From Mariprofundaceae bacterium (GTDB lineage: Bacteria; Pseudomonadota; Zetaproteobacteria; Mariprofundales; Mariprofundaceae): a stretch of 64,000 bases of DNA. Position 1 is the first letter of the stretch, and every line of letters begins with the position of its first letter. The stretch spans positions 1-64,000 of the forward strand of contig JAUZQO010000007.1 in assembly GCA_030950925.1 (NCBI GenBank). Reading direction: 5' to 3'. This document shows positions 1-64,000 of this stretch, piece by piece. The position numbers were made by a program, and so were the translations under genes. The notes beneath the pieces are model-generated. The model did no database searches and had not been told where the DNA came from. It was given only the letters and a program-made list of their open reading frames with translations.

Positions 1-2136
1 GTGAAGGTCAGCGATCAAACGGCACCAGTGATTAAACTCAAAGGGCTTCCCGTTCAAACCATGGTACAAGGCTCAGCATTTGTTGATGCTGGTAGTATCG
101 TTACGGATAATTACAGCACGGGTTTAACGGCTACCGTCACACGCAAAGTCAACACGGCAGTGCTTGGTAGTTATATCTTAACCTACAATGCCAAAGATGC
201 GGCGGGTAATGCAGCAACACCCGTGACACGCACGGTGAATGTGATTGTAGGTACAGTCGTTCAAGGCAATGCAGCACTCAAAGTGGGGCAACCTGCTAAA
301 GCCAAAGTATTTTTTGCAAGCGCGCAAACCAATACACCTAATGATTTAGCAGCTTCTTTAGGTTTTTGCCGTTCAACGTTTGCACAAGTGGCGAATGACC
401 CTGTATTACGCACACTACTGACAAAGTTTACTATAGATAATGGCGCAACCCTGCCAACATCAGCGCAAATTACTTTGCAAATGATGGGGGGAACTAAATT
501 ACCAGCTATCAATTGGGCCAAAACAAGTGCGCAGCTGGTTAAAACAAGTGTGAATGCGACGCTGTTGCAAGATCCTGCATTTGATACGGTCATTAAACAG
601 GTGACGGCTTGTATTAATTCATTTGAAACGATTAAAGCATCGAATTTTAAGACCCAAGTCATTACCTTAGGGGCTACAGTGCGCACATGGGATAGAACTG
701 ATTTAAATGGCATGTTATCCATTTTTTATAAAGTGCGTGGTGGTATTAACTGGGCGCGTTCATACAACTGGTCAACCGATGTGGATGCTGATGGTATTCC
801 TGATACACAGGTAGTGAGCTTTGTGAATCCTGTGGACAACTACACATATCAATATCGTACCGTCAATGTTGCGCCTGTAAAAGTATTGAATAATCCTGCT
901 TTCTTTACTTTATCAGGAGGTGGTTCGGCATTGTTGACCTCATCGATCAATGACTTTTATAGCTGGGCATATACACAAGTTGCATTCTTGAATGATATGT
1001 ATGCGAATCCTGCACGCGCGATAAATGCATCCCATGCGTTTAACTATAGTTCAAATCGAATTAAGTTGGATAGTGACCTTACAAATAGTCGTAAAGTAGC
1101 AGCGGCATTCTCTGCATCAGGTTATTTGGCAACGGGGCAAGTGACCAAAATCAATACCATAACCAGCGGTGTTATTTCTGGCCAACGCTTAACAGCCTTG
1201 ACACGCGCTGCTTTTCCTAAGTTTAGTTATGATGTTGTACCGAACTTGGCGTTGTCCAAGCAGTATGATAGCCCTGTGATTTCTTTAACGGGGAACCCAT
1301 GGATCCCAACAGTGACAGCCAACATATTGATTGATCGCTCATATGATCCAACGATAGGTGGTGTTTTGGGTGCAGGGATGACGGCAGATTTATTTGATAA
1401 TATTCGTCGCCCACTTGTTTCAACCTTGTTGAAGGATAGTTATAGTAACACTTTGATGAACAATAATAACGGAACCCATTTGGTTACGGATGGCACCACC
1501 GCTGTCTTGCTCACGTATAATTGGTGGAGGAACCTACCCATTAGTATTTGTACAGTGAACGCAGCAACGGGTCAATGTACTGCACCGCTGAATGTTCAGG
1601 GTATTACCAATATTTTAGGTGCTTCTATGATTAACGGGAAGTTGCGCATAGGAAGCGTTTCAAGCATGGCGACATATATCGTTGATCCTGCAAAGGGAGT
1701 GATTCTTCAAACGATTCCTTGGATAGGTCTTGCTTCTTTGAATGGTACAGTGAATTTTACATCAGATGGTGTGAATGACTATGTGTTTACCAGTAACTGG
1801 GGGCAAATTCCGAACAGTTTTAATTGGGGTTATACAACAACGATGTATCAAGCGCCCGTGGCGACGGGGGGATTTATAGCGCCGCCAGTGGTGCTTCCAG
1901 TTCCGATAAGGGAGCCATCGGTGAGTGCAGGTGTGATTTATGCCTTGCCAGCTTGGGGATATGGGAATGAGCAGCTGATTAAAATTGATGTGGCAACAAT
2001 GACGAAGAAGGTTGCCGACTGGTCATTTTTGATAAACAAATTATTCGCTCCTACTGTGGTTGGCAATAAAGTATTTGATGTGAATAGCTCAGTGATGTAC
2101 GAATATGCACTGCCTGCAAATGCTGAATTCCGTTAA
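1..2136 (+). CDS. Large Ig-domain surface or secreted protein, 5' end outside the window
   Basis: The reading frame is open from the first base, so the GTG at position 1 is probably an internal codon and the protein is longer than the 711 residues seen. Residues 1-84 look like a bacterial Ig-like domain of the DUF5011/HYR type: a 'DQTAPVIKL' opening, then 'GSYILTYNAKDAAGNAA' and a beta-rich end. Such domains usually repeat in extracellular proteins. Residues 85 to about 450 resemble no family I know. Residues 450-711 are rich in short beta segments with Gly/Asn/Trp and could be a beta-propeller-like fold ('TYIVDPAKGVILQTIPW', 'VIYALPAWGYGNEQLIKID'). There is no C-terminal anchor. A strong terminator follows 22 bases after the stop. 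Function unknown; extracellular location is inferred from the Ig-like domain. Confidence 0.6.
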   Translation: MKVSDQTAPVIKLKGLPVQTMVQGSAFVDAGSIVTDNYSTGLTATVTRKVNTAVLGSYILTYNAKDAAGNAATPVTRTVNVIVGTVVQGNAALKVGQPAKAKVFFASAQTNTPNDLAASLGFCRSTFAQVANDPVLRTLLTKFTIDNGATLPTSAQITLQMMGGTKLPAINWAKTSAQLVKTSVNATLLQDPAFDTVIKQVTACINSFETIKASNFKTQVITLGATVRTWDRTDLNGMLSIFYKVRGGINWARSYNWSTDVDADGIPDTQVVSFVNPVDNYTYQYRTVNVAPVKVLNNPAFFTLSGGGSALLTSSINDFYSWAYTQVAFLNDMYANPARAINASHAFNYSSNRIKLDSDLTNSRKVAAAFSASGYLATGQVTKINTITSGVISGQRLTALTRAAFPKFSYDVVPNLALSKQYDSPVISLTGNPWIPTVTANILIDRSYDPTIGGVLGAGMTADLFDNIRRPLVSTLLKDSYSNTLMNNNNGTHLVTDGTTAVLLTYNWWRNLPISICTVNAATGQCTAPLNVQGITNILGASMINGKLRIGSVSSMATYIVDPAKGVILQTIPWIGLASLNGTVNFTSDGVNDYVFTSNWGQIPNSFNWGYTTTMYQAPVATGGFIAPPVVLPVPIREPSVSAGVIYALPAWGYGNEQLIKIDVATMTKKVADWSFLINKLFAPTVVGNKVFDVNSSVMYEYALPANAEFR

Positions 2137-2158
2137 GCCATGTCGTGAGTGATGAGGA

Positions 2159-2194
2159 GGCACGAAAACATTATTTTCGTGCCTTTTCTTTTTT
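2159..2194 (+). terminator. Rho-independent terminator of the surface-protein gene
   Basis: A perfect 10-bp stem (GGCACGAAAA paired with TTTTCGTGCC) encloses a 5-base loop and is followed by a T-rich run (TTTTCTTTTTT). It lies 22 bases after the stop codon of the upstream gene and ends transcription before the small membrane-protein gene. Confidence 0.9.
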
Positions 2195-2210
2195 ATGGTA
2201 GGTATTGATA

Positions 2211-2741
2211 ATGAATCGCTGGAATACTTTTCTTAAATTCTTGTTCCTGATGATTTCATTGATGGCACTATTGATTGGGGGGTATTTCCTTAACCTACCG
2301 AAAGATCAGCTGCAACCCAGTGTTACATCGGTTCCCAATGGCATAGAAAGTTTTAGGTTATCTCTGCAAGGGAGGTTACGATATCACCTAACAGCACAGC
2401 AGGCACTTGAAAAATCATTGTCTTTGGGAATGATGCACTCAACATTTTTAAATTATTTTTTACTCAATCATATTGTATTTTGCGCAACACTTGAAAAATT
2501 TGGTGAGGTTTATTTTTATGTGGATGATGGCGAAATGGATGTTTCGATGGAACGATTAAGGTTGAAATACTCTGTTTCTGTTTTATCAAAAAACAAGCTG
2601 TTGAAAGGTGTTTTTCGACACGTGAATGTTAACTTAAAATCAGGTCTTGTTTCAATCAAGGGAGGGACATGGTCATATCGAGGCAGGCAGTACCGCGTGA
2701 TTAAAGAAGATTGGTATCTAGAAAAGTTTCAGCATTTATAA
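2211..2741 (+). CDS. Hypothetical membrane-anchored protein
   Basis: 176 residues, not recognised. ATG at 2211 is preferred over an in-frame TTG at 2205. Residues 8-29 form one hydrophobic segment after a short positively charged start, so the protein is probably anchored in the inner membrane with the rest in the periplasm, or carries an uncleaved signal. The body has an amphipathic helix (around residues 50-80) and a C-terminal beta-rich part ('VSIKGGTWSYRGRQYRVIKEDWYLEKF'). The gene is visibly more AT-rich than the core genes downstream. It sits between a terminator and an Rpn remnant, which suggests accessory DNA. No function can be assigned. Confidence 0.6.
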   Translation: MNRWNTFLKFLFLMISLMALLIGGYFLNLPKDQLQPSVTSVPNGIESFRLSLQGRLRYHLTAQQALEKSLSLGMMHSTFLNYFLLNHIVFCATLEKFGEVYFYVDDGEMDVSMERLRLKYSVSVLSKNKLLKGVFRHVNVNLKSGLVSIKGGTWSYRGRQYRVIKEDWYLEKFQHL

Positions 2742-2751
2742 AGTTACTAAT

Positions 2752-2833
2752 ACTGTAAATAATGCCCTCGCAAAAAATCCGATATGCCTTAATATACCAA
2801 GTATTTGTAATATCCAACGCCACTGTAAATAAT
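2752..2833 (+). repeat. Pair of 12-bp direct repeats in an intergenic gap
   Basis: ACTGTAAATAAT occurs at 2752-2763 and again at 2822-2833, 70 bp apart. An inverted pair GCAAAAAAT / ATTTTTGC lies just inside the first and at the edge of the second. The region is AT-rich, so chance is possible, but it adjoins a gene remnant and may mark a rearrangement scar. Confidence 0.35.
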
Positions 2834-2862
2834 TTTTGCATGAAATATCCCAATGAAAATGA

Positions 2863-2937
2863 GATGACAAGGCTATCGCAGATGCCACGGGGTTGAATGT
2901 GTCACAAGTATCTAACCTACGACATGAGAGGAAGTGA
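2863..2937 (+). pseudogene. C-terminal remnant of a second Rpn-family nuclease gene
   Basis: Read in the frame starting at 2863, this stretch encodes 24 residues beginning DDKAIADATGL and then a stop. The C-terminus of the intact Rpn protein just downstream begins DDKTIADSTGL, is the same length from that motif to its stop, and matches at about 12 of 24 positions. A stop codon (2860-2862) lies immediately upstream in this frame, and I find no recognisable catalytic domain before it. This is the decayed tail of a paralogous copy, left by tandem duplication and deletion or by insertion of the intact copy. Its last codons form the GAGAGGAAG ribosome-binding site of the intact gene. Confidence 0.7.
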
Positions 2938-2938
2938 T

Positions 2939-3847
2939 ATGCACTTTTTAAACCCAAAAACAGATTTTGCATTCAAACGTATTTTTGGTTCAGTAGAAAG
3001 CAGTGATATTTTAATCAGCTTTCTCAATGCCATTTTAAACCTACAATCACCCCACCGTATTGCTGCGGTTGATATTCTTGATCCTTACCTTGCACCCAAA
3101 ATTAAGGGCATGAAAGACACGTACCTTGATGTGAAAGCCAAGGATGAGTCGGGTAAATCATATATCATTGAAATGCAGGTGCTGAATGTTGAAGGTTTTG
3201 AACAGCGTATTTTATACAACGCATGCAAAACCTATGCAGGGCAACTGGATAGCGGCGAAGGTTACCAAAACCTTACGGATGTCATTGCCATTACGATTAC
3301 CGATTTTGTGATGTTTAAAGAACTTCCCGAAGTAGTGAATAGCTTCAAGCTGCGTGCAGAAAGTGGCCATGTTTACCACGATGATTTGGAACTTGTTTTT
3401 GCGGAACTTCCCAAGTTCAACAGGCCTGAGCATGAACTAAAAAGTGATTTGGATCGCTGGTTTTACTTTCTTAAATCAGCTTCGTCATTGGAGGCAGTCC
3501 CTAAAAGCATGGCGGATGATGCTGCGATTCAACATGCTTTTCATATTGCCAATAAAGCAGGCTTAAGCCGTGAAGAACTGGATGACCAAGAACATCGTGA
3601 AATATTTATCCAAGATCAGCGCGGAGCTTTGTCGTTGGCTAAAAAACAAGGGCTAGAAGAGGGCCTTGAAAAAGGTATCGAACAAGGCATGGAGCAGGGC
3701 ATAGAAAAAGGAATAGAGCAGGGGGCAGAGCAAGCAACATTGATGATTGCACGTTCCTTACTAAATTTTATGGATGATAAAACCATTGCAGATAGCACAG
3801 GCTTAAGCACAGGAAAAATACAGCAGCTTAGGGAAGGTGAAAAGTAA
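2939..3847 (+). CDS. Rpn family recombination-promoting nuclease / PD-(D/E)XK nuclease-family transposase
   Basis: 302 residues from the ATG at 2939, four bases after a GAGAGGAAG ribosome-binding site; earlier in-frame starts would overlap the Rpn remnant. The N-terminus (FLNPKTDFAFKRIFG) is typical of the PDDEXK_2/Rpn family. The likely catalytic core is D64 with the E78-x-Q80 pair (LDVKAKDESGKSYIIEMQ). The C-terminal third carries seven tetrapeptide repeats (G-x-E-Q/K/E) and a final DDKTIADSTGL motif. In E. coli, RpnA-type proteins are Ca-stimulated DNA endonucleases that promote recA-independent recombination, and some are implicated in phage defence. The role here is inferred from family membership. 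The gene is a single transcription unit in an accessory stretch. Confidence 0.85.
   Translation: MHFLNPKTDFAFKRIFGSVESSDILISFLNAILNLQSPHRIAAVDILDPYLAPKIKGMKDTYLDVKAKDESGKSYIIEMQVLNVEGFEQRILYNACKTYAGQLDSGEGYQNLTDVIAITITDFVMFKELPEVVNSFKLRAESGHVYHDDLELVFAELPKFNRPEHELKSDLDRWFYFLKSASSLEAVPKSMADDAAIQHAFHIANKAGLSREELDDQEHREIFIQDQRGALSLAKKQGLEEGLEKGIEQGMEQGIEKGIEQGAEQATLMIARSLLNFMDDKTIADSTGLSTGKIQQLREGEK
3650..3733 (+). repeat. Seven 12-bp in-frame tandem units encoding G-x-E-x
   Basis: Seven consecutive 12-base units encode GLEE GLEK GIEQ GMEQ GIEK GIEQ GAEQ inside the Rpn gene. The units have diverged at third positions. Gain or loss of a unit keeps the frame, so tail length can vary. Low-complexity tails of this kind are common in the Rpn family. 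Confidence 0.8.
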
Positions 3848-3958
3848 GGTGGTAGGCTAAAGCTTTTTGGTTTTTATATGCTTGTCGTAAAGGGTCTGTT
3901 CTTTACTAAAAAATATAGCATTGTACGATGGCGAATAAACCAACCTATGAGAGTGTGA

Positions 3959-4189
3959 ATGATGGCTGTACAAATCGATGATATTAAAAAATTAATTGTG
4001 AAATCTTTGCCTGATGCCAAAGTAGATGTGAACTGTTATTCGGGAGATGACCACTTTGAAGTTACGGTGGTTTCTTCAGCATTTACTGGTAAAAATCGGA
4101 TTTTGCAGCATAAAATGGTGTACGCCGCATTGGGCGACCATATGCGTGCAGAGATTCATGCCTTGGCACTCAAAACAAGGGCATCGTAA
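3959..4189 (+). CDS. bolA: BolA family protein
   Basis: 76 residues; full length for a short (BolA2/IbaG-like) member. ATG at 3959 or 3962 (ATGATG) follows a GAGAG motif. The family fold is visible: an N-terminal helix, the loop with CYSGDDHFEV (Cys26 and His32 are plausible metal-ligand positions), then LQHKMVYAALGDHM and a C-terminal helix. BolA proteins form [2Fe-2S]-bridged heterodimers with monothiol glutaredoxins and take part in Fe-S trafficking and iron sensing. The next gene, 21 bases downstream, is exactly such a glutaredoxin, so the pair is likely co-transcribed and works as a complex. Confidence 0.9.
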   Translation: MMAVQIDDIKKLIVKSLPDAKVDVNCYSGDDHFEVTVVSSAFTGKNRILQHKMVYAALGDHMRAEIHALALKTRAS

Positions 4190-4210
4190 ACAGTCGTTCT
4201 AGGAGAAAAC

Positions 4211-4546
4211 ATGTCGGATACAATTTTAAAGCAAATTGATGATGTAGTAAAAGGCAATGACCTTGTGTTATTTATGAAAGGCACACCGCAAATGCCCCAA
4301 TGTGGATTTTCTCAACAGATATCAGCGATATTGAGTGAATATGGTGTACCTTATGCTGCGGTAAATGTGTTGTTGGATGCTGCTGTGCGTCAAGGCATCA
4401 AAGATTATGCCGATTGGCCAACGATTCCTCAGGTTTATGTGAAAGGTGAATTTGTGGGCGGTTGCGATATTGTGTGTGAAATGCATGAAAATGGTGAGTT
4501 GAAAACTATCTTGAAACCTTTGCAGACGAATGGAGAAGCAGTTTAA
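4211..4546 (+). CDS. grxD: Monothiol glutaredoxin (Grx4 family)
   Basis: 111 residues, full length. The single-Cys active site CGFS is present (Cys31-Ser34), together with the family signatures [19 protein letters not shown] and the FMKGTP segment. A good AGGAG ribosome-binding site lies just upstream. Proteins of this type bind a glutathione-ligated [2Fe-2S] cluster, transfer it to apo-proteins, and pair with BolA. Adjacency to bolA supports that assignment. Confidence 0.93.
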
Positions 4547-4688
4547 AGTATGGTGTTACAAAGTATGATGTATTGGATATCTTGCTTTACCCAATTGACT
4601 CATCTACATTATAAGATACAAATGATGTATTCCTTATTTTCTTTGAATCGTGTGCAGGATTGCATGCGCGATGGGCACGGACAATAAT

Positions 4689-6107
4689 ATGTCGGGTGCA
4701 AAATTAGGGCATCAACTATCTCAAAAATTAGGGCAGCGGCTTGCCTTAACACCGCAGCTTACCCAGAGTTTGAAAGTATTGGCCATGAGTTCGATGGAGC
4801 TTGAAGCTTACGTTGAAGAATGTTTGGAAAGTAACCCTTTGCTCGAAATTGATCCCAACATTCAGCAGCGAGACTTGGCAGCTGAGAAAAACCAACCTGA
4901 ATCATCCACGCAAGATAGAGATGCGGAGTGGAAGCAAGAAGGTGATGACCGTTGGGAAAGCATGTATGCCAATGGCAGTCGAGATGGCTTTGACAATCAA
5001 GAGCAGCAATGGAGCGATGAACAAAGTCTTGGCGAATCCTTACATGAGCAAGTGAATCAACAGCCGATGCAGGATGTGGAGCGGTCGCTTGCGCATGCAT
5101 TGATTGATTCATTGGATGACGATGGTTATTTTCGCAGTGATCCACAAGAGTTGGCGAGTGCGATGGATGTGTCGGCTGAACAAGTGTTGGGAAGCCTCGA
5201 ACAAATTGTGCAAGAGCTGGAACCTGCGGGTATTGGTGCGCGTGATTTGACGGAATGTTTGTTGTTGCAGCTTATTGGTGTTGATAATGCGATACGAATT
5301 GCCCGTCGTTTATTGTTACATTTCACAAAAAACTTGACGGAAAGTGATGAGGACTTGGCTGAAAAGGCGGGGTGTTCCGTTGAAGATATTTTTTTGGCGC
5401 GTCAACGCATGTGTCGTTTGGATCCGTTTCCTGGTCATGGTTTGCGTGAAGAACCCAATATCTATGTGCGCCCCGAAATTATTTTCCGGCATTTAAGCAG
5501 TGGTGATATTGAAGTAGAAATACCACAATCAGGATGGCGTGGTATTCGCATGAGCGAACAATGGAAGGGTCATGCTTGGCAAGGTGCTGATCGTGATTTT
5601 ATGAGCCATGCGAGTCAAGAAGCCAAGTGGTTGATGTATGCATTGGATCAACGCAGTGAAACTTTGAAAAAGGTTGGTCTATATCTTGCGAAGTGTCAGC
5701 GCAACTTTCTTTATTATGGCATTTTAGGTTTGAAGCCACTGACGTTGCAAAATGTTGCAGAACAAGTGGGCTTACATGAATCGACGATTTCTCGAGTGAC
5801 CCATGGTAAATATGCACAAACCCCGCTCGGATTGATTGAGTTGCGCCGTTTTTTTTCATCAGGTTTGCCCACTCGAGGTGGTGGTATGATTTCAGTTTAT
5901 CGGGTTCAGCAGCGAATGAAGTCCTTGATTCAATCTGAACCTGTAAAAAAACCCATTTCTGATCAGGCAATTGCTGATCGTCTTATTTCAGAAGGTATTG
6001 AAATTGCAAGGCGAACTGTTGCCAAGTATCGTGAACAACTTGGGCTGCCCCCAAGCAGTCGAAGAAGGCGCGCTTCTCAAGCGCGTAGATCTCAAGTACG
6101 GAGGTAG
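4689..6107 (+). CDS. rpoN: RNA polymerase sigma-54 factor RpoN
   Basis: 472 residues from ATG 4689, which gives the expected N-terminus (MSGAKLGHQLSQKLGQRLALTPQL); ATG 4671 and GTG 4650 are in-frame alternatives. Region I is the Gln/Leu-rich activator-binding part (residues 1-50), followed by an acidic region II, the core-binding domain, and a DNA-binding domain. The diagnostic RpoN box ARRTVAKYRE is intact near the C-terminus. Sigma-54 binds -24/-12 promoters and needs an AAA+ activator; one such activator lies at 60.2 kb. The gene leads the hpf-ptsN-hprK-rapZ-PTS block, an arrangement known in many proteobacteria. Confidence 0.95.
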   Translation: MSGAKLGHQLSQKLGQRLALTPQLTQSLKVLAMSSMELEAYVEECLESNPLLEIDPNIQQRDLAAEKNQPESSTQDRDAEWKQEGDDRWESMYANGSRDGFDNQEQQWSDEQSLGESLHEQVNQQPMQDVERSLAHALIDSLDDDGYFRSDPQELASAMDVSAEQVLGSLEQIVQELEPAGIGARDLTECLLLQLIGVDNAIRIARRLLLHFTKNLTESDEDLAEKAGCSVEDIFLARQRMCRLDPFPGHGLREEPNIYVRPEIIFRHLSSGDIEVEIPQSGWRGIRMSEQWKGHAWQGADRDFMSHASQEAKWLMYALDQRSETLKKVGLYLAKCQRNFLYYGILGLKPLTLQNVAEQVGLHESTISRVTHGKYAQTPLGLIELRRFFSSGLPTRGGGMISVYRVQQRMKSLIQSEPVKKPISDQAIADRLISEGIEIARRTVAKYREQLGLPPSSRRRRASQARRSQVRR

Positions 6108-6112
6108 TATAT

Positions 6113-6682
6113 ATGCAAGTATCCATAACAGGTCACCATGTCGAGCTGACAGATGCGATGAAAAGCTATGTGAATGATAAGTTGCAACACCTAAAGCATT
6201 CGTTTGATCATGTTGTTGATGTTCATGTGGTGTTGTCCGTTGAAAAATTTCGCCACAGTTGTGAAGTCACCATGCAAGTGAGTGGTATCAATATTCATGG
6301 CTCCCATGAGACAGATAACATGTATGCTTCGATTGATGGTGTGATGGATAAGTTAAACCGCCAACTCAAGCGTTACCGTGCTAAATTGCGCAAACGTCAA
6401 ACCCAACATGGTCAACGTCAAACCCGCGAGATTAAAGTGTCTCACCGTGTGCTTGATGTTAAAATTGATCAGGAAGAGCTTGCAGAATCGGATACGCCGA
6501 ATGTTTTAAATCATGAAACATTGGAAGCACATACTATGAGTGTTGATGAAGCGGTGATGCAAATGGAATTGAATGATAAACAAAATGTCCTGTTGTTTAC
6601 CAATGCTGAATCTTCTGCATTGAATGCCTTGTATCGCCGTTCAGATGGTTCTTTGAACTGGATTGAACCCGAATCTGCCTGA
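6113..6682 (+). CDS. hpf: Ribosome hibernation promoting factor, long form
   Basis: 189 residues. Residues 1-100 are the S30AE/HPF domain (MQVSITGHHVELTDAM, then a basic KLNRQLKRYRAKLRKR helix). After a linker, residues 135-186 match the extra C-terminal domain of long HPF (SVDEAVMQMELNDKQNVLLF...LYRRSDGSLNWIEP). Long HPF dimerises 70S ribosomes into 100S on its own, whereas enterobacterial short HPF needs RMF. The start is 5 bases after rpoN behind a GGAGG ribosome-binding site, so it is co-transcribed with sigma-54. Confidence 0.93.
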   Translation: MQVSITGHHVELTDAMKSYVNDKLQHLKHSFDHVVDVHVVLSVEKFRHSCEVTMQVSGINIHGSHETDNMYASIDGVMDKLNRQLKRYRAKLRKRQTQHGQRQTREIKVSHRVLDVKIDQEELAESDTPNVLNHETLEAHTMSVDEAVMQMELNDKQNVLLFTNAESSALNALYRRSDGSLNWIEPESA

Positions 6683-6683
6683 T

Positions 6684-7145
6684 ATGATGTCCAACGAAGT
6701 CATGGTGATTCCTATTGAGCAAATTTTATTGCATCCCACTGCAAGTAGTAAGCGAGCGTTACTGACGGAGGTGGTGGGGCTATTGCCAGCATTGGATCCA
6801 GATCCAGTATTGGAATTGATCATGGCTCGTGAACGTTTGGGTAGTACAGGTATTGGTCATGGGGTAGCAATACCCCATAGCCGTATGCCTGATTTACCAC
6901 ACCCCGTGATTGCTTTGGCGCGGCATGTTGAAGGTGTGGACTTTGATGCGATTGATGGTCGTTTGGTGCATATCGTGGTGTTGCTTTTGGTGCCTGATGA
7001 TGGCTCCAGTAAGCACCTCGAACTTTTGGCACAATTGGCGCGAAGTTTACAAAAAACAAGTTTTCGGCAAGCCATTATGGTGGCTACGGATGTCGAAAGC
7101 ATTGCCCAACTGTTTGCACAAGATGAAAAACATCCGTTGATATGA
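6684..7145 (+). CDS. ptsN: PTS IIA-like nitrogen regulatory protein PtsN (EIIA-Ntr)
   Basis: 153 residues from ATG 6684, one base after the hpf stop; a TTG at 6663 and ATGs at 6687 and 6702 are alternatives, and no strong ribosome-binding site decides between them. It belongs to the EIIA-fructose/mannitol fold. The phospho-acceptor is the His in GHGVAIPHSR. EIIA-Ntr receives phosphate from the HPr-type protein and regulates potassium uptake, nitrogen and cell-envelope responses. No sugar EIIB or EIIC is seen in this cluster, so a regulatory role is the reasonable reading. Confidence 0.92.
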   Translation: MMSNEVMVIPIEQILLHPTASSKRALLTEVVGLLPALDPDPVLELIMARERLGSTGIGHGVAIPHSRMPDLPHPVIALARHVEGVDFDAIDGRLVHIVVLLLVPDDGSSKHLELLAQLARSLQKTSFRQAIMVATDVESIAQLFAQDEKHPLI

Positions 7146-8104
7146 GTGAAACGCCCCATATTACGTTGGGTGAAATTTTTGCCGAACAAGGGGAAGTCTT
7201 AAAAATGCGTCTTGTGGCGGGCGAGCATGGTTTGCAGCGTTATATTGATCACCCACGTGTGCAAAACCCTTCGCTTGCTTTTGCGGGTTTTCTTGAGCAT
7301 TTAAGTGACTATCGCTTACAGGTCATCGGGCAAACCGAACTTCATTATTTAAATACACGTACAGAAGAAGAACAACGACAAGCTGTTGATGCCGTATTTG
7401 CATTAAATCTTGCAGGTGTGGTGGTAACGCGCGGTGTTGAGCCGCCTGCTTGTATCTTAGAAGCAGCGCGTCGCACCGATACCCCATTGTTTGTATCAGC
7501 ATGTGAATCGTCCAATTTCATGGCAGATATGATGCTCTATTTATCACGAAAACTGGCACCGAGAACATGGCAGCATGGTGTATTTGTGGATATTTATGGT
7601 TTGGGTGTGTTGTTGATGGGTAAAAGTGGTATCGGAAAAAGTGAAATTGGCTTGGAATTGATTTCGCGTGGACACCGCTTGATTGCCGATGATATGGTGG
7701 AGCTTGTACGCGCTACCCCCGATGTGTTGGTGGGGCATAGCCCTGAATTGTTGCGTTATCATATGGAGTTGCGTGGTTTAGGTATCATCAATATTCGTGA
7801 TTTATATGGTGCAGCCTCCATCACCGATGCGAAACGTTTGAGCCTTGTGATTGAATTGACAGATTGGAACGATTCGATGCTTGATGAACGGGTGATTGCG
7901 TCTGACCAAAGTATGGTTTTGCATCAAGTATCCATCCCTTATTTGCGTATTCCCATTCGACCAGGGCGTTCTTTGGCGGTCATTATTGAGGTTGCAACAC
8001 GCAACCAGCTTTTGAAACACCGAGGTATTGATAGCAATCAAAGTTTTATTCAAGCTTTGGATCATCGTATTGATCAAGAGACAGATAAAAGAGATGAGGG
8101 TTAA
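7142..8104 (+). CDS. hprK: HPr kinase/phosphorylase
   Basis: 320 residues, full length. The N-terminal domain (1-130) is followed by the catalytic domain with a P-loop GKSGIGKS beginning at Gly160 and the family signature ELRGLGIINIRDLYG, needed for phosphorolysis. HprK phosphorylates and dephosphorylates Ser46 of HPr in response to ATP, phosphate and metabolite levels. The target serine is present in the HPr encoded 2.3 kb downstream. The start overlaps the ptsN stop by four bases (ATGA), implying translational coupling. Confidence 0.95.
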   Translation: MSETPHITLGEIFAEQGEVLKMRLVAGEHGLQRYIDHPRVQNPSLAFAGFLEHLSDYRLQVIGQTELHYLNTRTEEEQRQAVDAVFALNLAGVVVTRGVEPPACILEAARRTDTPLFVSACESSNFMADMMLYLSRKLAPRTWQHGVFVDIYGLGVLLMGKSGIGKSEIGLELISRGHRLIADDMVELVRATPDVLVGHSPELLRYHMELRGLGIINIRDLYGAASITDAKRLSLVIELTDWNDSMLDERVIASDQSMVLHQVSIPYLRIPIRPGRSLAVIIEVATRNQLLKHRGIDSNQSFIQALDHRIDQETDKRDEG

Positions 8105-8107
8105 CCT

Positions 8108-8983
8108 ATGTTGATCATGATTAGTGGTTTGTCGGGGGCCGGCAAGAGTACTGCATTGCATGCCTTGGAAGATTTGGGTTTTTTTTGTACCGATAATTTA
8201 CCCGCAGACATGTTGTCCTTATGGGCTGAACGTATGCAACATGAAAATGCGGCTGTATGCATGGATATTCGTAGCAGCAAAGAGCCGAAAGCTTTGTTGC
8301 AAGCATTTGAAACTGCCAAGCAGCAGCATGATTGGCGGATATTGTTTATTGATTCGTCATGTGAGGTCTTAAAACGCCGATTTTCGACATTAAGACGAAA
8401 ACACCCTTTTCGCCCGAGTTTTTCCAAAGATGCCCGTCTTTCCTCGGTGATTGATGCAGAAAAAACCAGTTTGCAACCTTTAAAGGAGCATGCTGACCTT
8501 GTTTTGGATAGTTCGGATTTAAACCCTTATGAACTGGCGGAAATGGTGGAGTCTTTTTGGCGAAGGCCCGAGATAACCAGCCCTTACAATGATGCGATGA
8601 GCTGCACATTTATGTCTTTTAGTTACCAGCGTGGCTTGCCCAGTGATGCTGACTTGGTGATTGATGTGCGTTTTTTGCCCAACCCCCATTATCAACCTGA
8701 ATTGGCAGTGCAAACAGGTCGGGATGAGGCTGTGCATCGATTTTTTGGGTTGCACCCCGAAGTCGCAGAAGCTGAAGAGAAATTAAAAGATTGGCTCACG
8801 TTTATTTGGCCGCAACTGAAGCGTGAACGTAAGCGTTATTTCACGGTTGCCGTGGGTTGCAGTGGTGGACGACATCGTTCGGTATATTTGACAGAGCGTT
8901 TGGCGGCATGGGCACGTTCAGAGAAATTGACGACACCTTTGGTTTATCACCGAGAATTGGAACGGATGGGTGAATTTCAATGA
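8108..8983 (+). CDS. rapZ: RNase adapter protein RapZ / nucleotide-binding protein
   Basis: 291 residues, full length. The N-terminal P-loop is GLSGAGKST; the C-terminal domain contains the conserved DVRFLPNPHY and VGCSGGRHRSVY motifs. In E. coli RapZ senses glucosamine-6-phosphate and delivers the small RNA GlmZ to RNase E; in organisms without GlmZ the role is less clear. It begins three bases after hprK and shares four bases with the next gene, so it belongs to the PTS operon. Confidence 0.94.
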   Translation: MLIMISGLSGAGKSTALHALEDLGFFCTDNLPADMLSLWAERMQHENAAVCMDIRSSKEPKALLQAFETAKQQHDWRILFIDSSCEVLKRRFSTLRRKHPFRPSFSKDARLSSVIDAEKTSLQPLKEHADLVLDSSDLNPYELAEMVESFWRRPEITSPYNDAMSCTFMSFSYQRGLPSDADLVIDVRFLPNPHYQPELAVQTGRDEAVHRFFGLHPEVAEAEEKLKDWLTFIWPQLKRERKRYFTVAVGCSGGRHRSVYLTERLAAWARSEKLTTPLVYHRELERMGEFQ

Positions 8984-9429
8984 TTGGGGTTGTGTTGGTT
9001 GGGCATGCATATATTGCACAAGAAATGAAACATGCAGTGGAACATATTTTGGGACCTCAAGTTTATATGGAAACCTTGAATGTTGTATCCAGTGATGCTC
9101 CCAACGCTTTACAAGAGCAATTGGGTGAGATGATTCGTCGGTGTAATCGCGGCTCGGGAACGTTGGTGTTTGCTGATATGTTTGGTGGAACACCTTGTAA
9201 TATTGCCTTAAGCTTCTTGAAGTTGGGTGAGTGTGAGGTGATTTCAGGGTTTAATTTACCTGCCTTGGTGAAGGCATCGGGAAGTCGCATGGATGAAGGT
9301 GTGAATTTGACAAGCTTGGCGCGTGAGGTGGTGGAGGCTGGCCAGCAGTATATGTGTTTGACCTCTGATTTTATGCTGCCTCAACGTATACCATCCGTGG
9401 CTGAACCGATAGTAGCTGCCCATGATTGA
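8980..9429 (+). CDS. PTS EIIA component, mannose (Man) family
   Basis: 149 residues forming a single EIIA-Man domain. His9 in VLVGHAYIAQEM is the expected phospho-acceptor; DMFGGTPCNIAL is a family signature. The IIB, IIC and IID partners are not encoded nearby, so the protein probably receives phosphate from HPr for regulation and not for mannose import. Such stand-alone EIIA-Man proteins are typical of the hprK-rapZ-ptsH-ptsI cluster of alpha- and some other proteobacteria. It overlaps rapZ by four bases and ptsH by eight. Confidence 0.9.
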   Translation: MIGVVLVGHAYIAQEMKHAVEHILGPQVYMETLNVVSSDAPNALQEQLGEMIRRCNRGSGTLVFADMFGGTPCNIALSFLKLGECEVISGFNLPALVKASGSRMDEGVNLTSLAREVVEAGQQYMCLTSDFMLPQRIPSVAEPIVAAHD

Positions 9430-9691
9430 ACAATCGGTGTTGATTCAGAATCGTTTGGGTTTGCATGCCCGAGCTTCGGCAGCCTTTGCGACGACGGCAG
9501 GAAAATTCCACAGTGAGATTGGTTTACGTAAGGGTGATATGCAGGTGAATGGTAAAAGTATCATGGGAATTATGATGTTGGCGGCTGCAAAAGGGACGCA
9601 CTTGATGTTGCTAACGGATGGTGAAGATGAACAAGCTGCCATGCAAGCCTTGGTGGGCTTGCTGGCGGACTGTTTCGGTGAACCAGACTGA
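9422..9691 (+). CDS. ptsH: Phosphocarrier protein HPr
   Basis: 89 residues. Both regulatory sites are intact: His15 in NRLGLHARASA, phosphorylated by Enzyme I, and Ser46 in VNGKSIMGIM, the HprK target. The start lies inside the end of the EIIA-Man gene (eight-base overlap), and the stop overlaps the ptsI start. HPr passes phosphate from Enzyme I to the EIIA proteins of the cluster. Confidence 0.95.
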   Translation: MIEQSVLIQNRLGLHARASAAFATTAGKFHSEIGLRKGDMQVNGKSIMGIMMLAAAKGTHLMLLTDGEDEQAAMQALVGLLADCFGEPD

Positions 9692-11346
9692 TGACAAAGC
9701 AGCCCATGGAAGGGCATGCGATTGCCAGTAGTCATGGCATTGTCATTGGACAGGTTCAAAAATTGAATGTTGGAAGCCCTAAAATACCTGAGTATGTTTT
9801 GAATGCAAAGGATGTAAACAGGGAACAACAGCGTTTGGAGCAAGCCACATTTGCGGCACTGGAAGAGCTAAATGTGGAATATGAATATTTACTTCAATTG
9901 AAACAGCAAGAACCCGTGTTGATTTTGGATGCGCATCGCATGTTATTGAAAGATCCCGAGTTTATCGCATATCCCAAAAGCTTGATTGAACATGAATACA
10001 TGAATGCTGAATGGGCATTAAAACAGCAAGTTGAAAACATTGCAGCAACCTTTGATGGGATGCATGATAGTTATTTGCGTAGTAAGCGTTTAGACATTGA
10101 GCAAGTGGGAGAACGCTTGATGCGACATTTGTTGGCATGCCCATTTCAAGCCGACATTCAGCCACACACGCTGCCTGTGGTGGTCATTGCGCAAGATGTG
10201 AGTCCTGCGGATATGATGACACTTTGGCGCTCGGGTGTGGCAGGCATGATTTGTGAGCAGGGTAGTTTGAACGCGCATGCGATGATTATGGCTCGCGGTA
10301 TTGGTATGCCTGCTTTGATGGGTGTGGAGATGGATTTAGCATCGGTGGAAGATGGTATGTTGGTGATATTGGATGCCGAACGTGATTATTGGAAGTTGTG
10401 CCCCAACGAAGATGAACAGCGTGCTTATCAACGGTTTATGGATGCATTTGCTGTGGTACGAAAGGGTTTAATGCGTTTTTCCTCAAAAAAATCGCTCAGC
10501 CAAGATAAGGTGGCGCTACCGCTGTATGCCAATATTGATTGTCAGGATGAACTTAGTTTTGCCATGCAAGTGGGGGCTGAGTCGATTGGCTTATGTCGTA
10601 CGGAGTTTGTTTTTTTGCATCATCGTCGTGAACCCACAGAAGATGAGCAGTTTAAGCACTATTTACAGATGCTTCAAAGTGCTGTGGGCTTAGAAATCAC
10701 TTTTCGTTTGTTGGATATTGGTGGGGACAAGCCCATATTGTTTCAAAAAATTGCAGGTCATGATTACCTTGCGAGTAACCCCAATTTGGGTTTGCGAGGT
10801 GTTCGTTTGTTGTTGGCTGCCCCGCATATTCTGGAAACACAATTAAGGGCTTTGTTGCGTGCTTCACAATATGGAAAAATACGTGTGCTTGTGCCGATGG
10901 TGACGCAATGTGAAGAAATGGAGCAGGTGCATAGGCTGATGATGAGCTGTAGCGAAGATTTGAATATCGAGCCTGTACCGTTGGGTTGTATGATTGAAGT
11001 GCCTGCAGCGGTGATGCTGGCGGATGATTTGGCGAGTGTATCGGATTTTTTTGCCATTGGGAGCAATGATTTAACCCAATATACCTTTGCCGCTGATCGA
11101 GGTGATGAAGAAGTGGCATGTTACTACCAAGATGCTCACCCCATTATCCTGAATATGATTGAACGTGTGGTGAGGGCAGGGCATGAACAAGGTTTGACGG
11201 TGTGTGTGTGTGGCGAACTTGCAGCCAATCCCGATTGCACACAAGCTTTTTTGGATATGGGTATGGATGCCTTGTCGATGAGTTTACATAGTATTTTGCC
11301 GATACGTCAGTGTTTAAGCCGATTAAAACGCAGCAAGAATATATAG
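9691..11346 (+). CDS. ptsI: Phosphoenolpyruvate-protein phosphotransferase (PTS Enzyme I), C-terminus shortened
   Basis: 551 residues. The phospho-His is His196 in GSLNAHAMIMARGIGMPALMG. The C-terminal PEP-binding barrel is present (GLCRTEFVFLHH, LDIGGDKP, NPNLGLRGVR, FAIGSNDLTQYTFAADR). Enzyme I transfers phosphate from PEP to HPr. The family is usually about 570-575 residues. Here the protein stops shortly after GMDALSMSLHSILPI, where relatives continue for roughly 25-30 residues. The TAG stop lies inside the left end of a mobile element starting at 11342, so the last helix has probably been lost by insertion. The barrel core is intact; whether dimerisation or activity suffers cannot be told from the sequence. 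Confidence 0.92.
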   Translation: MTKQPMEGHAIASSHGIVIGQVQKLNVGSPKIPEYVLNAKDVNREQQRLEQATFAALEELNVEYEYLLQLKQQEPVLILDAHRMLLKDPEFIAYPKSLIEHEYMNAEWALKQQVENIAATFDGMHDSYLRSKRLDIEQVGERLMRHLLACPFQADIQPHTLPVVVIAQDVSPADMMTLWRSGVAGMICEQGSLNAHAMIMARGIGMPALMGVEMDLASVEDGMLVILDAERDYWKLCPNEDEQRAYQRFMDAFAVVRKGLMRFSSKKSLSQDKVALPLYANIDCQDELSFAMQVGAESIGLCRTEFVFLHHRREPTEDEQFKHYLQMLQSAVGLEITFRLLDIGGDKPILFQKIAGHDYLASNPNLGLRGVRLLLAAPHILETQLRALLRASQYGKIRVLVPMVTQCEEMEQVHRLMMSCSEDLNIEPVPLGCMIEVPAAVMLADDLASVSDFFAIGSNDLTQYTFAADRGDEEVACYYQDAHPIILNMIERVVRAGHEQGLTVCVCGELAANPDCTQAFLDMGMDALSMSLHSILPIRQCLSRLKRSKNI

Positions 11347-11479
11347 TGATTCAAGTATTAAATCAGCCCCGTCATTCCCGAAATCTTTTATCGGGAATCT
11401 AATGATAGACCCTCGATACAAGCACTCAAGGGTGACGATTGGATGATATAAATGATAGTTCTATACTTGAATGACTATA
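11342..11479. mobile_element. MITE-like inverted-repeat element, copy 1 (138 bp)
   Basis: The left end TATAGTGATTCAAGTAT and the right end, read in reverse complement (TATAGTCATTCAAGTAT), match at 16 of 17 positions. Inside are two hairpins: ATTCCCGA/TCGGGAAT (perfect 8 bp) and ACCCTCGA/TCAAGGGT (one mismatch). No coding capacity. The ends resemble the TATAGTGGATTAA ends of neisserial Correia elements, and the first hairpin resembles the widespread GTCATTCCC...GGGAATC repeats; relatedness is not shown. A second copy lies at 33004-33132. This copy separates ptsI from prlC and provides the ptsI stop codon. It is probably non-autonomous and moved by a transposase encoded elsewhere. Confidence 0.85.
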
Positions 11480-11523
11480 GCTTCACTGGTTTGACAATGA
11501 AAGTTGGGTGTTAGAGTGCGCGT

Positions 11524-13539
11524 ATGAATGCACTTATTGAAGGTCTAACCGCGCCACTTCCCCTATTTCAACATATTCAAACCCATGATGTTTTACCCGC
11601 TTTGGATACTGAACTTGAGAAACAACAGCAATGTCTGAATATGCTAGTTCAGATGCAGAAACCAAGCTGGTTAAATATTATGCAGCCGCTGGAAATGATG
11701 GATGAGTCTTTATCACGCATTTGGGGACCTGTCAGTCATCTCAATTCCGTTTGTGATTCCAATGCTTTGCGTGACGTTTATCAGCAAGGGGTTCAAAAAA
11801 TATCTGCTTGGCATACAGAGTTGGCGCAAAATGAAGAGTTGTTTGCTGCGATCAAGTGTGTTGCCAAAGAAAACCAAAAACTCAATGATGAACAGCGTGC
11901 GGTGTTGGCACACAGTATTCGTGATTTTCGTTTGTCAGGCTCAGATCTGAAGGGTGAGAAAAAAGTCCGTTTCAAGGTGCTTCGTTTGCGTTTGTCCGAA
12001 TTGGCAACGACATTTGAACAACATGTGTTGGATGCAACGCGTGCTTTTACAGTCTTGATTGAAAATGAGGATGATTTATCAGGTCTGCCCGAATCTGCTT
12101 TAGCAGGGGCGGCACAGCGTGCAAAGCTCGAAAATAAGCAAGGTTGGCTATTCACCTTGGATATTCCGTCTTATTTACCTGTCATGCAGTATGCTGATAA
12201 GCGTGCTTTGCGTGAAACAATGTATACAGCCTTCAGCTCTCGCGCCAGCAGTGGTCATTTGGATAACTCGTCTGTGATTGATGAACTTTTGGCTTTAAGA
12301 AAGGAACAAGCGCAATTGTTGGGCTTTGAAAGTTATAGCAGTTACTCGATTGCCACAAAAATGGCAGATACATGTGATGAAGTGGTCGATTTTCTCAATG
12401 AATTGGCAAAAAAAGCCAAGCCCATGGCAGTCCAAGAGCTGCATGATTTACGTCAATTTTCAGCCAAACACTTGGCTTTGGATGATGTGCAAGCTTGGGA
12501 CATCCCTTATGCTTCTGAAAAATTACGTGTGCATACCTATGCGATTTCTCAAGAGGAATTAAAGCCTTATTTTCCTGAACAATCGGTGGTGTCAGGTATG
12601 TTTGCTTTGGTTGAAAAGCTTTATGGCATTGTGATTCGTCAAGCTGAAACGGAAGTTTGGCATGATGATGTGCGTTATTTTGAAGTATTTGATACACAAC
12701 ATGAGAAAATCGCCGCATTTTACCTTGATCCTTATGCTCGCGCCCACAAACGTGGCGGTGCATGGATGGATGAATGTGTGGTGCGTTGGCAAAAGCCTGA
12801 TGGCGTACTGCAATTGCCTGTGGCTTACTTGGTGTGCAACTTTGATGCGCCGATTGGCGATAAGCCTGCATTGTGGACGCATGATGAAGTGATGACTTTA
12901 TTTCATGAGTTTGGCCATGGCTTGCACCATATCTTGACCCAAGTGAATACACGCGGTGTGTCGGGTATCAATGGAGTGGCTTGGGATGCGGTGGAATTAC
13001 CCAGTCAGTTTATGGAAAATTTCTGTTGGGAACGCGACGTGTTGGATTTATTCGCCAAGCACCATGAAACAGGTGAAACCATCCCTGATGATTTGTTTGC
13101 CAGAATGACAGCGGCGAAGAACTTTCAATCAGGGATGCAAATGTTGCGACAACTTGAATTTTCATTGTTCGACTTCCGTTTGCATCGCGAATATGACCCC
13201 CTTTCAGATATGAGTGTGCAAGATTTTTTGAATCAAATACGCGAAGAAGTGGCTGTTTTTACACCACCGACATTCAATACCTTTCAGAATAGTTTTTCAC
13301 ATATCTTTGCTGGAGGCTATGCAGCAGGTTATTACAGCTATAAATGGGCCGAAGTCTTGTCGGCGGATGCCTATGCAGCTTTTGAAGAAGAAGGCGTGTT
13401 GAATGCAGAAACGGCAGAACGTTTTAAGGATTGTATATTATCCATCGGTGGAAGTCGTTCGATGATGGATGGTTTTGTTCGCTTTCGTGGGCGTAAACCC
13501 AATGTGGATGCCTTGCTTCGCCACACTGGCATTGTTTGA
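11524..13539 (+). CDS. prlC: Oligopeptidase A (M3 metallopeptidase)
   Basis: 671 residues, full length for PrlC/OpdA. The zinc-binding HEFGH motif begins at His461 (LFHEFGHGLHHILTQV), with the downstream Glu in the conserved WDAVELPSQFMENF segment. There is no signal peptide, so it acts in the cytoplasm, degrading short peptides including signal-peptide fragments. ATG 11524 follows the mobile element by 44 bases, so its native promoter region may have been displaced or altered by the insertion. The B12 riboswitch begins about 75 bases after the stop. Confidence 0.94.
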   Translation: MNALIEGLTAPLPLFQHIQTHDVLPALDTELEKQQQCLNMLVQMQKPSWLNIMQPLEMMDESLSRIWGPVSHLNSVCDSNALRDVYQQGVQKISAWHTELAQNEELFAAIKCVAKENQKLNDEQRAVLAHSIRDFRLSGSDLKGEKKVRFKVLRLRLSELATTFEQHVLDATRAFTVLIENEDDLSGLPESALAGAAQRAKLENKQGWLFTLDIPSYLPVMQYADKRALRETMYTAFSSRASSGHLDNSSVIDELLALRKEQAQLLGFESYSSYSIATKMADTCDEVVDFLNELAKKAKPMAVQELHDLRQFSAKHLALDDVQAWDIPYASEKLRVHTYAISQEELKPYFPEQSVVSGMFALVEKLYGIVIRQAETEVWHDDVRYFEVFDTQHEKIAAFYLDPYARAHKRGGAWMDECVVRWQKPDGVLQLPVAYLVCNFDAPIGDKPALWTHDEVMTLFHEFGHGLHHILTQVNTRGVSGINGVAWDAVELPSQFMENFCWERDVLDLFAKHHETGETIPDDLFARMTAAKNFQSGMQMLRQLEFSLFDFRLHREYDPLSDMSVQDFLNQIREEVAVFTPPTFNTFQNSFSHIFAGGYAAGYYSYKWAEVLSADAYAAFEEEGVLNAETAERFKDCILSIGGSRSMMDGFVRFRGRKPNVDALLRHTGIV

Positions 13540-13612
13540 TTTCTGCATGTCTTTTCATGGATTGAATATGCCCGTGTCATGAATGATTTGATTGCATTGA
13601 CGGGGTGAACGG

Positions 13613-13860
13613 ATAAGGTGCGCGGCGTTTTAGGTGCCTTAGTGTCGTGAGACCACGGGTGAAACGGGAAGTTTGGTGCGGCTCTAAGTAGTCTATTCCA
13701 ACGCAGCCCCCGCTACTGTAAGTCTGACAAGGCTATGTTACTCCACTGGGAAACTGGGAAGGAATCATAGCTGCGGATGAAGACGAGCCAGGAGACCGGC
13801 CTGAAGCACGGAACTTACGGGTTCCAAACAGGATGGTCTCGGAGGGAGGCAGGTCGTGTA
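13613..13860 (+). promoter_or_regulatory. Cobalamin (AdoCbl) riboswitch controlling the B12 uptake operon
   Basis: All conserved blocks of the class are present in order: GGTGCC, TGAAACGGGAA, GGTGCG, CCAACGCAGCCCCCGCTACTG, CCACTGGGAAACTGGGAAGG, GAAGACG, and the B12 box GCCAGGAGACCGGCC at about 13787-13801. Downstream a short hairpin GGAAC/GTTCC (13810-13825) precedes GGTCTC at 13835-13840, which is complementary to GAGACC (13792-13797) inside the B12 box and probably forms the alternative pairing of the expression platform. No T-run terminator is obvious, so translational control is more likely. The remaining parts of the gap, 13540-13612 and 13861-13967, show nothing else that I can name. 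Confidence 0.95.
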
Positions 13861-13967
13861 TGCCTTCGCCGCACTTCTGTTCTTTGCATGTGGCAAACCA
13901 TGTACGTCTTCTTTTCTTTTAACCTACCCTGATGATAAATATGCACGGCGGGTGCAAAGGGAAAAAA

Positions 13968-15803
13968 GTGAATCAACATATCAATATATCCATGCTATTA
14001 ACAGCAAGTTTGTTTGCCAGTCCAGTACAAGCACTGGAGACATTACCTAAAATCATGATTACTGCGGATAGAGTTGGGCAAAATCAAGCTACAATCAGTG
14101 CGGATACAACAGTCATCAGCAGACAAGACATTGAGCAATCTCAAGCCAGTACGGTGGTGGATATACTTCGATCACAAGTCGGTATGGATGTGGCATCTTC
14201 AGGTGGTGCAGGAAAAACAACATCCGTTTTTTTACGCGGTGCAAACAGTGGTCAAACATTGGTTCTTATCGATGGTGTGCGTGTAGGATCTGCAACAACA
14301 GGTAGTTTTGATTGGGCCAATTTATCGACGGCAGATATTGAGCGAATTGAAATTGTTCGTGGCCCGCAATCATCCTTGTATGGGGGTGATGCTATGGGCG
14401 GTGTCATTCAAATTTTTACACGCAAAGGAACACGGGGATCAAAGACGCACATATCAGGAAAGCTAGGCTCTTATGGTACATCCTCTGCTGCGGTCAGTGT
14501 GCTTGGAAAAACCGCATCGAATATATCTTATGCTTTGACAGCCAATGGTTTGCGTACATCCAGTGTTTCTGCCGCAGCAAAAGGCAAAGAGAATGACCCT
14601 TATCGCCAGTTTACCTTATCTGGAAAACTTAATCTCCCTGTTGGCAAAGGTGAATTGGAGCTGATTGCAAGGCATGTGAATGGAAAAACAAGCTTGGATG
14701 GTGGTTTTCCTTTGAAAGATATTTTGAATTATACGAGTCAAAGCAAACAGTCTGTGGATAGTGTGAAATGGACTTATCCCATATCAGATAGCATTGAAAG
14801 TAGCCTGCAACTTTCACGTTCAAGTGATGATGTGGTTGGCTATGATCCAGCTGGGGGCTTTAATAATTCAGATTTTCGCACGCAAATAGATCAACTGACA
14901 TGGCAAAATCATATCGATTGGGATGCGCTATCACTGCTTACAGGTGTCGATATGTATCGCAGTCAAGGTTACAGCAATAGTGCCAATTTGAATCGTGCTA
15001 TCACACAAGCAGCGGGTTTTGCGGCATTGAGTGGTTCTGTGGGTATGGCTAATTTCAATGCTTCCATGCGTTATGATCAAAACTCGGCAACATCCAATCA
15101 GGCGACCTATAAATTAGGTGTTGCTTTACACGCCTTGGACAGTTTAAAAGTGAGTGCGAATTATGGCACGGGCTTTAAAGTGCCTTCGCTGAATGATTTA
15201 TATTTTCCAGCATCTAAATTTTCAGCAGGTAATACCAACTTAAAACCTGAAAAAAGTAAGGGCTGGGATGTTGGGCTTGCTTATCAGTATCAGCACAGTG
15301 ATATGAAGGCTGGAATCCATGCCACTTGGTTTCATCAAAACTACCAAGATCTGATTGTTTGGCAGGCTTCTCCTACATTTTTCTATAGTCCAAGCAACAT
15401 TGGCAAAGCTCGTACACAAGGTTTGGAAATTTCTGCGAATATGCGTTATCAAGCATCGTATTTACAGGCGAACTGGACGTATTTGGATGCTAAAAATTCT
15501 AGCACTGGAAATTGGTTAGCTCGCAGAGCCAAAGAATCAGGAAGTATTACCATGGGTTCGGCGTTTTTAAAACTGAATGCAGAAATGGTATGGCATATTG
15601 TTGGTCCTCGCTTTTCATTTTCTGGCAATAAAAAATATATGAAAGCGTATCAAAAAACAGATATTCGCATGCATTATACCATCAATAAGCAATGGAAACT
15701 CACGGCTCGTGTTGAAAATGTAGGCAATGTTCGATATCAAGAAGTGTCTGGTTATGGTGTGCTGGGGCGTTCTTGGTATGGTGGTGTAAGCTCTGATTTT
15801 TAA
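13968..15803 (+). CDS. btuB: TonB-dependent vitamin B12 receptor BtuB
   Basis: 611 residues from GTG 13968, preceded by AAAGGG at a proper distance and giving a normal signal peptide (INISMLLTASLFASPVQA); an upstream ATG at 13932 would add charged residues before it. After cleavage, LPKIMITADR is the likely TonB box, followed by the plug domain (VVDILRSQVGMDV, FLRGANSGQTLVLIDGVRV, IEIVRGPQSSLYG) and a 22-strand barrel ending in Phe (VSSDF). The riboswitch upstream and the btuFCD genes downstream make cobalamin the substrate. The stop overlaps the tonB-like start by one base. Confidence 0.93.
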   Translation: MNQHINISMLLTASLFASPVQALETLPKIMITADRVGQNQATISADTTVISRQDIEQSQASTVVDILRSQVGMDVASSGGAGKTTSVFLRGANSGQTLVLIDGVRVGSATTGSFDWANLSTADIERIEIVRGPQSSLYGGDAMGGVIQIFTRKGTRGSKTHISGKLGSYGTSSAAVSVLGKTASNISYALTANGLRTSSVSAAAKGKENDPYRQFTLSGKLNLPVGKGELELIARHVNGKTSLDGGFPLKDILNYTSQSKQSVDSVKWTYPISDSIESSLQLSRSSDDVVGYDPAGGFNNSDFRTQIDQLTWQNHIDWDALSLLTGVDMYRSQGYSNSANLNRAITQAAGFAALSGSVGMANFNASMRYDQNSATSNQATYKLGVALHALDSLKVSANYGTGFKVPSLNDLYFPASKFSAGNTNLKPEKSKGWDVGLAYQYQHSDMKAGIHATWFHQNYQDLIVWQASPTFFYSPSNIGKARTQGLEISANMRYQASYLQANWTYLDAKNSSTGNWLARRAKESGSITMGSAFLKLNAEMVWHIVGPRFSFSGNKKYMKAYQKTDIRMHYTINKQWKLTARVENVGNVRYQEVSGYGVLGRSWYGGVSSDF

Positions 15804-16522
15804 TGTTCAAACGTGAACATGGTGTACGATGGATAGCCGCAGTCACTGCGGCTACTGGTCTGCATGGTTTGCTATGGGTTTTGATACCTTCAACAAAGTC
15901 ACCACCTATTCAGCAACAACCCATGGAGATTGCGTTGATGGTTGGACAAATAAAAGCAGAGGCTGTAGATCACAGGCAAGAGCATAGTGAAATGATGGCA
16001 AAGCATGTGAAAAAACAAGTGTTTTATAAGAAAAAACAGCAAAAAAATACGAAAAAAACAACACACGTAGGGTTGAGTCAAGGCTTCATTCAAAACAAAA
16101 AAACACCTGTTATCGAAGTGAAACAAAAAGAAAATGATCAGATGGCTCCCAAAGTGGCGCATAAACCTCAACAAAGCCCCAATCATGCAAGTCAAAACAT
16201 TTTTCATACTTCCCACGCAAGTATAAAAAACAAAATAGCCATCAATCAACACGTCAAAGGCACAAATACAGTACCAAAATTACTTCAAATGCGTATTTTA
16301 ATGAACGTCCATTATCCCAAACAAGCCAGAAGACATGGTTGGCAAGGAAAGGTTGAATTGCAGCTTGATATACAACAAAAATCTATTCGGAAAGTTACAC
16401 TGAAATCTTCCAGTGGTTATCCTGTTTTGGATCGAGCCGCTTACCGTGGTTTGCTACAGATCAATCATATTTCACTGTCCAATGGGCTATACCGCATGCC
16501 GATTGTATTCCACTTACAATGA
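15803..16522 (+). CDS. tonB: TonB family energy-transducing protein
   Basis: 239 residues. One N-terminal membrane helix (residues 10-30), a long Lys/Gln-rich periplasmic linker (about 50-155) in place of the usual Pro-rich stretch, and a C-terminal TonB domain (NVHYPKQARRHGWQGKVELQLDI...YPVLDRAAYRGLL). It links the ExbB/ExbD motor to the receptor. No exbB or exbD lies nearby, so it must use a motor encoded elsewhere. Its place between btuB and btuF, with one- and four-base overlaps, suggests a TonB dedicated to B12 uptake. Confidence 0.88.
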   Translation: MFKREHGVRWIAAVTAATGLHGLLWVLIPSTKSPPIQQQPMEIALMVGQIKAEAVDHRQEHSEMMAKHVKKQVFYKKKQQKNTKKTTHVGLSQGFIQNKKTPVIEVKQKENDQMAPKVAHKPQQSPNHASQNIFHTSHASIKNKIAINQHVKGTNTVPKLLQMRILMNVHYPKQARRHGWQGKVELQLDIQQKSIRKVTLKSSSGYPVLDRAAYRGLLQINHISLSNGLYRMPIVFHLQ

Positions 16523-17334
16523 AAATATTTGTTTTGGTTGGATGTTTTTTTTACACGCTATTGTTGGTCAATATTGCTCAAGCAGAGAAATTTGAACGTA
16601 TTCTTGCACTTGCACCGCACGCCTGTGAAATGCTTTATGCCATCGGCGCATCATCACAGATGGTGGGTGCGGTTGATTATTGTGATTATCCAGAAGCAGC
16701 CCAAAAATTACCCCGTGTTGGTAATTATCAGGGCATTCATGTTGAGGCAGCCTTACGCTTAAAACCTGATGCTGCTGTTGTGATGAGCCGTAATGTTAAA
16801 GGGATATTGCAGTTGGAAAAGATGGGGGTCACCATTATTGTTTCAAATCCTAAAAACTTTGAAGGTATTTTTCAGGATATGTTGCGACTTGGTCAAATCA
16901 CGGGGCATGAACAAGAAGCTAAAAAATTGGTTTCAAAACAACGCATACGTTTGCAACACGTACGACAACACGCCGATGCTCATATACGGGTGTTTTATGA
17001 GTTATGGCCAGATCCGCTGTTAACCGTGGGTGGTTTAAGCTTTATCAACGCACTGATTGATGAAGCTGGCGGTTACAATATCTTTGCTGATATTCCGATG
17101 GATAGCCCCCGTATCAATGTTGAATCGGTGTTAAGATCGAAACCTGAGTTGATTATCGTTCCGCTTGAACACAGAAACATTGAAGAACGCCGCATATTTT
17201 GGCAAAAATGGTTGGGCTATACCCATGTTCAAGTGCTTGCTATCAACCCTGATATTTTACATCGCCCTGGACCGCGCTTGATGGATGGGCTGGAAGCGTT
17301 GCAGAAGTTGTTTACAAAGGTGCATCACCCATGA
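16519..17334 (+). CDS. btuF: Periplasmic vitamin B12-binding protein BtuF
   Basis: 271 residues with a signal peptide (KIFVLVGCFFYTLLLVNIAQA). The mature part is a class III periplasmic binding protein: RILALAPHACEMLYAIGA, DYCDYPEAAQKLPRVGNY, the long helix, and VGGLSFINALIDEAGGYNIFAD in the second lobe. It carries cobalamin from BtuB to the BtuCD importer. It overlaps tonB and btuC by four bases each. Confidence 0.9.
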   Translation: MKIFVLVGCFFYTLLLVNIAQAEKFERILALAPHACEMLYAIGASSQMVGAVDYCDYPEAAQKLPRVGNYQGIHVEAALRLKPDAAVVMSRNVKGILQLEKMGVTIIVSNPKNFEGIFQDMLRLGQITGHEQEAKKLVSKQRIRLQHVRQHADAHIRVFYELWPDPLLTVGGLSFINALIDEAGGYNIFADIPMDSPRINVESVLRSKPELIIVPLEHRNIEERRIFWQKWLGYTHVQVLAINPDILHRPGPRLMDGLEALQKLFTKVHHP

Positions 17335-18263
17335 TTTTAAAGTGGACGCTTACTTTAACCATACTTATCAGCGTTTTTATGTTGGGGCTTGGTATGGGCG
17401 ATCAATGGATCAACCCGCTGAATGCCAGTGGACAAGATGCCATGATTTTGTGGGAATTACGTTTGCCACGTTTATTAACAGCTTTTGCTGTGGGTGGCTT
17501 ATTGGCATTGGCAGGTGCATGGTTTCAAGTGTTACTTGGCAACCCGTTGGCCGAACCTTATGTGCTGGGTGTTGCGGGAAGTGCATCCGCAGGTGCAGTG
17601 GCGGGATTGATGTTGATGCCTGATTCGACATGGGTGATGTCAGCGGGGGCGTTTATTGGGGCTTGGCTTGGTATTATTTGTATCATGTTTTTTTCGAACT
17701 TGGGAGCCAATCGAATGCTTTTAGCAGGTGTTGTGTTGGCGGCATTTTGGTCGGCTATTTTGGCATTGTTGCTTGCTCTTTTACCTGCACAAGGTTTGTT
17801 TCGCGCCTTTTCATGGATGATGGGTGATTTATCGCATTCTGATTTGCCGATATCATTGCTGTTGCTTGCATGGGTTGGTTCTTTGCTTTGTGGTTTGTTG
17901 CTGTCACGTTCCTTGGATATGCTTCTATTGGGAGAGCGACACGCAGAAGCGTTGGGTGTTAATATTAAACGGTTGCGTCAATGGCTTTTGTTGTTGGCTT
18001 CAGTGGTGACAGCTTTGGCTGTGACTGCCGCAGGCACGATTGGTTTTGTTGGCTTGGTGGTACCCCATTTGATGCGTTTATTGTTTGGTTCATTGCATCG
18101 TTTTATATTGCCTGCTTCTGCCATGGGTGGTGGAATTTTATTGATGCTCGCAGACGCTATGGCACGAACCGTGATTGCGCCTGCTGAATTACCTGTTGGC
18201 ATCCTTACCGCGATGATGGGTGTCCCAGTTTTTTTGTTTTTGTTATTGAGGCGTTCTCAATGA
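17331..18263 (+). CDS. btuC: Vitamin B12 ABC transporter permease BtuC (FecCD family)
   Basis: 310 residues with about ten hydrophobic segments. Family motifs are visible: LWELRLPRLLTAFAVGGLLALAGA, GNPLAEPYVLGVAGSASAGA, GFVGLVVPHLMRL, and the C-terminal ELPVGILTAMMGVPVFLFLL. FecCD permeases carry iron-siderophores, haem or B12; the operon and riboswitch indicate B12. Four-base overlaps on both sides. Confidence 0.92.
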   Translation: MILKWTLTLTILISVFMLGLGMGDQWINPLNASGQDAMILWELRLPRLLTAFAVGGLLALAGAWFQVLLGNPLAEPYVLGVAGSASAGAVAGLMLMPDSTWVMSAGAFIGAWLGIICIMFFSNLGANRMLLAGVVLAAFWSAILALLLALLPAQGLFRAFSWMMGDLSHSDLPISLLLLAWVGSLLCGLLLSRSLDMLLLGERHAEALGVNIKRLRQWLLLLASVVTALAVTAAGTIGFVGLVVPHLMRLLFGSLHRFILPASAMGGGILLMLADAMARTVIAPAELPVGILTAMMGVPVFLFLLLRRSQ

Positions 18264-18985
18264 CAGCATTGATGACGTTGGAAAACATCTCAGTTTCCCG
18301 TGCAAATAAGGTGCTTTTTTCTCATTTTAGTTGTGACATCAAAGCTGGTGAAATCACGGTTATTCTTGGTCCCAATGGTGCAGGGAAATCCAGCTTGTTG
18401 TTGGCCATGGCAGGATTGATACCAGTCAATGGTCATATTGAGTGTATAGGTAAGACTTTATGCACGGATGATAGAAAATCAATCACACAAAAACTTGCAT
18501 GGCAAGGTGATTTGCCGCCAACAGAGTTTGGCTTAACAGTTGAGCAAAGATTGGGTTTGATTGGGGACTCTCCCCAAGCCATTCAATCCATAGCGTTGGT
18601 CTTTGATATTATAAGCTTGTTGAAAAGAAGTTTAGCGGAGCTTTCCAGTGGCGAACGGCAACGTGTGGAACTGTCTGCTTTGATGTTAAGAGATGTTCCG
18701 ATCTGGCTCCTAGATGAACCAACGTCACACTTGGATTTAAAACATCAAGTTTGTTGTATGAGAATGTTAAAAGAGGAAGCTTCTAAGGGAAAAAGTATTG
18801 TGGTTATTTTGCATGACTTAGAACAGGCCTATGCGATTTCGGATCATTTAATTCTCATCAACGGGAAGGGTGATGTTTGTGTTGGGAGCAGGGATGATTT
18901 GTTTAATACTAAGGTGTTATCTAAGCTTTTTGGTGTGACTTTAATGCAACAAAATAATGTATTGTTGCCCAATTATGCTGTATGA
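18260..18985 (+). CDS. btuD: Vitamin B12 ABC transporter ATPase BtuD
   Basis: 241 residues. Walker A GPNGAGKSS, ABC signature LSSGERQRVELS, Walker B IWLLDEPTSHLD, and a switch His in VVILHDLEQAY. Last gene of the B12 uptake operon. No clear terminator follows; the next gene begins 105 bases on. Confidence 0.93.
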   Translation: MTALMTLENISVSRANKVLFSHFSCDIKAGEITVILGPNGAGKSSLLLAMAGLIPVNGHIECIGKTLCTDDRKSITQKLAWQGDLPPTEFGLTVEQRLGLIGDSPQAIQSIALVFDIISLLKRSLAELSSGERQRVELSALMLRDVPIWLLDEPTSHLDLKHQVCCMRMLKEEASKGKSIVVILHDLEQAYAISDHLILINGKGDVCVGSRDDLFNTKVLSKLFGVTLMQQNNVLLPNYAV

Positions 18986-19090
18986 AAAATGATGTTTCTT
19001 GTGTTTTTTATTTGAAGTGAATGTCTTTAATCGTGATGCTGCTCGAACGTGGCTTGACCAATGGCATGGTCATCGCTTAAATTCCTCTCC

Positions 19091-19762
19091 ATGAAACGAA
19101 TCAATGTTGTGATAATCGGTGCAACTGCTGTTGCTATGTTGGGTCTGGCGGGTTGTGTGAATAAAGATACCAAGTTGTTTTGGGCTTCGGGTGAAGGAGG
19201 AAAGGCTTCTACAGTCGAGAAGAAAGTCGTTGCAGAGTCGCGCCCTCCCTTGGATATTCCTCCTGGTTTATTGGGTAAGGTGGACATGCCACATGCGGAA
19301 CAGATTGCTGTGGTTAAAACAATGCCAAAACGTATTGCCAAAAAAATAAGTGGGAAGCAAGTTGCTTTGGATGCGAAAATTTATGAGCGATCTACGGCGG
19401 ATGTTTTTTCGGCAGTGTTGGATGCCATGACTGGTTTAAACCTTCCTGTGCAAAGTGTGGATTCTGCCAGTGGTACAATCACCACCGATTGGGTGCGTAA
19501 GCGTTCAAAAAGTGCGAACTATTTAAGTATCATCGGCGGCAGTGGTGTGATGGCGGTGCGTTACAGATTTGTGACGCGTGTGTTGAATCAATCGATGAAA
19601 AATGATGATGGGGTAGACAAAATTGTGACCCGTTTTGAAATTCATACGGTAGCCCAAGTGTATAAAAATAATCATTGGTCGAATACCAAGTTGGCGCGGC
19701 GTTTTGCCAAGGAGTTGTTTTCGCGTGTGGGTGAAAATTTAACACTGCCTGTTAAGGAATAA
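19091..19762 (+). CDS. bamC: BamC (NlpB/DapX)-like outer-membrane lipoprotein
   Basis: 223 residues from ATG 19091, which places a lipoprotein signal peptide correctly ([19 protein letters not shown], lipobox LAGC); an ATG at 19061 would add ten residues before it. The N-terminal [10 protein letters not shown] segment is typical of NlpB/DapX, which uses it to bind BamD. One helix-grip domain follows ([26 protein letters not shown]...TTDWV). BamC is an accessory part of the outer-membrane beta-barrel assembly machine. It is not next to dapA here, unlike in E. coli. Confidence 0.75.
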
Positions 19763-19766
19763 ATAT

Positions 19767-20048
19767 ATGTTTCAAGTGAACGAATACTTTGATGGCAAGG
19801 TAAAGTCGTTAGCCTTTGAAAACGAAGAGGGTTCGGCAACGATGGGTGTGATGGCAGAGGGTGAGTATGTGTTTAACACATCGTGCTTGGAAGTCATGCA
19901 GTTTATTTCAGGAAGCTTGCGCGTGCAATTGCCAGTGAGCGATGTTTGGCAAACATTTGAAGCAGGAGAATCCTTTGAGGTGTCTGCCAATAAAAGTTTT
20001 ACAGTGCAAGTGAGTGAGCAAACAGCATACCTTTGTTTGTATCGCTAA
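19767..20048 (+). CDS. ppnP: Pyrimidine/purine nucleoside phosphorylase (PpnP, DUF1255)
   Basis: 93 residues, full length for the YaiE/PpnP family, a small cupin: [57 protein letters not shown]. The E. coli protein phosphorolyses a wide range of nucleosides. It starts four bases after bamC, so the two are likely co-transcribed; no functional link is evident. Confidence 0.9.
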
Positions 20049-20087
20049 TATTGGTGTCAATAATTTAATGGTTGGGTGGTGCTTCGT

Positions 20088-21008
20088 ATGAGTTTTGAAA
20101 ATATGGATGGTGTGATTTGGCTGGATGGTAAAATGGTGCCTTGGCGTGAAGCCAAAGTGCATGTGCTAACGCATACCCTGCATTATGGTATGGGTGTGTT
20201 TGAAGGTGTTCGTGCCTATCATGCTGAAAAAGGTACGGCGATTTTTCGTTTAGAAGAACATACGAATCGTTTGTTTCGCTCTGCAAAAATTATGAATATG
20301 TCCATGCCTTTTACCAAAGATGAACTCAATGCTGCGCAACTGGCAGCGGTACGCGACAATGATTTGGATTCCGCATACTTGCGTCCGATGGTGTTTTATG
20401 GCGCCGAAGGCATGGGCTTACGTGCGGATAATTTGAAGTCACATGCGATGGTTGCTGCATGGAAATGGGGCGCATACATGGGTGATGAGGGTATCACCAA
20501 GGGTATTCGGATTCGTACCAGCTCATTCACCCGTCATCATGTCAATATTGCCATGTGTAAAGCCAAAGCCAATGGCAACTATATTAGCTCCATGTTGGGT
20601 TTGGCTGATGCGGTACGCGATGGTTATGATGAAGCACTGTTCCTTGATGTGGATGGTATGGTGGCCGAAGGATCGGGTGAGAACTTCTTTTTGGTGCGCG
20701 ATGGGGTGATTTATACACCTGAGTTGACCAGCGCTTTGGATGGCATTACACGTGCAACCATCATGCAGTTGGCGAATGAAGCTGGTTATGAGGTGCGTGA
20801 AAAACGTATTACCCGTGATGAAGTGTATGTGGCAGATGAAGCCTTTTTTACAGGTACAGCAGCAGAAGTAACACCGATTAGAGAGCTTGATGGTCGTACC
20901 ATTGGTTCAGGAACACGTGGCACCATTACCGAGGAATTACAAAGTAAATATTTTGATGTGGTACATGGGCGTAGCCCTGAGCATGAAGCTTGGTTGACCT
21001 ATATTTAA
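20088..21008 (+). CDS. ilvE: Branched-chain amino acid aminotransferase
   Basis: 306 residues from ATG 20088 (GTG 20076 is an alternative). Fold-type IV PLP enzyme: WLDGKMVPWREAKVHVLTHTLHYG at the start, the PLP-lysine in CKAKANGNY, and GSGENFFLVRDGVIYTP with ALDGITRATIMQLA downstream. It makes the last step of leucine, isoleucine and valine synthesis using glutamate. It stands alone, without other ilv genes. Confidence 0.95.
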   Translation: MSFENMDGVIWLDGKMVPWREAKVHVLTHTLHYGMGVFEGVRAYHAEKGTAIFRLEEHTNRLFRSAKIMNMSMPFTKDELNAAQLAAVRDNDLDSAYLRPMVFYGAEGMGLRADNLKSHAMVAAWKWGAYMGDEGITKGIRIRTSSFTRHHVNIAMCKAKANGNYISSMLGLADAVRDGYDEALFLDVDGMVAEGSGENFFLVRDGVIYTPELTSALDGITRATIMQLANEAGYEVREKRITRDEVYVADEAFFTGTAAEVTPIRELDGRTIGSGTRGTITEELQSKYFDVVHGRSPEHEAWLTYI

Positions 21009-21033
21009 AAACAGTTGTTAAAAAGGGGACGTA

Positions 21034-21690
21034 ATGTCTATTAAAGGATTTATTTTTGATTTGGATGGAACATTGATTGATGCGCTTCCCGATATTCAAG
21101 CCAATGCCAATCGCGCATTGAAAAAGTTAGGTTATGATTTTCAAATGACGCTTGAAGAAACACAGCCGCATGTGGGTGGAGGTGCACAAAAATTGGCCTC
21201 CAATGTCTTGGGTAAGCCGATGGATCATCCTGAAACCATGGCGATGTACCATGCGTTTGCAGATTTTTATGAGCAAAGCCCTGCGGATTTTGGTCGCATG
21301 TTTGATGGCGTTAAAGAAACCTTGGATGCGATTCAAGCCAAGGGCTTGCCGATGTGTATTGTCACAGCTAAACCTGCCAAAGCGCGTGTGAAAGTGACCC
21401 AAGCCTTGGCTTTGGATGATTATATGACCTTGGCATTGTCGCCTGAAGATGGTTTCGCCAAAAAACCAGCGCCAGATATGTTGATTGAATGCTGCCGTGC
21501 GATGGGTATTGAGCCTTCAGAAGCGGTGATGACAGGTGATACACGCTTTGATGTCGAAGCGGGTTTTGCAGCCCAATGTCATACAGTCGCATTTGCGGAA
21601 CATGGCTATCAAGATGTGCCCGAAGAATATGCAGAACGTGTGATGTCATTGCCTCGTTTTACGGACTTGTTAAAACTTTTGGACGCATGA
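21034..21690 (+). CDS. gph: Phosphoglycolate phosphatase (HAD family)
   Basis: 218 residues. HAD motif I is FDLDGTLID, motif II is the TAKP segment, and motif III/IV is KPAPDMLIECC...MTGDTRFDVEAG. Length and motifs fit Gph, which removes 2-phosphoglycolate made by DNA repair or by Rubisco oxygenation. If the organism fixes CO2 by the Calvin cycle this would be its photorespiratory salvage step; that is inference. The stop overlaps the thiE start (ATGA). Confidence 0.85.
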   Translation: MSIKGFIFDLDGTLIDALPDIQANANRALKKLGYDFQMTLEETQPHVGGGAQKLASNVLGKPMDHPETMAMYHAFADFYEQSPADFGRMFDGVKETLDAIQAKGLPMCIVTAKPAKARVKVTQALALDDYMTLALSPEDGFAKKPAPDMLIECCRAMGIEPSEAVMTGDTRFDVEAGFAAQCHTVAFAEHGYQDVPEEYAERVMSLPRFTDLLKLLDA

Positions 21691-22319
21691 AATCAAACAT
21701 AACGGGTCTTTATGGTATTTTACCTGCGGACTTATCCACGAAAGATTTGCTTTTAAAGGCGGAAGAAGCGTTGAAAGGTGGGCTTCAAATCCTTCAATTC
21801 CGTGATAAAAAATCAGGCTATAAACGGGCTTTGAAACGTGCAGCAGCATTGTGTGAATTAACATCATCGTATGATGTTTGCTTTATCGTCAATGATTCCG
21901 TGCAAAGGGCAAAGGAAGTGCGGGCGGATGGTGTACATTTGGGGCGTGATGACGTGGTCAACCTGGCAGCAGTTCGTGATGAAGTGGGTGAAAACATGTT
22001 GATTGGGGTGACATGTCGCGCCGATGCAGTGTTTGCCAAATTGGCGTTGCAACAAGGTGCAGATTATGTTTCTTTCGGGGCAGTGTTTGCCAGTCAAAGC
22101 AAGCCTGATGTGCCTGTTTTGGGTTTGCCTCGCTTGCAAAAGGCAAGGCAGATGTTCCCTGATGTTAATATTTGCGCCATTGGTGGTATCACCTTAGACA
22201 ATATCGCTCAGGTGAAACAAGCGGGTGCGACATCTGCGGCTGTTATTTCAGGCTTGTTTGATGTTGAAGATGTGCAACAACGAACGAAAGATTTACTGCA
22301 AGCTTGGGAAGTGGCATGA
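21687..22319 (+). CDS. thiE: Thiamine phosphate synthase
   Basis: 210 residues from ATG 21687, which overlaps the gph stop; a longer frame upstream would lie within gph. TIM-barrel motifs: LYGILPAD, LQFRDKK, FIVNDSVQRAKEVRADGVHLG, YVSFGAVFASQSKPD, ICAIGGITLDN. It joins HMP-PP and thiazole phosphate to give thiamine phosphate. Coupled to thiD by a four-base overlap. Confidence 0.93.
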   Translation: MKSNITGLYGILPADLSTKDLLLKAEEALKGGLQILQFRDKKSGYKRALKRAAALCELTSSYDVCFIVNDSVQRAKEVRADGVHLGRDDVVNLAAVRDEVGENMLIGVTCRADAVFAKLALQQGADYVSFGAVFASQSKPDVPVLGLPRLQKARQMFPDVNICAIGGITLDNIAQVKQAGATSAAVISGLFDVEDVQQRTKDLLQAWEVA

Positions 22320-23071
22320 GTCGCTTACCTGTCTGTTTAACGATTGGTGGCTCAGATTCTTGTGGTGGTGCAGGGGTTCAAGCGGATTTGCGGGTGTTTC
22401 ATGATTTGGGTGTGCAGGGGTGTAGTGCTATCACGGCATTAACGGCACAAAATCATCAGGTGATTACACGCATTGAGCCTGTTTCTTTGGCACAGTTGGA
22501 TGCGGAATTGCATGCCATTTTTGATGTGTACGATGTGCAAGCCGTGAAAACAGGCATGCTTTTGGATGCTGATCATATTGCCACTGTTTCAGCATGTTTG
22601 GATTTATACCATGCTGGTAAACCCTTGGTGGTCGATCCTGTCTTGGTATCCAGCAGTGGGCGCAGCTTGTTGGATGAAGGCGCGCTTGACACGTTAAAAC
22701 ATACCTTGATTCAACAAGCAACATTATTGACCCCAAACTTGGGTGAGGCATCGGTTCTGTTAAAGGCTGATGTTGTGGATGCTGTGGTATCGGCTCGGCA
22801 ATTGGTGAATGATTTGGGCTGTTCTGTGTTGTTAAAAGGAGGGCATGGCTCAGCCGATGTATTGCGCGATGTGTGGGTGAGTGTGGATGGTGAAAGTGAT
22901 GTGTTTTCACATCCCAAACAGGCATGGAGTGACGTTCAATTACATGGCACGGGGTGTCGTTTGGCATCATCGCTTGCTGCATATTTAGCCAAAGATGTTG
23001 ATTTACATGACGCTTGTGCGCAGGCAATTGTTTATGTACAGAAAACTATGGAGGACTTGAATGCAGTTTGA
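22316..23071 (+). CDS. thiD: Hydroxymethylpyrimidine/phosphomethylpyrimidine kinase
   Basis: 251 residues from ATG 22316 (overlapping the thiE stop). Ribokinase-like fold: TIGGSDSCGGAGVQADLRVF at the start, VVDPVLVSSSGR, TPNLGEASVL, and a C-terminal GTGCRLASSLAAYLAKD catalytic segment. In most relatives the last motif reads GTGCTLSSA; here Arg replaces the usual Thr/Ser after Cys. It phosphorylates HMP twice for ThiE. No thiC or TPP riboswitch is seen here. Confidence 0.9.
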   Translation: MSRLPVCLTIGGSDSCGGAGVQADLRVFHDLGVQGCSAITALTAQNHQVITRIEPVSLAQLDAELHAIFDVYDVQAVKTGMLLDADHIATVSACLDLYHAGKPLVVDPVLVSSSGRSLLDEGALDTLKHTLIQQATLLTPNLGEASVLLKADVVDAVVSARQLVNDLGCSVLLKGGHGSADVLRDVWVSVDGESDVFSHPKQAWSDVQLHGTGCRLASSLAAYLAKDVDLHDACAQAIVYVQKTMEDLNAV

Positions 23072-23107
23072 CCTTTTGTTTGTCATATTATCGACTATAT
23101 TCTTGCC

Positions 23108-23917
23108 ATGATTCGTACTGAGCATTTAACCCGAAAATTTGGTCACATTACTGCTTTAGATGATGTGAACCTTCGTATCAAGCCGCATGAGACCACGGTG
23201 ATTATGGGTGGTTCAGGTTCTGGTAAGACGACACTACTGCGTTTGTTGGCAAGCTTGGAGTGCCCAACATCAGGCAATATTTACTTTGGTGATGAAAGCC
23301 TTGTGGGTATCAAACAAAAGCGACTTTATGAGTTGCGAGCCAAAATGGGCATGGTGTTTCAATATTCTGCGCTTCTCAATTCCTTGAGTGTATTTGAAAA
23401 TGTTGCCTTTCCCTTGCGAGAACATACAGATTTGGATGATGTCATTATTCAAACCATGGTGACAATGAAATTAGAACAAGTGGGCTTGCGTGGTTTTGAA
23501 GATATGATGCCATCTCAATTATCGGGTGGTATGGCAAAGCGAGTGGCTTTTGCCCGTGCGATTGCGATGGATCCTGAAGTGGTATTTTTTGATGAGCCAA
23601 CATCAGGTTTGGATCCTATTTCTGCGGGTGTCATCTCCAATATGATTTCGGATTTAACCAAAAAAGCTAAAATGACATCCATTGTGGTGACCCATGATGT
23701 ACATGCAGGCTTGGAAATCGCGGATCATGTGATTCTGTTGTGGCAAGGCGAAGTTATTATTGAAGGGACATCGGACATGATTCGTAACAGCGATGATGCT
23801 CGCGTGGTGCAATTTATTGAAGGTCGTCCCGATGGTCCGATTCCTTTTTCTCGTAGTGAAACGGCTTTTGTCGATGATTTGATGCATAAGCCTGGCACGG
23901 TGAGGATGTCATCATGA
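23108..23917 (+). CDS. mlaF: Phospholipid ABC transporter ATPase MlaF
   Basis: 269 residues. Walker A GGSGSGKTT, signature LSGGMAKRVAFARA, Walker B VVFFDEPTSGLDPIS, switch His in VVTHDVH. The GGMAKR form of the signature is characteristic of MlaF/MKL ATPases. First gene of an mlaFEDC operon that maintains outer-membrane lipid asymmetry by moving phospholipids between the two membranes. Confidence 0.94.
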   Translation: MIRTEHLTRKFGHITALDDVNLRIKPHETTVIMGGSGSGKTTLLRLLASLECPTSGNIYFGDESLVGIKQKRLYELRAKMGMVFQYSALLNSLSVFENVAFPLREHTDLDDVIIQTMVTMKLEQVGLRGFEDMMPSQLSGGMAKRVAFARAIAMDPEVVFFDEPTSGLDPISAGVISNMISDLTKKAKMTSIVVTHDVHAGLEIADHVILLWQGEVIIEGTSDMIRNSDDARVVQFIEGRPDGPIPFSRSETAFVDDLMHKPGTVRMSS

Positions 23918-24711
23918 GTACTGTAAACAAACAACCCGCGATGTTTCAAATGTTGGGTGGGCTTGGGCGTTGGTGCTTACAGTCCATTGAAAAATTTGGT
24001 GATGCAGCGGTATTGAGTGCAATATCTTTGGCACACCTTTTTAAGCGACCTTGGCAAGGCAAGCATTTTATGTTGCAAATGTATGCTTTGGGTGTGGGGT
24101 CGTTGATTATTATGGCGATTACAGGTGCTTTTACGGGCATGGTATTGGCATTGCAAGGTTACTATACACTGGCAAAATTTGGTTCAGAATCCTTGTTGGG
24201 TTCAGGTGTGGCTTTGTCTATTTTACGCGAACTTGGTCCTGTGTTGGGAGCCTTGATGTTTGTCGGACGAGCGGGATCGAGTATCACCGCCGAAATTGGT
24301 ATTATGCGGGTGACAGAACAACTCGATGCCTTGCAAATGATGGCCATCAATCCACATGCACGTGTTATTTTACCGCGTATTATCGCCACGACCTTGGCAT
24401 TACCGTTGTTGGTATCTCTTTTTGATGTGATTGGTTTGGCTGCGAGTTATGTGGTGGGTGTGGAGTTGTTGGGGGTAAATGCAGGTGCTTTTACAGGTGA
24501 AATGGTCGCCAAGGTTATTCCGATGGACTTGTATGCAGGTTGGTTGAAAGCCTTGGTGTTTGGCTTTTTGGTGGGTGTGATTTGTACCTATATGGGCTAT
24601 CGGGCTGAACCAACGACAGAAGGGGTGGCACAGGCGACAACGCAAGCCGTGGTGGTGAGTTCTGTGAGTATCTTAATCTTGGATTATGTACTGTCGTCGA
24701 TTTTTTTATAA
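23914..24711 (+). CDS. mlaE: Phospholipid ABC transporter permease MlaE
   Basis: 265 residues, full length for MlaE. Five to six membrane segments; family motifs GAFTGMVLALQGYYTLAKFG, LRELGPVLGALMFVGRAGSSITAEIGIMRVTEQLDAL, and GFLVGVICTYMGY. It shares four bases with mlaF. It holds the inner-membrane part of the MlaFEDB complex. Confidence 0.95.
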   Translation: MSTVNKQPAMFQMLGGLGRWCLQSIEKFGDAAVLSAISLAHLFKRPWQGKHFMLQMYALGVGSLIIMAITGAFTGMVLALQGYYTLAKFGSESLLGSGVALSILRELGPVLGALMFVGRAGSSITAEIGIMRVTEQLDALQMMAINPHARVILPRIIATTLALPLLVSLFDVIGLAASYVVGVELLGVNAGAFTGEMVAKVIPMDLYAGWLKALVFGFLVGVICTYMGYRAEPTTEGVAQATTQAVVVSSVSILILDYVLSSIFL

Positions 24712-24740
24712 AAATATGAACAAGGTGAGGAGAAGGAATC

Positions 24741-25190
24741 ATGCAGTCGTATCGCAAGGTTGAGGTTATTGTTGGAATATTTGTTTTGGTGGGTGTGCTT
24801 TCGATGTCATGGATGGCCATTAAGTTGGGGCAAATTGGTGGTATGGGAACATCGGGGTATACATTAAGTGCAACCTTTGATGATGCTGGTGGTTTGCGTG
24901 TGGGCGCTGATGTGATGATGGCTGGTGTATCCATTGGTCGCTTATCTTCGATTGCTTTGAATGATGATAGCGAAGCCGTTATTCATATGGAAATTCAAAA
25001 TGATGTGCATTTAAGCACGGATGCAATTGCAGCGGTTCGCACCAAGGGCATTATTGGCGAGCGTTATGTTCGCATGTCACAAGGGGCTGATGATGCAGTG
25101 TTGGCGAGTGGTGATGAGATAGAGGAGACAGAATCTGCCATCAATATTGAAGATTTAATTAGTAAGTATATTTTCCAAGGGAAAGAGTAA
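24741..25190 (+). CDS. mlaD: Outer-membrane lipid asymmetry protein MlaD (MCE domain)
   Basis: 149 residues. One N-terminal membrane helix (VEVIVGIFVLVGVLSMSWMAI) and a single MCE domain (GYTLSATFDDAGGLRVGADVMMAGVSIGRL ... GIIGERYVRMSQG). MlaD forms a hexameric ring in the periplasm on top of MlaE. A strong AAGGTGAGGAGAAGG ribosome-binding site precedes it. Confidence 0.94.
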   Translation: MQSYRKVEVIVGIFVLVGVLSMSWMAIKLGQIGGMGTSGYTLSATFDDAGGLRVGADVMMAGVSIGRLSSIALNDDSEAVIHMEIQNDVHLSTDAIAAVRTKGIIGERYVRMSQGADDAVLASGDEIEETESAINIEDLISKYIFQGKE

Positions 25191-25262
25191 TGATTGCAGC
25201 TTGGTAGCGGGCGATAATTTTGATTAAAATATCATGGCTCGAAGTTGAGTAAGGAGATGAAT

Positions 25263-25883
25263 ATGGGTAAAACAATGAAAGCAATGTGGGTTGGAATATG
25301 CATGTTGGCAATACCTGCCTTCTCAATGGGGGTTGAAGATAATGGACCCAAAGCCGTTGTCCAAGCTGCTGTGGGCGGTATTGTGAATGTTCTACGAGAA
25401 CGTACCAGTACGGGTGCATTGACAGATGAAGATCGTATGGCGATTCGTCAGCAAGTCGAAGGTCGCTTTGATTACGCTGAAATGGCCCGTCGTAGTGTCG
25501 GGCGTTCTTGGAAGAAAAAAACAGCAGAACAGCAAGCCGCGTTTACAGCGGTTTTTCGTGATTTATTAGAATATACCTATGGTAATCGTTTGGCTGCATA
25601 TAAAAACCAAACCATTGAGTATGATGATGCTGAATTTAGAAAGAACAAAGCACGTGTGAAAACACGGGTGGTGGGCGCGAATAAGAGTACGCCTGTTGCT
25701 TACCGTTTGCATCAAACAGCCCATGGTTGGATGGTGTACGACATTAAAATTGAAGGCGTAAGTTTGGTTGGGACGTTTCGTAAAGATTTCAAATCATCGT
25801 TGAGGCGAAATGGCTTTGTTGGTTTGTTAGATGCGTTAAAAAAGAAAGTAAGGCGAATGAAAGGTACTTCTAGCAAGTCATAG
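25263..25883 (+). CDS. mlaC: Periplasmic phospholipid-binding protein MlaC
   Basis: 206 residues from ATG 25263, six bases after AAGGAG; ATG 25257 and TTG 25245 are in frame but too close to or upstream of that site. Signal peptide KAMWVGICMLAIPAFSMG, then the Tol-Tol-Ttg2 domain (RFDYAEMARRSVGRSWKKKTAEQQAAF, VAYRLHQTAHGWMVYDIKIEGVSLV). It shuttles phospholipid between MlaFEDB and the outer-membrane MlaA. No mlaB (STAS) gene follows, unlike in E. coli. Confidence 0.93.
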   Translation: MGKTMKAMWVGICMLAIPAFSMGVEDNGPKAVVQAAVGGIVNVLRERTSTGALTDEDRMAIRQQVEGRFDYAEMARRSVGRSWKKKTAEQQAAFTAVFRDLLEYTYGNRLAAYKNQTIEYDDAEFRKNKARVKTRVVGANKSTPVAYRLHQTAHGWMVYDIKIEGVSLVGTFRKDFKSSLRRNGFVGLLDALKKKVRRMKGTSSKS

Positions 25884-25916
25884 TTTGTTGTTGATTGCCT
25901 AAAGCAAGTGTTCTTG

Positions 25917-28900
25917 ATGACATATTGTAAAAACGCGCTAACGACATGTTGGCGCGTTTTTTTATTGTTGATGTTGTTCTTTGCGGGAACGCTACTGATA
26001 TTGTATCAATTTTTTCCTGATATCAAACGCTTGCAACCTGAATTGGAAATGATTGTTCAACAAGAATTGAATTTATCATCGGTCAATTTGGGAGAATTGT
26101 CTTGGACATGGGGCTGGAATGTTGGGATTATAGCCAAACACTCCAGCTTTTCTCGGGATGATGTGGGACTGTCATTGAAAAATACTCGCTTTGAAGTTCG
26201 ACTTTCGCTATCGAATTTATTGAAAGGAAACTTGTGGCTAAAATCCATCCATATCAAGGGTGGTGATGCGAATGTTCAGCTTGTTCATGCTGAAGGTTCA
26301 AGCGGGTTAGCATGGATGCCGATAAAGGTTGAGCTTGATGATGTGCATGTGCATTGGGCTTGGAAGAAAGAATCATCAGATTTACACATTCAAGCCATGC
26401 AATTATTACCATCATTGCATGAAGTTCGCCTGAATACACCAAGTTTTCAAGCCTTACTGCATTATGATCAGGCGCTTCAGGTCGATAGTGTGCATGTAAA
26501 CTTTCAGAGTTTGGAGGCACTGCCCAAGGCTTGGCGAAACTGGATGCATGGAAAACTATCGGGGACTGTTGATGTTCATCGTCAGACTGGCCATCAACAG
26601 AAAGTTTGGCAGGGTAGCTGGCTGTTAGAAGGTGGTGATGCTTCGGTCATACACTTGGAAAGCGCATCATTATATATACCCGTTGATACGATAGCGGGAA
26701 AATTTTCATGTCGTTTATCTTCAAAAGGTTTGCCGATTCAATGGCAGTTGCAGGATGTAAGGTGGTTGAAAACGAAAAATAATGCCTCTATAAACTTGAG
26801 TTGGGAAGAAGGTATACTGACTTTAAAAGCTCAATTATCATATCTGAATATGCCCTTGTTGTGGTCATGGTTGAAGCCATTGGATGATGATGTGGCATGG
26901 CATCACTGGTTGGATGATATGCATGGAGGCGTTGCCAAGGGTGTGAATGTTCGTCTTACATTGCCTTGGCGGAATTTTCCACATATACCAGATGCCTCAT
27001 CATGGAAGGATTTGCATTATCGGGTGCAAGGTGATGTCTATGATGCTGATATTTCACTGGGGAAGAAGGGTGCCTTACGACATACCCAAGGTCATGTGGA
27101 TTTAAATGAAAGTGGCTTGCAGGCTACGATTGATCAAACATGGCTACCGCAGGGCATCGGCCAAGTGCAAGGCACATTGTGGATTCCTTGGGATAACATT
27201 GCCATTCATGTGAAAGGTCATGGGGATGTGGATGTTGCTAAACTCCAAGCTTGGGCATCACCACAAGCCTCAAGCAAAACATCGTCAACATTCGCATGGC
27301 TCTCGGATGCACCTGCTCAAACAAATTTTTCCTTACGCTGGCTACCAAGTTCGGGTGATTTTACGGAACTTTCAACGCATTTTAAGCCGAAGAAAGCTTG
27401 GTATGTTCGTTTATATGAACATCCTCTTTGGTTGGATTCAGGTGATTTGACCTGGGATATGAAACTTGGCTTAATCGGTAAAAAACTATATGGACATGAC
27501 GATGATTTGAATGCGTCTGTCAGCTTTTCACTGCTCCAAAATGAAAGTGATGCAAGCCTTTGGTCGTTAAAAAAACTGAATGGAGATATTTATGGGGCAT
27601 TAAACACATGGGTAAAGCGTTATCAATTGCCCATTGAATCAGCGCAAGGGGAGTGGCAGGCAAGCGTGGGTTTTGATGGACATCAGTGGATGGGTGATTT
27701 GAATTTGGATGCTGCCAGTTGGCAGAATCTACTCGGTTCGCATAAGCAACAAAATCAGCCATGGAAACTTCATTATCAAGGTGTGATGTCGGAAAAAACC
27801 TTTCAATTAACCCACATCAGTAGTCATCAAGCGCCATTACAGTTGGATGCGTATGGTGAGGTGAGTTTACAGCGGATTGTACTGAATATTTCAAACCTTA
27901 AAACGGATGCTGTGGATGGAAATGTAAGGCTTTATTTACCTTTGGATAAGGGCGTTTGGCAGGTGAATATGAAGGGAGCTTACCTGAATCGACAGGCTTT
28001 GCCCAAGCATGCACCCAGAGGTGAGGGGTTGCAGCGACGTTCTTGGCATATATGGGCGGATATTGATCAATTTGAATGGAATAAGACGCGCATGCAAGCA
28101 GTGCATTTGGATATGTCATCGAATCAGCGTGTGGCATCTCAGGTGAAGGCATCGCGTATCACCTCTAAAGCACTGTCTTTGCAGGATGTCGAGGCTTATT
28201 TTAATGTGTTAGAGGGTGGAAAGATTGATATTCACCATCTCACAGCACTCATGCAACGGGATCGAATTTTAATATCGGCACTGCTTACACCCGAAACATT
28301 GGGTGGGATGAAGTGGCAAGGCTATGCAATATTGGATGGTTCGCTGGGATCTTTGATGCAGCATGCAAAATTATCCACCTTGTTGGAAGGTGGAAAAATG
28401 CATGCAGTATTACTGGGGGAAGGCTTCCTTTTTCGAGATGAACCTTGGTGGCAAGGTTTGCGGGGTCGGCTGCGTATTCATTCAAGGGATGGTGAGATCC
28501 TAAAGGGTGGTACATTGACTAAATTCTTAGCGGTATTGAGTTGGGCAGACTTGCCGCGCCTTTTGTTGGCACGCCGCCCTGACTTAACACGTAAAGGTTT
28601 GGTGTACGAGCATTTGCAAGTGGAATCGACACTGCACAACCATGACATGCATATTCAACGTTTGGCATTGGACTCATCGGCAGTCCAACTTGCAGGTCAA
28701 GGAACATTTGACCTAGATGTTGGGAATGTGGATGTCATGTTGGTGGCGCAGCCTTTTCAGAATTTGGATGCGGTATTAACAAAATTGCCGATTTTGGGCT
28801 ATGTTTTGGGTGGAAGCGGGCATTCTATTTTTCGACGGGCTTACCATGTGTACGGACCTGTTGCCGATGCACAAGTGGATGGTGTATCGCCCAAAGATGC

Positions 28901-28985
28901 TGGTGCCCCGAGTTCGGGGGTGATTGATCGCTTTTTAAATCTACCAGATGCATGGTTTGGCAATCGAAAGTCAGTGGCTCCTTAG
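25917..28985 (+). CDS. YhdP/AsmA-like giant periplasmic protein
   Basis: 1022 residues from ATG 25917 (GTG 25908 is an alternative; neither has a clear ribosome-binding site). One N-terminal membrane helix (VFLLLMLFFAGTLLILYQFF) is followed by about a thousand residues of beta-rich, periplasmic sequence. The C-terminal 200 residues match the AsmA_2/DUF3971 end of YhdP (GEGFLFRDEPWWQGLRGRLRI, TLTKFLAVLSW, LPILGYVLGGSGHSIFRRAYHVYGPVADAQV). AsmA-like proteins form long lipid-conducting bridges to the outer membrane. The gene directly follows mlaC, so both envelope phospholipid systems are linked here. It is shorter than E. coli YhdP (about 1270). Confidence 0.85.
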   Translation: MTYCKNALTTCWRVFLLLMLFFAGTLLILYQFFPDIKRLQPELEMIVQQELNLSSVNLGELSWTWGWNVGIIAKHSSFSRDDVGLSLKNTRFEVRLSLSNLLKGNLWLKSIHIKGGDANVQLVHAEGSSGLAWMPIKVELDDVHVHWAWKKESSDLHIQAMQLLPSLHEVRLNTPSFQALLHYDQALQVDSVHVNFQSLEALPKAWRNWMHGKLSGTVDVHRQTGHQQKVWQGSWLLEGGDASVIHLESASLYIPVDTIAGKFSCRLSSKGLPIQWQLQDVRWLKTKNNASINLSWEEGILTLKAQLSYLNMPLLWSWLKPLDDDVAWHHWLDDMHGGVAKGVNVRLTLPWRNFPHIPDASSWKDLHYRVQGDVYDADISLGKKGALRHTQGHVDLNESGLQATIDQTWLPQGIGQVQGTLWIPWDNIAIHVKGHGDVDVAKLQAWASPQASSKTSSTFAWLSDAPAQTNFSLRWLPSSGDFTELSTHFKPKKAWYVRLYEHPLWLDSGDLTWDMKLGLIGKKLYGHDDDLNASVSFSLLQNESDASLWSLKKLNGDIYGALNTWVKRYQLPIESAQGEWQASVGFDGHQWMGDLNLDAASWQNLLGSHKQQNQPWKLHYQGVMSEKTFQLTHISSHQAPLQLDAYGEVSLQRIVLNISNLKTDAVDGNVRLYLPLDKGVWQVNMKGAYLNRQALPKHAPRGEGLQRRSWHIWADIDQFEWNKTRMQAVHLDMSSNQRVASQVKASRITSKALSLQDVEAYFNVLEGGKIDIHHLTALMQRDRILISALLTPETLGGMKWQGYAILDGSLGSLMQHAKLSTLLEGGKMHAVLLGEGFLFRDEPWWQGLRGRLRIHSRDGEILKGGTLTKFLAVLSWADLPRLLLARRPDLTRKGLVYEHLQVESTLHNHDMHIQRLALDSSAVQLAGQGTFDLDVGNVDVMLVAQPFQNLDAVLTKLPILGYVLGGSGHSIFRRAYHVYGPVADAQVDGVSPKDAGAPSSGVIDRFLNLPDAWFGNRKSVAP

Positions 28986-29021
28986 TGGCTTATGCGGTGA
29001 TTTATGCCCAAATCATTTGGG

Positions 29022-29825
29022 TTAGCTGCTGGGATCCACCTTGATGCGTTGAATGCGGATGGTTTTTCCAGTGTGCAAATCGCAGCTTAATAGGGTTGCA
29101 AAAATGGTGGCACCACGATCCACAGCCTCGAAGCGTTGTGGTAGACGGGTAATCATTCGGTGTAATGCTCCCTCTTTTTTCATACCAATGATGGATTGGT
29201 ATGAGCCAGTCATACCAATGTCGGTTTGATATGCAGTGCCGCTGCTGTGAATAATTTCGTCACAGGTGGGGATATGCGTGTGAGTGCCGTAAACAAAAGA
29301 AACACGTCCATCCAAATGCCAGCCCATGCCCATTTTCTCGCTGGTGGTTTCGGCATGTATATCCATCAAGATGACTTTAACATCGGAAGGTATTTCCGAA
29401 AGGGCTTGATCCGCTGCTTCAAAGGGACAATTCCAAGTGCCACTCATAAAAATTTGTCCAATGGTGTTGATGACAGCCACGGGATGCCCCATTGCTGTTT
29501 CTTGAATCGTCCAGCCTTGCCCTGGAGCTTCAGGAAAGAAGTTGGCAGGGCGAACAAAGCGCTCATCTTCATCAATGGTTTTCATGAAATCACGTTGATC
29601 CCAGCAGTGGTTGCCATTGGTGAGAACATGAACACCTGAATCAAAGACCTCATCGGCGACCTTGCGTGTTGTACCGAAGCCTGCTGCAAGATTTTCACCA
29701 TTGGCAACCACAAAATCAATCAAATGCTGGTCAATGAGGCGAGGTAGGTGATCGCGTAGAGCTTTGCGTCCAGCTTTTCCTAAGATATCACCAATAACCA
29801 ATAGGTTTATGTGTTGTTCTGACAT
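29022..29825 (-). CDS. YmdB-family metallophosphoesterase (TIGR00282)
   Basis: 267 residues from the ATG at 29825, nine bases after AAGGA; the ATG at 29834 sits too close to that site. Family motifs: LLVIGDILGKAGRKAL, VVANGENLAAGFG, HVLTNGNHCWDQR, HAETTSEKMGMGWHLDGRVSFVYGTHTHIPT. These supply the dinuclear metal ligands. The B. subtilis member YmdB hydrolyses 2',3'-cyclic mono- or dinucleotides. The start lies inside the end of the folate cyclo-ligase gene (19-base overlap), so the two are coupled. Confidence 0.9.
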   Translation of the reverse strand: MSEQHINLLVIGDILGKAGRKALRDHLPRLIDQHLIDFVVANGENLAAGFGTTRKVADEVFDSGVHVLTNGNHCWDQRDFMKTIDEDERFVRPANFFPEAPGQGWTIQETAMGHPVAVINTIGQIFMSGTWNCPFEAADQALSEIPSDVKVILMDIHAETTSEKMGMGWHLDGRVSFVYGTHTHIPTCDEIIHSSGTAYQTDIGMTGSYQSIIGMKKEGALHRMITRLPQRFEAVDRGATIFATLLSCDLHTGKTIRIQRIKVDPSS

Positions 29826-30385
29826 GTAATCCATCCTTCTTCTGTGATGACTGTGTGTAGGGGTATATCGTGGGTTTCAATAGGAATATTGGCACATGCT
29901 TGGCAAGAAAATGCCAGACCAATGATGTGATCCAAGGCATGTTGATGATCGGCAAGCCAACGATCAAAGTAGCCTTTTCCCATGCCAATACGGTTGCCTG
30001 CGGTGTCAAACCCAACCAGCGGAGAAATGAGCAAAGCGGGTGTTTTACTGGGTTTCCAAACGTGTCCATGCATGGGTTCAGATATGTGAAAGCTGCCTGT
30101 CTGCCATTGTGTTTTTGGGGTGATATGTTGCCAATGCATGTGTCCTGATTGATGGGTGACAGGTGCATAGTAGTGGTGGGGTGCTTGGTGAAAAATATCA
30201 GCAGTAGATACTTCGGAAGGCAAGGATTGGTAGCATAAAATATCCAAGCTTTGATGTGTGAAAAATGTGTGTATAAAGTGTTCTAGGTGTTGTTGAATGC
30301 GTTGGGAGAAAATCATTTTCTGTGCTGGATTTAAGCTTTGCCGATGTTCAATGCATTGTTGGCGTAAGTGTGATTTTGTTGTCAT
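29807..30385 (-). CDS. fau: 5-formyltetrahydrofolate cyclo-ligase
   Basis: 192 residues, full length. C-terminal motif LISPLVGFDTAGNRIGMGKGYFDRWL is diagnostic and holds the ATP-binding GMGKGYYD-type loop; the N-terminal RQQCIEHRQSL helix is also typical. It converts 5-formyl-THF to methenyl-THF. In gammaproteobacteria this gene (ygfA) follows the 6S RNA gene ssrS; the same order zapA-6S-fau is seen here. Confidence 0.92.
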   Translation of the reverse strand: MTTKSHLRQQCIEHRQSLNPAQKMIFSQRIQQHLEHFIHTFFTHQSLDILCYQSLPSEVSTADIFHQAPHHYYAPVTHQSGHMHWQHITPKTQWQTGSFHISEPMHGHVWKPSKTPALLISPLVGFDTAGNRIGMGKGYFDRWLADHQHALDHIIGLAFSCQACANIPIETHDIPLHTVITEEGWITCQNNT

Positions 30386-30410
30386 GCTTGTGGTGGTGCC
30401 TTTATAGAAG

Positions 30411-30598
30411 GGAAAGTACCCCCACTCTGGCGTATTGGCGGTAAGTCGTCGAACCCTCGAACACGAGGGGGGCGCCGCACACTGATTTTAGGTATCCCGG
30501 ACAAGCGGCATTCACACCATCAGTATAGACAAGCTCCCAATCGACATGCATCGGCTCAGGCAACATAAGGCCACTCGCTCAGCGCAGGGGTACTTTGG
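30411..30598 (-). ncRNA. ssrS: 6S RNA
   Basis: About 186 nt between zapA and fau, the classical ssrS location. On the minus strand the two ends close perfectly: AAAGTACCCC (30596-30587) pairs with GGGGTACTTT (30422-30413). Near the 5' side is CCTGAGCCGAT, the best conserved 6S block, and near the 3' side GGGTTCGACGACTTACCGCC fits the family. 6S RNA mimics an open promoter and holds sigma-70 RNA polymerase in stationary phase. The 5' end lies inside the last codons of zapA, so the transcript may be processed from the zapA mRNA. Exact ends are estimated from the stem. Confidence 0.85.
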
Positions 30599-30875
30599 CT
30601 AAACCTTCCGCTTGTTGGACGACAGAGTCAAGCGAAGAAATAATGTGTTCTAAATTAGCATGTCCTGATTCATCTTTTCGCAGCAGCTGCCCCGCTAAGT
30701 TTAGGGCAACAAGTGAAAGTAAACGGTCGCTGCTTGCTGTCATGCCCGCAGCGCGTAACTCATCAATTTGTTCTTGTACGGTTTGAGCCGCAAGTAGGAC
30801 TTCTTCGGGGGCATCATCGGTGCGGATAGAAATTTTTTGCCCCAATAGGGTGATGTCAACCTTATGATGCGCCAT
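30579..30875 (-). CDS. zapA: Cell division protein ZapA
   Basis: 98 residues from the ATG at 30875, which follows GAGAG at the right spacing; ATGs at 30887 and 30896 are in frame. ZapA domain VDITLLGQKISIRTDDAPEEVLLAAQTVQEQIDEL, then a coiled-coil tail. ZapA tetramers cross-link FtsZ filaments. The 5' end overlaps the upstream coiled-coil gene by 14 bases, and the 3' end overlaps the predicted 6S RNA by about 18 bases. Confidence 0.9.
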   Translation of the reverse strand: MAHHKVDITLLGQKISIRTDDAPEEVLLAAQTVQEQIDELRAAGMTASSDRLLSLVALNLAGQLLRKDESGHANLEHIISSLDSVVQQAEGLAKVPLR

Positions 30876-31116
30876 GGTTACTCTCATTGTTGGCAAAATT
30901 TTCAGTGTCGTTCGTTTGTAAGTTTTCTAATTTTTGCTCCAAATTCTGAACGCGATCTCTGCGCTTGCGTAGTTCACTTTCTGCCAAGCGGACGACTTCA
31001 CGCAGACGCTTGTTTTCGGTGATGACCTTATCCAAGTGTTGTGCGATGGTGCTGAGGTGTGCTTGGAGGGTGGTGATTCGGGATTCGATCTGTTGTTGGT
31101 TCTCTTGCGTGTCCAT
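30862..31116 (-). CDS. ZapB-like coiled-coil protein (TIGR02449-type)
   Basis: 84 residues from the ATG at 31116; a TTG at 31152 would add 12 residues, and neither has an ideal ribosome-binding site. Residues 5-65 are a single coiled coil (TLQAHLSTIAQHLDKVITENKRLREVVRLAESELRKRRDRV). Small coiled-coil proteins of this kind are regularly encoded just before zapA and are thought to act in cell division like ZapB. Translation is probably coupled to zapA through the 14-base overlap. The function is inferred from position. Confidence 0.75.
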   Translation of the reverse strand: MDTQENQQQIESRITTLQAHLSTIAQHLDKVITENKRLREVVRLAESELRKRRDRVQNLEQKLENLQTNDTENFANNESNHGAS

Positions 31117-31163
31117 ACTTCCAATTGAAACATGGGCTTGCTGTGGGGTCAACTTCTTTACCC

Positions 31164-31919
31164 TTATCCGCTGAATGTTGCTTCAATATTGCTGAGCCAA
31201 GGCATGTATTCAATGATAAATCCCGATAAAATACTGAAGCTTCCCAAGAAAATAAGTGAGCCTACGACCATTAACAGTATACCTGATGTGATTTCAATGA
31301 TGTGTAAGTGACGTTTAAACCGTTGTGACCAATTTAAAAAAGCATCCGTGGCAAGGGCGGCGAGTAAAAAAGGAATGCCGAGTCCTGCTGAATATAGAGC
31401 CAATAAAATGATGCCGTGTGAAATATCTTGTTGCGCACCTGCAACTGCAAGAATAGCGCCTAAAATGGGGCCAATACAGGGTGTCCAGCCAAAGGCAAAA
31501 GCAGAACCCAAAAGCATCGCTCCCAAGCCACTGCGAGCATTGATGCTGCCTGTATCAACTCGGGCTTCCATGAGTAAAAATGGAATGCGAATCAAGCCAG
31601 TATAATGTAAACCAAAAATAAAGATAATACCGCCAGCAATTTTTGCCAGAATATTCATATGACTTAGCAGCCACTGTCCAAGGAAGGTAGCCGATGCGCC
31701 CAGAGCAATAAAAATAAGACTAAAGCCAAGAATGAACCAAAGTGATTGGATGATGGCTGTGCGGCGAACAGCATATTTTTGGTTTTCTCGTTTGCGTAGT
31801 GCATCAACTGAAACGCCACTAATATAAGAGAGGTAGGCAGGGACAAGCGGCAAAACACACGGTGATAAAAAAGATAATAAACCAGCAATAAATGCGCCAA
31901 AGAATGAAACTTCAATCAT
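31164..31919 (-). CDS. ccdA: Cytochrome c biogenesis protein CcdA (DsbD-like membrane domain)
   Basis: 251 residues, six membrane segments. The redox Cys pair is visible: one Cys in LSFLSPCVLPLVPAYLSY and one in FGWTPCIGPILGA, both in the proline-flanked form typical of CcdA. It carries reducing equivalents across the inner membrane to periplasmic thiol proteins used in cytochrome c maturation. The start is ATG 31919. It is divergent from the sensor gene at 32226. Confidence 0.93.
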   Translation of the reverse strand: MIEVSFFGAFIAGLLSFLSPCVLPLVPAYLSYISGVSVDALRKRENQKYAVRRTAIIQSLWFILGFSLIFIALGASATFLGQWLLSHMNILAKIAGGIIFIFGLHYTGLIRIPFLLMEARVDTGSINARSGLGAMLLGSAFAFGWTPCIGPILGAILAVAGAQQDISHGIILLALYSAGLGIPFLLAALATDAFLNWSQRFKRHLHIIEITSGILLMVVGSLIFLGSFSILSGFIIEYMPWLSNIEATFSG

Positions 31920-32225
31920 AAATATAAATCCTTAGTAGGTGGAGTGGGGTCTGTTTAAGTCGATCAGTTTTCTAGCTTCTTGGTCTTAAAAAGGTGGCAA
32001 AGCTTACGCGCATTGTTGAGTTAGGGAAATGATGATGAGGACAAGGTGTGGTACTGGGGTATCGCTTGGGAGTCTGCGGGCTTAGGGAATCGTTGTGAGA
32101 TAGCAGTGTGATTATTGGTTTGTAGCTTGAAATGAGGAGAATAGCACGGCTATTTAACGAGATGATCCTATTTGGATTTTAGGGTTGGGTGTGCCAAGCT
32201 TTCGACGTGAGAGAGGAGTGTGCAT
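31920..32225. other. Intergenic region between divergent ccdA and sensor gene
   Basis: About 306 bases without a convincing gene. It should hold the promoters of ccdA (minus) and the sensor gene (plus), but I see no clear -35/-10 pair or inverted repeat. The plus-strand end carries a strong GAGAGAGGAG ribosome-binding site for ATG 32226. Confidence 0.5.
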
Positions 32226-33008
32226 ATGCGGGTGTTTTTTATTTGTTTGTTGGGTTTGTTGATGTCGCCTTTTGTGGCGAAATCTGCACCCATACATATT
32301 CAATTGCAGTTGAAGTGGAAGCATCAGTTTCAATTTGCAGGTTATTATATGGCACTGGAAAAGGGTTATTATCGAGATGTGGGTTTGGATGTTGAAATTT
32401 TAGAGGGTGAACCCAGTGAGCATGCAACAAAGTTTTTGAAGCAAGGTAGACACCGCTATGCTGTTGGGGAAACATCAGATATGCTGGCTTATGTTAAAGG
32501 TGAAAAAATACGCATTTTGATGGCGTTGTACCAGCATTCACCGAAAGTAGTTATTGTACGAGAAGACTCTGGCATTCGGCATTTTTCAGAGCTGTCGGGT
32601 CATCGTTTGATGTTGAGTGAAGGTTTGAAGTATGGTGAAATTCGGGCTGCTTTGGAGGCATCGGGTGTTCATGTAGATGATGTGACAGTTGAACAGAATG
32701 ATGCGTATGTGATTGAGTCACTGCAACGGGGTACTGTGGATGGGATGAGTGCTTACCTAAGTAATGAACCTTATACGTTGGATCAGATGGGAGTGCCATA
32801 CCGTATCTTACATCCTAGAGACATTGGTATTGATTTTTATGATGATTTTTTATTAACATCGGAAGATGAGGTGGTTTTATACCCTCAAACTGTGCGAGCC
32901 TTTGTGAAGGCGACGAAAAAAGGCTGGCGAGATGCGATGTTGCAGCCAGAGCAAGCCATCGCTTTGATTCAAAAAAATACAATACACAGCACTTATCGCA
33001 TGATATAG
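32226..33008 (+). pseudogene. 5' half of a disrupted sensor kinase gene: signal peptide plus NMT1/THI5-like binding domain
   Basis: 260 residues from ATG 32226 behind GAGAGGAG. A signal peptide (RVFFICLLGLLMSPFVAKS) leads into an NMT1/THI5-like periplasmic binding domain: IQLQLKWKHQFQFAGYYMALEKGYYRDVGLDVEI, then the second-lobe features. The domain ends abruptly at ...STYRMI, followed by a TAG inside a mobile element (33004-33132). The missing C-terminal part (KLLYEANALLPLL...) is encoded just after the element in the same frame. The product would be an incomplete, soluble, exported domain. Related intact proteins fuse this domain to PAS-histidine kinases and are thought to sense a small ligand; pyrimidine-like ligands are known for the fold but the ligand here is unknown. 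Confidence 0.85.
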
Positions 33009-33132
33009 TGATTCAAGTATTAAACCACCGTCATTCCAGAGTACTTGTGTCTGGAATCTATCAATAGACCCTCGACACAAGGATTCGAGGGTGACAGCAA
33101 CATAATGTAGTATTCATACTTAAACGACTATA
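33004..33132. mobile_element. MITE-like inverted-repeat element, copy 2 (129 bp), inside a sensor kinase gene
   Basis: Same family as 11342-11479. Left end TATAGTGATTCAAGTAT; right end in reverse complement TATAGTCGTTTAAGTAT (14 of 17). The internal hairpins are ATTCCAGA/TCTGGAAT and ACCCTCGA/TCGAGGGT, both perfect. It brings two in-frame TAG stops (33006 and 33108) into the host gene. Its length is divisible by three, and removing 33004-33132 rejoins the host frame exactly. A TA target duplication cannot be separated from the TATA ends. The right end creates a TATAAA at 33129-33134 that could serve as a -10 box for the 3' half; no good -35 is seen. Confidence 0.88.
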
Positions 33133-33155
33133 AATTACTTTATGAAGCAAATGCA

Positions 33156-35741
33156 TTGCTGCCATTATTGGCTTGGGATCGTGTGGATGTGGGCTATATT
33201 AGCGAGCATCGCTTGAGCTTGATGATCAAAACATTTGTGCGCTTGGGTTGGTTGGACAAGCCATTTGATGTGTCTGATTTTTTGTATGATGTAGATCACT
33301 TAAGTGATGAAGAGGTGTGGTTGGAGTCACATGCTTGGCAGTTACTGGGTGCAATACTCTTTGTTTTGTTGGTTCTGGCTGCTTTGAGTTTGCGATATGC
33401 GCGCAAAGTGCTGCGTCATAAAACGGCGGAGCTGGTGGCGAGTGAAGCCATGTGGCGACACTTTGTAGACATCGCGGACATTGGTATTTTTATTCATAGT
33501 CAAGGCAAAATATTGTTTGCGAATACTTATATGTTGGAGCGTATGGGTATGACAGCAGAAGGTGTTATCGGCGTTGAGGTCGCCAAGCATATTCATTCCA
33601 ATGATTTATTGTTAGTGGCGCAACGTGTGCAAGATATTATGGAACATGACGCGGTGATTAGGGGAGAATTGGTACGTTACATTTCAGCTTCGGGGGAAAT
33701 GTTTGATGTTGAAATATCATCGCTTCGTATTCTTTTCAATGGGGATCTGGCTGTATTGGGTGTGGCGCGTGATATCACGGCGAAAAAATGTGCCGAAGCT
33801 GCTTTGAAAGCGAGTGAGGCACAGTACCGCCAGTTGGTAGAATGCTCGCCCGATGCTGTGCTTGTGCATCAAGGCGGAGCTTGGTGCTTTGCGAATTCGG
33901 CAGGGCTGAAGTTGATGGGTGCCAAAGTGATGGATGAACTGTTAGGGAAGCCTATTTTGGAATCTGTCCACCCAAATTATCATAAAATCGTGGCTGAGCG
34001 TATGAAAAAAGAGTTGTTTGAAGGTGAACCCGTGCCGTTGATCGAAGAGCGTTTCATTCGTTTGGATGGCACAGCGTTCTGGGCGGAAGTGACGGGGATT
34101 CCTGTTCAGTATAAAGCTGCTTCAGCCAGCTTGTTAATTGTACGCGACATTACAGATAGAACACAGGCGACCATACAACTGCGTCAAGAAAAACGAAAAA
34201 TGAGCATTATTTTGGATCATGCACCGATTGGTATTTGGATGAGTGACTTGAATGGCTCCATTCAATTGATTAACAAAGCCTTTACTGATGCGATGGGTAT
34301 TTCAGAGGAGACTTTTGTGGCAGCGTATGCTTATGTAGACTTATTGCCCAAAGATATGGCGGTTTCCTGTAGTGCTTCGGATCAAGCTTGTATTCAAAGC
34401 AAACAAAAGGTTGTGACGCAGGAGTACATTCCATGTGTGGATGGAAAGGTACATGTGTTTGATATTATCAAAGCGCCAGTCTTGGATGATGAAGGTGGAG
34501 TCTTGGGGGTTGTGGGTTTATCCATTGATGCCAGTGAAAGAATGGAAGCCGAAGCGGAAAAAGAACGTATGCAGCATCAAGTGGAACATACACAGCGACT
34601 TGAATCATTGGGTGTGCTTGCGGGTGGTGTGGCGCATGATTTTAACAATATTTTGGCAACTATTTTGGGTAATGCCAGCTTAATACAGTGTAAATTACCA
34701 ACTGATACCGATGTATCCTTGCATTTGCAGCGGATCGTCATGGCTTCGGAAAAAGCCAGTTTGTTATGTAGTCAAATGTTAGCATACGCAGGGCAGGGTC
34801 AAATAGCAGTGCGTTCTTTGAACATGACAGACTTGAGTCGAAGTATAGCCTCTTTGTTGGAAGTAAGTATTGGTGCTGGTGTGGATCTATCCTATGATTT
34901 GGATGCCAACCTGCCCATGGTTGATGCGGATGAAGCACAAATGCAACAGTTGGTAATGAACTTGGTCATCAATGCATCGGAAGCGATGGATGGTATGAAT
35001 GCTGGTCACATTGCACTGAAAACAAGTATGAAGAAGATCTTACCCGAAGATTTGCAGGCGGCTGTGGGTGAACCTGATGTGCGTTTGGTAGATGATTATG
35101 TGTGCTTGCAAGTGTCAGATGATGGATGTGGGATGGATGCAGATGTGTTGGGGCGTATATTTGAACCCTTTTTTACGACGAAATTTACGGGTCGAGGCTT
35201 AGGTATGAGTGCCTTGTTGGGCATAGTCCGTGCGCACAAAGGATGTTTAAGTGTGCGTAGTAAGAAAGGTGAGGGGACGCGGTTTCGTGTGTTTTTACCT
35301 GTGGGTCAGATGCTTTTTATGCCTAAAAAGGATGTGGAGCCTGTACTGCTTGTGCCCTCGAATGCGATGGGAACGGTGTTGGTGATTGACGATGATGAGA
35401 TGATTCGAGAAACCGTGGTGATGATGTTGGAAGATTTTGGTTATGAAGCCTTGGTTGCGGAAGATGGTGCAGCGGGTGTGGAAGTATATCGTCAGCACCA
35501 AGCTGATATTCAAGCGGTGTTGTTGGATGTGACCATGCCAAAAATGAATGGTTTGCAATGTTTTAAGCTGCTAAAAGAAATGAATGCTGATGTGAAAGTT
35601 TTTTTATCTTCGGGATATCAAGAGCAACAAACCTTGCAAGGTTTGGGTGATATTGATTTGGCGGGCTATATTCAAAAGCCCTACCGCCCTGAAGTTTTGG
35701 AAGAGATGTTGATCGCTGCTTTGTTGCCAAAATCACTGTGA
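33156..35741 (+). CDS. 3' half of the disrupted gene: PAS-containing hybrid sensor histidine kinase
   Basis: 861 residues from TTG 33156; host codons continue upstream to 33132, so this is a fragment of a protein of about 1130 residues. Residues 1-45 are the end of the NMT1 domain. A membrane helix (62-80) leads to three PAS domains (about 100-215, 220-340, 345-465), a histidine kinase core with H-box GGVAHDFNNILATILGN, an ATPase domain (NLVINASEAMDG, DDGCGMD, IFEPFFTTK, GRGLGMSALLG) and a C-terminal receiver with phospho-Asp in AVLLDVTMPKMNG. Without the signal peptide and most of the binding domain, ligand sensing must be lost, though a cytoplasmic or one-helix kinase might still be made. 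ATG 33222 is another possible start. Confidence 0.85.
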   Translation: MLPLLAWDRVDVGYISEHRLSLMIKTFVRLGWLDKPFDVSDFLYDVDHLSDEEVWLESHAWQLLGAILFVLLVLAALSLRYARKVLRHKTAELVASEAMWRHFVDIADIGIFIHSQGKILFANTYMLERMGMTAEGVIGVEVAKHIHSNDLLLVAQRVQDIMEHDAVIRGELVRYISASGEMFDVEISSLRILFNGDLAVLGVARDITAKKCAEAALKASEAQYRQLVECSPDAVLVHQGGAWCFANSAGLKLMGAKVMDELLGKPILESVHPNYHKIVAERMKKELFEGEPVPLIEERFIRLDGTAFWAEVTGIPVQYKAASASLLIVRDITDRTQATIQLRQEKRKMSIILDHAPIGIWMSDLNGSIQLINKAFTDAMGISEETFVAAYAYVDLLPKDMAVSCSASDQACIQSKQKVVTQEYIPCVDGKVHVFDIIKAPVLDDEGGVLGVVGLSIDASERMEAEAEKERMQHQVEHTQRLESLGVLAGGVAHDFNNILATILGNASLIQCKLPTDTDVSLHLQRIVMASEKASLLCSQMLAYAGQGQIAVRSLNMTDLSRSIASLLEVSIGAGVDLSYDLDANLPMVDADEAQMQQLVMNLVINASEAMDGMNAGHIALKTSMKKILPEDLQAAVGEPDVRLVDDYVCLQVSDDGCGMDADVLGRIFEPFFTTKFTGRGLGMSALLGIVRAHKGCLSVRSKKGEGTRFRVFLPVGQMLFMPKKDVEPVLLVPSNAMGTVLVIDDDEMIRETVVMMLEDFGYEALVAEDGAAGVEVYRQHQADIQAVLLDVTMPKMNGLQCFKLLKEMNADVKVFLSSGYQEQQTLQGLGDIDLAGYIQKPYRPEVLEEMLIAALLPKSL

Positions 35742-35846
35742 ATGAAATCTCCTGAAATGTTGATTTTTAGTCTTTCTCTTGCCTTACGCCAAGTATTTTT
35801 TACACTTCGCGACCGTTTTTCACGATGGTTGCTGAATGGAGGGTGA
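35742..35846 (+). CDS. Possible 34-residue peptide upstream of tpiA
   Basis: An ATG directly after the kinase stop (TGA-ATG) opens a 34-codon frame ending TGA one base before the tpiA start. The peptide MKSPEMLIFSLSLALRQVFF... is amphipathic, with hydrophobic and Arg residues spaced like a membrane-associated helix. The spacing to both neighbours suggests coupling, and the end contains the tpiA ribosome-binding site (GGAGGGTGA). No family is recognised; chance is quite possible. Confidence 0.3.
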   Translation: MKSPEMLIFSLSLALRQVFFTLRDRFSRWLLNGG

Positions 35847-35847
35847 T

Positions 35848-36597
35848 ATGACGGGTTCAACACGTTGTTTGATTGCTGGAAATTGGAAAATGAATGGCAC
35901 ACTGCAAGAGTCCTTGGATTTCATTCGTGACTTGGCGGTAAATCCTGCACCTGAGCATGTAGAAGTGGCGCTGATGCCGCCTTTTACATTGTTGCACTCA
36001 TTGAAAAAACCTTTTGAAGAGAAAGATGTGCGTTTGGGTGCCCAAAGTATGTATTGTGAAGCACGCGGTGCATACACAGGGTCTATTTCGCCCGTCATGT
36101 TGCGTGATGCGGGCTGTCATTATGTGATTTTAGGGCATTCAGAACGCCGTGATATTCAACATGAAAGCAACACCTTGATTCGTAAAAAAATGGATGCCGC
36201 ATGGGAACATGGTTTGGAACCAATCTTATGTATTGGTGAGCATTTGCAAGAGCGTGAAGGCGGTCAAACCCATGCCGTATTAAAAGAGCAGTTGAGCGTG
36301 TTGGAAGGTTTGACGGGCGCACCAGCACTGACGGTTGCATATGAGCCTGTTTGGGCCATCGGCACAGGCAAAACAGCCAGTGTGGATCAAGTGAAGGAAA
36401 CGCATGCATTTGTGCATACTGAATTACAGCGTTTGGGGCATGATTGTCGCGTTTTGTATGGTGGCAGTGTGAATCCAGCGAACGCGGAAGAGCTGTTGGC
36501 GTGTGAGGGTGTGGATGGCGCATTGGTGGGCGGAGCGAGTTTGAAAGCGGATTCGTTTATGCAAATTATTGAAGCAGCGAATAGCGCTGAAGATTGA
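35848..36597 (+). CDS. tpiA: Triosephosphate isomerase
   Basis: 249 residues from ATG 35848, behind GGAGGG; ATG 35836 would place that site inside the gene. Barrel motifs: AGNWKMNG (Lys), the catalytic His in VILGHSERRD, the catalytic Glu in VAYEPVWAIGTGKTA, then VLYGGSVNPANAEEL and DGALVGGASL. It interconverts dihydroxyacetone phosphate and glyceraldehyde-3-phosphate. The gene leads tpiA-secG-tRNA-Leu, a common order in proteobacteria. Confidence 0.96.
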   Translation: MTGSTRCLIAGNWKMNGTLQESLDFIRDLAVNPAPEHVEVALMPPFTLLHSLKKPFEEKDVRLGAQSMYCEARGAYTGSISPVMLRDAGCHYVILGHSERRDIQHESNTLIRKKMDAAWEHGLEPILCIGEHLQEREGGQTHAVLKEQLSVLEGLTGAPALTVAYEPVWAIGTGKTASVDQVKETHAFVHTELQRLGHDCRVLYGGSVNPANAEELLACEGVDGALVGGASLKADSFMQIIEAANSAED

Positions 36598-36608
36598 GGA
36601 GATAAGAC

Positions 36609-36986
36609 ATGGAAACAGTGTTGATGGCAGTGCACCTTTTGGTGGCCGTACTGTTGATTGGCGTGGTGCTGATTCAACGTGGGCAAGGTGCCGATATGGG
36701 ATCGTCTTTTGGCGGTGGTGGCGCACAAACCTTGTTTGGTAGCCGAGGTTCGGGGTCTTTTTTGGGTAAAGCAACGGGTGGTTTGGCCGCTGTATTTATG
36801 ATGACAAGTTTGTCGTTGGCATTTTTTACCCAGCAGCAAGCAGGTTCGGTGGTTGAACAGGTATCATCGGTTGTGAATCAGGTGTCTGCCGATGCTCAAA
36901 AAGATGCACCTGTAGGTTTTGATCCTGCTACGTTGAAGGGTGTTACAAGTAAGCCATCTGAAGATACTTTGCCAGCAGCAGAGTAG
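36609..36986 (+). CDS. secG: Preprotein translocase subunit SecG
   Basis: 125 residues. Two membrane helices (residues 2-22 and 52-72) separated by the conserved VLIQRGQGADMGSSFGGGGAQTLFGSRGSGSFLGK loop, then a polar tail. It assists SecYE; secY is at 50.4 kb. GAGGAGA precedes the start. The tRNA-Leu gene begins eight bases after the stop. Confidence 0.94.
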   Translation: METVLMAVHLLVAVLLIGVVLIQRGQGADMGSSFGGGGAQTLFGSRGSGSFLGKATGGLAAVFMMTSLSLAFFTQQQAGSVVEQVSSVVNQVSADAQKDAPVGFDPATLKGVTSKPSEDTLPAAE

Positions 36987-36994
36987 TTTGTTTG

Positions 36995-37079
36995 CCAGAG
37001 TGGTGAAATTGGTAGACACGCTACCTTGAGGGGGTAGTGGAGTAATCCGTGCTGGTTCGAGTCCAGTCTCTGGCACCAT
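36995..37079 (+). tRNA. tRNA-Leu (anticodon GAG)
   Basis: 85 nt with encoded CCA. Acceptor GCCAGAG pairs with CTCTGGC; the anticodon stem CTACC/GGTAG encloses the loop TTGAGGG, giving GAG for codons CUC and CUU. The long variable arm (TGGAGTAATCCGT) and the GGTTCGAGTCC T-arm confirm a class II Leu tRNA. It follows secG closely and is probably processed from that transcript. Confidence 0.97.
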
Positions 37080-37101
37080 TTAGTTTGAAGTGATGTTGAA
37101 A

Positions 37102-37136
37102 AAACCGCAGGCTTTTAAAGTCTGCGGTTTTTTTTA
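37102..37136 (+). terminator. Rho-independent terminator after tRNA-Leu
   Basis: AAACCGCAGGCTT and AAGTCTGCGGTTT form a stem with one G-T pair around a short loop, followed by a run of T. It ends the tpiA-secG-tRNA unit before the ribosomal operon promoter. Confidence 0.92.
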
Positions 37137-37177
37137 TGTATAGAAAGGGTGTGGTGAGGGATGTGTTTTTTAAACTG

Positions 37178-37206
37178 TTGACAGTTGCTTGTGTCGTCCC
37201 TATGTT
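37178..37206 (+). promoter_or_regulatory. Sigma-70-type promoter of the ribosomal cluster
   Basis: TTGACA at 37178-37183 and TATGTT at 37201-37206 are separated by 17 bases, a near-consensus arrangement. It lies between the terminator and rpsL and is the best candidate for driving the str/S10/spc/alpha cluster. The leader would be about 70 nt long. Confidence 0.7.
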
Positions 37207-37283
37207 TCGCCACCCTTTATGGGCACATGCTTTGGCATTGTGTCATATATAGTAAAGGTTTTTCAAAGTTTTAAGAGGTAACA

Positions 37284-37655
37284 ATGCCAACAATTAATCA
37301 GTTGATTCGCAAGCCGCGTAAAGACAAACGTAAAATCAACAAGGTTCCAGCCTTGGATGCTTGTCCTCAGCGTCGTGGTGTGTGTACACGTGTTTATACA
37401 ACAACACCTAAGAAACCAAACTCCGCTTTGCGTAAGGTTGCGCGTGTGCGTTTGACCAATGGTCAGGAAGTCACTGCATATATTCCCGGCGAAGGTCACA
37501 AACTGCAAGAGCATAGTGTTGTGTTGATTCGTGGCGGACGTGTGAAGGATTTGCCAGGTGTTCGTTATCATGTATTGCGCGGCGTTTTGGATACTACGGG
37601 TGTTGAAGGTCGTAAACAGGCTCGCTCCAAGTATGGCGCTAAGAAGCCGAAGTAA
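37284..37655 (+). CDS. rpsL: 30S ribosomal protein S12
   Basis: 123 residues, full length. [12 protein letters not shown] at the start and the decoding-centre loop [21 protein letters not shown] with Lys43 and Lys44 unchanged, so the streptomycin-sensitive form. S12 monitors codon-anticodon pairing. First gene of the cluster, behind AAGAGG. Confidence 0.97.
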
Positions 37656-37670
37656 GAGAGGAATTGAGTT

Positions 37671-38141
37671 ATGCCACGTAAGGGTCCCGCAACACGCCGT
37701 CCGATAACGCCGGATGCGAAGTATGGTGATACTAAGGTATCTACTGTTGTAAATAGAATTATGTTGGATGGTAAAAAAGCCAAGGCTGAAGATATTGTCT
37801 ATAAAGCCATGGATATTGCCGCTGAGAAAACAGGTGAGCAGCCGTTGGCCGTCATCCATCGTGTTTTGGAAGCAATTCGTCCCGCAGTTGAAGTAAAGTC
37901 TCGCCGAGTTGGCGGTGCTACGTATCAAGTGCCGATTGAAGTAAGTGATCGCCGCCAAGCTTCGTTGGCAGTGCGTTGGTTGGTAGAGTATGCACGCAAC
38001 CGTTCTGAACATACCATGTCAGACCGTCTGGGCAATGAAATGATTGATGCCATGAATGACCGTGGTGGCGCATTTAAAAAACGTGAAGACACACATCGCA
38101 TGGCTGAAGCAAACAAAGCGTTTTCACATTTTCGCTGGTAA
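37671..38141 (+). CDS. rpsG: 30S ribosomal protein S7
   Basis: 156 residues, full length. [20 protein letters not shown] start and the central [14 protein letters not shown] loop are diagnostic. S7 starts assembly of the 30S head and in E. coli represses the str operon by binding its mRNA. It is 15 bases after rpsL; an AT-rich 67-base gap then precedes fusA. Confidence 0.97.
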
Positions 38142-38208
38142 TTTTTTTAAAGTTTGTTGTTTTAAATTTTCGTTCTAAATAGACTGGGTAGAATAGGAGT
38201 GATTGATC

Positions 38209-40287
38209 GTGGCTAGAAAGACACCACTTGAGCGCGTGCGTAATATTGGCATTATGGCTCACATTGATGCAGGTAAAACAACCACCACAGAGCGTATCCT
38301 GTTCTATACTGGTGTATCCCATAAAATTGGGGAAGTTCATGATGGCGCGGCCACCATGGATTGGATGGAGCAAGAGCAAGAGCGCGGTATTACCATTACC
38401 TCTGCGGCAACAACATGTTCTTGGAAGGATCACACCATTAACATTATCGACACGCCTGGGCATGTGGACTTCACCATTGAAGTCGAACGTTCTTTGCGTG
38501 TTCTTGATTCTGCTGTGGGTGTTTTTTGCGCAGTGGGTGGCGTTCAGCCGCAATCCGAAACAGTTTGGCGTCAGGCTGATAAGTATAAAGTTCCCCGCGT
38601 TGCTTTTGTCAACAAGATGGATCGTACTGGTGCAGACTTTTTCAATGTGGTTGAAGAAATTCGCGCTCGTTTGGGACACAATGCGGTTGCTTTGAATGTT
38701 CCTATTGGTAATGAAGAAAACTTCAAAGGCGTGATTGATTTGGTATCCATGAAGGCAATCGTCTGGAAAGATGAAGCCATGGGTTCTGATTATGCCGTTG
38801 AAGATATTCCAAGTGATTTGCAAGAGTTGGCAGAAGAAAAACGCGAAGCGTTGATGGATGCTGTGCTTGAGATTGATGAAGATTTGATGATGGCTTATCT
38901 CGAAGGCGAAGAAATCACAGAAGCACAGTTGAAAGATTGTATCCGTAAATCGGTATTGAATATCAGCGTGATTCCTGTGCTTTGCGGTACTGCCTTTAAG
39001 AATAAGGGCGTTCAAACCTTGTTAGATGCCGTGGTTGATTATATGCCAGCGCCGACAGATGTGCCTGCTATTGCGGGTGTGAATCCTGATACTGATGCTG
39101 AAGATGTACGCAAGAGTTCAGATGATGAGCCGTTTGCAGCCCTAGCGTTTAAAGTGATGAATGATCCATTTGTGGGTAATTTGACCTTCTTCCGTGTGTA
39201 CTCTGGCGTGTTAGAATCTGGTTCTTACGTGATGAATACCACCAAGGGTCGTAAAGAGCGTATTGGTCGTATTTTACAAATGCATGCCAATGAGCGTACA
39301 GATATTAAAGAAGTGCGCGCAGGTGATATTGCGGCGGCAGTGGGTCTTAAGTCGACAACAACGGGTGATACCTTATGTGTTGCTTCTGATCCTATTGTTT
39401 TGGAACGCATGGAATTTCCTGAGCCTGTTATCTCTGTGGCGATTGAGCCAAAGACAAAAGCTGACCAAGAAAAAATGGGCATTGCTTTGGGTCGTTTGGC
39501 AGCAGAAGATCCTTCTTTCCGTGTGAAAACAGATGAGGAAACAGGTCAAACCATTATTTCAGGCATGGGTGAATTGCATTTAGAGATTCTAGTGGATCGC
39601 ATGTCTCGCGAATTTAACGTAGGCGCGAATATTGGTAAGCCGCAAGTGGCATACCGTGAAACCATTCGCGGTAAAATTAAAGCGGAAGGTAAATTTGTGC
39701 GTCAGTCGGGTGGTCGCGGTCAGTATGGGCATTGCTGGCTTGAAATTGAACCGTTGGAAGCTGGCGGTGGTTTTGAATTTATTGATAAGATTTCTGGTGG
39801 TTCTATTCCCCGTGAATATATTCCAGCCGTTGGTAAAGGCGCTGAAGAAGCCATGGCGAATGGTGTGGTTGCAGGCTTTCCAATGGTGGATGTTCGCGTG
39901 ACTGTGGTGGATGGTTCATACCATGATGTGGATTCCAATGAAATGGCATTTAAAGTCGCGGGTTCTATGGGCTTTCGATCGGGTTGTAAGCAAGCCAAAC
40001 CAGTGCTTCTTGAGCCAATGATGGATGTAGAAGTGACGACCCCTGAAGATTATATGGGCGATGTGGTGGGTGATTTGAACCGCCGTCGTGGTAAAATTAT
40101 GGGTATGGGCGACCGTGGTATGGTCAAAGAGATTAAGGCTGAAGTACCATTGTCTGAAATGTTTGGTTATTCAACGGCTTTGCGTTCGATGTCCCAAGGT
40201 CGTGCAACCTACTCAATGCAATTTAAACATTATGAAGAAGTGCCTAAGAACATTGCCCTTGAAATCGTGGCGAGTGTGAAGGGTTAA
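38209..40287 (+). CDS. fusA: Elongation factor G
   Basis: 692 residues from GTG 38209, seven bases after AGGAG; TTG 38203 would be too close. G-domain motifs: [28 protein letters not shown]. Domains II-V follow at normal length, with [14 protein letters not shown] in domain IV. EF-G moves tRNAs and mRNA after peptide transfer. Confidence 0.97.
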
Positions 40288-40297
40288 GGAGTAAGAA

Positions 40298-41488
40298 ATG
40301 GCAAAGGAAAAGTTTGAACGTACCAAGCCGCATGTCAACATTGGTACCATTGGTCATGTGGATCATGGTAAAACCACGTTAACAGCTGCGATTACTAAGG
40401 TTTTGTCTTTAACAGGCGGAGCTGTTTTTAAAGATTACGCTGATATTGATGGTGCTCCAGAAGAGCGCGAACGCGGCATTACCATTGCAACGGCTCACGT
40501 TGAGTATGAAACTGAAGCGCGTCATTACGCTCACGTTGATTGCCCAGGCCATGCTGATTATGTGAAAAACATGATTACTGGTGCTGCACAAATGGATGGC
40601 GGTATTTTGGTTGTTTCTGCTGCTGATGGTCCCATGCCTCAAACCCGTGAACACGTTCTTCTTGCTCGTCAGGTCAATGTTCCTCATTTGGTTGTGTATT
40701 TGAACAAAGCCGACATGGTGGATGATGAAGAATTGTTGGAATTGGTTGAAATGGAAGTGCGTGAATTGTTAGATATTTATGACTTTCCAGGTGATGACAC
40801 GCCAGTGATTATTGGTTCTGCATTGAAAGCCTTGGAAGGCGATCAATCTGAGATTGGTGAAGCTTCGATTCACCGTTTGATGAAAGCGGTTGATGAGTTT
40901 ATTCCAACCCCTGAACGTGCGATCAATAAAGATTTCTTGATGCCGATTGAAGATGTGTTCTCGATTTCTGGGCGTGGTACTGTGGTCACAGGTCGTGTTG
41001 AAGCAGGCATCCTTAATGTCGGTGATGATGTTGAAATCGTGGGTATTCGTGATACACAAGTAACGACATGTACGGGTGTTGAAATGTTCCGTAAGTTGCT
41101 CGATCGTGGCGAAGCTGGCGATAACATTGGCGCATTGATTCGTGGTTTGAAACGTGAAGATGTTGAGCGTGGTCAAGTATTGGCGAAGCCTGGCTCTATT
41201 CATCCACACACCAAGTTTAAAGCAGAAGCTTACATTTTGACCAAAGAAGAAGGTGGTCGTCATACCCCATTCTTCAATGGTTATCGTCCTCAGTTTTATT
41301 TCCGTACCACGGATGTAACAGGATCTGTAACTTTACCAGAAGGCACTGAAATGGTGATGCCTGGTGATAACATCTCGATGGATGTTGAATTGATTACTCC
41401 GATCGCAATGGATAAAGAATTACGTTTCGCCATTCGTGAAGGTGGTCGTACGGTCGGCGCTGGCGTCGTAACCGAAATTAGCGAGTAA
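40298..41488 (+). CDS. tuf: Elongation factor Tu
   Basis: 396 residues. [46 protein letters not shown], and NKADMVDD are the GTP-binding motifs; domains II and III are complete. It delivers aminoacyl-tRNA. Many bacteria have a second tuf gene; only this one is in the window. It is 10 bases after fusA and 12 before rpsJ, joining the str and S10 operons into one. Confidence 0.97.
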
Positions 41489-41500
41489 GGAGAGCAATCA

Positions 41501-41809
41501 GTGGCAGCTCAAAGTATTCGAATTCGCCTGAAGGCTTTTGATCATCGTATCCTCGACAAGAGTGCCGAAGATATTGTTGCAGCAGCAAAGCGTACTGGCG
41601 CGGAAGTTCGTGGTCCGATTCCTATTCCGACCCGTATCCGTAAATTTTGTGTGATTCGTTCACCACATAAGTACAAATCATCTCGTGAGCAATTTGAGAT
41701 TCGTACACATAAACGTTTGTTAGATATTGACAAGCCAACACCGCAGACAGTTGATGCTTTGATGAAGCTTAACTTGCCTTCTGGCGTTGATGTCGAAATC
41801 AAGCTGTAA
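41501..41809 (+). CDS. rpsJ: 30S ribosomal protein S10
   Basis: 102 residues with a GTG start behind [22 protein letters not shown] and the loop [31 protein letters not shown] are diagnostic. S10 (NusE) also takes part in transcription antitermination with NusB and NusG. First gene of the S10 portion. Confidence 0.97.
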
Positions 41810-41821
41810 CGGGAGGTTATC

Positions 41822-42451
41822 ATGAGTGGATTGATTGCCCGTAAAGCGGGTATGACGCAAATTTTTGATGAGAATGGTTCAGCCGTTCCTGTCACAGTGT
41901 TAAATATTGAGGTCTGTAAAGTGATTGCGCGTCGTACATCTGAAAAAGATGGTTACGATGCGATTCAAGTGGGTTATGGATCAGCTAAGAAGGGTGAAAG
42001 TCGTGCGATTCAAGGGCATTTTGCCAAGCAAGGTCAAGCGGTTATGGGTTCTTTAAAAGAATTTAGAATTGCTTCCGATGCTTCTTATGAGTTGGGTCAA
42101 GATTTGACGGCATCGATGTTTAAAAATGGTCAAAAAATTGATGTTGCAGGTGTATCAAAGGGTCATGGTTTTGCAGGCGTGATGAAACGTTATGACTTTG
42201 CGGGTGGTCGTGCCACCCATGGTGCGGAAAAAGTGCATCGTCAAATGGGTTCAACAGGTCAATGTCAGTGGCCAGGTCGTGTTTTTCCAGGTAAAAAAAT
42301 GCCAGGTCATTACGGGGCTGCACGCGCAACTGTACAAAACCTAGAAATCGTTCGTATTGATGAAGAAGCTAATCGTATTTTGGTGAAAGGCGCAGTGCCT
42401 GGTGCTAAAAATGGTTTGCTTGAGCTTCGTCCTGCGGTAAAGGGAGCTTAA
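41822..42451 (+). CDS. rplC: 50S ribosomal protein L3
   Basis: 209 residues, full length. MSGLIARKAGMTQIF start and GFAGVMKRYDFAGGRATHGAEKVHRQMGSTGQC central loop, which reaches toward the peptidyl transferase centre. Assembly initiator protein of the 50S subunit. One base separates it from rplD. Confidence 0.97.
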   Translation: MSGLIARKAGMTQIFDENGSAVPVTVLNIEVCKVIARRTSEKDGYDAIQVGYGSAKKGESRAIQGHFAKQGQAVMGSLKEFRIASDASYELGQDLTASMFKNGQKIDVAGVSKGHGFAGVMKRYDFAGGRATHGAEKVHRQMGSTGQCQWPGRVFPGKKMPGHYGAARATVQNLEIVRIDEEANRILVKGAVPGAKNGLLELRPAVKGA

Positions 42452-42452
42452 G

Positions 42453-43076
42453 ATGGCAGAGATCAATATTGTTGATCAGGCCAACAACGTGGTTGGAACG
42501 CGTGAATTGAGCGCGGATATTTTTGATGTAGAAGTGAATGCAGGCTTTGTTCATCGTGTGTATACAGCTTTGGCTAGTGCGCAGCGTGCAGGAACAAGTG
42601 CATCTAAAACTGTGGCAATGGTTTCAGGTGGCGGTAAGAAGCCATTTAAGCAAAAAGGTACGGGGCGTGCGCGTCAAGGTACAACACGTGCTGCGCAAAT
42701 GCGTCATGGTGGTGTGGCTCATGGTCCCAATGCAAACACTACATTTACAACACGCATCAACCGTAAAGAACGTCGTGCAGCATTGCATATGGTTTTGAGT
42801 AACGCTGTACGTGAGGGTCGCGTCGTTATTTTGAATAAATTGGAACTTCCTGAAGTAAGAACAAAAGGCTTTGTTTCAATTTCAGAAGCTCTTTCTGTGA
42901 CTTCTGGCTTGTATGTTTTGGGTGCGCCAAATAAGGATGTTGAGCTTTCGGCTCGTAATATTCCGCATACGAAAGTGATATTGGATGCGCAAATTACAAT
43001 GCATGACTTGTTGAAATTTGATCGTATTGTTTTAACGGAAGATGCCTTGAATAAAATTGAAGGAGGCTTGGTATGA
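42453..43076 (+). CDS. rplD: 50S ribosomal protein L4
   Basis: 207 residues. The extended tunnel loop GGGKKPFKQKGTGRARQGTTRAAQMRHGGVAHGP is clear. In E. coli L4 represses the S10 operon by binding its leader; here rpsJ follows tuf after only 12 bases, so that leader is missing and this type of feedback is unlikely. Overlaps rplW by four bases. Confidence 0.97.
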   Translation: MAEINIVDQANNVVGTRELSADIFDVEVNAGFVHRVYTALASAQRAGTSASKTVAMVSGGGKKPFKQKGTGRARQGTTRAAQMRHGGVAHGPNANTTFTTRINRKERRAALHMVLSNAVREGRVVILNKLELPEVRTKGFVSISEALSVTSGLYVLGAPNKDVELSARNIPHTKVILDAQITMHDLLKFDRIVLTEDALNKIEGGLV

Positions 43077-43372
43077 GTGCAACATATAAAAATATGAATA
43101 CACTGCGCCAGCCTGTGATTACTGAAAAGAGCTTTGTTGCTCGTAGTGACTCCAATCAATATATTTTTCGTATTGCGCGTGATGCAAGCAAGCAAGATGT
43201 AAAAGCTGCTGTGCAGGCTATTTTTGAAGTGAATGTTGAGAAAGTTCAGGTGATTAATGTTCCTGGTAAGGAAAAACGCCGTGGTGCCCATGTGGGACGT
43301 CGACCAGGATACCGTAAGGCAGTTGTCCGTTTGGTTGAAGGTCAGTCCATTGACCCTGAAGAAGAGGCATAA
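43073..43372 (+). CDS. rplW: 50S ribosomal protein L23
   Basis: 99 residues. LRQPVITEKSF start, FRIARDASKQDVKAAVQAIFEVNVEKVQVINV core. L23 lines the exit tunnel and docks trigger factor and the signal recognition particle. The start overlaps the rplD stop (ATGA). Confidence 0.96.
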   Translation: MSATYKNMNTLRQPVITEKSFVARSDSNQYIFRIARDASKQDVKAAVQAIFEVNVEKVQVINVPGKEKRRGAHVGRRPGYRKAVVRLVEGQSIDPEEEA

Positions 43373-43375
43373 GTC

Positions 43376-44206
43376 ATGGCATTAAAATCATTAAAACCAA
43401 CGAGTAATGGTAACCGTGGTCGTATTGGCATCGTCAATGGAGAGCTTTACAAGGGTAGACCTGAATCAAGTTTAACCCAAGGCTTGACCAAAAGCGGCGG
43501 TCGTAACAATAATGGTCGTGTAACGTCGCACCATCGTGGTGGTGGTCATAAGCGTTTATATCGTATGATTGATTTTAAACGTGACAATCACGGCGTAGAA
43601 GGTAAGGTGTCGCGCATTGAGTATGATCCTAACCGAACAGCAAATATTGCTTTGGTTGTTTTCTCGAATGGTGACAAACGTTATATCTTAGCGCCACAGG
43701 GCTTGCGTCCTGGGGATGTTGTGATGTCTGGTCTGGGTTCTGAAATTCGACCTGGCAATGCATTGCCTTTGAGTGCGATTCGTGTGGGTACAATGCTGCA
43801 TAATATCGAAATGAAGCCAGGTAAAGGCGCACAGATTGGTCGTAGTGCAGGCACCGCTGTTCAATTGATGGGTAAAGAGGGTAGTAAGGCTATTCTTAAG
43901 CTTCCGTCAGGCGAGTTTCGTCGTGTAGACATTCGTTGCATGGCAAGTATTGGTGTTGTTGGGAATTCGGATCATTCGAATCAAAAAGTTGGTAAAGCTG
44001 GTCGCTCTCGCTGGCTGGGCGTTCGTCCCAATGTTCGTGGTGTAGCCATGAACCCTGTGGATCATCCGCATGGTGGTGGTGAAGGTCGTACTGCGGGTGG
44101 TCGTCACCCCGTAACCCCTTGGGGTGTGCCGACGAAGGGTCATAAGACTCGTCAGAAGAACAAGGCTTCGAGTCGTGATATTATTCGTCGCCGTAATCAG
44201 AAGTGA
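43376..44206 (+). CDS. rplB: 50S ribosomal protein L2
   Basis: 276 residues, full length. [22 protein letters not shown] near the start and [30 protein letters not shown] at the C-terminus, which contains the conserved His near the peptidyl transferase centre. Required for subunit joining. Confidence 0.97.
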
Positions 44207-44214
44207 GGTAGGAC

Positions 44215-44493
44215 ATGGCGCGTTCCTTAAAAAAAGGTCCATACATTGAAGGCTCTTTGCAGAAGAAAGTAAATTCTGCTCACGCCAGTGAGAAAAAAAG
44301 TGTGATTAAAACATGGTCTCGTCGATCAACTATCGCACCTGATTTTGTGGGTTTGAATTTTGCTGTGCATAATGGCAATAAATTTATTCCTGTATTTGTT
44401 ACTGAAAATATGGTTGGGCATAAGCTTGGTGAGTTTTCGCCGACCCGTACTTTTTATGGTCATGGTGCGGATAAAAAGGCTCGGAAGAGGTAG
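44215..44493 (+). CDS. rpsS: 30S ribosomal protein S19
   Basis: 92 residues. [15 protein letters not shown] start and [31 protein letters not shown] are diagnostic. S19 lies in the 30S head with S13 and contacts the P-site side of the subunit. Confidence 0.97.
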
Positions 44494-44498
44494 ATGGA

Positions 44499-44840
44499 AT
44501 GAGCGAAGAAGTACGCGCGTTGCATAAAGATGCGCAAATTAGTGCCCAGAAGGCACGTTTGATGGCAGATGCCATTCGAGGCTTGAATGTCGACCGTGCA
44601 TTGTCTGTGTTAATGTTATCACCCAAGAAGGCAGCACGTCTTTTTGAGAAGATTTTAAAGTCAGCTGTTGCAAATGCAGAGCAAAATAATGGTCTGGATG
44701 TAGATTCTTTATATGTATCAACATCTAAGGTTGATGAAGGCGCAACATTGAAGCGTTTTCGTCCAAAAGGCATGGGCCGTATGCGTAAGCGCTTTCATCG
44801 TCGTAGTCACATTACCGTGGCTGTGGCTGAACGCGGATAA
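44499..44840 (+). CDS. rplV: 50S ribosomal protein L22
   Basis: 113 residues. ISAQKARLMADAIRGLNVDRALSVL start and the tunnel hairpin ending FRPKGMGRMRKRFHRRSHITV. It shapes the exit tunnel constriction with L4. ATG 44499 follows GGAAGAGG. Confidence 0.96.
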   Translation: MSEEVRALHKDAQISAQKARLMADAIRGLNVDRALSVLMLSPKKAARLFEKILKSAVANAEQNNGLDVDSLYVSTSKVDEGATLKRFRPKGMGRMRKRFHRRSHITVAVAERG

Positions 44841-44852
44841 AGGGGTTTACTG

Positions 44853-45500
44853 ATGGGACAAAAAGTTAATCCGATTGGTTTCCGTGTTGGTGTGACACGT
44901 GGTTGGGAATCAGTTTGGTATGCAGATAAGAATTTTGGCGAGCAATTGCGTGAAGATATTCGTATCCGTCAATTTATTAAAGCACGTTTAAAGCATGCAC
45001 ACGTATCACGTATTTTTATTGAACGTCCTGCTGGAAAAATAAAAGTTACGCTGCATACTGCGCGCCCAGGTGTTGTTATCGGCAAGAAGGGATCTGAAAT
45101 TGATGCGCTTCGCCGAAGCTTGTTTGCCCAGTTTGGGCAAGAAGTTCAGGTGTATATCGTTGAGGTTCGTCGTGCTGAAGCAGAAGCTCAATTGGTGGCT
45201 GAAAATATTGCCATGCAACTTGAGCGTCGCGTTGCTTTTCGCCGTGCGATGAAACGTGCAGTCCAAGGTGCTATGCGCATGGGTGCAAAAGGTGTGCGTA
45301 TTAACTGTTCTGGTCGTTTGGGCGGAGCTGATATTGCGCGCATGGAGTGGTATCGTGAAGGTCGTGTGCCTTTGCATACATTGCGTGCAGATATTGATTA
45401 TGGTTTTACTGAAGCTAAAACCACATATGGAATTATTGGCGTGAAAGTTTGGGTATTTAACGGCGAAAAGCTGGGTAATACTGAAGCTAAGAACGTATAA
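44853..45500 (+). CDS. rpsC: 30S ribosomal protein S3
   Basis: 215 residues. [20 protein letters not shown] start, KH domain ([20 protein letters not shown]) and C-terminal domain ([38 protein letters not shown]). S3 binds mRNA at the entry channel and has helicase activity. Confidence 0.97.
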
Positions 45501-45515
45501 CGGAGTTTATGAGTT

Positions 45516-45938
45516 ATGTTGCAACCGAAAAAGATTCGTTGGCGCAAGCATCATAAAGAACTTCAGCGTATTCGCGGTAAAGCGACGCGTGGCTCATCTT
45601 TGAATTTTGGTGATATTGGCTTGAAAGCGATGGAACCTGGACGTATTACTGCACGTCAAATTGAAGCAGCCCGTATCACAATGACCCGCCATATCCGTCG
45701 TCAAGGTCGTGTTTGGATTCGCATGTTTCCAGACTTACCAGTGACGAATAAGCCCGCTGAAGTTCGTATGGGTAAAGGTAAGGGTTCTCCAGAATACTGG
45801 GTAGCTGCAGTGCGCGCTGGTCGTATTTTGTATGAAATGAATGGTGTTGATGAAACCGTTGCGCGTGAAGCATTTGAACGCGCAGCTTCGAAATTGCCCA
45901 TCCGAACCAAGATTGTTAAGCGTGGAGTAGGACGATGA
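45516..45938 (+). CDS. rplP: 50S ribosomal protein L16
   Basis: 140 residues. [15 protein letters not shown] start and [34 protein letters not shown] loop, which contains the Arg hydroxylated by YcfD in E. coli. L16 contacts A-site tRNA. Overlaps rpmC by four bases. Confidence 0.97.
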
Positions 45939-46117
45939 GTAGTGTTGAGCTTCGTGAAATGAATGACTCAGATTTAAAGGGTCGTATGGAAGACTTGGCA
46001 GCCGAGCATATGAAGTTGCGTTTTCAAAAAGCAACCATGCAATTGACAAACTCTGCCCGTATTCGCCAAGTGCGTAGAGACATTGCACGTATCAAGACTG
46101 TTTTGGCTTCGCGTTAA
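45935..46117 (+). CDS. rpmC: 50S ribosomal protein L29
   Basis: 60 residues. Two-helix hairpin: [50 protein letters not shown]29 sits at the tunnel exit next to L23. The start overlaps the rplP stop (ATGA). Confidence 0.95.
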
Positions 46118-46132
46118 GGGGAACGAATAGAT

Positions 46133-46399
46133 ATGTCGGAAGTAAAAAGTAATAAGCGTACCTTGCAAGGTGTGGTAGTAAGTAATAAAGGCGATAAGAC
46201 TGTTGTTGTTCAAGTAGAACGTGCTTTTTTACACCCTCGTTATCGTAAGACGATGCGCTCACATAAAAAATACATGGCGCATGATGCAGAAAACACCTGT
46301 AATATTGGTGATATTGTTCGCATCGTTGAGACTCGCCCAATTTCTAAGCGTAAATGCTGGATGATGGAAGAAGTTTTACGTCGTACTGAACAGCTGTAG
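46133..46399 (+). CDS. rpsQ: 30S ribosomal protein S17
   Basis: 88 residues. [44 protein letters not shown] is diagnostic. Early-binding 16S rRNA protein. 15 bases after rpmC. Confidence 0.96.
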
Positions 46400-46411
46400 G
46401 CGGGGTTATTC

Positions 46412-46780
46412 ATGATTCAAACTGAAACAGTATTAAATGTTGCTGATAACTCAGGTGCACGTCGTATTAAATGCATCAAAGTTCTTGGTGGTTCGAAACG
46501 TCGTTATGCTCGCGTGGGTGATGTGATTGTCGTTGCTGTGCAAGAGGCTGCACCTGGCGGTAAAGTAAAAAAAGGCGAAGTTCAACAAGCAGTTGTTGTT
46601 CGTACTGCCAAAGAATTTCGTCGTCAAGATGGTAGTTCGATTCGTTTTGATGAAAACGCAGCCGTTCTGTTGTCAAAGCAAGGCGAACCCATGGGCACAC
46701 GTATTTTTGGACCAGTTACTCGCGAATTGCGTAACAAGGGTTATATGAAGATTATTTCCCTAGCTCCAGAAGTACTGTAG
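46412..46780 (+). CDS. rplN: 50S ribosomal protein L14
   Basis: 122 residues, full length. [37 protein letters not shown] start, ending [25 protein letters not shown]14 forms part of bridge B8 and is the docking site of the silencing factor RsfS. First gene of the spc portion. Confidence 0.97.
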
Positions 46781-46798
46781 TTAGGAGACGAGGAAGAT

Positions 46799-47128
46799 AT
46801 GTCGACTAAAATAAAAGCTCGTATCCACCGTGATGATGAAGTATTGGTGATTGCAGGGCGTGATAAGGGCGCACGTGGAAAAGTAGTGCGCGTTAACCCT
46901 TTAGAATCAAGCGTTATTGTTGCAAAAGTGAATATGATTAAACGTCATACCCGTCAAACTCAGCAGTCAAGTGGTGGCATTATTGAGAAGGAAGCACCTA
47001 TTTCTATCTCTAATGTTCAGTTTTTCTGCCCGAATTGCAAGACAGGTGTTCGTTTGGGAATGAAGAACTTGGAAGATGGACAAAAGGTTCGTAGCTGCCG
47101 CAAATGCGGTGAAGTTTTGGATCAGTAG
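46799..47128 (+). CDS. rplX: 50S ribosomal protein L24 with C-terminal Cys ribbon
   Basis: 109 residues. KOW domain IHRDDEVLVIAGRDKGARGKVVRVNPLESSVIV. The C-terminal part has two CxxC pairs (FFCPNCKTG and RSCRKCGEV), likely to bind zinc, as in many bacterial L24 proteins but not in E. coli. L24 is an assembly initiator of the 50S subunit. Confidence 0.96.
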   Translation: MSTKIKARIHRDDEVLVIAGRDKGARGKVVRVNPLESSVIVAKVNMIKRHTRQTQQSSGGIIEKEAPISISNVQFFCPNCKTGVRLGMKNLEDGQKVRSCRKCGEVLDQ

Positions 47129-47139
47129 GAGTATAGGTG

Positions 47140-47682
47140 ATGGCTCGTCTTAGAGAAGACTATAAATCACGCGTGGCACCCGCTCTTAGAGAGCAATTTG
47201 GATATAAAAATCCAATGCAGGTTCCATCCGTAACGAAAATTGTTGTCAATATGGGTGTGGGTGAAGCTGCGACCAATGCGAAATTGATGGAAGGTGCGTT
47301 ATCAGATATGACAGCGATTACAGGTCAAAAACCTGTGGTAACACGCGCTCGCAAATCAATTTCAAACTTTAAGCTTCGCGATGGTATGCCAGTAGGTTGC
47401 CGTGTCACCTTGCGTGGCACACAAATGTGGGAATTTCTTGATCGTTTGATCAATGTGACATTGCCACGCATTCGTGACTTTCAGGGGGTTTCTCCGAAAT
47501 CATTTGATGGTCGTGGCAACTATACCTTGGGATTGAAAGAGCAAATTATTTTCCCAGAAATTGATTATGATAAAGTAGATAAAGTTCGCGGCATGGATAT
47601 TACTATCTGTACCACTGCGGATACCAATGACGAAGGACGCGCATTGTTGAAGCAATTCAGCATGCCGTTCCGTAAGAAGTAA
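47140..47682 (+). CDS. rplE: 50S ribosomal protein L5
   Basis: 180 residues from ATG 47140 (GTG 47137 is an alternative). [18 protein letters not shown] and [25 protein letters not shown]...DIT are diagnostic. L5 binds 5S rRNA and contacts P-site tRNA. It is normally followed by rpsN, as here. Confidence 0.97.
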
Positions 47683-47691
47683 GGGGCAAGT

Positions 47692-47877
47692 ATGGCTACA
47701 AAAGCTCTGATTGCGAAATGTAATCGCAAACCAAAATTTAAAGTACGTGCTTATACACGTTGTCAGCTGTGTGGACGCCCACACTCTGTATATCGCAAAT
47801 TCGGCATGTGTCGTATTTGTTTGCGTAAACATGCCTCTGCGGGTGAAATCCCAGGCATGGTTAAATCCAGCTGGTAA
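47692..47877 (+). CDS. rpsN: 30S ribosomal protein S14, short zinc-binding form (type Z)
   Basis: 61 residues. Two CxxC pairs ([28 protein letters not shown]) bind zinc. E. coli and most gammaproteobacteria have the 101-residue Cys-free form, so the short form is notable in a proteobacterium. Ends in the usual Pro-Gly-Met-Val-Lys-Ser-Ser-Trp. Some bacteria keep both forms for zinc limitation; only this one is in the window. Confidence 0.96.
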
Positions 47878-47896
47878 GGCGATAGGAGATTCCATT

Positions 47897-48292
47897 ATGA
47901 TGACAGATCGTATCGCTGATATGTTGACGCGTATTCGTAACGCACAACATGTAGGCATTGAAAAAGTTGAACTTCCAGCAAGTAATATGTTGATTTCGTT
48001 GGCAAATATTCTTCGTGATGAAGGCTATATTGCCAGTGCAAAAGCATATAACTTTAAAGGTCACCGTTATTTACGTTTAACATTGCGTTATGATGATGCT
48101 GGTGAAGCTGTGATTCGCGAGATTAAACGCGTGTCCAAGCCAGGTCGTCGTGTATATAGCAATGCTGATACCTTGCCACGTGTTCGCAATGGTTATGGTA
48201 TTGCTGTTGTCAGTACTTCTAAAGGTATTATGACAGACAAGAAGGCTCGTGCAGAACGCGTTGGTGGCGAAGTTCTTTGCACAGTATTTTAA
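47897..48292 (+). CDS. rpsH: 30S ribosomal protein S8
   Basis: 131 residues from ATG 47897 (ATG 47900 is equally possible), behind AGGAGA. TDRIADMLTRIRNAQHVGIEKVELPASNMLISLANILRDEGYI start and the C-terminal GIAVVSTSKGIMTDKKARAERVGGEVLCTVF. In E. coli S8 represses the spc operon by binding mRNA near rplE; conservation of that site was not assessed. Confidence 0.97.
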   Translation: MMTDRIADMLTRIRNAQHVGIEKVELPASNMLISLANILRDEGYIASAKAYNFKGHRYLRLTLRYDDAGEAVIREIKRVSKPGRRVYSNADTLPRVRNGYGIAVVSTSKGIMTDKKARAERVGGEVLCTVF

Positions 48293-48304
48293 GGTAGGTT
48301 TAAG

Positions 48305-48838
48305 ATGTCTCGAGTTGGTAAACAACCTATTGCCATTCCAAATGGTGTGGATGTAAAAATTAGTGAAGATTGTATCGTAATTAAGGGTGCTAAAGGTGAA
48401 TTAAGCTCGCCTTTGTTTAAGGGATTAAGTGCTTCTTTTGACAATGCCATGCTACAAATTTCTTGTGAAGATGTTTCCAACAAGAAGTTGAATGGTAACT
48501 TTGGTTTGGCTCGCGCGTTGGCTGCAAATAATGTCGCAGGTGTGACCAAAGGTTTTGAGAAAGTATTGGAATTGCGTGGTGTGGGTTATAGAGCTCAAGC
48601 ACAAGGTCAAAAATTGAACTTGTCTTTGGGTTTTTCGCATCCTGTTGTTTATGATGTTCCTACTGGTGTTGATGCTAAGGTTGAGAAAAGCCTCATTACT
48701 ATCAGTGGTATTGATAAGCAGAAAGTTGGGCAGGTTGCCGCAGAAATTCGTGCTTACCGCCCACCTGAGCCTTACAAAGGTAAGGGCGTTCGTTATGTTG
48801 GCGAATATATCGCTATGAAAGAAGGTAAAAAGGCTTAA
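48305..48838 (+). CDS. rplF: 50S ribosomal protein L6
   Basis: 177 residues. MSRVGKQPIAIPNGV start and C-terminal PEPYKGKGVRYVGEYIAMKEGKKA are diagnostic. L6 lies at the base of the L7/L12 stalk near the factor-binding site. Confidence 0.97.
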   Translation: MSRVGKQPIAIPNGVDVKISEDCIVIKGAKGELSSPLFKGLSASFDNAMLQISCEDVSNKKLNGNFGLARALAANNVAGVTKGFEKVLELRGVGYRAQAQGQKLNLSLGFSHPVVYDVPTGVDAKVEKSLITISGIDKQKVGQVAAEIRAYRPPEPYKGKGVRYVGEYIAMKEGKKA

Positions 48839-48868
48839 TGAGCCTTGCCAAGTTAGGAGATTAGTAGC

Positions 48869-49222
48869 ATGTCTGCAAAGCGCTATGAAAATAATGCTGC
48901 GATTCGTCGCTCACGTCGTGTTCGTTCACGTGTTAAAGCTTCCGGTCGTTTACGTTTGAGTGTTTTTCGCTCAGCACGCCATATTTATGCACAAGTGATT
49001 GATGATGCTAAGGGTGAAACCTTGGTATCAGCATCAAGCTTGGATCAAGGCATCGAAAATGGTGGTAATGCACAAGGTGCGGAAAATGTTGGTAAGTTAC
49101 TGGGTGAACGTGCTGTTGCTGCTGGTTTAAGCGTTGTGGCGTTTGACCGTGGTTCTTACCCATATCATGGACGTGTGAAAGCGTTGGCTGAAGGTGCTCG
49201 TTCATCTGGCTTGAAGTTCTAG
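48869..49222 (+). CDS. rplR: 50S ribosomal protein L18
   Basis: 117 residues. [45 protein letters not shown] and the C-terminal [26 protein letters not shown]. Binds 5S rRNA with L5. 30 bases after rplF. Confidence 0.97.
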
Positions 49223-49231
49223 GAGAATTTG

Positions 49232-49708
49232 ATGATTAACGCTGATGAATTAGAGTTAACAGAAAAACTTGTTGATATTAACCGTATCGCTAAAACTACC
49301 TCAGGTGGGCGCAGAATGAGTTTTTCTGCATTGATGGTTGTGGGTGATGGTGCTGGACATGTTGGTTTTGGTCATGCAAAGGCGAAGGAAGTGCCTGAGG
49401 CGATTCGTAAAGCCAATGATATTGCAAAAAAATCAATGATTTATGTTCCATTGAAAGATGGCACATTGCATTATCAAGTCACAGGTCGCCAAGATGCTTC
49501 TCGTGTGATGCTTAAGCCTGCTAGTGAAGGTACTGGCGTGATCGCTGGAGCTGCTGTACGTGCCGTTATGGAAGCTGCGGGTATTCGTGATGTATTGACC
49601 AAAAGTCAAGGTTCTCGTAATGCTGTCAACGTGATTCGTGCGACCTTTAATGGTTTGAAATCATTGGAAAGTCCTGAACAGATTGCAGCTCGTCGCGATA
49701 AATCTTGA
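49232..49708 (+). CDS. rpsE: 30S ribosomal protein S5
   Basis: 158 residues from ATG 49232, seven bases after AGGAG (a TTG at 49229 is in frame). [54 protein letters not shown] contains the spectinomycin loop. S5 acts in translational accuracy and mRNA entry. Confidence 0.97.
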
Positions 49709-49739
49709 GATTCAGCATAAGATAAGAGGAGCTGTTTAA

Positions 49740-49931
49740 ATGTCTAAGAATAATGTAGTCCGTATCCGTCAAGTGAAAAGTGGTATTGGATACCCTAAAG
49801 ACCAAAGAGCCACATTGGTGGGGCTTGGTTTTCGTCGCATGCATCAAGTTGTTGAGTTGGAAGATACAGCATCGATTCGCGGTATGATAAATAAAATCAA
49901 CCATTTAATTGTGGTTGAGTCTGCGCAGTAA
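49740..49931 (+). CDS. rpmD: 50S ribosomal protein L30
   Basis: 63 residues. VVRIRQVKSGIGYPKDQRATLVGLGFRRMHQVVELEDTASIRGMINKINHLI is diagnostic. L30 is absent from several bacterial groups; its presence here is as in most proteobacteria. Confidence 0.95.
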   Translation: MSKNNVVRIRQVKSGIGYPKDQRATLVGLGFRRMHQVVELEDTASIRGMINKINHLIVVESAQ

Positions 49932-49948
49932 GCGGAGGGAGAAAAGTT

Positions 49949-50395
49949 ATGAAGCTCAATACAATTCAAGCAAACTCCGGCTCTCGGAAGGAACGTCGCC
50001 GTGTTGGTTGTGGTATTGGTTCTGGTCATGGGAAGACTGCTGGACGTGGACATAAAGGTCAAAAATCACGTTCAGGTGGTAAAGTGATGCGTGGTTTTGA
50101 AGGTGGTCAAATGCCTTTGATTCGTCGCCTTCCAAAACGTGGTTTTACGCCATTGGCTAGAAAAACATATCAGTTGGTTAACCTTGAACAGTTAATAAAC
50201 TTTGAAGCAAATACAGTGGTAGATGCTGCTACTTTGTATGCAGCGGGTTTTATTCGCAATGCTGTTGATCCGATCAAATTGTTGGCGACAGGAGATCTGT
50301 CTGTAAACTTGCAAGTGCATGTTGCAGCTTCTTCTCAGTCCGCTGTAAAGAAAATTGAAGCCGCAGGTGGCTCGGTTACCTTGGCAGAGGCATAA
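49949..50395 (+). CDS. rplO: 50S ribosomal protein L15
   Basis: 148 residues. MKLNTIQANSGSRKERRRVGCGIGSGHGKTAGRGHKGQKSRSGG start and a C-terminal globular domain with VKKIEAAGGSV. Late assembly protein of the 50S subunit. secY starts three bases later. Confidence 0.97.
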   Translation: MKLNTIQANSGSRKERRRVGCGIGSGHGKTAGRGHKGQKSRSGGKVMRGFEGGQMPLIRRLPKRGFTPLARKTYQLVNLEQLINFEANTVVDAATLYAAGFIRNAVDPIKLLATGDLSVNLQVHVAASSQSAVKKIEAAGGSVTLAEA

Positions 50396-50398
50396 CTG

Positions 50399-51730
50399 AT
50401 GCAGCAAGCTCCTCAAATGGGTGGGCTAGGCAGTATTGGTCAAATTCCTGAGTTAAAGAATCGGATTTTATTTACACTGGGCATGCTAATCGTTTATCGA
50501 TTGGGTGCCCATGTGCCTGTTCCTGGCATTGATGCACATGTGTTGGCACAGTTTTTCAATCAAGCCCAAGGAAGTTTACTGGGTATGTTTGATATGTTTT
50601 CTGGTGGCGCGCTATCACGCTTAACTATTTTTGCCTTGGGCATTATGCCGTATATCTCCGCCGCAATTATTATACAGTTGATGACGGTGGTATCACCTAA
50701 ACTGGAGCAGCTGAAGAAGGAAGGCGAGTCAGGTCGTCGTAAAATAACGCAATATACGCGTTATGGGACGCTTTTTTTAGCGGTTTTTCAGGGTATTGGC
50801 ATGTCCATTGGTTTGGAAACATTTTCAGTGAATGGTCAAGCTGTGGTGATTGATCCAGGTTTGGATTTTCGTTTTATGACGGTGGTGACCTTGGTTACAG
50901 GTACCATGTTTTTGATGTGGTTGGGTGAACAGATTACAGAACGTGGTATTGGTAATGGTATTTCACTCATTATCTTTTCAGGTATTGTAGCAGGTCTTCC
51001 AGCTGCGATTGGTGGCACATTAGAGTTGGCACGAACGGGCGAGTATTCTGCCTTTACAGTACTTGGCTTGTTTATTATGGCTGTAGCCGTGACAGCAGCA
51101 GTGGTTTGGTTTGAACGGGCGCAGCGTCGTATTGCTATTCAGTATGCAAAACGTCAGGTGGGTAATAAAATGTTTGGTGGTCAGTCGTCATTTTTGCCGT
51201 TGAAAGTGAATACTGCAGGTGTGATTCCGCCTATTTTTGCATCGAGTTTGATTCTTTTGCCAGCAACTTTTGCTCAGTTTACCAAGGGTGTTGATGGATT
51301 TTCTTGGTTGTCGGATGTTTCTGCCTTGTTATCTCCAGGCGCTTGGTTGTATATGGCATTGTTTACAGGTTTGATTGTTTTCTTTTGTTTTTTTTACACG
51401 GCGATTGTTTTTAATCCCAAGGATACGGCAGACAACCTGAAGAAAAATGGTGGTTTTATACCTGGTATTAAACCTGGTCAAAAAACAGCCGAATACATAG
51501 ATAAGGTGTTGACCCGTATTACGGTGGTGGGTGCTGCCTACGTCACTGCGGTTTGTTTGCTGCCCCAATGGTTGATTTCTGAATTGGGCGTGCCTTTTTA
51601 CTTTGGCGGTACAAGTTTGCTGATTATTGTTGTGGTGAGCATGGATACCATGACGCAAATTCAATCTCATTTGATGTCGCATCAATATGAGGGTTTGATG
51701 AAGCAAGCACGTTTGAAAACAAGACGTTAA
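50399..51730 (+). CDS. secY: Preprotein translocase subunit SecY
   Basis: 443 residues, ten membrane helices. [30 protein letters not shown] start, the plug region [30 protein letters not shown], and the cytosolic loop [24 protein letters not shown]. Central channel for protein export. Expressed with the ribosomal genes, as usual. One base before adk. Confidence 0.97.
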
Positions 51731-51731
51731 G

Positions 51732-52376
51732 ATGAATATTATTTTATTTGGACCTCCTGGTGTAGGTAAGGGGACGCAAGGTATTCGCTTATCTGAAAAA
51801 TTTTCCATTGTTCATTTGGCAATGGGTGATTTGTTACGTGCTGCAGTCAAAGAAAAGACTGAGTTGGGTGTGCAGGCGAAGTCTTATATGGATGCAGGGA
51901 AGCTTGTGCCAGACTTGCTTGTCATGGGTATGATTGAAGAGCGTATTACGGCTTCAGATGCGTCCAATGGGTTTTTGTTGGATGGGTTTCCTAGGAATGT
52001 TGCGCAAGCAACTGCCTTGAATCAAATGCTTACTGAGCATGCCTTAAATATTGATCATGTGATCTTTATGGAAGCTGAAGAATCATGTTTGATTGAACGC
52101 CTATCAGGTCGCTTGATTTGTAAAGGTTGCGGTTTTGGATTTCATAGGCATTATTCGCCGCCCAAAAATGATGGTTTATGTGATCGTTGTGGAAGTGAGT
52201 TATATCAACGTGAAGATGATCGTGAAGATGTGATTGAACAGCGTCTTCAAGTTTATTTAAAGGAAACACAGCCTTTGTTAGAATTTTATTCTGATGTGGA
52301 TGTTTTTTCTAAAGTGAACGCAATGCAAAGTATGGATGATGTTTTCCATACATTAGAAAAGACAGTACAGGGCTAG
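51732..52376 (+). CDS. adk: Adenylate kinase with zinc-type LID domain
   Basis: 214 residues. P-loop [17 protein letters not shown], and the LID with two CxxC pairs ([36 protein letters not shown]), which in Gram-positive enzymes binds zinc; E. coli Adk lacks these. It interconverts ATP, ADP and AMP. Its place between secY and infA is as in many Firmicutes and, partly, Alphaproteobacteria, and unlike E. coli. The map gene often found next to it is absent. Confidence 0.96.
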
Positions 52377-52380
52377 AGAA

Positions 52381-52599
52381 ATGGCAAAAGAAGATATTAT
52401 CGAAATGTCTGGGGAAGTGGTTGAAAAGCTTCCGAATGCGATGTTTAAAGTTCGCTTAGAAAATAGTCATGAATTGTTATGTACGATTTCTGGAAAGATG
52501 CGAAAGTATTATATTCGAATTCTTCCAGGTGATAAAGTTACGGTGGAAATTTCCCCTTATGACTTAAGTCGCGGTCGCATTAGTTATCGCGCAAAATGA
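52381..52599 (+). CDS. infA: Translation initiation factor IF-1
   Basis: 72 residues, full length. S1-type OB fold: [72 protein letters not shown]. It blocks the A site during initiation. Four bases after adk. Confidence 0.97.
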
Positions 52600-52642
52600 T
52601 AACATGGTTTTGACCATGAATATTTTGACGGAGGAATGAACA

Positions 52643-52756
52643 GTGAAAGTTCGTGCGTCAGTAAAAAAAATGTGCAGTAAATGCCAAGTGATTCGCCGCA
52701 AGGGGATTGTTCGGGTGATCTGTGAAAATCCACGTCATAAGCAGCGCCAAGGCTGA
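52643..52756 (+). CDS. rpmJ: 50S ribosomal protein L36
   Basis: 37 residues with a GTG start eight bases after GGAGG. The zinc ribbon is intact: Cys11 and Cys14 in [12 protein letters not shown], Cys27 and His32 in [13 protein letters not shown]. Zinc-containing form of L36. In E. coli it follows secY; here adk and infA lie between. Short enough to be missed by automatic gene finders. Confidence 0.96.
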
Positions 52757-52788
52757 TGTGTCGTTTCGTAGTTAGGTAGGAGGAAGCA

Positions 52789-53160
52789 TTGGCTCGTATT
52801 TCTGGGGTAAATATTCCAACACAGAAACGTGTAGAGATTTCTTTAACGTATATTTTTGGTATCGGCTTAAGCAGTGCCAAGCAAATTCTTGCGGAAGCAA
52901 AAATTGATCCAAATATACGTGTAAAGGACTTGACTGATTCTGAGGTGGATAGTATTCGTAATATCATTAACACTGATAATTTCACTGTAGAAGGTGATTT
53001 GCGTCGTGAAGTGAGTATGAATATTAAACGTCTAACAGACTTGGGTTGTTATCGTGGCTTGCGCCATCGTCATGGTCTTCCATTGCGTGGTCAAAAGACA
53101 AAGACCAACGCACGTACTCGCAAAGGCCCACGTCGTGCCATTGCAGGCAAGAAGAAGTAA
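52789..53160 (+). CDS. rpsM: 30S ribosomal protein S13
   Basis: 123 residues. The start is TTG 52789 behind AGGAGGAAG; no ATG is available at the N-terminus ([26 protein letters not shown]). The C-terminal [34 protein letters not shown] is diagnostic. S13 contacts P-site tRNA and the 50S subunit. First gene of the alpha portion. Confidence 0.97.
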
Positions 53161-53181
53161 AGAAGGTTAAGGGATAGTATC

Positions 53182-53568
53182 ATGGCCGCACCAAAAACAG
53201 GTAAGAAGCGTGTTCGCAAGAATGTTGCAAGCGCTGTAGCGCACATCAAAGCTTCTTTTAACAATACAATTATTACATTTACCGATGAAGCAGGCAATGC
53301 AATCAGCTGGGCAACCAGTGGTGCTGCAGGTTTTAAAGGTTCGCGTAAGAGCACACCTTTTGCAGCGCAAGTTGCAGCTGAAGATGCAGCTCGCAAAGCG
53401 ATGGATCATGGCGTGAAAAACGTATCAGTGCTGATTAAGGGTCCAGGTTCTGGACGTGAATCTGCACTGCGTGCAATTGCTGCGGTTGGTTTGAATGTGG
53501 TTGCCATTCGTGATGTTACCCCAATTCCGCATAATGGTTGTCGCCCTCCGAAGCGACGCCGGGTTTAG
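53182..53568 (+). CDS. rpsK: 30S ribosomal protein S11
   Basis: 128 residues. [51 protein letters not shown] and the C-terminal [18 protein letters not shown]. Part of the 30S platform near the Shine-Dalgarno helix. Confidence 0.97.
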
Positions 53569-53579
53569 GAGTTTAGAAG

Positions 53580-54209
53580 ATGGCTCGTTATTTAGATGCT
53601 AAGTGCCGCTTATGTCGTCGTGAGGGTGAAAAATTATACTTGAAGGGCGGCAAATGCTACTCGGATAAGTGTCCAATTGAACGCCGTCCTTATGCACCAG
53701 GTATGCATGGTCAGGGACGTCGTGTTAAAGTTTCTAACTATGGTATTCAGCTGCGTGAGAAACAAAAAGTTAAACGTATTTATGGTTTGCAAGAAAAGCA
53801 ATTTTTACGTTATTTTAAAATTGCAGATAAAATGCCTGGTGTAACAGGTTTGAACTTGTTGCAACTGCTTGAGTCACGTTTAGATAATGTGGTTTATCGC
53901 ATGGGTTTGGCGGCTTCACGGACTGAAGCACGTCAGATTGTACGTCACAAACTGGTGGCAGTAAGTGGTCGGATTTTGAATATTCCTTCTTACCGTGTTC
54001 GTCTTGGCGATCAAATTTCAATTGTTGATGCTGCAAAAGAACATTTGCGCATTAAATCAGCAAGTGAGCTTGCAGGTCAACGAGGACTTCCTGAATGGTT
54101 GGATATGGATTTGACAACATTTGCAGGTGTTTATCGTGAATTGCCAACACGCGATCAATTGGATCCGAATATTCGTGAACAGTTGATTGTTGAATTGTAC
54201 TCCAAATAA
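53580..54209 (+). CDS. rpsD: 30S ribosomal protein S4, zinc-binding form
   Basis: 209 residues. Cys9, Cys12, Cys26 and Cys31 ([24 protein letters not shown]) form the N-terminal zinc site known from Thermus S4 and missing in E. coli. S4 RNA-binding domain [33 protein letters not shown] follows. In E. coli S4 represses the alpha operon by binding its mRNA. Confidence 0.97.
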
Positions 54210-54226
54210 TTAGTGAGGTTGAGTTT

Positions 54227-55204
54227 ATGGAATTGATTAAGCCACGTTCAATCTCGCTTGAAGAGATCGTTCCTGGACGTTCAGCTAAAATTACCTTTGA
54301 ACCGCTAGAACGCGGTTATGGAACAACCCTTGGTAATAGCTTGCGTCGGATGCTTTTGTCATCTTTGGAAGGCTCTGCGGTAACATCTGTATATTTTGAA
54401 GGTGTGACACATGAGTTTGACACGATTAAAGGTGTTCGTGAAGATGTGATGGATATTATGTTGGCGATGAAAGAAATTGATATCGCTATGGATAATGATG
54501 AAGCTGAAAGAGTAAACTTGTCCTTCAGCGGAGAAGGAATTGTAACTGCAGGGGATATTGAATGCCCTACAGGTGTCCGTATTCTTAATCCTGAGCTTGT
54601 TTTGGCACATCTTAATGTTGATGCTGCATTGAAATTTGAGGCGATTGTTGAGAAAGGACTTGGTTATGACCCTGCTCAAGAACGTTCAGATGATGAACGT
54701 CCTTTGGGGTTTTTGATGCTTGATGCTTCTTATTCTCCAGTTCGTCGTGTTGCAACACGTGTTGAAAATGCACGTGTAAGCCAGAAAACGAACTATGATA
54801 AATTGATCCTTGAAGTGGAAACAAATGGTTCGATTGCACCTGAAGATGCCATTGGAAAAGCTGCAAGGATTATTCAAGATCAACTGGTTGTGTTCTCTGA
54901 TTTCTCAGCACTGGAAACGGTGAGCACTGAAGAGGTTGTCGATGAAGGAATTGAGGATGTGTTATCGCAACCGATTGATTATTTAGATTTATCGGTACGT
55001 TCAATGAATTGCTTGAAAAGTGATGATATTTTCCGTGTTGGTGATTTGGTTCTTCGGACTGAGCAAGAAATGTTACGAACCCCCAACTTTGGTCGCAAGT
55101 CATTGAATGAGATTAAAGAAGTATTGGAAAATATGGGGCTTGCTTTGGGTATGGATCTAGAAAACTGGCCTCCACAAGAAGATGAAGCTGTCGAAGCTGA
55201 ATGA
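54227..55204 (+). CDS. rpoA: RNA polymerase alpha subunit
   Basis: 325 residues. N-terminal assembly domain ([32 protein letters not shown]), acidic linker, and C-terminal domain ([57 protein letters not shown]) that binds UP elements and activators. Normal location before rplQ. Confidence 0.97.
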
Positions 55205-55233
55205 TTTACTTAGATATTTAAGAGGAAATACCG

Positions 55234-55620
55234 ATGAGACATCGTAAACATCATGGCGGTTTAAACCGTCCAACTGGTCATCGCCGTGCATTGCTTGCAA
55301 ATTTGGCAACTGCGTTGATTACCCATGGTCGTATTGAAACAACCGAACCTAAAGCGCGGGCTATGCGTCCTTACGTTGAGAAATTGATTACGCTGGCTAA
55401 GCGTGGTGATTTGCATTCACGTCGTCAGGTTTTGGCAAAATTGAAGCATCGTCCGATTGTTGATCGCTTGTTTGATGATATTGCTACTGCTTCTTCTGAA
55501 CGTGCTGGTGGTTATACCCGCATGGTGAAAACAGGCTTTCGTAATGGTGATGCTGCACCGATGGCTGTTGTGGAACTGGTTGATCAACCTGCTGTACTTG
55601 AAGTTGCTCAAGAAGATTAA
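55234..55620 (+). CDS. rplQ: 50S ribosomal protein L17
   Basis: 128 residues. [41 protein letters not shown] start is diagnostic. Last gene of the 18.3-kb ribosomal cluster; a terminator follows. Confidence 0.97.
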
Positions 55621-55640
55621 TTTCTTTTAAAGATATGAAT

Positions 55641-55670
55641 AAAAAGGTCGCACTTGTTGCGGCCTTTTTT
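55641..55670 (+). terminator. Rho-independent terminator of the ribosomal cluster
   Basis: AAAGGTCGCA and TGCGGCCTTT pair around a short CTTGT loop with a G-T pair, followed by a run of six T. It lies about 20 bases after the rplQ stop. Confidence 0.9.
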
Positions 55671-55691
55671 GCGTTTGGGAGGGAGTGAATA

Positions 55692-56609
55692 ATGAAAACT
55701 GCTCAGCGTGGAATGTTGTTACTTAAAATCCTATTGACCTTCTCTTTATTGTATATGGTCTTTCGCTATGTGGATGTAGGGACTGTTTGGCAGCGAATGA
55801 TGGCAGTGAACCCTTGGTATTTGATCGCCTCATGGCTTTGCATTATTGTGGGTTATTTTTTATGTGGCTTGCGCTGGGCTTGGATGGCGGAAGGTTTGGG
55901 TATTAAGATCTCTCGCCGCCGAAAAATTAGATTGTATTTTTTAGGCATGTTTACCAGTTTGTTTTTACCGTCAACGATTGGTGGTGATGTTGTACGTGCT
56001 GTCTTGTTGGCGAAAGGCGAAGGTCGACAAGGTATCGGGCTGCCTGCTGCTGCAAGTGTGATTCTGGATCGTTTGAATGGGATGTACGCTCTGATTTTGT
56101 TGTTGAGTATTTCAATGTTTTTCTTTTCATGGCCCCGAGCATGGTGGATGAGTTGGATGTTTCTGGTGGTGAGCATGTGGTTGGTTCTGTTGTTGTACCC
56201 TTGGATGCATGCACGTTTGCCACGTTGGTTTGAGAAGATCAAGCAACTTCCTTTGGATACGAAAACATTTCAATCGATGTGGTGGAAAAGTTTGCCAGTA
56301 TCTTTTGTATTTCAGGCCATGGTTGTGCAAGCGCATGTTTTTTTAGCGATGGGTGTGGGCTTGGAGATGAATTGGGCAGCGATTTCGATCATGGTGGGTT
56401 TGGTTGCTTTGGTTGCAACTTTGCCTATTTCTTTGAATGGCTTTGGTATTCGTGAAGCAGGTTATGTGGGGTTCGCGGTTTATTTTGGTGCGAGCTCTGA
56501 AAGTGCTACCGCCATGGCAGCGCTATGGATTATTGTTTTAAGTTTGGCTGCATTACCTGGGGCTTTTATTCTATGGCGCTTGGGTGGTTTGAATGCTTTA
56601 AAATCATGA
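55692..56609 (+). CDS. Flippase-like membrane protein (lysylphosphatidylglycerol synthase TM / UPF0104 family)
   Basis: 305 residues with about eight membrane helices. Family landmarks: VDVGTVWQRMMAVNPWYLIAS, LFLPSTIGGDVVRAVLLAKGEGR, ASVILDRLNGMYALILL, and SLNGFGIREAGYVGFAVYFG. The family covers the membrane part of MprF (lipid flippase) and many stand-alone glycolipid or envelope-lipid transport candidates. No synthetase domain is attached. GGGAGGGAG precedes ATG 55692. The substrate is unknown. Confidence 0.85.
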   Translation: MKTAQRGMLLLKILLTFSLLYMVFRYVDVGTVWQRMMAVNPWYLIASWLCIIVGYFLCGLRWAWMAEGLGIKISRRRKIRLYFLGMFTSLFLPSTIGGDVVRAVLLAKGEGRQGIGLPAAASVILDRLNGMYALILLLSISMFFFSWPRAWWMSWMFLVVSMWLVLLLYPWMHARLPRWFEKIKQLPLDTKTFQSMWWKSLPVSFVFQAMVVQAHVFLAMGVGLEMNWAAISIMVGLVALVATLPISLNGFGIREAGYVGFAVYFGASSESATAMAALWIIVLSLAALPGAFILWRLGGLNALKS

Positions 56610-56630
56610 GGCTTGAACTTTTCTTGCCTT

Positions 56631-57500
56631 TTATGCGGATGTTTTTTCTGTCAATCGCTTGGCTGTATGTTGGGCTCGTTTATGAATATAAAGCTCCAAT
56701 CGCTTAAATGTTTCACTATGGTGTTTTTTGATATACTGCATGGCATTCTGATTTAATGGTAGAATGTCCAAATCGGATGCGGCGATGGCTGAATAGGCCG
56801 ATGTTTTGCCTTGATTACTGGCAAGTTCTCCAATGACATCATGGTTGCGGCGTATTTCTAGCAAGCACTCCTTACCCAATGCGTCGGTATAATAAACCTC
56901 CACACTACCCGATAGAATCAGTGTAATCGTTTGAGTTTCTTCGCCTTGGGTCAAAAGTTGAGTGTCACAAGCTGTAAATTTTGTTTGTAAATCTTTTGAA
57001 AATGTAAGACGTAAATTTTCTGGCAATGTTTGAAAAATAGGGTGGCTAAACAAGAAACTATTGAGCATACGTTGCGAGAGTATGCTTTGCAGACGCTCTT
57101 TAAAAGTATGATCGGCTTCCAAAACTTGATGAACGGCTGCGCCGTTGACGCGAATGATTTCACATGCTTTAGCCGTGTAGACTGAAGCATAACGGGGTTT
57201 ATTTCTCAAAATAGCGAACTCACCAAAAATATCACCTGATTTCAATGAGGCAAGAACCTTGCGTTGCTGCCCCGCTTCTTTGGCAATGGATACGCAACCT
57301 GTACGAATAAAGTACAAATCACGGGGATTATCGCCTTCGTGCAGTGTTTCGACACCTTGGTCAATCGTCACCAAGCGACTTGAGCCATTGAGTATACGTA
57401 TGTTTAAGGGGCTTAAGCCTTTGAGAATAGGGAACGCTTCTTCAGAAAGTAAGCTATGGGTGACAATGTTGATGTTGGATAAATCGAGAAAATCACTCAT
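56631..57500 (-). CDS. Protein with two cyclic nucleotide-binding domains
   Basis: 289 residues with no other domain. First cNMP domain at about residues 25-135 (VETLHEGDNPRDLYFIRTGCVSIAKE...LKSGDIFGEFAILRNKPRYASVYTA), second at 150-265 (LLTQGEETQTITLILSGSVEVYYTD...RRNHDVIGELASNQGKTSAYSAIA). Neither has the full Arg-Ser/Thr pocket of a classical cAMP site, so ligand binding is uncertain. There is no DNA-binding helix-turn-helix. Probably a regulatory adaptor; the partner is unknown. Convergent with the flippase-like gene. Confidence 0.8.
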   Translation of the reverse strand: MSDFLDLSNINIVTHSLLSEEAFPILKGLSPLNIRILNGSSRLVTIDQGVETLHEGDNPRDLYFIRTGCVSIAKEAGQQRKVLASLKSGDIFGEFAILRNKPRYASVYTAKACEIIRVNGAAVHQVLEADHTFKERLQSILSQRMLNSFLFSHPIFQTLPENLRLTFSKDLQTKFTACDTQLLTQGEETQTITLILSGSVEVYYTDALGKECLLEIRRNHDVIGELASNQGKTSAYSAIAASDLDILPLNQNAMQYIKKHHSETFKRLELYIHKRAQHTAKRLTEKTSA

Positions 57501-57612
57501 GATAGGTTTACCTTACAATGTATAGTGGGCTGTGCGCATCCTGCGCTTGATAAATATGGCATAGCAGTGATGACGCTCACATGGTTGGCTGTTGTGGTGG
57601 ATGAAGTATTAT

Positions 57613-58758
57613 TCATTCGATTTCGAGTATACGTTCATGCTGGGTTAAATTATCACAACCATTATCCCGCACGACCACCATATCTTCCAAACGAATGCCG
57701 CCAAGTTTTGGATAGTACAAACCAGGTTCAACGGTGACAACTTGGTCGCACCTTAATATGTCATCGGACAAAGATACACGGGGTGACTCATGAATATCGA
57801 GACCAACACCATGCCCTGTGCCATGAAAGAAGCCTTGTTGTTGCCCGTTTTTGATGCCTGTTGGGAAGCCTTGTTGTTCAAAGTGATTGAGAATACTTTG
57901 GTGAATATCGCGTGTTTTTGCACCAGAATACACTTTTTCCAAGCCAATATCCTGCCCTTCTAAGACAGTTTGGTACATCTTTTTAATATCAGGTGAGGCT
58001 TTTCCCTTGACATAACTGCGGGTCATATCTCCCCAGTAGCCGCAATCCAATAAGCGCGGAAAAATATCAATAATGATGGGCTCATGGGCATAAATAAATC
58101 CTGAACCGATATTATGAGGATCACAAGCTTGCTTGCCACAAGCAACAATGGTGTGTGCAGGCATCGCACCTTGGGCAATAAGAAAGGTTTCAATGGCAGC
58201 ACGGACATCTTTGGCTTCGACTTGTTGCTTGGCATCATCGGGGTGACGTAGAATATGATCCGAACCGATGCTGCAGGCAGCAAGAAACCTCTCTGCTTGC
58301 ATCATGGATGCTTTGGTCAGTTGTTCTGCATGGGCTAAATATTTTATTTCTGTTTCGCTTTTGATGGCGCGTTGTGGAAAAAGTGTGCCTTGTTGTGCGC
58401 TAACATGAAAACCAAGTTCTCTTAGCAAATCTGCATACATCAATGGGAACTGCCCTGGCACGGTAATATGGGAAACATCATGGGCTTGTAGAAATGCTGC
58501 GGCGATACTGGCGAGCGATGCTTGCCAGCCTGCTTTGTGGGCTTTTTCACGCCAAGGGCTATCCAAGTGGACATGATTAAAATTCGATTTTTTTTCTGCG
58601 CGTCCAACTTCCAAGGGGGAAAGTAAACCATGCCATATGGTTTGACCTGCTTCGCATAGACCGATGGCAATGAAGGCATCGGGTACAAAAATCTTCGAAA
58701 TATAGAGCATGTCGGCATGGTGTTCAGAATCAGAAATAAGCAATTGAGCAGTGGTCAT
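57613..58758 (-). CDS. M24-family metallopeptidase (Xaa-Pro aminopeptidase-like)
   Basis: 381 residues from ATG 58758, five bases after AAGGA; a longer frame begins upstream but lacks such a site. The C-terminal pita-bread domain has the metal ligands in order: Asp in IIDIFPRLL and GDMTRSYVKG, His in HGTGHGVGLDIHESP, Glu in VTVEPGLYY, Glu in GGIRLEDMVVV. The N-terminal 150 residues form the creatinase-like domain. It likely removes N-terminal residues next to proline. In the same strand direction as the YihY gene, 44 bases downstream of it. Confidence 0.88.
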   Translation of the reverse strand: MTTAQLLISDSEHHADMLYISKIFVPDAFIAIGLCEAGQTIWHGLLSPLEVGRAEKKSNFNHVHLDSPWREKAHKAGWQASLASIAAAFLQAHDVSHITVPGQFPLMYADLLRELGFHVSAQQGTLFPQRAIKSETEIKYLAHAEQLTKASMMQAERFLAACSIGSDHILRHPDDAKQQVEAKDVRAAIETFLIAQGAMPAHTIVACGKQACDPHNIGSGFIYAHEPIIIDIFPRLLDCGYWGDMTRSYVKGKASPDIKKMYQTVLEGQDIGLEKVYSGAKTRDIHQSILNHFEQQGFPTGIKNGQQQGFFHGTGHGVGLDIHESPRVSLSDDILRCDQVVTVEPGLYYPKLGGIRLEDMVVVRDNGCDNLTQHERILEIE

Positions 58759-58801
58759 AGGTATCCTTATGGCGGTAGTGAGTGGGCATCGTTGCAGAAC
58801 T

Positions 58802-60055
58802 TTATGTGTTTTCAATGAAATCAGAGAGTTTGATCTTGGCAAGCTGGCTGTTTTGCTGCTCTACAAGCTGTTGATAGGTGTTCTTTAATGGAAGGTGCCA
58901 AGAAAGTTGAGCATTTTTTGGTATTTGAATGTCTTGGCTATAGACAAGCTTGTGAATCATTTGCCATGTGATGTGTTGAGCATCCATACCCAGCAGCCAA
59001 TGACTTGAAGGATCAGGTATTTCAGATGTTGCTTGCAATAAGTGATGTTCATGAAGGACTTGGAAATAGGGCGATAAATCAAATTCATGACATCCCAAAT
59101 CGTTGGCAATATCTGATTCTTGAATGCTAGAACCTGTTTGAAATGCTTTCGCAGCCCGATATAAAATATGATGAAAATAGAAAAGTTGGTTGGATGTAGC
59201 ATGGTTTTTGTGATGGGGTGATGATTCTGGATGTTGCAAACAAACATTGATTTCGGCACCCAATAAAACAATGAGCCAAGTGAGGTAAATCCAAATAAGG
59301 AAGATGGGAAGCGTGCCGAGTGTGCCATATAATTTTTCGTAATTTGCCAGCTCCGTGACATAAAATGTAAACCCCAGTTTGCTCACTTCAAAAAGTGCAC
59401 CAGCTATACTGCCTGCAATAGCTGCGGAACGAAAACGAACGGATGTGTTGGGTAAGCTGATATACAGGGCAGTCATGGCTAAGGAGGAAATTACCCACGG
59501 TATGAGAAATGGAATATGTTGAAAAACGGATGTGTTTTCTGTGACATCATGAATGATAGGTAAAGCTGCAAAATAGGATGTGATGGAGATGGATGCGCCC
59601 AGCAATAGCGGCGAAAGTGTGAGTAAGGCCCAGAATGTGATAAAACGAGAAAGATGGGTGCGACGTTTTTTAATGCGCCAAATATCGTTAAAAGCTTCCT
59701 CCATGGTGGTGAGCAGAGCCGTGATGGTAATCAATAAACCAATGATGCCAAAGATGGATAGACTGGTGGATTTTCCTGATAAGTTGGCAAGGTAATCCAG
59801 TACGATTTGTTGGCTGGTGGGAACCAAGTAGGTCACCAAGTGATGTTGAATACGTTGGGCAAGGTGGTCAAAATCTTGAAAGCTGGTGAAAATAGAAAAT
59901 GCTAGAATGACGGTGGGAACAATGGCCAGTAGGTTGGCATAGGCGAGTGCAGACGCACGTTGAAGGCAGCGATCGTGGATGAAACGCAAGCATGCCCGTT
60001 GAAACAATGATAATACAGCTTGGATATGAGGCCGTAAATTGAGAGGATGAGGCAT
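58802..60055 (-). CDS. YihY/BrkB family inner-membrane protein
   Basis: 417 residues. Residues 35-290 hold six membrane segments with family motifs (RASALAYANLLAIVPTVILAFSIF, FGIIGLLITITALLTTMEEAFNDIWRIKKRRTH, YGTLGTLPIFLIWIYLTWLIVLLGAEINVCL). The C-terminal 130 residues are soluble and resemble a winged helix (QESDIANDLGCHEFDLSPYFQVLHEHHLL), as in some family members. Often annotated as ribonuclease BN by error; the function is unknown. GAAGGAGA precedes ATG 60055. Confidence 0.88.
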   Translation of the reverse strand: MPHPLNLRPHIQAVLSLFQRACLRFIHDRCLQRASALAYANLLAIVPTVILAFSIFTSFQDFDHLAQRIQHHLVTYLVPTSQQIVLDYLANLSGKSTSLSIFGIIGLLITITALLTTMEEAFNDIWRIKKRRTHLSRFITFWALLTLSPLLLGASISITSYFAALPIIHDVTENTSVFQHIPFLIPWVISSLAMTALYISLPNTSVRFRSAAIAGSIAGALFEVSKLGFTFYVTELANYEKLYGTLGTLPIFLIWIYLTWLIVLLGAEINVCLQHPESSPHHKNHATSNQLFYFHHILYRAAKAFQTGSSIQESDIANDLGCHEFDLSPYFQVLHEHHLLQATSEIPDPSSHWLLGMDAQHITWQMIHKLVYSQDIQIPKNAQLSWHLPLKNTYQQLVEQQNSQLAKIKLSDFIENT

Positions 60056-60242
60056 GGTTGTATCTCCTTCGTCAGAAAGTTTAGCATGTTGGAATGTTTT
60101 TTTGGCGTTTGTTTTTTGACGGCTAGAAGGGTGTCATGAAAAATATTGTTTGCAGCTTAAGCTTGCGTGTCAAGGATGATGCGTCATAATTTTGACTTTT
60201 CAGGGTTCAGGATGATTTCAAATGTGGTGGGGGAATATTGAT

Positions 60243-61637
60243 GTGAAGCAAACTGCTTATGTGTTGCTGGTGGATGATGAGGAGAATATTCGCTCGACCA
60301 TTCAAGAAACCCTTGAAGATGCCAATTACCATGTTACGACGGTTGCCAATGCCATGCGTGCACGCGAAGCCATGGAAAATGGATGTTTTGATGGAGCCGT
60401 GTTGGATATTTGCTTGCCAGATGGTAGTGGTATTGATTTGTTGAAAGAATTTCGTGTTGTCGCCCCCAATATGGGCATTGTTTTGATGACAGGTTATTCT
60501 GAAGTCAATACGGCTGTTGAAGCGGTACGTTTGGGTGCGGATGATTTTCTAAAAAAACCTTTTGACCTTGATGAGCTGTTGTTGCGCCTTGAAAAAGTTT
60601 TGAAAAAACGCGCTGAAAGTAAAGCTCATCGCTTATTAAAACAAAAGATCAAGGTCGATGATAGTTCACGTTCATTGATTGGGCATTGCCCCAATATTTG
60701 TAAGTTACGGGAAGTGGCGCGCTTACTGGGTGACTCCGATAGTACCGTTTTGATTACAGGTGAGTCGGGTACAGGCAAAGAAGTGATTGCCAATTTATTG
60801 CACCAATCTGGAAACCGTTCATCCAAACCCTTTGTTTCGATCAATTGTGGTGCGATTCCTGAAGAGTTGCTGGAATCCGAGTTGTTTGGGCATGTGAAGG
60901 GTGCATTTACGGGTGCGATTAGAGCTAGACCTGGGCGCTTTGATGTTGCCAATGGTGGCACGATTTTTCTGGATGAAATTGGAGATATGAGTGCCAAGTT
61001 ACAGGTGAAGTTATTGCGTGTGTTACAAGAGCGTTGCTTTGAGCCTGTAGGAAGTCAACAAAGTGTACACATCGATGTGCGTGTGGTTGCGGCAACCCAT
61101 CGGAATTTAGAACAAGAAATTGAGCGTGGAACTTTTCGTCAAGATTTATATTACCGTCTTAATGTGATTCCCTTGGAATTGCCCACATTGCATGAACGTG
61201 GCGATGATGTTTTGCTTCTGGCAAGGCATTTTATGGATATCTTTAATGATAAGAAAGGTGCTGCACTGTCGGGCATTCATGAGCAAGTTCAGGCATCTTT
61301 TTTAAGCTACCTTTGGCCTGGGAATGTGCGGGAATTGCAGAACCTGATTGAACGTGTGGCAACCTTAAAGCGTAGTGGCGAGATTACGTTGGAAGATTTA
61401 CCTTCTAGGATGTTGAATAAAGGGCAACGTGCGATGCAAAGTTTTCGCATTCAGATTGAAGAGCATGATAACCTCGATTTTAAAGGTATTGTGGATGAGT
61501 TTGAAAGCCATTTGATTATGTTGGCTTTGGAACGTTTTCAATGGAATAAAAATCAAGCTGCGAAATTTCTATCGATGAACCGTACAACCTTGGTTGAAAA
61601 AATTAAGAAAAAAGGTTTGGTTTCTTCGTCTGATTAA
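60243..61637 (+). CDS. Sigma-54-dependent response regulator (NtrC/NtrX type)
   Basis: 464 residues from GTG 60243, behind GGGGGAA; ATG 60222 adds seven residues and is the alternative. Receiver domain 1-120 with phospho-Asp in AVLDICLPDGSG and Lys in DDFLKKPFD. AAA+ domain with GESGTGKEVIA, the sigma-54-contacting GAFTGA loop (HVKGAFTGAIRARPGRF), IFLDEIGDMS, and VRELQNLIERV. C-terminal Fis-type helix-turn-helix (NKNQAAKFLSMNRTTLVEKIKKKGL). It activates sigma-54 promoters on phosphorylation; the sigma factor is at 4.7 kb. The cognate kinase is not adjacent. Divergent from the YihY gene. Confidence 0.92.
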   Translation: MKQTAYVLLVDDEENIRSTIQETLEDANYHVTTVANAMRAREAMENGCFDGAVLDICLPDGSGIDLLKEFRVVAPNMGIVLMTGYSEVNTAVEAVRLGADDFLKKPFDLDELLLRLEKVLKKRAESKAHRLLKQKIKVDDSSRSLIGHCPNICKLREVARLLGDSDSTVLITGESGTGKEVIANLLHQSGNRSSKPFVSINCGAIPEELLESELFGHVKGAFTGAIRARPGRFDVANGGTIFLDEIGDMSAKLQVKLLRVLQERCFEPVGSQQSVHIDVRVVAATHRNLEQEIERGTFRQDLYYRLNVIPLELPTLHERGDDVLLLARHFMDIFNDKKGAALSGIHEQVQASFLSYLWPGNVRELQNLIERVATLKRSGEITLEDLPSRMLNKGQRAMQSFRIQIEEHDNLDFKGIVDEFESHLIMLALERFQWNKNQAAKFLSMNRTTLVEKIKKKGLVSSSD

Positions 61638-61694
61638 AGCTCGTTGGTCGGGTCATGTTCATGGTTTCGGCATGACTTTTGCGGTAAAGGACTT

Positions 61695-63665
61695 ATGTGG
61701 TATAAAATTCCCTTTTTACTGTTGATATGCTTGATGATTTCTCTGCCTGTACAGGCCAGCAATCGGGTGCATGGTGTTCGTGTTTTTTTAAACAATGGAG
61801 ACCCTGACCAAGCCATTCTTACGGCACAATCGTTGTTGAATACGCTTGATGTATCACGTGATGAACGTTTTTCTTTACTTTCCCTGATTGCTTATGCCGA
61901 AGAAATGCGTGCGCAAGCCAAACATTATGAACATGTCAAAAAAGCGATAGAAGCATTGAAAGATTTGGAAAAGGCTTTTCCACAACGTGTGAAAAAAGCA
62001 CCGTTGCATTGGCGAATCATTTGGTTGCACTGGAAACACGGTGATGACAAAGCTGCTTTGCGTATGTCGAGCAATTTGCGTTCAGATTACCCAGATCGCC
62101 CCGAAGCCATGCAAGCAGCGATGTTGATGGCGCGCATTTATATTCAACAACACAAATATGATGAAGCACGTTCAAATTTGATGCGTTATGGTTTGGGTGC
62201 AGACAAGGGCAGCCGTGAAGAAGCATTAACCCAAGCTTGGATTGCGGTGGTGGATGTGGCTGAAAAACGTTATTCCACAGCAGTGGATCAACTCAATCGG
62301 GTGTATCGTCATTTTCCAGATGTGATTAAAGATGATGAACGTGTTTTCTCGGTTTATATTCAAGCCTTGGATCATGTTGGACTGCATACGGATGCTTTGG
62401 CAAAGGCAGATGTATTTTTGAGTACTTACCTTGAAGGGGATGCACTGGTGAAAATTCGTCTTTTGCGTGCAGACTTGTGGGTGTTGCTTAAGAAAGCGCC
62501 ACAAGCGCGTATTGAACGTGAGTATAATGTGTTGTCGGAAACGCAGGCGGAAACATCGATAGGCAAGCAAGCTTTTATGCGTAAATTGATGTTGGTGCAT
62601 GCTGAAAGTCAGACCTATTATGCGTTAAAGCCTGTTATTATTGCTTTGAAAAGGATTGCAGATCGCAATCAACTTTCACCTGTAGAAAATGAAGCCTTGT
62701 ATGACTTGGGTATATTGTGGGAACGTTTGAGTCAAAGTGATCCCGAACATGCACCGAAACAATCCGCTACGGCAGGCTTGGATGCCTTTGCACGTGTTGC
62801 GAACTCTGATATTTCAGATTTTCGCAAGGCATCGCATCGCATGGGAACGGCTTTATTTAACCAACGTTTGAATGCAGCTGCGGCAGAAAATCAGTGGGAA
62901 AAAGAGGTCGCATTGTGGGAGCGATATCCGAGGTTGCGTGAAAATGATGACGTGGTGAAAGAGCGTGCTTTTGATGTGGCGCATGCCTTACGTATGTTGA
63001 TGGACTACCAACAATCTGAGGCTTTGTTGAATAAATTATATAAAGATGCTGGTGATACGGTTTGGGCTCAAAAAATTATGCTGGAGCGTGCCAACCTATG
63101 GATGGATCGCGGGGATGCGGATGGTGTTGGACGTATTTTAGCTTGGCTGGATGCCCATCAATACACCTTATATCGCCCTGAAATGTTGCTTCTGGTTGCG
63201 CAAATGCAGTTAACGGAAGGCAATGCTACGGTGGCATCCCAAAGTTTGGTTGGCGTGTCGGTGGATGATGTTGCCAAGGAAGATCGGCAACGTTACTGGC
63301 AAATTAATGCGGATATCAATGAAGCATTGAATCATTGGCATGTGGCGGCAAAGGCATGGCGAAAATATGGGCAGAGTGAAGGGGCTGATGTAGGTGTAGC
63401 CTTGATTCGTGAAGCAGATGCTTTATTTCGCGCACAAAGTTATAAGGCGGCACTTGAGCGTTATAAGCGCGTAAAAAAAGAAAAACAAGATGCAGCTTGG
63501 CAATATCATGTTGCGATGTGTCAGTTGAAGACGGGGGAGGATGCTGTGGCTTTACCCAAACTTGAGATGTTAACACAAAATAAAGATGCGGGCATTTATG
63601 CTTCATTGGCATCCATGGAGTTGGCAGACCGTAAAGCACGGGATATTTTGCAGGCACGCCCATGA
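61695..63665 (+). CDS. Secreted TPR-repeat protein
   Basis: 656 residues from ATG 61695, behind AAAGGA; a frame from GTG 61644 lacks a ribosome-binding site. Signal peptide MWYKIPFLLLICLMISLPVQA, then helical repeats of the tetratricopeptide type for the full length (AALRMSSNLRSDYPDRPEAMQAAMLMARIYIQQHKYDEARSNL is a clear pair). Likely a periplasmic or outer-membrane-associated scaffold. It follows the response regulator by 57 bases and overlaps the next gene by four. No precise role can be given. Confidence 0.8.
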   Translation: MWYKIPFLLLICLMISLPVQASNRVHGVRVFLNNGDPDQAILTAQSLLNTLDVSRDERFSLLSLIAYAEEMRAQAKHYEHVKKAIEALKDLEKAFPQRVKKAPLHWRIIWLHWKHGDDKAALRMSSNLRSDYPDRPEAMQAAMLMARIYIQQHKYDEARSNLMRYGLGADKGSREEALTQAWIAVVDVAEKRYSTAVDQLNRVYRHFPDVIKDDERVFSVYIQALDHVGLHTDALAKADVFLSTYLEGDALVKIRLLRADLWVLLKKAPQARIEREYNVLSETQAETSIGKQAFMRKLMLVHAESQTYYALKPVIIALKRIADRNQLSPVENEALYDLGILWERLSQSDPEHAPKQSATAGLDAFARVANSDISDFRKASHRMGTALFNQRLNAAAAENQWEKEVALWERYPRLRENDDVVKERAFDVAHALRMLMDYQQSEALLNKLYKDAGDTVWAQKIMLERANLWMDRGDADGVGRILAWLDAHQYTLYRPEMLLLVAQMQLTEGNATVASQSLVGVSVDDVAKEDRQRYWQINADINEALNHWHVAAKAWRKYGQSEGADVGVALIREADALFRAQSYKAALERYKRVKKEKQDAAWQYHVAMCQLKTGEDAVALPKLEMLTQNKDAGIYASLASMELADRKARDILQARP

Positions 63666-64000
63666 ATCAATCACCTGTTTATTTGATTGATTTCCCTGTG
63701 AATGTGGATGCGGATATGCGTGTCCAACTGGGGCGTTTATTACCTGATACTGCGGTCACTTCATATCAACAACAAGAAATTTTTGTGTTGGGTCAAGAAG
63801 ATTGGCCAGCAGAAGAAAATGCGGTGATTCTACTGTGGGATAGCATCATGGTGGTTTCCTTGGTGCGTCGTTTGTTTGAAAAACAACCGCAAGCCAATGT
63901 GGTGGTGTTGGCTGGACTGGGTGATCCTGAACGTGGTGGTGATGTGATGGCATTGGGTGCAATGGATTATCGTATGCTTCCTTGCCCCGATGAGGTGATG
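63662..64000 (+). CDS. Receiver-like regulatory protein, 3' end outside the window
   Basis: 113 codons, open to the window edge. ATG 63662 overlaps the TPR stop (ATGA). The segment VVVLAGLGDPERGGDVMALGAMDYRMLPCPDEVM looks like the second half of a response-regulator receiver (beta4-alpha4-beta5, with Leu-Pro-Cys-Pro replacing Lys-Pro), but the usual acidic pocket and phospho-Asp are not visible, so it is a degenerate receiver. Such domains often precede a sigma-54 activator module; what follows cannot be seen. Confidence 0.6.
   Translation, partial: MNQSPVYLIDFPVNVDADMRVQLGRLLPDTAVTSYQQQEIFVLGQEDWPAEENAVILLWDSIMVVSLVRRLFEKQPQANVVVLAGLGDPERGGDVMALGAMDYRMLPCPDEVM

Follow-up and report, generated by a model that had tools for sequence, protein, structure and literature searches.

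Two MITE families built around CGTC-tagged palindromic repeats in a zetaproteobacterial genome

In a single marine zetaproteobacterial genome (G000), two MITE families, present in dozens of near-identical copies, have dimers of CGTC-tagged palindromic repeats (REPs) at their center; the first of these families is scattered through the genome about 50 times. According to the reading preferred here, to which a probability of about 0.78 is given, MITEs carry the CGTC dimer as cargo and are themselves mobilised in trans by an IS630 transposase, and the constraint on the dimer's pairing belongs to the repeat and not to transposition. On the outside, the element is a non-autonomous MITE of the IS630/Tc1-mariner type, with TATAGT... 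ends and insertion at TA, whose transposase would be supplied in trans by a full-size IS630-family element with similar ends. The inside is a heterodimer of CGTC palindromic repeats, which would be copied along with each move of the MITE. Pairing would be kept by a constraint on the CGTC unit, most likely hairpin folding or recognition in single-stranded DNA or RNA, and the CTA tails of the units are preferred landing sites, giving rise to nested copies and offering a possible route by which MITE ends came to flank and capture dimers. MITE carriage shows one way in which CGTC hairpin repeats travel, their spread having been an open question, and supports the proposal that these repeats, without a transposase of their own, ride on unrelated transposons (PMC3733652).

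Anatomy, copy number and insertion of the element

The window (the whole stretch of 64,000 nucleotides that was analyzed) contains two copies of the first MITE (Table 1). Both are present where a preliminary description had placed them, with inverted ends that match at 16 of 17 bases in copy 1 and at 14 of 17 in copy 2. The double change reported for the first hairpin, from C-G to A-T, is exact (ATTCCCGA/TCGGGAAT in copy 1 and ATTCCAGA/TCTGGAAT in copy 2), and it separates two subfamilies, A and B, as a fixed difference. The second hairpin is kept as well, but its pairing in copy 1 is not perfect, with one mismatch (ACCCTCGA/TCAAGGGT). It had been missed that both hairpins of one MITE are a single 32-bp unit in opposite orientations, and the internal structure, at first unfamiliar, is that of a CGTC-tagged REP dimer (PMC3733652). 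Folded as single-stranded DNA, copy 1 does far better than its dinucleotide shuffles (z -5.0) and copy 2 moderately better (z -2.45).

Table 1. Features of the two MITE copies in the window and complete copies of the second MITE elsewhere in G000.
Feature	Sequence	Position	Strand	Remarks
MITE copy 1, subfamily A	window	11342..11479	+	138 bp including the TA target at both ends; empty site in G005 after removal of 136 nt
Copy 1 left terminal inverted repeat	window	11342..11358	+	TATAGTGATTCAAGTAT
Copy 1 right terminal inverted repeat	window	11463..11479	-	TATAGTCATTCAAGTAT
Copy 1 CGTC unit 1	window	11370..11401	+	CGTC ATTCCCGA AATCTTTTA TCGGGAAT CTA
Copy 1 CGTC unit 2, opposite orientation	window	11406..11437	-	CGTC ACCCTTGA GTGCTTGTA TCGAGGGT CTA; one mismatch
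MITE copy 2, subfamily B	window	33004..33132	+	129 bp
Copy 2 left terminal inverted repeat	window	33004..33020	+	TATAGTGATTCAAGTAT
Copy 2 right terminal inverted repeat	window	33116..33132	-	TATAGTCGTTTAAGTAT
Copy 2 CGTC unit 1	window	33029..33060	+	CGTC ATTCCAGA GTACTTGTG TCTGGAAT CTA
Copy 2 CGTC unit 2, opposite orientation	window	33065..33096	-	TGTC ACCCTCGA ATCCTTGTG TCGAGGGT CTA
PEP-utilising enzyme gene	window	9691..11346	+	stop codon TAG inside the left end of copy 1
NMT1 / PAS / histidine-kinase gene	window	32220..35741	+	split by copy 2 into 32220-33008 and 33156-35741
Second MITE, complete copy	C41	4074-4253
Second MITE, complete copy	C42	25117-25267
Second MITE, complete copy	C60	8794-8943
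Second MITE, complete copy	C32	4225-4375
Second MITE, complete copy	C63	10878-11048
Second MITE, complete copy	C17	52612-52845
Second MITE, complete copy	C75	131357-131630

The genome is a 1.97 Mb draft in 75 contigs, of which 931 kb were read as stretches. The element had been taken for a two-copy family, an estimate overturned by BLAST of the same genome, which gives 65 hits with copy 1 as query and 61 with copy 2. The near-complete copies comprise ~17 of subfamily A (~138 bp) and ~26 of subfamily B (129 bp), plus many fragments and nested insertions. A search with the 17-base end likewise finds a multi-copy family, with 164 matches at three mismatches or fewer (82 per strand) and eight (six and two) for a reversed control. 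Over their full length, ends and core included, many copies share 97-99% identity, and therefore what has recently spread is the whole element. An identical end sequence is found in a relative, the zetaproteobacterial MAG NORP31.

The elements start and finish with TA, their inverted ends begin with TATAG, and the TA is duplicated on insertion. When 136 nt are removed from copy 1, its flanks align across the junction with an empty site in the same-genus sister genome G005 (~95% identity upstream and ~88% downstream), so that this insertion is probably younger than the split from G005. The ends and the empty site support the earlier view of the element as a MITE with Correia-like ends, of IS630 type and with a TA target. 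In nested copies, excision in silico restores the CGTC units of the host at a single TA. Only copy 1 allows a clean empty-site test, because the gene split by copy 2 has a further frame shift elsewhere; once the flanks of copy 2 are joined, no single open frame results for the NMT1/PAS/histidine-kinase gene. The extra shift, either real or due to the assembly, seems to lie at seven consecutive A immediately 5′ of this insertion (window positions 32970-33008).

The position of copy 1, directly 3′ of the gene for a PEP-utilising enzyme to which it provides the stop codon, is what would be expected if the MITE persisted because its hairpins serve after genes as RNA elements, either as transcript ends or as stabilisers. 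In this sense, REPs have been suggested to be transcribed and to act as RNA, terminating or protecting transcripts (PMC3733652). Such a role is nonetheless an unlikely reason for the persistence of the family, since copy 2 splits a gene and a comparison with Rfam of three repeat-rich stretches gave nothing near the gathering score.

The CGTC unit and the conservation of its pairing

The repeat unit consists of a CGTC tag (with a TGTC variant), an 8-bp stem, a 9-nt loop, and a tail, which is CTA in this genome and CCA in several relatives. A scan of the 931 kb defined by the stem, with loops of 3-14 nt allowed, recovered 173 units, 163 of them with a loop of exactly 9 nt, compared with 12 once that DNA had been mononucleotide-shuffled. 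The loops, which had been said to differ strongly, thus share their length, and they also have a common core: in the 9-nt units, T is found at position 6 in 163/163 and at position 8 in 162/163, and CTT at positions 4-6 in 138/163. These 163 units and the 63 inverted pairs that they form within 931 kb amount to a high copy number with inverted dimers, the density figures not being genome-wide because the stretches were partly picked from contigs known to hold copies.

Pairing was also assessed in a stem-blind collection, whose units were chosen by tag, loop core, and tail with the stem ignored; the constancy of these three parts in the resulting alignment is not evidence, as the search required them. 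Of its 138 units, 116 pair at 8/8 positions and 18 at 7/8. For the covariation test, 62 distinct unit sequences from this genome and its relatives were used, in which the first stem pair is A-T in 60 and the second is T-A or C-G. In this set, 93.1% of the cells pair (82.4% when shuffled) and six of the eight stem pairs have changes on both sides. The doubly changed cells (71 compared with 24.6±6.5 shuffled) and the covariation score (0.403 compared with 0.198 shuffled) were reached by no shuffle, figures which are not probabilities because the copies are related. Sliding the partner column by one to three lowers pairing to 15-52%. The conservation of pairing over sequence therefore holds across many units, although it was first proposed on the thin evidence of two copies which show one fixed inter-subfamily difference only.

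The 63 inverted pairs are, without exception, made of units with different stems, while random pairing would give 18% of identical ones. Their CTA tails face each other across a linker that measures 4 bp in 55/63 of them. A preference for heterodimers has been noted before without an obvious reason, with mention of SbcCD (Di Nocera et al., 2013; PMC3733652). The instability of a perfect long palindrome is probably what keeps both units of a dimer different, and its avoidance fits here since the inverted repeats at the MITE ends already surround the dimer. In a subfamily-A MITE at C66:266-429 (L016), an extra fragment of a CGTC unit lies inside the stem of the second unit.

Template switching is a known mechanism for imperfect palindromes, and the short stems and loops of the unit would allow correction from arm to arm. 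The paired changes might then be a mutation artefact, produced by switching between hairpin arms during replication with no selection for folding. However, arm-to-arm copying leaves unexplained why the tag, the loop core, and the tail are conserved too. Besides, mismatched stems persist in a minority of units, and dimers with identical units are absent, even though switching between units would equalise them. Given this conservation of tag, loop, and tail, together with the heterogeneity of the dimers, selection on the folded hairpin is favored; template switching may contribute to the paired changes, but it is not likely to account for them.

Carriers, landing sites and recurrence

According to rules based on the terminal inverted repeats and the unit, 42 of the 43 short IS630-end pairs in the 931-kb sample hold CGTC units; the single pair without them is probably a chance pair, and an additional IS630-end pairing of 337 bp holds a degraded copy. 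Most of the units without IS630 ends lie inside a second MITE of 150-274 bp, with unrelated ends (CTGATGTTACGCA) and target duplications of ~8 bp (exact, TTATTTGA, in the C41 copy), and its complete pairs carry CGTC units in 7/7 cases. Taking both end types together, 152/163 units (93%) are found at 170 bp or less from one of them, compared with 43 of 1000 random positions, and 11/163 are without recognisable MITE ends. Matches to the second end plus tag number ~20-40 each in G000, G005, G010, and G165. A search for an autonomous partner of the second MITE found none. An IS1-like transposase at C25:271-1293 (L109; NF033558, below cut-off) adjoins a CGTC unit tail, beside a decayed second MITE, and was rejected as such a partner, having inverted ends of its own (GGCACTGGGTCAGTTGAG...).

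For the first MITE, IS630 candidates were found, whose ends are similar over the terminal 17-24 bases, and not identical. The element at C29:1284-2231 (948 bp) is bounded by TATAGTGAATCAAGAAT and TATAGTGAATCAAAAAT, encodes an IS630 transposase over two frames, and may or may not be intact. These frames (1838-2185 and 1293-1799; L107) overlap and meet at nine consecutive A, a junction that suggests a likely programmed frameshift. Its ends are less MITE-like than those of the C37 element, a fragment incomplete at the contig end, in which the first reading frame adjoins the end TATAGTAATTCAAGCATTAACA. In the congener G008, an element of 950 bp (L120) has a left and a right end that each resemble one of the two dissimilar MITE ends. 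Pfam and NCBIfam place the transposases of all three in IS630 (HTH_Tnp_IS630, DDE_3), and the CGTC hairpin unit is absent from all three elements. Judging by these sequences, an IS630 element of this kind would mobilise the MITE in trans.

The near-universal presence of the dimer between IS630 ends could mean that the MITE needs it, and the predominance of a single linker length would also suit a folded core which is read by the transposase or required for excision, so that pairing would be kept for transposition, as the preliminary description had suggested. This is less probable than either of the two alternatives considered above, because the candidate autonomous elements do without the unit, and the covarying unit also occurs outside MITEs, in the second MITE, whose ends are unrelated, and in many proteobacteria, distant genomes included, that lack such ends. 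Moreover, relatives show spacings of 20-24 bp and one unit with a 4-nt loop. Least probable of all is that CGTC units move by themselves and were repeatedly inserted into MITEs as mere landing places: the units without MITE ends, few here and abundant in distant genomes, and the fragment within a unit on C66 would agree with it, but many MITE copies are alike in core and ends, the RAYT/Y1 transposase was rejected as mobiliser after 0 CGTC units were found in 12 loci around the Y1/RAYT-type genes of the genus, and the literature reports no dedicated transposase for CGTC repeats, a broad range of transposases being suggested as their movers (PMC3733652).

The MITEs, in turn, land preferentially in CGTC units. 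Among 42 complete MITEs, 14 are in or beside a unit and 10 exactly at the TA of a CTA tail, compared with an expectation of 0.15 when every TA is counted as a possible site; were no more than 5% of the TAs tolerated, the chance of these 10 would still be 5e-4. The bias may reflect a preference either for the sequence or for a cruciform, the data being compatible with both.

The association recurs beyond this genome. Family-wide, a CGTC tag adjoins the IS630-type end in 9/74 genomes, which belong to three genera, and the second end in 8/74, with almost no control matches, some of the single matches being probably due to chance. With a broader search pattern, 69 IS630-type ends were seen to adjoin CGTC tags in G155, of another genus of the family, with several copies degraded, and G070 and G141, of two other proteobacterial families, contain TATAG...CTATA elements with CGTC dimers. 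Several of the units in G155 (L236-L243) have 5-nt loops or loop inserts.

Relation to known repeats and MITEs

By its sequence and form, the unit is a member of the CGTC-tagged REP superfamily, and it is treated here as a divergent subfamily outside the four described families. This superfamily includes dRS3 of Neisseria (for counts, see PMC2267715) and the RPEs of Rickettsia, RPE-4/6 (PMC3733652). The unit shares with the described members the CGTC tag, a stem of 8 bp (8-9 bp in the described ones) starting with A-T, a short unpaired tail, frequent inverted dimers, and common heterodimers. It differs from them in the loop (9 nt instead of 4-5 nt, other lengths being reported for some members), the tail (CTA instead of CCA), the linker (mostly 4 bp instead of ~20), the second stem pair (T-A or C-G, whereas A/T is described as almost invariable in the first and second positions), and the location, which is nearly always inside MITEs here (PMC3733652). 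The 9-nt and 4-nt loop forms are tied together by mixed dimers in six relatives (G004, G009, G165, G248, G278, and G211), in which the two units of one MITE differ, one having a 9-nt loop and the other the classic loop of 4 nt.

Among 299 genomes of the phylum, 73 contain the pattern GTCATTCCCG...CGGGAATC (reversed control, 0), with up to ~490 copies per genome and often as inverted pairs. The classic form, CGTC-ATTCCCGC-4 nt-GCGGGAAT-CCA, is present at twelve loci from distant genomes, mostly in pairs ~20 bp apart, and no MITE ends were seen by eye at these twelve. In G113, a distant genome with ~490 copies, CGTC units lie head to tail with a spacing of 61 bp (C1:10685-10833; L177). It is conceivable, though doubtful, that the CGTC superfamily spreads mainly as cargo of unrelated DDE transposons, and that carriers landing in the tails repeatedly build REP-MITE composites across the Proteobacteria. 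A single IS630 transposase and a single marked cassette would now suffice for a direct test of how these repeats spread. The element also illustrates clearly how covarying base pairs within a mobile element can mirror a constraint on its cargo.

Among the IS630-type MITEs, Correia/NEMIS and RUP (PMC2229807) have in common with the present element the TATAG-type ends, the TA duplication, a length of 100-200 bp, dozens of copies, and ends that resemble an IS630 element, which is here one of the genus; other mobile elements also serve as insertion sites for RUP. With Correia/NEMIS the common ground, as drawn from the published description, is limited to the TATAG/TA logic (PMC2229807). In contrast to all of these, the core is here a CGTC REP heterodimer, and insertion favors the tails of CGTC units. 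QMITE2 of Coxiella (PMC5896051) is a MITE that contains a REP, occurs also as a REP-like short version, and whose REP is the target for another transposon, IS1111; this GTAG-type precedent means that the REP-in-MITE kind was already known. It involves, however, a GTAG-type REP, duplications of 7-11 bp, and one MITE type in one species, whereas the REP described here is of the CGTC type and resides in two unrelated MITE types, in several genera and more than one family. As far as the non-subscription literature shows, three findings are new: the presence of a CGTC-type REP in two unrelated MITEs, the recurrence of this arrangement, and the landing preference.

Follow-up and report, generated by a model that had tools for sequence, protein, structure and literature searches.

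The window, as we call the whole 64,000-nucleotide stretch of DNA analysed here, holds on its forward strand a hybrid sensor kinase gene in two parts that are separated by a 129-bp repeat (Table 1). The 5' fragment encodes a signal peptide followed by an NMT1/THI5-like periplasmic binding domain, and its stop codon (TAG, 33006-33008) is donated by the left end of the repeat. The 3' fragment encodes, in order, the end of the NMT1 region, a transmembrane helix, three PAS domains, HisKA, HATPase_c and a receiver (REC) domain; its first in-frame start-like codon is a TTG at 33156.

Table 1. Features of the split kinase locus, in window coordinates.
Feature	Position	Strand	Basis
5' fragment of hybrid kinase gene	32226..33008	+	ORF list, PF09084 E=5e-47
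A7 run, 1-nt deletion relative to A8 in the NORP31 orthologue	32970..32976	+	DNA alignment
129-bp MITE-like repeat, both TAs included	33004..33132	+	genome copies, empty site
Left TA of duplicated target dinucleotide	33004..33005	.	NORP31 (G005) empty site has a single TA
Right TA of duplicated target dinucleotide	33131..33132	.	NORP31 (G005) empty site has a single TA
3' fragment of hybrid kinase gene	33135..35741	+	ORF list, Pfam, NORP31 orthologue

NORP31 (G005), the MAG Zetaproteobacteria bacterium of the same genus, carries this gene uninterrupted, as a single open frame of 1134 codons, which upholds the earlier note's reading of the two fragments as a single hybrid kinase gene, encoding about 1130 residues, that a mobile element has cut. 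The 5' fragment shares 95% identity with residues 1-254 of the NORP31 protein, and the 3' fragment shares 87% with its residues 267-1134, with a dN/dS of 0.24.

The 129-bp element is a dispersed, non-coding repeat

A sequence search across the 1.97-Mb draft genome (75 contigs) returned 67 matches to the element, 21 of them full-length and 97-100% identical over all 129 bases, which is far beyond chance. Of the full-length copies, eleven match the consensus exactly. The window copy departs from it at 2 of 129 positions, and one of these differences also occurs in two other copies. The element is bounded by imperfect terminal inverted repeats (TIRs) with 20-bp arms that are 80% complementary (TATAGTGATTCAAGTATTAA / TATAGTCGTTTAAGTATGAA), and its mobile unit is 127 bp when one TA is counted. 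The consensus has stop codons in all six frames and is without coding capacity, and both strands can be folded into a long hairpin (-35 and -42.9 kcal/mol, with z of -4.2 and -4.8). The end pattern TATAGTGATTCAAGTAT, with up to three mismatches allowed, gave 82+82 hits in the genome as against 6+2 for a reversed-pattern control, so related elements are even commoner than the full-length census indicates. NORP31 has its own versions of the element, the best of them 89% identical, and other genomes of the genus have more distant forms; from these identities each species appears to have amplified a subfamily of its own.

No match was found inside the element in Rfam, where the sole weak hit was a sub-threshold histone stem-loop upstream of it. 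Searches of phage and plasmid collections with the element, and of IMG/VR with a 34-bp exact pattern, likewise gave no match, and spread of the element by phages or plasmids was rejected on these grounds. Among the papers searched, none on MITEs in Zetaproteobacteria was found.

Partial and whole copies also occur in nested or tandem arrays elsewhere in the window's genome (G000:C9:3056-3287, C44:14416-14681, C71:9494-9747, C14:2220-2450, C41:2695-2937, C10:6360-6625 and C40:18365-18628), which look like MITEs inserted into related MITEs. The window itself holds a second TIR-bounded element of the same superfamily, 138 bp long, at 11342-11479 (TATAGTGATTCAAGTAT ... ATACTTGAATGACTATA). It supplies the stop codon of a gene for a PEP-utilising enzyme I / PtsP-type protein (9682-11346; PF02896, E=2e-87), so the natural C-terminus of that protein may be altered. 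No empty site for this second element was seen in the NORP31 stretch examined at the expected place.

Empty sites reveal a duplicated TA

At the kinase locus, DNA alignment places CATGA-TA-AATTG in NORP31 against CATGA-TA-(element)-TA-AATTA in the window. NORP31 thus keeps one TA, and the insertion, which duplicated the TA, added 127 bp in all. For 15 further copies, the expected empty site was built by fusing the two flanks at one TA and was looked for in NORP31. Clean single-TA empty sites were found for four copies (L004, L008, L009 and L013; flanks 93-100% identical) and probable ones for two more (L012 and L015; flanks 84-88% identical), while L005 and L003 were left out of the count because of drift at the junction. 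The TA was therefore duplicated on insertion at the kinase site and at least at four other sites.

With 21 copies at 97-100% identity and an empty site in NORP31, the insertion in the kinase gene is real, as had been proposed, and the genome has undergone a recent burst of copies. The element shows the features by which bacterial MITEs are recognised: it is short and non-coding, has TIRs, duplicates its target as seen at empty sites, and is present in dispersed, near-identical copies. We class the 129-bp piece among MITEs of the Correia/IS630 type, which are non-autonomous DNA transposons.

Two mutations by chance leave the halves in one reading frame

The earlier note had held that the element keeps the frame, and that deleting 33004-33132 exactly would give back an ancestral STYRM-KLLYEAN junction. 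That both halves lie in one frame of the window speaks for such a 129-bp unit. The NORP31 orthologue, which had been looked to as a check, is indeed not split, but its sequence contradicts the predicted junction: with one TA remaining, the mobile unit lengthens the gene by 127 bp and would by itself put the halves out of frame. In addition, a run of eight As in NORP31 is one of seven in the window, about 30 bp upstream of the element. NORP31 and three more distant genomes share the segment ..KYN.Q.LSRDQL.FEA.., with K, Y, N and Q invariant in the four genomes, whereas the window protein reads QKNTIHSTYRMI* there and is already out of frame ahead of the element. The true junction in the relatives is ...IQKKYNTQHLSHDKLLYEAN..., and the NORP31 empty site reads ..QHLSHDKLLYEAN.. 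with its 8 As; STYRM is a product of the frameshifted sequence. An exact 129-bp excision that restores the frame is ruled out by this empty site, and a frame-keeping element is now scarcely credible.

An insertion of 127 bp alone would break the frame, but with the loss of one A the difference becomes 127 - 1 = 126, a multiple of three, so the halves seem to share a frame. These data show that the common frame arose by chance from two separate changes and that the kinase allele, as assembled, carries two lesions, the element and the change from A8 to A7. The statement that the rest of the gene has no other stop or frameshift accordingly stands for the 3' ORF, which is open as far as 35741, and fails for the 5' part as assembled.

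The A7 run could be a real mutation or a slip of sequencing or assembly. Homopolymers are often misread by one base and the genome is a draft in 75 contigs, but a gene that is already inactivated would also be expected to gather such slips; we consider it quite possible, though at somewhat below even chances, that the run is an error and the element the only real lesion. If A8 is the true sequence, the frame translation enters the element for about 20 residues (IVIQVLNHRHSRVLVSGIYQ) and then meets a stop. The sensor is severed from the kinase whether or not the loss of the A is real.

Age and fate of the 3' half

Around the locus, dS between the window and NORP31 is about 0.1-0.3. With G007 as the outgroup, the 3' half has 43 N/62 S changes on the window branch and 70 N/48 S on the NORP31 branch (Fisher p = 0.007), so the window branch has the smaller and not the larger share of amino-acid changes, and much of the difference comes from one PAS stretch. 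These substitutions give no excess of amino-acid change, as expected either of a young break or of a 3' half that remains in use. The earlier note's view that the insertion is recent agrees with the NORP31 empty site, the near-identical copies and a 3' half without accelerated decay.

The PAS region at 33441-34550 stands apart in the comparison with NORP31 (dS 0.50, dN 0.12; dS is about 0.15-0.33 in the rest of the gene), as if it had been swapped by recombination.

An alternative is that the gene is not dead: transcription that starts at the right end of the element, or read-through, would let the 3' half give a sensorless, membrane-anchored hybrid kinase. The 2.6-kb ORF is intact, the window branch is free of excess amino-acid changes, the sister genome G007 has an uninterrupted 910-codon version from which about 223 sensor residues are missing in frame, and Correia elements have been reported as promoter carriers (PMC10969869). 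A young insertion would, however, give an equal substitution pattern, and TTG 33156, the first start-like codon, has no clear ribosome-binding site. The suggestion that a promoter arises from the TATAAA at the right end of the element also fared poorly: a promoter scan at TATAAA 33131 found no -35/-10 pair and no -35 at the proper distance, and in the region where the 3' half starts it gave two weak hits, which is the chance level (1.0 +/- 1.0). A promoter at this end was set aside on that result, and we regard a live 3' half as unlikely. A wider proposal seems to us very improbable, namely that sensor loss recurs and is tolerated in the genus, by the MITE split here and by the in-frame deletion in G007, and that in the window the element drives expression of the 3' half as a constitutive or re-wired kinase.

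The G007 orthologue (L181, on G007:C360, reverse strand) has its 223 or so NMT1 sensor residues deleted in frame from the open frame; unless this is an assembly artefact, it is a natural sensor-poor form of the kinase. The window's genome also has a paralogue on contig C43, a 1038-codon open frame whose sensor is 37% identical, so sensing of this type may not be lost altogether.

A candidate IS630-family mobiliser

One complete-looking IS630-family element lies in the genome at G000:C29:1284-2231 (L106) and is 948 bp long with both TAs, with the ends TATAGTGAATCAAG. Its orfA matches PF01710 HTH_Tnp_IS630 (E=1e-16) and its orfB PF13358 DDE_3 (E=2e-38); the two frames are offset by -1 and join at an A9 run, which points to an apparent -1 frameshift. 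A two-frame -1 arrangement is known in the IS630 family. The transposase is of the DD34E type, with 34 residues from the second D to the E as counted on the translation, and the TIRs (TATAGTGAATCAAGAAT / TATAGTGAATCAAAAAT) have a TA on both flanks. The ends of this element match the left TIR of the MITE at 16/20 and 15/20 positions and the right TIR at 13/20 and 12/20; the left end of the MITE also has a 17/20 match in an IS630 element of G008 (L142). An IS630 element of the same genome, with matching ends and a TA target, is thus found as far as the left TIR is concerned, with a weaker match at the right.

The DD34E transposase, the similar TIRs and the TA flanks together make the C29 element the best candidate partner, and by this resemblance it is most likely the mobiliser of the MITE. 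The inner 90 bp of the MITE, compared with the C29 element, gave no sign of derivation from it; with this and a match of only 12-13/20 at the right TIR, another transposase could be the mobiliser.

A remnant of an IS630 DDE gene (G000:C22:42609-42858, L109), which shares 59% identity with the C29 copy across 44 residues, lies immediately next to a MITE copy that apparently inserted into the remnant.

Discussion

In the history that we propose, a MITE entered a hybrid sensor histidine kinase gene at a TA, which became duplicated; most likely it was moved by cut-and-paste by the IS630-family transposase of the same genome. The stops that the element carries in every frame end translation of the sensor and part it from the kinase, and a separate one-base loss in the upstream A run makes the halves look as if they were in one frame. 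On this account the kinase gene is a young pseudogene with two lesions in the present assembly. We hold this account as a whole with high confidence, and infer the loss of kinase function from it. An insertion of this sort is an ordinary event, and so is the loss of this kinase gene.

The locus documents, with empty sites and a candidate autonomous partner, a recent burst of TA-target MITEs in a small zetaproteobacterial genome, and the MITE and IS630 pair may serve as a test system for the movement of Correia-type elements. It also carries a caution, as an insertion that seems frame-preserving in a single sequence can be a coincidence.

The element is like the Correia elements of Neisseria (CREE/NEMIS) in that these are about 100-155 bp long, gene-less and repeated in many copies, with TA-ended TIRs and a duplicated target. 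The Correia TIR also begins TATAGTGGATT. To our knowledge, no transposase has been established for Correia elements, whereas the window's genome offers a candidate IS630 mobiliser. Promoters and an IHF site are further features of the Neisserial elements, whereas the promoter scan of the window element gave no support for a promoter. For Correia elements, too, an empty site shows that the repeat (107 bp) exceeds the mobile unit (105 bp) by 2 bp (PMC2229807), as in the 129 and 127 bp found here. The likeness to the element is confined to size, TA ends and the start of the TIR.

With the IS630/Tc1-mariner insertion sequences the element has the TA target and similar terminal bases in common, but it encodes no protein. 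Likened by description, RUP of Streptococcus pneumoniae is also a MITE with a proposed IS630 transposase, mobilisation by IS630-Spn1 having been suggested (PMC2229807), although its host belongs to another phylum. The MITEs of Candidatus Thiomargarita nelsonii, which have TATA ends and long hairpins and one of which interrupts hupL, are similar by description as long-hairpin MITEs that break a gene; no strong IS candidate was found for them (PMC4853749), whereas in the window's genome such a candidate is present.
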